Notes under the pieces: model-generated
Seen by the model: the letters and a program-made list of their open reading frames with translations, nothing else
What the model was told of the DNA's origin: nothing
Databases searched by the model: none
From: Actinomycetes bacterium
GTDB taxonomy: Bacteria > Actinomycetota > Acidimicrobiia > Acidimicrobiales > RAAP-2
Assembly: GCA_021800645.1 (NCBI GenBank)
Contig: JAJYYT010000162.1
Location: forward strand, 1-5,425
DNA length: 5,425 bases
Reading direction: 5' to 3'
Translations under genes and position numbers: made by a program
Shown here: piece after piece, positions 1-5,425 of the stretch
How positions within the stretch are numbered: position 1 is the first letter of the stretch
Layout of the letters: each line of letters opens with the position of its first letter

Positions 1-594
1 GAAGCAGAACCCGGATGCGACCAGCTGGCCGACGAAGTCGCGGTACCCCTCCGTGCTCGGGCTCGCGACGAGGCCAACACGAAGCGGCACCTCGGGCACG
101 ACGAGCGCGCGGTTACGCGTGAGGAGACCCTCGGCCTCGAGCGTGCGGAGGAGCGCAGCGCGCTGGGCTGCCAGCCGCCCGAGCAGCGCAGTGACGTCGA
201 GCTCGCTCAGGACAAAACCGATCTCTGCCTTCGGCCGGTAGAAGTCGAGCGTGCCCCGAAGGACCACGACCATCCCGGGCTGGAGCTCGATGCCTTCTCG
301 GGCGAGCGTCGCGCGCAGCGGCCCCCACGTGGACTGCCAGCACTTCACCCTGAGGACCGGGGCCTGGCGGTCTCTCACGGAATCGGGGTCGACGAGGTCC
401 ATGTAGCAGTGACCGCTCCCGTGGCGCTGTTCCGAGACGTGCTGGATCTCGCCGCGCACCCACAGCGCGCGCCGACGCGGGAACGCGCGCTCGAGCGCGC
501 CCTGCACCTCGTCGTAGAGCTCGGCGATGGACAGCGTGTCGGCGTGCTCGTCGGCGAGGAGCTCCCCGGGACCTTGCACCACGGCGCCCACCAT
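1..594 (-). CDS. xseA: Exonuclease VII large subunit, N-terminal part (runs off the left edge)
   Basis: This is the large subunit of exonuclease VII, which with XseB degrades single-stranded DNA to oligonucleotides in the cytoplasm. I translated it by hand from the ATG at 594-592; 198 codons stay open to base 1 with no stop. Residues 21-30 (LSIAELYDEV) begin the OB-fold ssDNA-binding domain. It continues through WVRGEIQH (45-52), GHCYMDLVD (61-69, matching the family GHxYFxLKD) and GMVVVLRGTLDFYRPKAEIG (107-126). RVGLVASPSTEGYRDF (172-187) matches the start of the catalytic domain (family RIGVITSPTGAAIRD). The rest of the catalytic domain is outside the window. No convincing Shine-Dalgarno precedes the ATG; an in-frame GTG at 612-610 is a possible alternative start. 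It is divergent from rnpB, about 90 bp away. The family assignment is strong; the exact start is less certain. Confidence 0.9.
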   Translation of the reverse strand, partial: MVGAVVQGPGELLADEHADTLSIAELYDEVQGALERAFPRRRALWVRGEIQHVSEQRHGSGHCYMDLVDPDSVRDRQAPVLRVKCWQSTWGPLRATLAREGIELQPGMVVVLRGTLDFYRPKAEIGFVLSELDVTALLGRLAAQRAALLRTLEAEGLLTRNRALVVPEVPLRVGLVASPSTEGYRDFVGQLVASGFCF

Positions 595-685
595 AGCGAC
601 GGGGTGCGCCACTGCGAGGGAGCCGGCGTCGCCTGGGGCCGAGGCGCGGTGCGGCGGCCGGCGATGCGCGATGGCAGAATGGAAC
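595..685. promoter_or_regulatory. Divergent intergenic region between xseA and rnpB, with a possible rnpB -10
   Basis: This short gap must hold the promoters for xseA (leftward) and rnpB (rightward). On the plus strand, CAGAAT at 675-680 is preceded directly by TGG (672-674), which resembles an extended -10. It lies 5 bases before the first base of P1 at 686, a sensible distance for a start at or near 686. No recognisable -35 is seen. On the minus strand no clear promoter or ribosome binding site for xseA stands out. The promoter call is tentative. Confidence 0.3.
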
Positions 686-1064
686 CGACGGTGAGCCGGC
701 CGGGTGGCCGCGGCCCGGGTGGTGCTGCGCACGACGCCGGGTCGAGGAAGGTCGGGACTCCGCAGGGCAGGGTGCTGGCTAACGGCCAGTCGGGGCGACC
801 CGCAGGAAAGTGCCACAGAGAGCAGACCGCCGATGGCGGGCTCCGGCCCGTACAGGCAAGGGTGAAACGGTGCGGCAAGAGCGCACCAGCGATCCGGGCG
901 ACCGGACCGGCTCGGTAAACCCCACCCGGAGCAAGGCCAAGCGTGGGACACGGGCGGCCCGTCCGCCCCGCACGGGGCAGTCCCCAGGTAGGCCGCGTAG
1001 ATGGATGGCCACCCAGGCCTCTTCAGGCCTGACAGGATCCCGCCTACAGGCCGGCTCACCGTCG
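686..1064 (+). ncRNA. rnpB: RNase P RNA (type-A-like architecture, P18 apparently missing)
   Basis: This is the catalytic RNA of RNase P, which removes 5' leaders from tRNA precursors. The conserved blocks appear in order: GAGGAAGGTCGGGACTCC (744-761), AGGGCAGGGTGCTGGCTAAC (764-783), GGAAAGTGCCACAGAGA (804-820), GGGTGAAACGGTG (860-872), GGTAAACCCCACCCGGAGCA (914-933) and TAGATGGATGG (998-1008). Helices found by eye are P1 686-701/1049-1064 (16 perfect pairs), P2 702-709/1007-1014, and P4 749-757/1038-1045 with the universal bulged U at 752. Others are P8 775-779/785-789, P9 with a GCGA loop (791-802), P12 with a UCCG loop (837-850), P13 869-874/882-887, P14 with a GCGA loop (893-906) and P15 from about 944. 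The L15 GGU that pairs with tRNA CCA is at 987-989. The expected P18 hairpin between GGTAGGCCGC and TAGATGGATGG is absent. The ends are set from P1 and the true ends may differ by a few bases. No U-tract terminator follows. Confidence 0.95.
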
Positions 1065-1094
1065 AGCACAGGACCCGGAGCGGAGCGCAGTGGC

Positions 1095-2222
1095 TCAGCC
1101 GGCCTGGCTGAAGATCTGACGCGCGATCACGGTCTTCTGGATCTCGTTGGTGCCCTCTTCGAACCGCTGGGCCCGCGCGTCGCGATAGATCCGCTCGATC
1201 GGGTTCGGCTGCCAGTACCCGATGCCGCCGTGCACCTGGAGCGCCTTGTCGGTGACGCGCGTCAGCATGTCGACCCCGTTGAGCTTCGCCATCGACGAGA
1301 GCGCCGCGGCGCCTGGATCCCCCGCCTCCCAGCGACGGGCGGCGTGGAGCACGAGCTGGCGCGCCGCCTCGATGTCCGTCGCGTTCTCGGCGATCCAGTA
1401 CGCGATCGCCTGGCGGGCCGCCAGGGGCTTGCCGAAGGTCTGCCTGCGGCGCGCGTGCTCGACGGCCAGCTCCTGGGCGCGCCGCGCCAACCCGACGCAG
1501 GTCATGCCGATCGCGATCCGGCTCGGGGTGAGGAACCCCGACAACGCGACGTCGAGACCTTGCCCCTCCTCGCCCAGCCGGCTCGACACCGGGACCGGGG
1601 TCCGGTCGAAGACGAGGTGCGCGTGGTCGGTGCCTCGCACCCCCATCGTCTCGGGCATGGCCTCGACCTTCACGCCAGGAGCGCGCCGGTCGACCATGAG
1701 CGCGACCGTCCCGTCCTTGCCACGGCTCCCCGCGACACGCGCGAACAGCAGCCAGTGGTCGCAGGACACGCCGAAGGTGATGAGATGCTTCTCGCCGCTC
1801 AGGTAGTAGGTGTCACCCTCGCGCTCCACGCTGGCCCGGATGTCGGCACCGGTCCCCGCTGTCGGCTCGGTCAACGTGAAGGCCACCATGATGTCGCCAC
1901 GGATCTGGGGGAGGAGGAACCGCTCACGCTGCTCGTCGTTCGCGTACGGCTCGATCGCCCGCCAGATGCCGTTGCACACGTGGACGATCATCCGCAGCGA
2001 CGCATGCGACATGGAGAAGAGCTCGAGAAGCTGCAGGTAGTCGCAGAAGGGCAGGCCTCGACCGCCGAGGGACTCGGGCGCGGCGAGCCTCAGGTACCCG
2101 CGGTCGCGCAGGTCCTCGCGCAGCCCTGCCGGCACGCGTCGCGCCCGCTCGATCTCTGCCGCGTACGCCTCGCCGGGCCCTCTCACGAAGTCGAGGACTT
2201 CGGCGGTCAGTTCGCCAAGCAT
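1095..2222 (-). CDS. Acyl-CoA dehydrogenase family flavoprotein
   Basis: This is a FAD-dependent acyl-CoA dehydrogenase, normally catalysing alpha,beta-desaturation of an acyl-CoA with electrons passed to ETF. From the ATG at 2222 it has 375 residues, the usual family length. The N-terminal helical domain comes first. The middle beta domain carries FTLTEPTAGTGADI (115-128, the family TEPxAGSD signature) and GEKHLITFG (143-151). The C-terminal domain has RQTFGKPLA (260-268) and QVHGGIGY (329-336), both FAD-contacting motifs, and FEEGTNEIQ (354-362), with E356 at the usual catalytic-base position. The frame stays open upstream to a TTG at 2318 inside the preceding gene. GTG codons at 2252 and 2243 are alternative starts, the latter 11 bases after GAAGGA. 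I chose the ATG for family length, although no strong Shine-Dalgarno precedes it. It lies about 50 bp downstream of the fusion gene, so co-transcription is likely. The substrate is unknown; a cyclic acyl-CoA is inferred from the neighbour, and a reductase role is also possible. Confidence 0.9.
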   Translation of the reverse strand: MLGELTAEVLDFVRGPGEAYAAEIERARRVPAGLREDLRDRGYLRLAAPESLGGRGLPFCDYLQLLELFSMSHASLRMIVHVCNGIWRAIEPYANDEQRERFLLPQIRGDIMVAFTLTEPTAGTGADIRASVEREGDTYYLSGEKHLITFGVSCDHWLLFARVAGSRGKDGTVALMVDRRAPGVKVEAMPETMGVRGTDHAHLVFDRTPVPVSSRLGEEGQGLDVALSGFLTPSRIAIGMTCVGLARRAQELAVEHARRRQTFGKPLAARQAIAYWIAENATDIEAARQLVLHAARRWEAGDPGAAALSSMAKLNGVDMLTRVTDKALQVHGGIGYWQPNPIERIYRDARAQRFEEGTNEIQKTVIARQIFSQAG

Positions 2223-2271
2223 GCTCGGGTCGTCGCTGCCCACGTCCGCCACCGTCCTTCGTGCCTGCTCC

Positions 2272-5200
2272 TCATGCCCTGGCCGAGGGGTCTTCGCCCC
2301 CGTCACCCTCGCCCGCAACGAGCTGGCGTGCGCGCTCGCGCAGGACGTACTTCTGGACCTTCCCCGACGGCGTCCTGGGGAGCCGGTCGACCACCTCCAG
2401 CCGCTCCGGCCAGTATTGCCTGGCGACTCTGTGGCCGTCCAGGAAGCGCTGCACCTCCGTGAGGTCCAAGCCGCCCGAGCGAGGCGTCGTCACCACGAAG
2501 GCGCACGCGCGCTCTCCCAGCCGCTCGTCGGGCATGGCCACGATCGCGACGTCGCCCACCGCAGGATGGGCGTGGAGGAGCTCTTCGATCTCGGCGACGG
2601 GCACCTTCTCGCCGCCCCGGTTGACGACGTCCTTCGTCCGTCCCGAGATGCGCACGTAGCCCGACTCGTCGATCACCGCCAGGTCGCCGGTGCGGTACCA
2701 GCCGTCGGGGGTGAGCGCCTCGGCCGTCAGGTCGGGACGGTCGAGGTAGCCGGTGAACAGGCAATCGGTCGACACCTCGAGGTGGCCCTCCTCCCCCCTC
2801 GCCAGCTCGGCGCCGCGGCCGTCGGTCACCCGGAGGCGCACCCCTTGGAGGGCCCTCCCGTCGGTACCCCAGAGCATGGCGGGGTCGTCGTCGGGGCCCG
2901 ACAGCGAGCCGAGGCACGTCTCGGTGGTCCCCCACGCGCCGCACACGGCCGTGCCGAGCACCCGAGTGGCGCGTTCGGCGAGCCCGCGCGGAACGCCTGC
3001 CCCGGTCACGACGAAGACGCGCAAGGATCCGGGACGCTCGCCGGTCCGCTCCACCGCCTCGACCAGGTCCACGAGGAACGGCGTGGCCGCCTGCACGAAC
3101 GTGGTCCCCCAGCGCCGCATCGCCGCGAGCGCGACGTCGCCGTCCCAGACCGGCTGGACGACCTGGGGAACGCCGAGGACAAGGGCCAGCCACATGCCGT
3201 AGAGAAAGCCCGTCTGATGCGCCATCGGCGAAGGGACGAAGATCCGGTCCGACCCTCCGAGACCGAGATGACGCGCTTCCATCACGGCGGCACGGGTGAG
3301 GCTGTCCATCCGGTGAAGGACGCCCTTGGGCTCACCGGACGTGCCGGAGGTGAACAAGAGCTGGACGACCGCTCTCGGGTCCGGCGCGCGACCCTCGACG
3401 AGCCGTCGGTCGACCGCACCCTCGGCCACCGCTTCGAAGCGGTGCCAGGTAGGTCCACGGCGTGCGCCCGAAGGTGTCGACGACCCGGGTCCAGGTACGC
3501 GTGCGAGCGCGCCGGCCGCACCCACCACGACGACGTCGCGGACCTGCAGGCCTGCAAGCCTTGCCTGCGACAGCGTCGAGGAGGTCTCCGCGACGTAGTC
3601 CCTCCCCCGGAAGCCTCCGGGCACGACGAGCACACGCGCACGGGACCGCTGCAACGCAAGCGTCACCTCGCGCTCACGGAAGATCGGCATGATCGGGCAG
3701 CACACCGCCCCGACACGAGCCGCAGCAAGCGTGACGACGACGAGCTCGCTGCAGTTGGGGAGCTGGTAGGCGACCGGGTCGCCTGGCGCGACGCCGCGCT
3801 CCAAGAGGAACGTCGCGAGCGCGTCGGCGACGTGGTCCAGCTCCCCCCAGGTGACGACGTGGTCGCCGCCGGCGCCCTCGGACACCTGGACCACCGCGGG
3901 ATCGGCAGGCCGCTCGGCGGCCCACCGGCGCACGTGGTCGCCGATCGGGACGGACGTCGCCTCGAACGCCGCTTCGTGGGCCGAGTTGTCCGCTCTCCTC
4001 CGGGCACGAGCCCGCTCGCCGGCGGCGTCACGCGCCGAGCGGCCCACGCCAGCGGGGGACTCGACGGCCATCGGCACGCCCACGGCCGTCATCTCTTCGA
4101 GGAAGCGCGGGTAGGAGATGCGGTAGGCGTTCGGGTAGGTGAGCCGCGTCTCGCCCTCTGCCCGCGAGCCGGCCACCGCCAGCGCCATGAGCACCCGGTG
4201 GTCGTTGAACGAGGAGAGATCGGCCCCGTGCAGGTGGTCCACCCCCTGGCAGACGAGCCGGTCGCCCCTTTGCTCGAGGCGACCTCCCATCCTGTTCAGC
4301 TGCAGCATCGCTGCCACACGGTCCGACTCCTTCAGCCGCACGTGGGCCACGTGGTCGAGCACCGTGGTCCCTTTGGCGAAGGTCCCGAGCACCGACAGGA
4401 CGGGAAGCATGTCCGGGACGCGCCTGCAGTCCACCTCGGTCGGCTCCAGTCTCACTCCGTCGTGACGGACGCGCACCATGCCGGTCCTCGGATCCCGTGA
4501 CATGGGAAGCCCCATGGCGCGCACGACGTCGAGCAGCTCGGACTCGGGGTGGTCCGTCTCGGCCCCCGACAGAGCGGGAAGCCCGCCGAAGAGCACGTCG
4601 GAGGGATGGAGCGCGGTGACCGCCAGCCCGAAGGCGGCCGCCCCGACGTCCGGCGGCAGCGTCAGCGTCGCGGGGCGCGGTCGCTGGCCACCCTCGATCT
4701 CGAAGCGGCGGCCGTCGGGGGATACCTCGACGTCGAGGCCGAATTCGCGCATCATCCTCACGGTGAGCTCGACGTAGGACCGCTCGTTGAACGGCCCCTC
4801 CACGCTGACGACGCTGGGCCCAGAGGCGAACGGAGCCAGGAGCACGAGCCCCGAGATCCACTGGGAGAGCGTGCCCGCGATGCTCACCTTCCCTCCACGC
4901 GGCCGGCGCGGCTCGACACGGATCGGCGGGCACGCGTTCGGCGAGCTGAGCTCCACCCCGAGCCCCGCGAGCGCCTCGAGCAACGGGCCGATCGGGCGTC
5001 GGCGGAGGTACTTCTGGGCGACGACGGTCACCGGCGCGTCCGAGAGCGAGAGGAGGCCGGTCAGGAAGTACAAGGTGGTCCCCGAGCTGCCGACGGACAC
5101 CTCCTCGCCCTTCGGGTGGTACGGGCCGCCCTCCACGACGAAGGTGTCACCGCGGACGTCGATCTTGGTCCCGAGACGGCGAAGCGCCGAGATCGTGTGC

Positions 5201-5367
5201 CGGACGTGGCCGGCGTCGGAGAGCCCGTGGATCCGCGTGGTGCCCTCCGTGAGCGAGGCCATGATCAGCGCTCGGTGCGCGTGGTACTTGGAGCAGGGCA
5301 CCTCGAAGGCCCCTTCGAGCGGGTCGACCGCCTGCTTCACGAGGAGACGGAGCACCTTCGCCGCCAT
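2272..5367 (-). CDS. Fusion protein: EPSP-synthase-like enolpyruvyltransferase domain + AMP-dependent acyl-CoA ligase
   Basis: This is one open frame of 1031 residues. Residues about 8-433 have the EPSP synthase (AroA) fold: CSKYHAHRAL (25-34), VGSSGTT (92-98), RRRPIG (122-127), GTLSQW (165-170), VPD (317-319), VRLKESDR (343-350) and FNDHR (387-391). An Ala/Arg-rich linker (about 434-468) follows. Residues about 469-1018 form a complete ANL-family ligase, which adenylates a carboxylic acid and transfers it to CoA. It shows PIMPIFRERE (558-567, cyclohexanecarboxylate/medium-chain ligase-like), the P-loop LLFTSGTSGEPKG (670-682), GAWGTTE (810-816), YRTGD (891-895), the hinge GRTKD (909-913) and TPSGK with catalytic K1003. 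The ATG at 5367 is preferred over the GTG two codons upstream because AAGGGGG sits 5 bases before it. The AroA domain lacks several shikimate-3-phosphate contacts, so it probably does not make EPSP. Inferred role: converting shikimate or a relative to a cyclic acid and activating it as a CoA thioester, perhaps towards cyclohexanecarboxyl-CoA. I know of no characterised protein with this arrangement. Confidence 0.9.
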   Translation of the reverse strand: MAAKVLRLLVKQAVDPLEGAFEVPCSKYHAHRALIMASLTEGTTRIHGLSDAGHVRHTISALRRLGTKIDVRGDTFVVEGGPYHPKGEEVSVGSSGTTLYFLTGLLSLSDAPVTVVAQKYLRRRPIGPLLEALAGLGVELSSPNACPPIRVEPRRPRGGKVSIAGTLSQWISGLVLLAPFASGPSVVSVEGPFNERSYVELTVRMMREFGLDVEVSPDGRRFEIEGGQRPRPATLTLPPDVGAAAFGLAVTALHPSDVLFGGLPALSGAETDHPESELLDVVRAMGLPMSRDPRTGMVRVRHDGVRLEPTEVDCRRVPDMLPVLSVLGTFAKGTTVLDHVAHVRLKESDRVAAMLQLNRMGGRLEQRGDRLVCQGVDHLHGADLSSFNDHRVLMALAVAGSRAEGETRLTYPNAYRISYPRFLEEMTAVGVPMAVESPAGVGRSARDAAGERARARRRADNSAHEAAFEATSVPIGDHVRRWAAERPADPAVVQVSEGAGGDHVVTWGELDHVADALATFLLERGVAPGDPVAYQLPNCSELVVVTLAAARVGAVCCPIMPIFREREVTLALQRSRARVLVVPGGFRGRDYVAETSSTLSQARLAGLQVRDVVVVGAAGALARVPGPGSSTPSGARRGPTWHRFEAVAEGAVDRRLVEGRAPDPRAVVQLLFTSGTSGEPKGVLHRMDSLTRAAVMEARHLGLGGSDRIFVPSPMAHQTGFLYGMWLALVLGVPQVVQPVWDGDVALAAMRRWGTTFVQAATPFLVDLVEAVERTGERPGSLRVFVVTGAGVPRGLAERATRVLGTAVCGAWGTTETCLGSLSGPDDDPAMLWGTDGRALQGVRLRVTDGRGAELARGEEGHLEVSTDCLFTGYLDRPDLTAEALTPDGWYRTGDLAVIDESGYVRISGRTKDVVNRGGEKVPVAEIEELLHAHPAVGDVAIVAMPDERLGERACAFVVTTPRSGGLDLTEVQRFLDGHRVARQYWPERLEVVDRLPRTPSGKVQKYVLRERARQLVAGEGDGGEDPSARA

Positions 5368-5372
5368 GCGCA

Positions 5373-5379
5373 CCCCCTT
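5373..5379 (-). promoter_or_regulatory. Ribosome binding site of the fusion gene (decides the start)
   Basis: Read on the minus strand, AAGGGGG is followed by TGCGC and then the ATG at 5367-5365, a 5-base spacer. The GTG at 5373-5371 overlaps the end of this purine run, so it could not use it as a Shine-Dalgarno. This favours the ATG start and a protein of 1031 residues. Confidence 0.6.
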
Positions 5380-5425
5380 GTGGCTCGTTCGCCGTCCGGG
5401 ACCGTGCCATTCAATACCCCCGGGC
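5380..5425 (-). other. Upstream leader, possibly containing the end of a preceding gene
   Basis: On the minus strand this short stretch contains an in-frame TGA at 5413-5411 that could end a preceding co-directional gene, but only four codons lie before it, too few to judge. No convincing promoter hexamers are visible. Whether the fusion gene starts its operon cannot be decided from this window. Confidence 0.2.

What the first reader, a model, noticed from the sequence alone, without database searches (positions are those of the whole stretch)
2272..5367. EPSP-synthase-fold domain fused to an acyl-CoA ligase in one reading frame
Both halves look complete by their motifs (AroA blocks from CSKYHAHRAL to FNDHR; ligase blocks from the P-loop to the C-terminal catalytic Lys). 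They are joined by an Ala/Arg-rich linker of about 35 residues with no stop. EPSP synthase fusions are known within the shikimate pathway (the fungal AROM complex), but joining this fold to an acid-CoA ligase implies that the product of the first domain is a free carboxylic acid destined for CoA activation. That is not the fate of EPSP, so the domain order suggests consecutive steps of an uncommon route.
Basis: partly seen in the sequence, partly recalled or inferred. Interest (0 to 1): 0.82.

Follow-up and report, generated by a model that had tools for sequence, protein, structure and literature searches.

The report
Fused starter enzyme for cyclohexane acids
The gene is real: it joins a repurposed relative of a shikimate-pathway enzyme to an acid-CoA ligase, and most likely starts the known bacterial route from shikimate to the cyclohexane rings found in some antibiotics and membrane lipids.

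Summary
Confirmed: one uninterrupted minus-strand frame (ATG 5367 to TGA 2272) encodes a complete EPSP-synthase-fold domain, a linker and a complete acyl-CoA ligase. It is not an artefact: the 120 listed of 923 database hits all have the same three Pfam domains (one is the window itself), and 43 of 44 genome loci with both halves are fused.

The order fusion / acyl-CoA dehydrogenase / FabL-like reductase / old-yellow-enzyme reductase (collinear in 35 of 44 loci) matches plmJK-plmL-chcA-plmM of phoslactomycin, whose starter unit is cyclohexanecarboxyl-CoA. Split versions exist.

Added here: the AroA half keeps the EPSPS catalytic residues but, family-wide, has lost most of the shikimate-3-phosphate pocket (R100Y, S197E, S23Y, a shortened Ser-Ser loop). 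All 12 carrier genomes examined hold another AroA. It is therefore probably not an EPSP synthase despite frequent naming; I infer an unphosphorylated shikimate-type substrate.

In the window, fusion and dehydrogenase lie next to rnpB and xseA; the two reductase genes are not visible. Verdict: new member of a known kind, with a testable substrate question.

The parts
2272..5367 (-). fusion gene (PlmJK-like): EPSP-synthase-fold domain, linker, acyl-CoA ligase; 1031 aa from the ATG at 5367 (an in-frame GTG lies at 5373)
   Evidence: open frame; Pfam; model; relatives
4090..5331 (-). EPSP-synthase-fold domain 'J' (residues 15-428 counted from GTG 5373); keeps K29, R34, R126, D321, K348, E349, R352, H392, R393 but has Y30, Y102, E197, I419 at S3P/PEP-site positions
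   Evidence: PF00275, 259 bits; residue table against E. coli AroA and 12 further AroA
3955..4068 (-). Ala/Arg-rich linker, about residues 436-473
   Evidence: low pLDDT at 440-459; length varies among relatives
2359..3930 (-). acyl-CoA ligase domain 'K' (AMP-binding 482-877, AMP-binding_C 928-1005), with TSGTSGEPKG loop and Lys1005 (catalytic role recalled)
   Evidence: Pfam; TIGR03208 471.8 bits; T675-G677 and K1005 invariant in 34 sequences
1095..2222 (-). acyl-CoA dehydrogenase (PlmL-like), next gene in the same direction; likely ATG at 2222, the frame is open back to 2318
   Evidence: Pfam; follows the fusion in 41 of 44 loci; Glu of the EGT motif kept
692..1062 (+). rnpB, RNase P RNA class A, convergent with the dehydrogenase gene; boundary of the cassette
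   Evidence: Rfam RF00010, 212.7 bits, model positions 1-367 of 367
1..594 (-). xseA (exodeoxyribonuclease VII large subunit), N-terminal part, cut by the window end; housekeeping neighbour
   Evidence: TIGR00237 89 bits (cut-off 180, gene cut) and PF13742; ATG at 594

Best explanation
It is a bifunctional enzyme of cyclohexanecarboxyl-CoA (CHC-CoA) biosynthesis from shikimate, of the PlmJK type. The N-terminal domain is an EPSP-synthase paralogue that keeps the enolpyruvyl-transfer catalytic set but probably no longer recognises the 3-phosphate of S3P; it most likely acts on unphosphorylated shikimate (or a close derivative) to prepare a hydroxyl for loss, by enolpyruvylation or by direct elimination. 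The C-terminal ligase adenylates the carboxylate and makes the CoA ester. The adjacent acyl-CoA dehydrogenase homologue, and in relatives a FabL-like SDR and an FMN 'old yellow' reductase, then dehydrate and reduce the ring to CHC-CoA, a starter unit for polyketides or omega-cyclohexyl fatty acids. Shown here: the fusion, its family, the conserved cassette, the pocket change, and another AroA in carriers. Inferred: substrate, reaction order, final product in this organism, and presence of the two reductases outside the window.
For: Ligase half best matches cyclohexanecarboxylate-CoA ligase. Cassette: of 44 loci with AroA and ligase side by side, 41 have the dehydrogenase next, 38 the SDR nearby, 37 the OYE, 36 all three, 35 of them collinear. 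This order equals plmJK-plmL-chcA-plmM in a table of PMC5852498, whose text says that six genes of the cluster make the CHC-CoA starter (passage and table seen). Labelled shikimate enters the cyclohexane carboxylic acid moiety of ansatrienin (PMC8788734, passage seen). Pocket: in 122 fused sequences S197E 122, R100Y 120 (2 Q), S23Y 121 (1 gap), with K22 121 (1 gap), D313, E341 and R124 122 each kept; 12 AroA of carrier genomes have S or T at 197 (12), R at 100 (12), S at 23 (11, 1 gap). 118 of 120 further J-type hits fit at 23, 169 and 197, gaps allowed. Another AroA in 12 of 12 carriers. Herbiconiux, which carries stand-alone J, is said possibly to contain cyclohexyl-C17:0 (PMC10011130, passage seen).
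Against: In the window the SDR and OYE genes do not follow the dehydrogenase; rnpB and xseA do, and the upstream side is not visible. The fusion scores above the TIGR01356 AroA cut-off (303.6 against 287.25), and ligase and dehydrogenase fall below their CHC-specific NCBIfam cut-offs. K340, a phosphate ligand, is kept, and the pocket varies in the comparison AroA too: 7 of 12 have H at 340 and E at 313, and 3 of 12 lack K411, so the loss of K411 carries little weight. The table in PMC5852498 calls plmJK only an AMP-dependent synthetase and ligase; no PlmJK sequence was aligned. Domain order is no proof of reaction order; a recalled report (not held) speaks of a shikimoyl-CoA synthetase, which would put the ligase first.
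Confidence: 0.8

Rival explanations
1. The cassette feeds a related but different product: a partly reduced or hydroxylated cyclohexene/cyclohexadiene carboxyl-CoA, because this organism has only the fusion and the dehydrogenase here.
For: No SDR or OYE match in the 5.4 kb; the cassette side is closed by rnpB and xseA. Three fusion copies in Streptomyces contigs have no cassette gene near them (L022, L023, L045; L023 has only 1.9 kb downstream).
Against: The missing genes may lie upstream or elsewhere; in the Bacillota locus L032 SDR and OYE lie upstream on the other strand.
Confidence: 0.12
2. The fusion belongs to catabolism: degradation of cyclohexanecarboxylate or shikimate-like acids through an ali-type pathway.
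For: Ligase is 39-46% identical to ligases annotated aliA or cyclohexanecarboxylate-CoA ligase on plasmids; the dehydrogenase hits cyclohexane-1-carbonyl-CoA dehydrogenase models, below their cut-offs.
Against: 0 of 2788 plasmid records with a match cover 80% of the fusion in one place; 36 of the 80 kept genome loci (L043, L046-L080) matched in the ligase part only; the cassette carries two reductases and in 15 of 44 loci a ketosynthase, which suits biosynthesis.
Confidence: 0.05
3. A genuine EPSP synthase that happens to be fused to a ligase; the AroA half still serves chorismate synthesis.
For: Fold, catalytic residues and a score above the TIGR01356 cut-off.
Against: S3P-phosphate pocket changed family-wide; another AroA in 12 of 12 carriers; J-type sequences form a clade apart from 13 comparison AroA (SH-aLRT 100, quick tree with long branches).
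Confidence: 0.03
4. Assembly or sequencing artefact joining two genes.
For: A few relatives are split (L041; L117-L119).
Against: 119 other fused proteins in the list; 43 of 44 loci fused; steady codon-position composition across the junction.
Confidence: 0.005

Closest known systems
PlmJK (PnP1, LmP1) of the phoslactomycin/lactomycin gene clusters
   Same: Order of the cassette in a published table: plmJK (AMP-dependent synthetase and ligase), plmL (dehydrogenase), ChcA (cyclohexenylcarbonyl-CoA reductase), plmM (NADH:FMN oxidoreductase); the clusters use a cyclohexanecarboxyl-CoA starter (PMC5852498). The same four-gene order goes with the fusion in 35 of 44 relatives
   Different: The window sits beside rnpB and xseA, with no polyketide cluster visible, and shows only the first two genes; no PlmJK sequence was compared here. 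The table does not mention an EPSPS part; that J and K stand for AnsJ (EPSPS homologue) and AnsK (ligase) of ansatrienin is recalled
EPSP synthase AroA (EC 2.5.1.19)
   Same: Fold, catalytic Lys/Asp/Glu, PEP-site arginines
   Different: S3P-phosphate pocket largely replaced; in relatives a paralogue beside another AroA; fused to a ligase
Cyclohexanecarboxylate-CoA ligase AliA (TIGR03208)
   Same: Closest curated NCBIfam family of the ligase half; 39-46% identity to annotated AliA-type records
   Different: 471.8 bits against a cut-off of 792.3; fused to J and, in relatives, set in a reductive cassette
Fungal AROM pentafunctional protein
   Same: Also holds an EPSP-synthase domain in a multidomain chain (PDB hits)
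   Different: AROM joins shikimate-pathway steps up to EPSP and has no CoA ligase (recalled)

Membership tests
CHC-CoA bifunctional enzyme (PlmJK type) | EPSPS-fold domain followed by acyl-CoA ligase in one chain | tested here: met
   (that PlmJK itself has this make-up is recalled)
CHC-CoA bifunctional enzyme (PlmJK type) | acyl-CoA dehydrogenase (L) directly downstream | tested here: met
   ORF 1095-2222
CHC-CoA bifunctional enzyme (PlmJK type) | ChcA-like SDR and OYE-type M in the same cluster | tested here: inconclusive
   no match in the 5.4 kb (E up to 1e-10); upstream side not visible and genome not held; both present near 36 of 44 relatives
CHC-CoA bifunctional enzyme (PlmJK type) | sequence orthology to PlmJK or to AnsJ + AnsK | not tested
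   no record of those clusters was fetched
CHC-CoA bifunctional enzyme (PlmJK type) | produces or is needed for CHC-CoA | not testable with these tools
   needs biochemistry or a knockout
EPSP synthase (AroA) | fold and catalytic Lys22, Asp313, Glu341 | tested here: met
EPSP synthase (AroA) | S3P 3-phosphate pocket (Arg100, Ser169/Ser170 loop, Ser197, Lys340) | tested here: not met
   R100Y, S197E and loss of one Ser of the Ser-Ser loop; Ser170 and Lys340 kept; pocket roles from PMC12256929 (passages) mapped by numbering offset
EPSP synthase (AroA) | over the curated cut-off of TIGR01356 | tested here: met
   303.6 against 287.25
EPSP synthase (AroA) | is the organism's chorismate-pathway copy | tested here: inconclusive
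   12 of 12 carrier genomes of relatives have another AroA; the window's own genome is not held
Cyclohexanecarboxylate-CoA ligase (TIGR03208) | over the curated equivalog cut-off | tested here: not met
   471.8 against 792.3 bits

The most novel reading that the evidence does not exclude
The AroA half is an EPSPS-fold enzyme that has changed substrate: with the 3-phosphate pocket turned into a Tyr/Glu pocket, it processes unphosphorylated shikimate (or shikimoyl-CoA), either by transferring enolpyruvate to make a leaving group or by eliminating water without PEP, as the committed step of ring deoxygenation. If so, the many family members now labelled '3-phosphoshikimate 1-carboxyvinyltransferase' are a different enzyme class.
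Probability: 0.5. Interest if true: 0.6.

Novelty: new member of a known kind. Interest (0 to 1): 0.35.

Why it matters
The fusion and its route are known in outline, so the surprise is modest. What is useful: family members are often named EPSP synthase (others cyclohexanecarboxylate-CoA ligase or nothing), yet most of the S3P-phosphate pocket is gone, so genome-based counts of aroA copies can be misled. The near-invariant Tyr30, Tyr102 and Glu197 make the role of the EPSPS-like domain in shikimate-to-cyclohexane chemistry directly testable. The distribution (Actinomycetota, Eremiobacterota, Bacillota; stand-alone J also in Steroidobacteraceae and Herbiconiux) points to possible makers of cyclohexyl lipids or polyketides.

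Tried and rejected
Assembly artefact: rejected by recurrence and codon phase. AROM-like shikimate multienzyme: no ligase in AROM (recalled), and the substrate pocket differs. Catabolic ali cluster: such loci matched in the ligase part only.

Looking for the window's own genome: none is held and no file is laid. Looking for the fusion in nearer genomes gave 5 of 396 in a sample of the phylum of the Acidothermus genome G002 (G002 fused, 4 with the match in a separate ligase frame). XseA of the window rang in 35 of 396 of that sample, best in G177 at 55% identity; around G177 the fusion was found in 0 of 395 and 0 of 150 genomes. Those empty answers had no positive control, 2 or 5 candidates per genome were scored in the rows shown, and they show nothing. 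A motif test for modular PKS in the flanks gave almost nothing and is too crude to use. A wrong-frame translation of L043 was uninformative. Literature: 10 of 10 searches used; 'shikimoyl-CoA' gave 0 papers, 'cyclohexyl fatty acids' with shikimate 0. No search was made for the pocket substitutions themselves, so I do not claim that they are unpublished. A recalled paper on CHC-CoA biosynthesis with a shikimoyl-CoA synthetase and a FAD-dependent dehydratase is not held and was not seen.

Tree caution: fused and split J are intermixed (7 changes by parsimony); branches to the comparison AroA are long, some 'unfused' rows may be contig-edge pieces, so whether fusion or split came first is open.

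Full report

Not an artefact. A search of 5.8 billion proteins gave 923 hits, 120 listed; all 120 listed (one is the window's own protein) have the same three domains; the other 119 are 60-70% identical. Named sources include Acidothermus cellulolyticus, Streptosporangium, Micromonospora, Acidimicrobiales, Streptomyces, Dormibacteria and Vulcanimicrobiaceae. In bacterial and archaeal genome contigs, 121 loci were confirmed and the best 80 kept. 44 of these 80 have AroA and ligase matches side by side (L001-L042, L044, L045), and 43 of the 44 are one reading frame without a stop before the C-terminal end. L041 is split, as are L117-L119, where the two halves lie in different frames. The other 36 kept loci (L043, L046-L080) matched in the ligase part only.

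Cassette. Of the 44 loci, 41 have the dehydrogenase right after the fusion, 38 a FabL-like SDR, 37 an FMN/Pyr_redox reductase and 36 all three (9 kb before to 6 kb after the ligase end); 35 of them are collinear, L032 has SDR and OYE upstream on the other strand; 15 of 44 also have a ketosynthase (family names). The three without any of these (L022, L023, L045) are lone fusions; L022 and L045 lie in Streptomyces genomes that carry a second, cassette-borne copy. The order equals plmJK-plmL-chcA-plmM in the lactomycin/phoslactomycin table of PMC5852498; the text says that six genes of the cluster make the cyclohexanecarboxyl-CoA starter without naming them in the passage seen, and the table calls plmJK an AMP-dependent synthetase and ligase. 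Labelled shikimate is reported to label the cyclohexane carboxylic acid moiety of ansatrienin (PMC8788734, passage seen). Sulfobacillus is reported to hold omega-alicyclic fatty acids and genes for them, built from shikimate (PMC4378227, passages seen); which genes were meant is not said there. Herbiconiux, whose stand-alone J proteins came up, may contain cyclohexyl-C17:0 (PMC10011130, passage seen), although the passages on the new species of that paper do not list it as a major acid.

The AroA half is a changed enzyme. Positions were read on an alignment of 122 fused sequences, 12 further AroA from carrier genomes, one unfused J and E. coli AroA. Kept in the fused set: K22 (121 of 122, one gap), D313, E341, R124, K340, R344, H385, R386 (122 each), R27 (121, one gap). 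Changed: S23Y (121, one gap), R100Y (120; two Q), S197E (122), K411 to I/V/L (122), D49H (122); the Ser169-Ser170 loop is one residue shorter, so one serine is lost (its placing as S169L depends on the alignment). The 12 comparison copies hold S at 23 (11, one gap), R at 100 (12), S or T at 197 (12), D at 49 (11, one gap). Against the reading: they vary too, with H at 340 in 7, E at 313 in 7 and no K at 411 in 3, so K411 and K340 carry little weight. A second set of 120 J-type hits (99 shorter than 500 residues, some perhaps contig-edge pieces) fits at 23, 169 and 197 except P0173 and P0193; position 100 is Y in 119 and F in 1; position 49 is H in 91 and Q in 26, so D49H is not family-wide. 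PMC12256929 (passages seen) assigns the S3P phosphate to Lys358, Arg105, Ser206 and the Ser179 backbone of tobacco EPSPS, which by numbering offset are K340, R100, S197 and S170 of E. coli; Asp331, Glu359 and Lys23 are the catalytic residues. Two of the three side-chain contacts to the S3P phosphate are thus gone while the chemistry set stays. The role of S23 and K411 is recalled. On a quick tree of 80 rows the J clade (67 rows) is separate from 13 comparison rows (SH-aLRT 100), with fused and split forms intermixed.

The carriers do not seem to need it for chorismate. In 12 carrier genomes TIGR01356 rang in each. In 11 there is a second match over the cut-off besides the fusion (that of G002 starts at model position 43, at a contig edge), and G010 has two partial matches below it. 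The control genomes rang in 14 of 14. The fusion itself also passes that cut-off, which may explain why many sources name it 3-phosphoshikimate 1-carboxyvinyltransferase; others name it cyclohexanecarboxylate-CoA ligase.

Ligase and dehydrogenase. The ligase half scores best with cyclohexanecarboxylate-CoA ligase (471.8 bits, cut-off 792.3) and is 39-46% identical to annotated AliA-type ligases on plasmids, none of which is matched over 80% of the fusion (0 of 2788 records). The dehydrogenase is an ordinary acyl-CoA dehydrogenase by sequence and keeps the Glu of the EGT motif.

Surroundings of this copy. The dehydrogenase gene is followed by rnpB on the other strand (692-1062; Rfam RF00010, 212.7 bits) and then xseA (ATG 594, cut by the window). 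No tRNA was found. The long ORFs that the ORF list shows over 692-1062 are therefore probably not genes. The SDR and OYE genes have no match in the window; only 52 bases lie upstream of the GTG at 5373.

Mechanism. I hold it most likely (0.8) that this is the J-K enzyme of CHC-CoA biosynthesis. Within that, I put about 0.5 on the J domain acting on an unphosphorylated shikimate-type substrate. R27, recalled as a carboxylate ligand, is kept, which suits a free acid and hence J before K; a recalled but unseen report of a shikimoyl-CoA synthetase would put K first. Neither order is shown here.

Verdict. Interest is moderate, chiefly for the probable substrate switch of the EPSPS fold and the database naming.

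Noticed in passing
window 692-1062 (+): Full-length RNase P RNA (class A, 212.7 bits) lies between the dehydrogenase gene and xseA; the long ORFs listed over it are probably spurious.
   Followed up: yes
L022 10001-12973; L045 10001-12973; L023 7849-10821: Fusion copies without any cassette gene near them; the genomes of L022 and L045 each hold a second fusion (L009, L038) that has the cassette. The role of the lone copies is unknown.
   Followed up: partly
L001 16943-18202, L002 17194-18420, L008 17358-18575 and others (15 of 44 loci): A beta-ketoacyl synthase gene sits beside the OYE gene, even in the small Acidothermus genome, which suggests a dedicated chain-building partner.
   Followed up: partly
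L041, L117, L118, L119: Split J and K genes that keep the order J, K, dehydrogenase, SDR, so fusion and split forms coexist in Actinomycetota.
   Followed up: partly
L035 10004-13390: A Micromonospora fusion with an enlarged, still open ligase part (two separate ligase matches with about 380 bases between).
   Followed up: no
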